From: Phlegmacium glaucopus
Lineage: Eukaryota; Basidiomycota; Agaricomycetes; Agaricales; Cortinariaceae
Length of the DNA stretch: 10,998 bases
Direction of reading: 5' to 3'
Assembly (NCBI GenBank): GCA_015039465.1
Contig: MU130496.1
Span: forward strand, 1 to 10,998
Shown: positions 1 to 10,998 of the stretch, in pieces
Numbering within the stretch: position 1 is the stretch's first letter
How the letters are laid out: each line of letters starts with the position of its first letter
Program-made: the position numbers and the translations under genes
Notes under the pieces: generated by a model
What the model saw: the letters and a program-made list of their open reading frames with translations, nothing else
Database searches by the model: none
What the model was told of the DNA's origin: nothing

Positions 1-435
1 ATGAGTCGACCGATGAGGGCCGAGGCCTCGCAAAGAAGGAATAGTGGAGAACTCGAATAGAAATTGAAGATAAAGTGTGCGTTAGTTGCCCAATGCGTCC
101 GGCGCGAAGAGATGTGACAAGAGATGGGATAGACCGATTAAGAAAATTTGACGCGAAACACCGACTTTTGTTACCAATTAAATGGGAACCCATGTTAGAA
201 GCCCCATTGATTTGTTAGGTCCCGGAGTCAATAGTAGGTGAGCCCTCATCCTTGACCGACGGAAGTCCATGACCTTAGCAAGCACATTAGTTTTCTATAC
301 TACTGATTGTAAAGGGGGTCGGGCTAACATTGCACTCGCATAGCCTGGGATTTGATTCCCTCCAATCGGACCATACCTATTTATTACCGTTACCATTCCA
401 GGACCTAAAGCATTGGAGAAGTTATTGAATATACA
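1..435. repeat. Left arm of a 435-base mirror repeat
   Basis: Base i of this arm equals base 9977-i of the same strand, letter for letter and without complementing. I compared all 435 positions: 433 agree, with mismatches at 96 (c against t at 9881) and 180 (a against c at 9797), and no gaps. Agreement stops sharply after 435/9542. Block C must be text-reversed to make sense (see 10290-10850), so this arm is probably the correctly written copy. No convincing gene lies in it. Its other strand is rich in C and T and would end in an ATG just outside the left edge, as a fungal promoter would. Confidence 0.95.
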
Positions 436-989
436 GTCACATTGGAAGAAATACAGCACACACCTTCTCTTGAGCGTAACCAAGTCTGCCATGTCCAATG
501 GTCCTGGGGATTTTAAGTGATCGATGTGTTAGGGACAACGAGATTCCATACGGGAGTCACTGGAAGGTCACCGGTCAGCCCTTTTCGGTACTGACATAGA
601 TACATAGCAATGGAGCGGCAGTATTTCACCAAAGAAATCCTCACCTAAACGATTCGCTCGAATTGAATTGAGCCATCTCTCTTCATGTTAGAAATAACCT
701 GAAGATTGTTTTTACCACTTGAACTGCCAGGCCATTATTAACGTTACATTGAAGTCCAAACTTGGAAGAGTTAGTATCCCATAGTCAGACCATAAGATTC
801 GTATTTACCGAAGGAACAACGAGTCTCATACACTAGTAGAACGACACAATGTTGCTGTGGCTGGTGACCGCGAGCATAACTGTAACTTAATGGAGAGCCA
901 CAAAGGCAACTACACGTGACGTTGTGATTTTTTTATTATATATTCGAGTTGGTCTCGACCCTTATATTCACCACCAAAAGTTCGCCACC
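436..989. other. Upstream region without a gene
   Basis: No open frame here has family resemblance or plausible splicing on either strand. The right end is the 5' flank of the F-box gene at 990. The left end is where the mirror arm stops. I see no tRNA, repeat array or further coding signal. Confidence 0.6.
913..943 (+). promoter_or_regulatory. Possible promoter: CACGTG box and TATA-like stretch
   Basis: A palindromic CACGTG E-box (913-918), directly followed by ACGT, lies 72 bases before the ATG at 990. A TATATAT-like stretch at about 938-943 lies roughly 47 bases before it. CACGTG is the binding site of fungal bHLH factors of the Cbf1 type. The assignment rests only on sequence and position, and a six-base match can occur by chance. 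Confidence 0.35.
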
Positions 990-2276
990 ATGTTCGACTC
1001 CACGGAACCTTTTCTTCCTTTCGACGTTATTGAATACATTGTCGACATCTACATCGAAGACTTGGATAACGCGGACTATCTCCAAAATGTGAAAGCGCTT
1101 TCATTGACAGGCCCACTTTTTCTGCATTTGTGCAGGAGCCATATGTTTTACTCCATCGACATAATCATTACCAATTCCTCACATTATTCAGATACTACCG
1201 AGGCGTTCGGAGAGCTTCTCTCAACCACACCCGAAATTGCGAGATATATCCGTGATCTGAAAATTTACATCGCAGAACCCAACATCAAGTCCACACACTT
1301 TTTTTCCCAAGTTCCACAACAGCTAACTGCATTGCTATCGCTTAGAGTTTCAAACTCCGATTTGGACTGGAACCTTGTTTCGTCTTCTATGCAGCGTTCA
1401 ATTCTGGATCTCATGCATCTTCCGACACTTAGGTATCTCTGCGTGGGACGGATGGAAAATTTCCTCGTTTCCAATCTCATCCCCTGTTCCAATCTCAGAC
1501 GCCTTTTCGTCAGGCAGTTTAGCACTGTCAGTGAAGATGCAGATGCAGATGACGGTACAGCATCTTCACTGTGCCACAAGCCACTACAATTTCGGATGTT
1601 TCATCTACACACGAAAAGTTTGCAAGACCTGAGTTTGCTGGAAGCAAAGTTTTCAGACGGACGGCCAATCCTGGACTTCACTGTTATGGAGAGGTTATTC
1701 ATCAACTTTGACTGGCCAGGCGCTGCCGTTCCGCTTCGAGAAATTTTTAAAAGGTCCCGGGAACTTCGAGATATCCACCTGGAAGGTAATGATATATCGA
1801 ATACTCGGTTTACTGGCTGGTACTCATGACATTGGTTTTCTGTAGTTAACCATACCTCCTTCCGAGCCCTCGAGTTCGCTACGGCGATCGCGCCATGCCT
1901 AGAAACACTAAGACGAGTGTGTTTGGATATAATTGCCCGTGAAACGCCAAATGATCCACTGGTAGGGCTTTGTGATGAGCTGGAAGACATCTCGGGAAAG
2001 AACATACTGGAATCTATCGAACTTGAAATCACGCTATTGATTGATGAGGATCATCCGTTAAGTGATGATTGGGCCAGACTGGAGAATATACTGCTCAAAC
2101 CTGGATGGCCAATGTTGAAGCGGGTTTTTCTTATTATTGGCATTCATGCTGACTTTTGGGACGGCTATGCCAGAGCTATGGCGAACCTGCTGAGAGCACA
2201 CTTCACTGGTTTGAAATCAAGCAAGACCTTTGATTTTCAGCTTTCAGTACAAGAAGAATGGAGGTTATTTATGTAG
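990..2276 (+). CDS. F-box domain protein, agaricomycete family (copy 1, intact)
   Basis: Probable substrate-recognition subunit of an SCF ubiquitin ligase; the substrate cannot be inferred. The start at 990 sits in a perfect GCCACCATG context; the open frame extends upstream to 924, but those codons lack family resemblance. Exon 1 is 990-1785. A 60-nt intron, 1786-1845, starts GTAATG, ends CTGTAG and contains an in-frame TGA. Exon 2 is 1846-2276, giving 408 residues in one frame. Residues about 6-52 have the F-box pattern (LPFDVIEYIVD, then ALSLTGPLFLHLCRSHMFYSI). The rest has regularly spaced Leu-rich segments (LMHLPTLRYL, SLLEAKFS) as in the leucine-rich halves of this family, with an acidic linker (EDADADDG). 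The paralogue at 8225-9183 has the intron at the same place and phase, which supports the splice model. It converges on the gene at 2503-5346. Confidence 0.85.
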
Positions 2277-2502
2277 ATATTTGTGTATCCTGTTTGCTCC
2301 AAGCTTTAGAGGCTTTAGGAAGGAGCACAGTCACTGTATACGAAGATAAAAAATTTCTATAGACGTATTTACCTCAGAACTTTTATATCAATTATTGGCC
2401 TAATCTCATAGAGGGTGGTTACCAGTCTGAGCCGGAACATCCAGTTACAGTAATGTAGCAGCCTCTACATGGTTCATATAATTTGAAGAGCCAACAATGA
2501 TT
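2277..2502. other. Convergent intergenic region shared with the second copy
   Basis: These are the 226 bases between the stops of two converging genes. Much of it recurs at 9184-9540 behind the truncated F-box copy, for example TTACCTCAGAACTTTTATAT and GAGCCAACAATGATTTCAGG. It presumably holds both polyadenylation regions, but I see no strong signal to place them. Confidence 0.6.
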
Positions 2503-5346
2503 TCAGGAAATCAACAACCAAGGTAACAGCCGCTCCAACAGGACTATTGCAAGACCACCGTCACCTTTCGTCATTTGCTGGGGAGAGGGTGGTAATGGCA
2601 AGGAAGGTGAAGGTGAAGGAGCCAAATCAACCCTGTAGATCGTCGATACATACGATTCTTCCAAATCTTAAAGAAAAGGAGAAAGAAAGATAAATGAATA
2701 TCGAGTGGATTTGAAGAAAACATGAAACCAAAGTCACCTCTTGGCGCCAGCGCAACGAACATATCTCCATTCGGGAATGCTAAAAAGCGGTTAAATCAAT
2801 CAGTATTTGCCGCAATACCAAAGACACAAATTGAGGAAAAACGCACAACGGTACATCCCCATCTTCAAATCCTGCTCATACTCTCTCTCCCATTTATCCA
2901 TCATCCTCTTCCTCTCCTTCTTCTCTTTCCTACTTGGCTCAAACCCCAAGCCCGCACCTGCCCCTCCGATCCCTACCTCACCACCAGTACCAGCACCACC
3001 ACCATGACCCCCACCCACCACATTTGCTCGGCCTCCTGCTCCGAGCAACTTACATGGCCAGGTAGGGTTCCAATTGAGATATAGACCGGTGTCGGACATC
3101 ATGAGGCAGCTTACTTCGTTCAGCCAGGAAGGGTTAGAAAAGTATGGGATTCGGAAGATGGAAAGTTTCGGGGGTGTTGGATGATTGAGACATAGTGCAC
3201 TGGCATCCTTGGACGTGGCGTTCGAGGACTGGGAATGAAGCGGCGAGGAAGGGATAGTAGGTATGACTACATATACCGCGTTTGACTACATGGATCAACC
3301 AAAAATGTCAGTCTGTAAGCGAAACGAAAAGGAAAACAAAGGTCCAGAGACTGACAGTAACAACCCCAATCCTGCCATCCTCATACGCCAAATACACACT
3401 CCTTGATGCCGAAGCCGGGCCAAGCTGGACATCCAGGGTATTTTCAAATATCCCTTTCTCTTTCTCATATTGTTCACGCCGCTCGCGAGCTTCGCGCCGA
3501 ACACGACGGTTTTCGCGGCGCCGAGTCGCTGACGATCGTTTTTTTTGTTGTTCTGGGCTTTTTTGAGAAGTGACGGTGGAGGTTGAAGCTACTGTGGTAA
3601 GAGTGGAAGCTGCTATCCTTGTACCGGGAACAGTAGGCAGAGAAAGCTTTAGAGAGGGAGGCGAAAGGGGTTCAGAGAGGAGAGCCTCGAAGTGGTGTAT
3701 GATTACCAGCCTGGAGCCGCCTAAGAGAGCAACGAGGTGCTTGCCGTCACTTGATACATGGACTGATAAAAAGATAGGAATTGAGTGAATGAAGAAAGGA
3801 GTAGTACAGAGATAAACATGCCAGCGATAAACTCATCAATCACCCTCCTCGCACTTGAATATAGCTCAAAACTACCAATAGGCAGCCTAGTCGTAGCCAA
3901 CATCCTCACAACCTCTCTTCCCTCCTCTTTAGCCTCTGCATAAGTATCCCTCTCCTCGACGTCATTACGCCCGATGCCATTCCCAACACCAACCCCCATA
4001 TTCGACGCCACTTCCCATCTCCACCTCCCATATCTCCACCTCGTAGAAGGTATGTCCAACACACAGTTCCCGGTCGCACGAGAGAAGACGCGCAAGAGGT
4101 TCCCACCTACAAAGAAGAGGTGTCGTGGGGAGATGTCGACGTATCGGACACGGCCTAGGAATTGGGGCACGGTGTTGGTGTCTTGGTCTTCTTCTTCTTC
4201 TTCGCCTTGCCTTCCACCGCCGCCAGGTTGAATAACTTGTATACCCTCCACAGTCTCCAGTAGCGTTCCCGTCCTCACATCCCACACGAACGCTTTCTCC
4301 AGACCCGCTACCAATAGGTGAGGATAGACACAACGGAAGGCGCTGGTGGGCTCAGGCATGTGCAGGACAGCGTGTGGGGTGAAGTGGGCTTTGAAATTTG
4401 CGAGTTCTGCAGGGGCGGCAGATGAAGAGGAGGGAAGAGGGCTCGATCTGGTGAGATGGGAAATGTAGTCCATTACATGGAGTTGGCGTTCGTCTGGGGA
4501 AGAGGCTGGGTCGATTTCAAATTCGGGTTCAATTTGAAGTGCATCTGCAGCGCCACCATGGCTGGTTGTGTGAGGTGGGATAGGGATCTCTGCCGTGCGC
4601 CTCCACACCTCCTTGTTCCCGTCATCACGGTTGAATATCATGAATCCCCCGTCGTATTCGAGGTGGACAAATCCAGGGACATACCACTATAAAGTGAACA
4701 TTCGATAAATTCATAAACCAAGAAAGATGAGAAACAGAATATACCACAGGCAACTCCCAGAGTACCACGTCTGTTTCCAAATCCCTCACTATCAAACCAC
4801 CTACCTCCGTCGTCGTCATTGTGATTCCCACTTTTTCATCCACCTTGAAACGGAGCACTTTGGAGTGGTGCGTCGATTCCGATTCTGGCTCTGGTTGTTG
4901 CGTTTGGGCTGAGCTTGACGGAGGGCGGGGCGAAGGTACCACGCGAGACGGCGCACGACCTGCCCAAGCTCTTTGAATCATCTTACGTCGTTTACCTGTG
5001 TAGAATATGCTTATCAGTATGTAAAAAAGAAATGGGAACAAGACATCGTACAAAAGTCCTTCCAATCCGACACACCGAACATTGCCCTGCTCGAGTAGAG
5101 CACTTTCCCCACGTCAACCGGTGGTCCGCCTTGCCTAGGACCAAGCTTCTCAAACAATACCGTCGGACTAGGACTATACCCTTCCAAAAACGCCGCCTGT
5201 CGATAGATTGTTTCTTTGTTCGTATCGATGAAGTCGTACCACTCGCGGTCAACTGTGAGAAGTGCCGAGAGCGTAGAAAGGGGAAGATAGGAAAGAACAT
5301 GATTCGTTATTTCTGTTGGGAGTTCTGTCGGAAACATTCTGACCAT
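2503..5346 (-). CDS. F-box protein with propeller-like C-terminal part, seven exons
   Basis: Probable SCF adaptor. Exons: 5346-5052, 4995-4745, 4686-3822, 3762-3356, 3285-2850, 2779-2738, 2666-2503; introns of 56, 58, 59, 70, 70 and 71 nt; 2460 coding bases, 819 residues. Residues about 4-45 form the F-box (FPTELPTEITNHVLSYLPLS), followed by WKDFCKRRKMIQRAW, usual for this agaricomycete family. Residues 150-606 carry propeller-like strands: IVRDLETDVVLWELP, HLLVAGLEKAFVWDVRTG, VDISPRHLFFVGGNLLRVFS, HVSSDGKHLVALLGGSRLVI, YLAYEDGRIGVVT. Residues about 548-573 are a very basic, probably coiled insert (TRRRENRRVRREARERR). A Gly-rich stretch follows MSDTGLYLNWNPTWP; exon 7 encodes DLEESYVSTIYRVDLAPSPS. 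Intron 3 must be a GC-AG intron to keep frame. The donor of intron 5 is uncertain (2849 or 2854), and ATG 5335-5337 is an alternative start with better context. Exons 1-5 are firm; 6-7 rest on frame continuity and the block C paralogue. Confidence 0.8.
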
Positions 5347-5576
5347 CCAGAGAAAGGAAGGGATGGAATCGATAGCCAAGATGATCGATAAAGCAGCGCA
5401 GGTGTTGGCAAAGCCATGAGCCTACCCACGTGCTCAGAAACGAGGAGAAAGCGTGATCATTGCATAAAGTTTAATATGATAGTCATTCGCCAGAGCAACG
5501 CTCGCCTTTTGGGTGTCTTTCTGTGCGCTGAACTAGCCAGGGTTCTTTGTAAACCCCTCTTTTTTTGTTTGGTCAC
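5347..5576. other. Upstream region of the seven-exon gene, no further gene seen
   Basis: This is the 5' flank of the minus-strand F-box gene. Open frames crossing it are not family-like and use weak starts; the frame continuing upstream of 5346 begins only at a TTG. Apart from the CACGTG box I see nothing to annotate. Confidence 0.5.
5427..5432 (-). promoter_or_regulatory. CACGTG box upstream of the seven-exon F-box gene
   Basis: The palindrome CACGTG lies 80 bases upstream of the ATG at 5346, nearly the same distance as the CACGTG before the F-box gene at 990 (72 bases). It could be a bHLH-factor site. Position and shared spacing are the only support. Confidence 0.3.
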
Positions 5577-5725
5577 GAGCTTGACAGAGGCGGGCGGGGC
5601 GAAGGTACCACGCGAGACAGCGCACGACCTGCCCAAGTTTTTTTGAATCATCTTACGTCGTTTATCTGTGTAGAGCATGCATATTAGTAAAGAAAAAAAT
5701 AAATGGGAACAATATATCGTACAAA
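5577..5725 (-). pseudogene. Partial duplicate of exon 2/intron 1 of the neighbouring F-box gene
   Basis: This stretch repeats 4911-5055 in the same orientation, from the GAGCTTGAC start through the KRRKMIQ codons, the intron 1 acceptor and the donor GTACGAT. Relative to the functional copy, the A-run after ATTCA is one base longer, shifting the frame so that RAWAGR is lost. There is no F-box coding sequence on its 5' side; homology stops at the old splice donor. It is a broken tandem fragment lying about 670 bases from its source and is not expected to make a protein. Confidence 0.8.
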
Positions 5726-5940
5726 TGTGGCTCTAGCAGCTTGACCAGCAATATATGTAGTATTCACAATGGGTTTCGTGGGATACAAAAGATGCCTCAG
5801 TTGTTGATTTGATGAGCAGGAACTAGAGAAAGCCCTTGTAAGAAGAATGGATCCGATCCGTGTCGTGTGTGCGACTCCGGTTGCAGGAAAGGTCCAATGA
5901 CAAGGCCTCATTGAGACTGCACTGAAGAAACAAAATTTGA
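5726..5940. other. Unassigned stretch between the duplicate fragment and block B
   Basis: The minus strand is open from 5911 through 5684, with a short Ser/Arg-rich N-terminal part (TRAFSSSCSSNQQLR) that runs into the copied splice donor near 5725. I do not recognise a family. It may be the leading exon of a chimeric fragment or a chance frame. The end towards 5940 is where natural reading appears to switch to the reversed block, but the exact base cannot be fixed by eye. Confidence 0.3.
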
Positions 5941-6003
5941 ATTGTACACCGAGGGAGGGGCAGGGGAGTCGTGTGTAGAGACTCGTTGAGGTAGGAAAGT
6001 TGA

Positions 6004-6727
6004 TACCGGCTATTAACGTGGTGGGTCGACCTTGTTCGTCAACGACATAACGTTCGAGTCCTGTAATTCTTGGTTCGTTTTAAGTTAGTTCAAAACTGTT
6101 ACAAATTAGTTGAACAATGTCGGTTACATGTTGGTGGACATGGTGTTGTTCTTCAAGGAAACGTGTGGTTCTCGTATGGATCCTAAGTAAGGTGCTCTGA
6201 CCGTGAGGACTACCTTAAACTGTCCCCTACTAGGTCTCCTTACCGTAAGGAGGTAAGTACGGTTTGTATATAGTCCGAGACAGGACTACTTAAAAGGCTA
6301 CTCGTTTGGTTTTAATAGACCCGAGACAGGATATACTTCAGGTCTTCTCGTAGCTTTACCTGTCGGTCTCAGAATACAACCCTTTGTCTATTAGGGTCTA
6401 ACTGAGCGAAGGACCTAACCTTACTGAAGACTCTACTGAAGTTTTTCCTTAAAACAGACCATTTACGGTTGAGTCAACGGTAGTTGTCTAATCTCAGCTG
6501 ACCCATGAAGGTTTTTTTGACCAGGAACCTTCTGATATATCTACTCAAGGTTCTGGACTAGTGTCTAAGGTCTATGTGCCTAGGTTTTTGGTAGTATCAT
6601 TTCAAAACTTCTCCGGACTTGTGGGTTTAAGTCTTGAGGTAAATGGTAACCGCCCTACAGGTGCCATCTTAAAAGTGAAACGGGAAACAGGAAGGTAGTA
6701 GCCAGTGCGTTAATTATTAGTAATACA
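6004..6727. mobile_element. Decayed Ty3/gypsy retrotransposon gag (readable only by complement without reversal)
   Basis: Taking the complement left to right, ATG at 6004 opens a frame that runs to the TGA at 6727 with three earlier TGA codons at 6229, 6430 and 6607. The N-terminal part is Gln-rich and probably coiled (LEQAVAVLQAQD), followed by a proline-rich linker (NVQPPVPQQEVP). The capsid-like part shows the agaricomycete gypsy gag pattern: SRGMAFLHSCQTYIRLCPDE, then DEQTKIIWALSYMKSRRA, then TIIVKF, a stop, RGLNTQIQN. At all three stops the family pattern suggests an Arg codon CGA changed to TGA. The frame degenerates after about 6640, and no protease, reverse transcriptase or integrase is seen. 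It is a dead gag fragment. Confidence 0.85.
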
Positions 6728-7880
6728 CTGCTATAACCATGAATGACACGTATAGATGTTTCATAACGACGGTAGCGTGACTTTTATCTGGTCGGACATG
6801 AGTACAACCTCTCTCTTCCCGATGGTTAATATTATATACGGAGGGAACAGTGAAAGAGTTTCCTACCTAGTTGGGTGACGTAACGAAACAGTGCTCTCTG
6901 ACCCTAACACTGTAACACAATGGCACTGTTTCCCGTAACTACCGCCGAACTCCGTTACATCGTCAGGAGCCGTCCACGAAACCCTCACTTGTCCTGCCCG
7001 TCCGGTTCTCCGTTCCAGACTCTAAAGTTCAAAAACAGACCTGTCCTTAAACACTAAGTCACGCTAAGAACAGGCCTAACGTGGATCCAAGGGTTTTAAA
7101 ACGGTTTTAAAAGGCTTTTATACAGACCTAACAACTGGATCGATAAAAAGCCGGGTTAAAAAGTCCGGTTAAAACAGGCCTAACCACCCAGTCCGGAGAA
7201 TCCCGAGCTTTTTATAGACATGACGAGAACGGACGGAGTTTTTTCGTGTTAAGATCGAATCTTACTCACATAGGATAACAGATGCTCATTTGCCCAGTTC
7301 TTACGGATTGACTCTCTACCCGGAAGAGGTTTAGAAACAAAATGTTTTTTAATAATAATAAAATTCAGGTCTTATTGTATGTTTTTTCTTTCTTTTTTAG
7401 TCTCCCCCTTAGTTTGGTCTGATGTGATATAATATCATATAAATCGTAGGAGTTTCAACAGGCCTATCCGTTGGATTGGATAGGATTAAAGGAGTTTGAA
7501 CAGACCTAAGGCCGTGACCGACGGATTTAAAAAAACCGTTTAGAACAGGCCTAACTACGGTCGACAGCCAGTTTTTTGGAGTTTAGGACAGGCCTAATAC
7601 GACTACTCTTCAAGTGTGCGACTACGGTTTGTTACCCGAAGTTTCTAGTTTCATGTTTACTTGGTACCTGTAGGGCGGTTGGAATGGGGTAACGGTGTTA
7701 CCGAAAAAAAAAAAAAAAAAAGAATAACATCCAAGAAACTCAAAAAAATAACAGGAAACACCGTTCGGTATACCATCTGTATATGACATTTACATTAATG
7801 ACCTCACACGATGAACCGGTACTACTGGTACTTGACTAGTTGACGATACTCTTTACACAATCCCGTTGACGCTACGACTG
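6728..7880. repeat. Non-coding repeat DNA with scattered AACAGGCCTAAC-like motifs (block B)
   Basis: No frame is convincing in any reading. The written motif AACAGGCCTAAC and variants (complement TTGTCCGGATTG) occur about seven times between 7066 and 7600, irregularly spaced, with runs of A/T such as GGTTTTAAAACGG between them. A run of 18 A lies at 7704-7721. A short piece at about 6780-6800 still resembles a later gag section in the complement reading (KIDQ). I see nothing else. Confidence 0.55.
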
Positions 7881-8198
7881 AATCAGTTCGATCGTCCCCT
7901 AGGTTTCAATTATTATAAAGTTTCCCTATAGATGTTCACTGAGTGGATCGTCCCCTAGGTTTCTCCTTTCCTACCCCTAGGGACGATCCGACTCCCCATA
8001 AATTCATGATTATACCTGTATTGCCTCTATATTTTATTTATTTCCTTACTATACTATTATTAATTAATTAATTAATTCTTCACCACACTATACTTTTTAT
8101 TTTTATTTTCTGCCTCGCTTGACCTCCCAGCCTCAGCCTTACCTCAATGCCTCATTGCCTCCACTCTCTTGCCTTGCTGGTAACTAATACATTAACAG
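7881..8198. mobile_element. LTR-like end of the retroelement (complement reading)
   Basis: In the complement read left to right there are two CTAGCAGGGGATCCAAAG-type repeats (near 7890 and 7948), an opposing GGGATCCCTGCTAG, then GGGGTATTTAAGTAC as a TATA-like box. A (TTAA)n tract (8059-8077 as written) and a GGAG/CGGA-rich stretch follow. The order resembles the 3' flank and promoter part of fungal gypsy LTRs. No second LTR is in the window, so the LTR borders cannot be defined. Confidence 0.4.
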
Positions 8199-8224
8199 AA
8201 AAAAAAAAAAAAAAAAAAAAAAAA
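8199..8224 (+). repeat. Run of 26 A at the junction between block B and the truncated F-box copy
   Basis: Twenty-six A in a row, directly followed by the first base homologous to the intact F-box gene (CCACAACAGCT, matching 1314 onwards). It marks the breakpoint. It could be a real homopolymer used as an insertion site or a low-complexity bridge where two pieces were joined. Confidence 0.85.
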
Positions 8225-9183
8225 CCACAACAGCTGACAAGCCTACAATCGCTTACAGTTTCGAATTCCTTTTATTCTGTACTGGACTGGAACCTTGTTT
8301 CGTCGTCTATGCACCGTTCACTTCTGGATCTCATGCATCTTCCGACACTTAACTATCTCCACCTGGGAAAGATGGAAAATTTCCTCATTTCCGATCTCAT
8401 CCCCTGTTCCAATCTCAAACATCTTTCCGTCGACGAACTTTCCATTGCCAGTGAAGATGGGGATGCAGATGACGGTGCAGCATCATCTTCACTATACCAC
8501 AAACCGCTGCAACCTCAGATGTTTGATCTACAAACATACAGTTTGGAAGACCTGAAATTGCTGGAATCAAAGTTTTCAGACGGACGGCCAATCCTGGACT
8601 TCACTGGTATGGAGAAGTTAGTCATCAACTTTCACTGGCCAGGTGCTGCCGTTCCACTTCAAGAAATCTTTAAAAGGTCTCGGGAACTTCGAGATATCCA
8701 CCTGAAAGGTAATGATATATTGAATACTTGGTTTACTGGCTGGTACTCATGACATATTTTTTTGTAGTTGACCATGCCTCCTTCCGAGCCCTGGAGTTCG
8801 CTACAACGATCGCGCCATGCCTAGAAACACTAAGACGAATGTGTTTAGATATAGATTCCAGTAAATCGTCAAACGATCCACTGGCAGGGCTTTGTGATGA
8901 GCTCGAAGATATCTTGGGAAAGAATAAACTGGAATCTATCGAACTTGAAATCACGCTATTGATTGACCAGGATTCCCGGTTAAGTGGTGATTGGGCCAGA
9001 CTGGAGAGGATACTGCTCAAACCTGGATGGCCAATGCTGAAGCAGGTTTTTCTCCTTGTCATCATTTACGCCAACTCTCGGGCGACCTATACCTGGGCCC
9101 TAAGGACCCTGCTGCCGGCACGCTTCGCTGGTTTAAGATCAAGCAAGGATTTTCGGTTTTCAATACGAGAAGAAAATTTTTAA
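8225..9183 (+). pseudogene. 5'-truncated paralogue of the F-box gene (copy 2)
   Basis: Matches the gene at 990-2276 from its residue 109 to the stop, with the F-box half missing. Exon 8225-8708, intron 8709-8767 (59 nt, GTAATG to TTTGTAG), exon 8768-9183, in one frame with a TAA stop. Shared segments include DWNLVSSSM, MHLPTL, KFSDGRPILDF, WPGAAVPL and IELEITLLID. Many differences are third-position or conservative, so it was probably under selection before truncation. The acidic linker has an extra Ser (AASSSLY). The open frame extends upstream through a poly-Lys encoded by the A-run and into retroelement-like DNA (to 8147); that is not a credible N terminus. If block B is a misplaced insertion, the missing 5' half may exist elsewhere in the genome. 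Confidence 0.8.
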
Positions 9184-9541
9184 GGTAAGGTTATATGTAG
9201 ATCTTTGTGCATCCCGTTCACTCCAAGCTCTAGAGGACTTAGGAAGGAGCACAGCCACTGCATACAAAGAATGATCATTACTTCTATACAATTTAATCAG
9301 ACGTGTTTACCTCAGAACTTTTATATCATTTATTGGTCTAATCTCATAGGGGTGGTTACCAGTCTACCTGCTGGAACATCCAGTTAGAGTGATGTAGCGT
9401 AATTTGTGTGTCGGAATAATTGAAAACAGAATCCATAATCACTGACATAATTCAGTAATCATTGGTATTGAATGATATTATGATTTGGAATTTTCCAACG
9501 TATAATATTGAAGAGCCAACAATGATTTCAGGAAAACAACA
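9184..9541. other. 3' flank of copy 2, homologous to 2277-2520
   Basis: Shares TTACCTCAGAACTTTTATAT, GGTGGTTACCAGTCT and GAGCCAACAATGATTTCAGG with the flank of copy 1, so the duplicated unit spans gene and convergent spacer. It reaches the last codons of the converging seven-exon gene (TTTCAGGAAA). Copy 2 carries roughly 80-90 extra AT-rich bases at about 9405-9505. Homology ends at 9540, exactly where the mirror arm begins. Confidence 0.7.
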
Positions 9542-9976
9542 ACATATAAGTTATTGAAGAGGTTACGAAATCCAGGACCTTACCATTGCCATTATTTATC
9601 CATACCAGGCTAACCTCCCTTAGTTTAGGGTCCGATACGCTCACGTTACAATCGGGCTGGGGGAAATGTTAGTCATCATATCTTTTGATTACACGAACGA
9701 TTCCAGTACCTGAAGGCAGCCAGTTCCTACTCCCGAGTGGATGATAACTGAGGCCCTGGATTGTTTAGTTACCCCGAAGATTGTACCCAAGGGTAACTTA
9801 ACCATTGTTTTCAGCCACAAAGCGCAGTTTAAAAGAATTAGCCAGATAGGGTAGAGAACAGTGTAGAGAAGCGCGGCCTGTGTAACCCGTTGATTGCGTG
9901 TGAAATAGAAGTTAAAGATAAGCTCAAGAGGTGATAAGGAAGAAACGCTCCGGAGCCGGGAGTAGCCAGCTGAGTA
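9542..9976. repeat. Right arm of the 435-base mirror repeat
   Basis: Letter-for-letter reverse of bases 1-435 (two mismatches). It begins block C, in which everything recognisable needs text reversal. In the complement reading it is C/T-rich and leads into an ATG at 9975-9977 followed by codons for VTATTILWV, as the promoter and first exon of an unknown gene would. Confidence 0.95.
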
Positions 9977-10118
9977 CCAATGTCGATGGTGGTAGGATAC
10001 CCATTGCTACATGCAGGGCTGTGTTTTAATCACAAAAGTAAGGATCCGAAATACTAAATTAAAGTCGAAGCAATAAACAGAAGACTGCCAGACGCAAGCG
10101 GTGGGTATACACATCAAA

Positions 10119-10241
10119 AGGGCCGTGTGACTTACCGTCTTTGATTAACAAGAAATATGCGGACACTGGAAATCGCTGTTCCAAGGACGGGTACTGGCGC
10201 GTCGATAGCTCCGGAGGGACTGCCTGTACATGTTTTCCATC
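10119..10241. other. Unknown coding fragment (complement reading)
   Basis: In the complement read left to right, after a possible acceptor TGTGTAG, a frame runs from 10116 to a TAG at 10239-10241 with protein-like composition (HTEWQKLIVLYTPVTFSDK, then AHDRAAIEASLTDMYKR). I do not recognise the family. It may belong to the gene whose start would lie at 9975. The splice structure in between cannot be fixed, so this is a suggestion only. Confidence 0.3.
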
Positions 10242-10289
10242 GGCAGGTCCGAGTGGTTCCAATAGTAGATTAGGGATGAAAGGTAGAAG

Positions 10290-10850
10290 GTTTAGGGTAT
10301 GAAAACGAACCCCAAACTCGGCTCATCCTTTCTCTTCCTCCTCCTCTCCTTCTCCTACCACCTATCCACCCTCTCTCTCTCATACTCGCCCTAAACTTCT
10401 TCCAACACGCAAAAAGTAATTAAAAACAGAAACCATGACGTTGCTCATGACTAACTAAACTGACGAAAAATCGTAAGGGCTGGCCTCTATACAAGCAGCA
10501 CGACCACGGATCTCCACTCGAACCAAAGTAGAAATAGAAGTTTAAGAGAGCTCGCCCTATACTTCTTCCAACACGCAAAAAGTAATTAAACACAGAAACC
10601 ATAACGCTGCTCATGACTAACTAAACTGGCGAAAAATCGCAAGGACTTACCTCTATACAAGTAGCGCGACCGCGGATCTCCACTCAAACTAGAGCAGAAA
10701 AGAAGTTTAAGTGAGCTATAAGTAAATAGAAAGAAAGGTGAAAAAGAAAGTCTAAATCTTCTTAACCTACATAGCTGATAGATGTCTTAACTAAACCGAG
10801 GGAATGAGAGTGGAAGGAAGGTAACGGTGGATAAGGGTCGTTTACTGCTT
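10290..10850. pseudogene. Paralogue of the 3' half of the seven-exon F-box gene (block C, complement reading)
   Basis: Complement reading gives KLSIFQIPYF, then directly LGFEPSRKE. The intact gene has about 185 further bases there, including the MSDTGLYLNW segment, so this copy has an internal deletion. It then carries the exon 6 stretch (FPTGDMFVVLVPR) twice because of a 166-base tandem duplication, and an exon 7 part (DLEELDVSTIYRIDLAP). The donor after VPR reads GTGAGT and the acceptor TTTCAG, both closer to consensus than in the intact gene, which supports the exon 6/7 model there. The end of exon 7 is frameshifted relative to the intact gene. Probably a pseudogene. Confidence 0.75.
10385..10715. 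repeat. Tandem duplication, two units of about 166 bases
   Basis: Units 10385-10550 and 10551-10715 both begin CTCGCCCTA and share ACTTCTTCCAACACGCAAAA and GCTCATGACTAACTAAACT. They differ at scattered positions, by eye about one in ten, so the duplication is not very recent. Each unit covers an intron 5, exon 6 and start of intron 6 equivalent. Confidence 0.85.
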
Positions 10851-10913
10851 TACACTGCCACCAGAATGAGGCCCTCCGCTGTCAGGACATCTTCGGTAGT
10901 CAGCTAGCTCCTT

Positions 10914-10998
10914 TACCTCTCACTTCCGCCGGTCTCGGTTCTCTACTGGTACTTACGGGGGAGAGACAAGCATATACCTTTCCATCGAGAATGAAGCA
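10914..10998. CDS. Possible first exon of an AIG2/gamma-glutamylcyclotransferase-like gene (complement reading, cut by window end)
   Basis: In the complement read left to right, ATG at 10914 opens a frame with MESEGGQSQEM and then APSLFVYGK. An FVYG motif near the N terminus is the glycine-containing substrate loop of AIG2/gamma-glutamylcyclotransferase-like proteins, which usually read YGTL. After GGAAAG a GTAGCT could be a donor. Only 28 codons are visible, so the family call rests on one short motif. Confidence 0.3.

Follow-up and report, generated by a model that had tools for sequence, protein, structure and literature searches.

Scaffold C170 of Phlegmacium (Cortinarius) glaucopus begins with a 435-base stretch that recurs 9 kb further on, written backwards on the same strand. 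We consider it about 95% probable, judging from sequence comparisons within the assembly, that this mirror is an assembly artefact, in which long-read gap filling likely wrote positions 9542-10998 backwards after an opposite-strand piece had been complemented but left unreversed. A biological origin appears very unlikely. The window, that is the whole stretch of DNA that was analysed, comprises the first 10,998 bases of C170 (68,378 bases), in an assembly of 60.5 Mb and 259 contigs. It ends where a 13,804-base run of N starts (C170:10999-24802), and a second run of N occupies C170:48221-52753; both runs are presumably assembly gaps.

The mirror repeat and the map of the window

The two arms of the mirror, 1-435 and 9542-9976, were string reversals of each other at 433 of 435 positions, with two mismatches and no gap, which upheld the initial annotation in its claim of a same-strand reversal without complementing. 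The mismatches lay at positions 96/9881 and 180/9797 in the plain reversal alignment. When the arms were compared in the other orientations, 110/435 positions agreed directly, 111/435 as complement and 0/435 as reverse complement, and the last value ruled out an ordinary inversion. The mirror match is exact and far above chance: the longest exact mirror match within the window was 255 bases, compared with 11-15 bases in 20 shuffles of the sequence that kept two-base blocks intact.

Natural mirror repeats, or H-DNA motifs, share this same-strand reversal symmetry, but the available part of a paper on them describes polypurine-polypyrimidine sequence (PMC9171763), whereas here 435 mixed bases stand in arms that lie 9 kb apart and are assigned to two contigs. 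Specifically, arm 1 contains 238 purines among its 435 bases, and arm 2 proved likewise mixed on inspection of its letters. A natural H-DNA mirror was ruled out, given this mixed sequence with no polypurine-polypyrimidine tract. We agree with the earlier statement that a complex-sequence mirror of 435 bases has no known origin, in that no known biology produces one. The arm had also been thought to extend possibly to the left; it has no leftward continuation within the scaffold, because base 1 of the window is base 1 of C170. The pieces of the window are as follows (a strand is given where one was assigned).

1 to 5858, plus strand: contig 1, a piece in natural orientation by its orientation score, colinear with C157:93470-99313 (98.0%)
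1 to 435, plus strand: mirror arm 1, in natural orientation at the start of scaffold C170, matching C157:93470-93904 on the same strand (434/435)
5753 to 5858, plus strand: last 106 bases of contig 1, with an exact mirror outside the window at C170:27498-27603 (106/106)
5859 to 8199, no strand assigned: block 2, backward, a string-reversed extension of contig 1, as indicated by its orientation score, an alignment after in-place reversal and the test of its junction, J2
8200 to 8224, plus strand: filler of 25 A between pieces, the run being 26 when the last base of block 2 is counted
8225 to 9542, plus strand: contig 2, a piece in natural orientation, matching C157:91129-92446 (99.8%)
9542 to 10998, no strand assigned: block 1, backward, extending contig 2 to the run of N; its reversal corresponds to C157:92447-93904 (99.3%)
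9542 to 9976, no strand assigned: mirror arm 2, string-reversed, where the gap extension and contig 1 overlap (433/435)

Block 1 and the same locus on scaffold C157

On scaffold C157 the same locus stands in natural order (91129-92446, 92447-93904 and 93470-99313), and the identity between C170 and C157 across it was 98-99.8%. Window positions 9542-10998 matched C157:92447-93904 only after reversal, at 99.3%, with window 9542 pairing with C157:93904 and 10998 with C157:92447. A block that had been complemented only was ruled out, since the order of its bases is reversed. When block 1 was reversed in place, contig 2 and block 1 together gave one alignment to C157 over 2,774 window bases at 99.5%. 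Because reversal is needed for continuity with C157 across 9542, the whole stretch before the gap is backward, and it is about 1,457 bases long (9542-10998, with an inner boundary uncertain by about 1 base) and not 435. As written, 9977-10998 had itself as its sole match in the whole assembly. A diverged tandem copy at C157:88774-90221 (93.6%) was in natural orientation too.

These results bear on two further points of the initial annotation. It had stated that one copy was written backwards; the backward copy is 9542-9976, and arm 1 agrees with the natural sequence of C157 at 434 of 435 positions. It had also proposed that the reversed 9542-10998 be aligned to the scaffold left of the window. 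The reversed sequence does align, at C157:92447-93904, but no scaffold exists to the left. From these alignments, the 435-base mirror is very likely the stretch by which the extension of contig 2 runs into the start of contig 1.

We propose that a long-read gap extension of contig 2 was held on the opposite strand, and that this piece was complemented while the reversal step was missed. A minus-strand piece that is complemented but unreversed would be a plain reversal of the right sequence, in the right place, and this single fault accounts for every block that was tested (blocks 1-3, see below). The true order would be contig 2 (8225-9542), its extension, contig 1 (1-5858) and contig 3 (from C170:27604); the scaffold order 1, 2, 3 would be wrong, contig 1 having been placed ahead of contig 2. 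The contig 2 extension would then enter contig 1 from the other side by 435 bases, and, since the misplaced extension overlaps contig 1 by this length, the same 435 bases would appear twice, once forwards and once backwards, as a mirror. We also weighed, as a matter of reasoning, a reverse-complement routine in which lower-case letters are skipped: on a whole contig it would give complement-only blocks in natural order, which were not observed.

The arms had been described earlier as separate copies or haplotypes of one locus. The backward writing in that description holds, and the separateness of the copies is doubtful. If the arms were two real haplotype copies from a dikaryon, at different places and one of them additionally written backwards, the allele-like identity of C170 and C157 over the locus would be expected, as would the two differing arm sites, at which C157 sides once with arm 1 and once with arm 2. 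We regard this as unlikely, however, since the contig 2 extension, once restored, runs directly into the beginning of contig 1, as in C157, and a second copy is unneeded. More simply, the arms would be one locus represented twice, as the start of contig 1 and as an extension from contig 2, its likely predecessor, although the two differing sites may still reflect a difference between haplotypes.

A paper that covers Phlegmacium glaucopus used ALLPATHS-LG for its hybrid genomes, followed by patching with PBJelly (PMC7550596); its available text does not state whether the present strain is a member of that set. The strain may be among the PBJelly-patched hybrids, and PBJelly is suspected, not proven, to be the source of the fault. 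According to the available parts of two papers, PBJelly takes at least 25 N as a gap, extends contig ends into gaps and splices the extensions in (PMC3504050), and on mis-scaffolded contigs the extensions fail to meet and sequence is duplicated (PMC9635638). Its overfilled gaps resemble the present case in that extensions enter the gap from non-neighbour contigs, fail to meet and duplicate sequence (PMC9635638, PMC3504050), and in that gap edges and the 25-base gap threshold are landmarks (PMC3504050). They differ in that the same parts of these papers (PMC9635638, PMC3504050) contain no reversal without complement, whereas C170 shows string-reversed blocks and a short A filler. Our literature search found no description of a reversal-without-complement fault, for PBJelly in particular or otherwise, and no such reversal is described in the available parts of PMC8480192, PMC8081667, PMC6191289, PMC4580222, PMC8848313 and PMC6240028.

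Other backward blocks in C170

To segment C170 into natural and backward sequence, we used a strand-symmetric Markov score trained on C157. By this score C170 contains four backward blocks, namely near 5859-8199 (block 2), 9542-10998 (block 1), 24803-27603 (block 3) and one ending at 48220 (block 4), whose outer edge lies near 46,770. Among 102 held-out 400-base windows of natural C170 sequence, 8 scored negative. The initial annotation had caught the backward arm at 9542-9976 and overlooked the block at 5859-8199. A cruder first scan, trained on both scaffolds, flagged the same four blocks. In that scan some 1-kb windows beyond these blocks were mildly negative too, at 40501 and 59001 in C170 and at six places in C157 (lowest score -12.1), all of which were dropped by the later segmentation.

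The edges of these blocks coincide with landmarks of the assembly. Block 1 ends at the N run 10999-24802, block 3 starts at the far edge of that run, and block 4 ends at the N run 48221-52753; block 2, the one block that touches no N run, has the 25-A run as its edge. Across C157 and C170, three of the six gap edges were backward, a count in which the two gap edges of C157 are a weak test because C157 was also the training set.

Blocks 2 and 3 are related to each other: compared as they are written, in one direction, 5859-8199 and 25143-27497 are 98.1% identical. The first 106 bases of reversed block 3 (24803-27603) are those at the end of contig 1 (106/106), and contig 1 together with block 2 reversed in place gave one alignment with reversed C170:24803-27603, at 98.2%, across the end of contig 1. 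The other end of block 3, when reversed, joins contig 3 at 27604, a join also made by relatives of the repeat in C157 and C170. We then examined the junctions of blocks 1-3 by searching C157 and C170 for matches that extended at least 30 bases to each side. The junctions restored by in-place reversal were spanned elsewhere in C157 or C170 in 3/3 cases. Note that for J2 the 100% partner was block 3, which is itself backward, and that the match of C157 across J2 has 84% identity and extends 40 bases beyond the junction. On the other side of the comparison, the junctions as written were spanned by nothing except themselves in C157 and C170. Blocks 1-3, once correctly oriented, thus carry on their contigs at all three junctions.

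Block 4, taken as 46400-48220 and reversed, contained a 290-residue frame matching Retrotrans_gag (PF03732, E=4.6e-11); as written, its longest frame was 96 residues and had no Pfam match. For blocks 1-3, the longest frames in the reversed and written forms were 131 and 105, 104 and 73, and 108 and 144 residues, respectively, and frame length separated no orientation.

These data also bear on a true chromosomal mirror duplication through an unknown parallel-strand copying process, whose sole support is the presence of these letters in the assembly. We know of no DNA copying in parallel orientation. Where tested, the effect lies in gap-edge blocks, the Retrotrans_gag frame of block 4 is readable only backwards, and backward writing is associated with one-strand 25-A runs, all of which make such a duplication barely conceivable.

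Runs of A and mirrored repeats across the assembly

Runs of exactly 25 A numbered 157 forward and 1 reverse in the assembly, and runs of exactly 26 A numbered 72 and 1; by comparison, runs of exactly 23 A occurred once on each strand. The A's of the filler in the window were absent from the matching C170 stretch (27497 onward) and from C157 before 91129. We read the 25-A runs as filler because they are one-strand and fixed in length, and filler is the simplest explanation of such a signal. The letter of this filler is A and not N, and the mechanism proposed above gives no account of the choice of A.

A 302-base repeat is present in mirrored form in block 2 (5859-8199), and the assembly was searched for it in both forms. 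The mirrored form had 38 candidate places, all of which were scored and yielded 39 matches on 30 contigs, 3 of them in C170; the natural form had 709 candidate places, of which 40 were scored and yielded 41 matches. Mirrored matches covering at least 260 bases made up 19/39, on 15 contigs, and the weakest were 36-40 bases long.

Sixteen top-scoring mirrored loci outside C170, of about 3.3 kb each, were sampled. A backward segment overlapped the mirrored copy in all sixteen, covering part of the copy only in L033 and L040. In addition, one or both of the 400-base flanks beyond the copy scored backward in 15/16 loci, L035 having neither flank backward. A run of N was found in 11 of the 16 and a 25/26-A run in three others, and neither was present in the roughly 3.3 kb of L033 and of L045. 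Among the mirrored copies in C170, two of three had an N or 25/26-A run within about 1.5 kb, and the corresponding numbers for natural copies were 0/4 sampled loci and 0/7 in C157/C170, with one copy common to the two sets. Distance to A runs was weakly informative in separating mirrored from natural copies: with 171 of the 229 forward A-run sites listed, 5/39 mirrored versus 1/41 natural copies lay within 1.5 kb of a listed run, and 6 mirrored versus 5 natural copies within 5 kb. Backward writing very likely recurs across the assembly at gap-type places, as far as can be judged from these comparisons.

The same observations were weighed against a reversal that arose after assembly, in file conversion or deposition and not in gap filling. 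Any text-handling fault is able to reverse a string, but a later step is unlikely to have followed the edges of the C170 blocks, which sit at N runs, piece junctions and the 25-A run. Furthermore, an N or 25/26-A run was near 14/16 mirrored loci elsewhere, and two of the blocks share 435 and 106 bases with the contigs that are probably their true neighbours, an overlap expected of read extensions. We therefore hold a post-assembly origin to be quite improbable, and favour a fault in gap filling.

With the mirror read as an artefact of gap filling, a structure that seems impossible drops out of the record. Backward writing very likely affects four blocks of C170 and places on up to 30 contigs, 15 of them by near-full-length copies. 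Ordinary aligners are blind to this fault, since in neither of the usual two orientations does a plain reversal find a match. A mirrored search with a common repeat and a count of 25-A runs by strand are checks that can be applied cheaply to other assemblies. As a tentative generalization, to which we give somewhat less than even odds, a half-done reverse complement in gap filling wrote parts of the genome backwards beside one-strand 25-A fillers, and other hybrid drafts from the same pipeline may carry unnoticed backward blocks, all of which these two checks could expose. Gene models, repeat counts and alignments inside backward blocks would be meaningless.

A second backward block and its A run

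A backward block, written string-reversed without complementing, was found at window 5859-8199; it is the second such block in the window and was absent from the initial annotation. It was 98.1% alike to C170:25143-27497, a likewise backward stretch of the scaffold that begins with the window. The block is followed by 25 A (8200-8224). Over the whole assembly, runs of exactly 25 A numbered 157 on the forward strand versus 1 on the reverse, and those of exactly 26 A numbered 72 versus 1, a near-exclusive forward-strand occurrence as would be expected of filler joining pieces.

Repeats and protein frames

Features in the window
924-2276, hypothetical protein, tandem family member
4902-5057 and 5567-5728, short direct duplication, 86%
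5014-5379, minus strand, F-box-like domain (PF12937), E=3.2e-06
7853-8154, 302-base dispersed repeat, backward copy
8225-9398, hypothetical protein, tandem family member
10385-10552 and 10551-10717, short direct duplication, 89%

The 302-base repeat, with about 709 candidate places in the assembly, may represent an LTR belonging to a Gypsy-type element, given its mirrored copy in block 4 (the backward block ending at C170:48220) and the gag frame found there after reversal. By eye only, a 95-residue frame of the reversed window block resembles that gag frame; no gag match to it was found in Pfam.

The two tandem family members share 82% DNA identity (1314-2459 versus 8225-9398). Pfam matches above cut-off were absent in the family frames scanned, and one distant relative is labelled F-box domain-containing by a source.

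Layout relative to C157

Further family copies lie at C157:86000-96000, on a second scaffold carrying the locus in natural order. The C157:86022-99313 locus is present in C170 in scrambled order, and the C170 end (67505-68378) matched C157:86022-86895 at 99.4%. The scrambling suggests that C170 is an allelic scaffold whose contigs are misordered.
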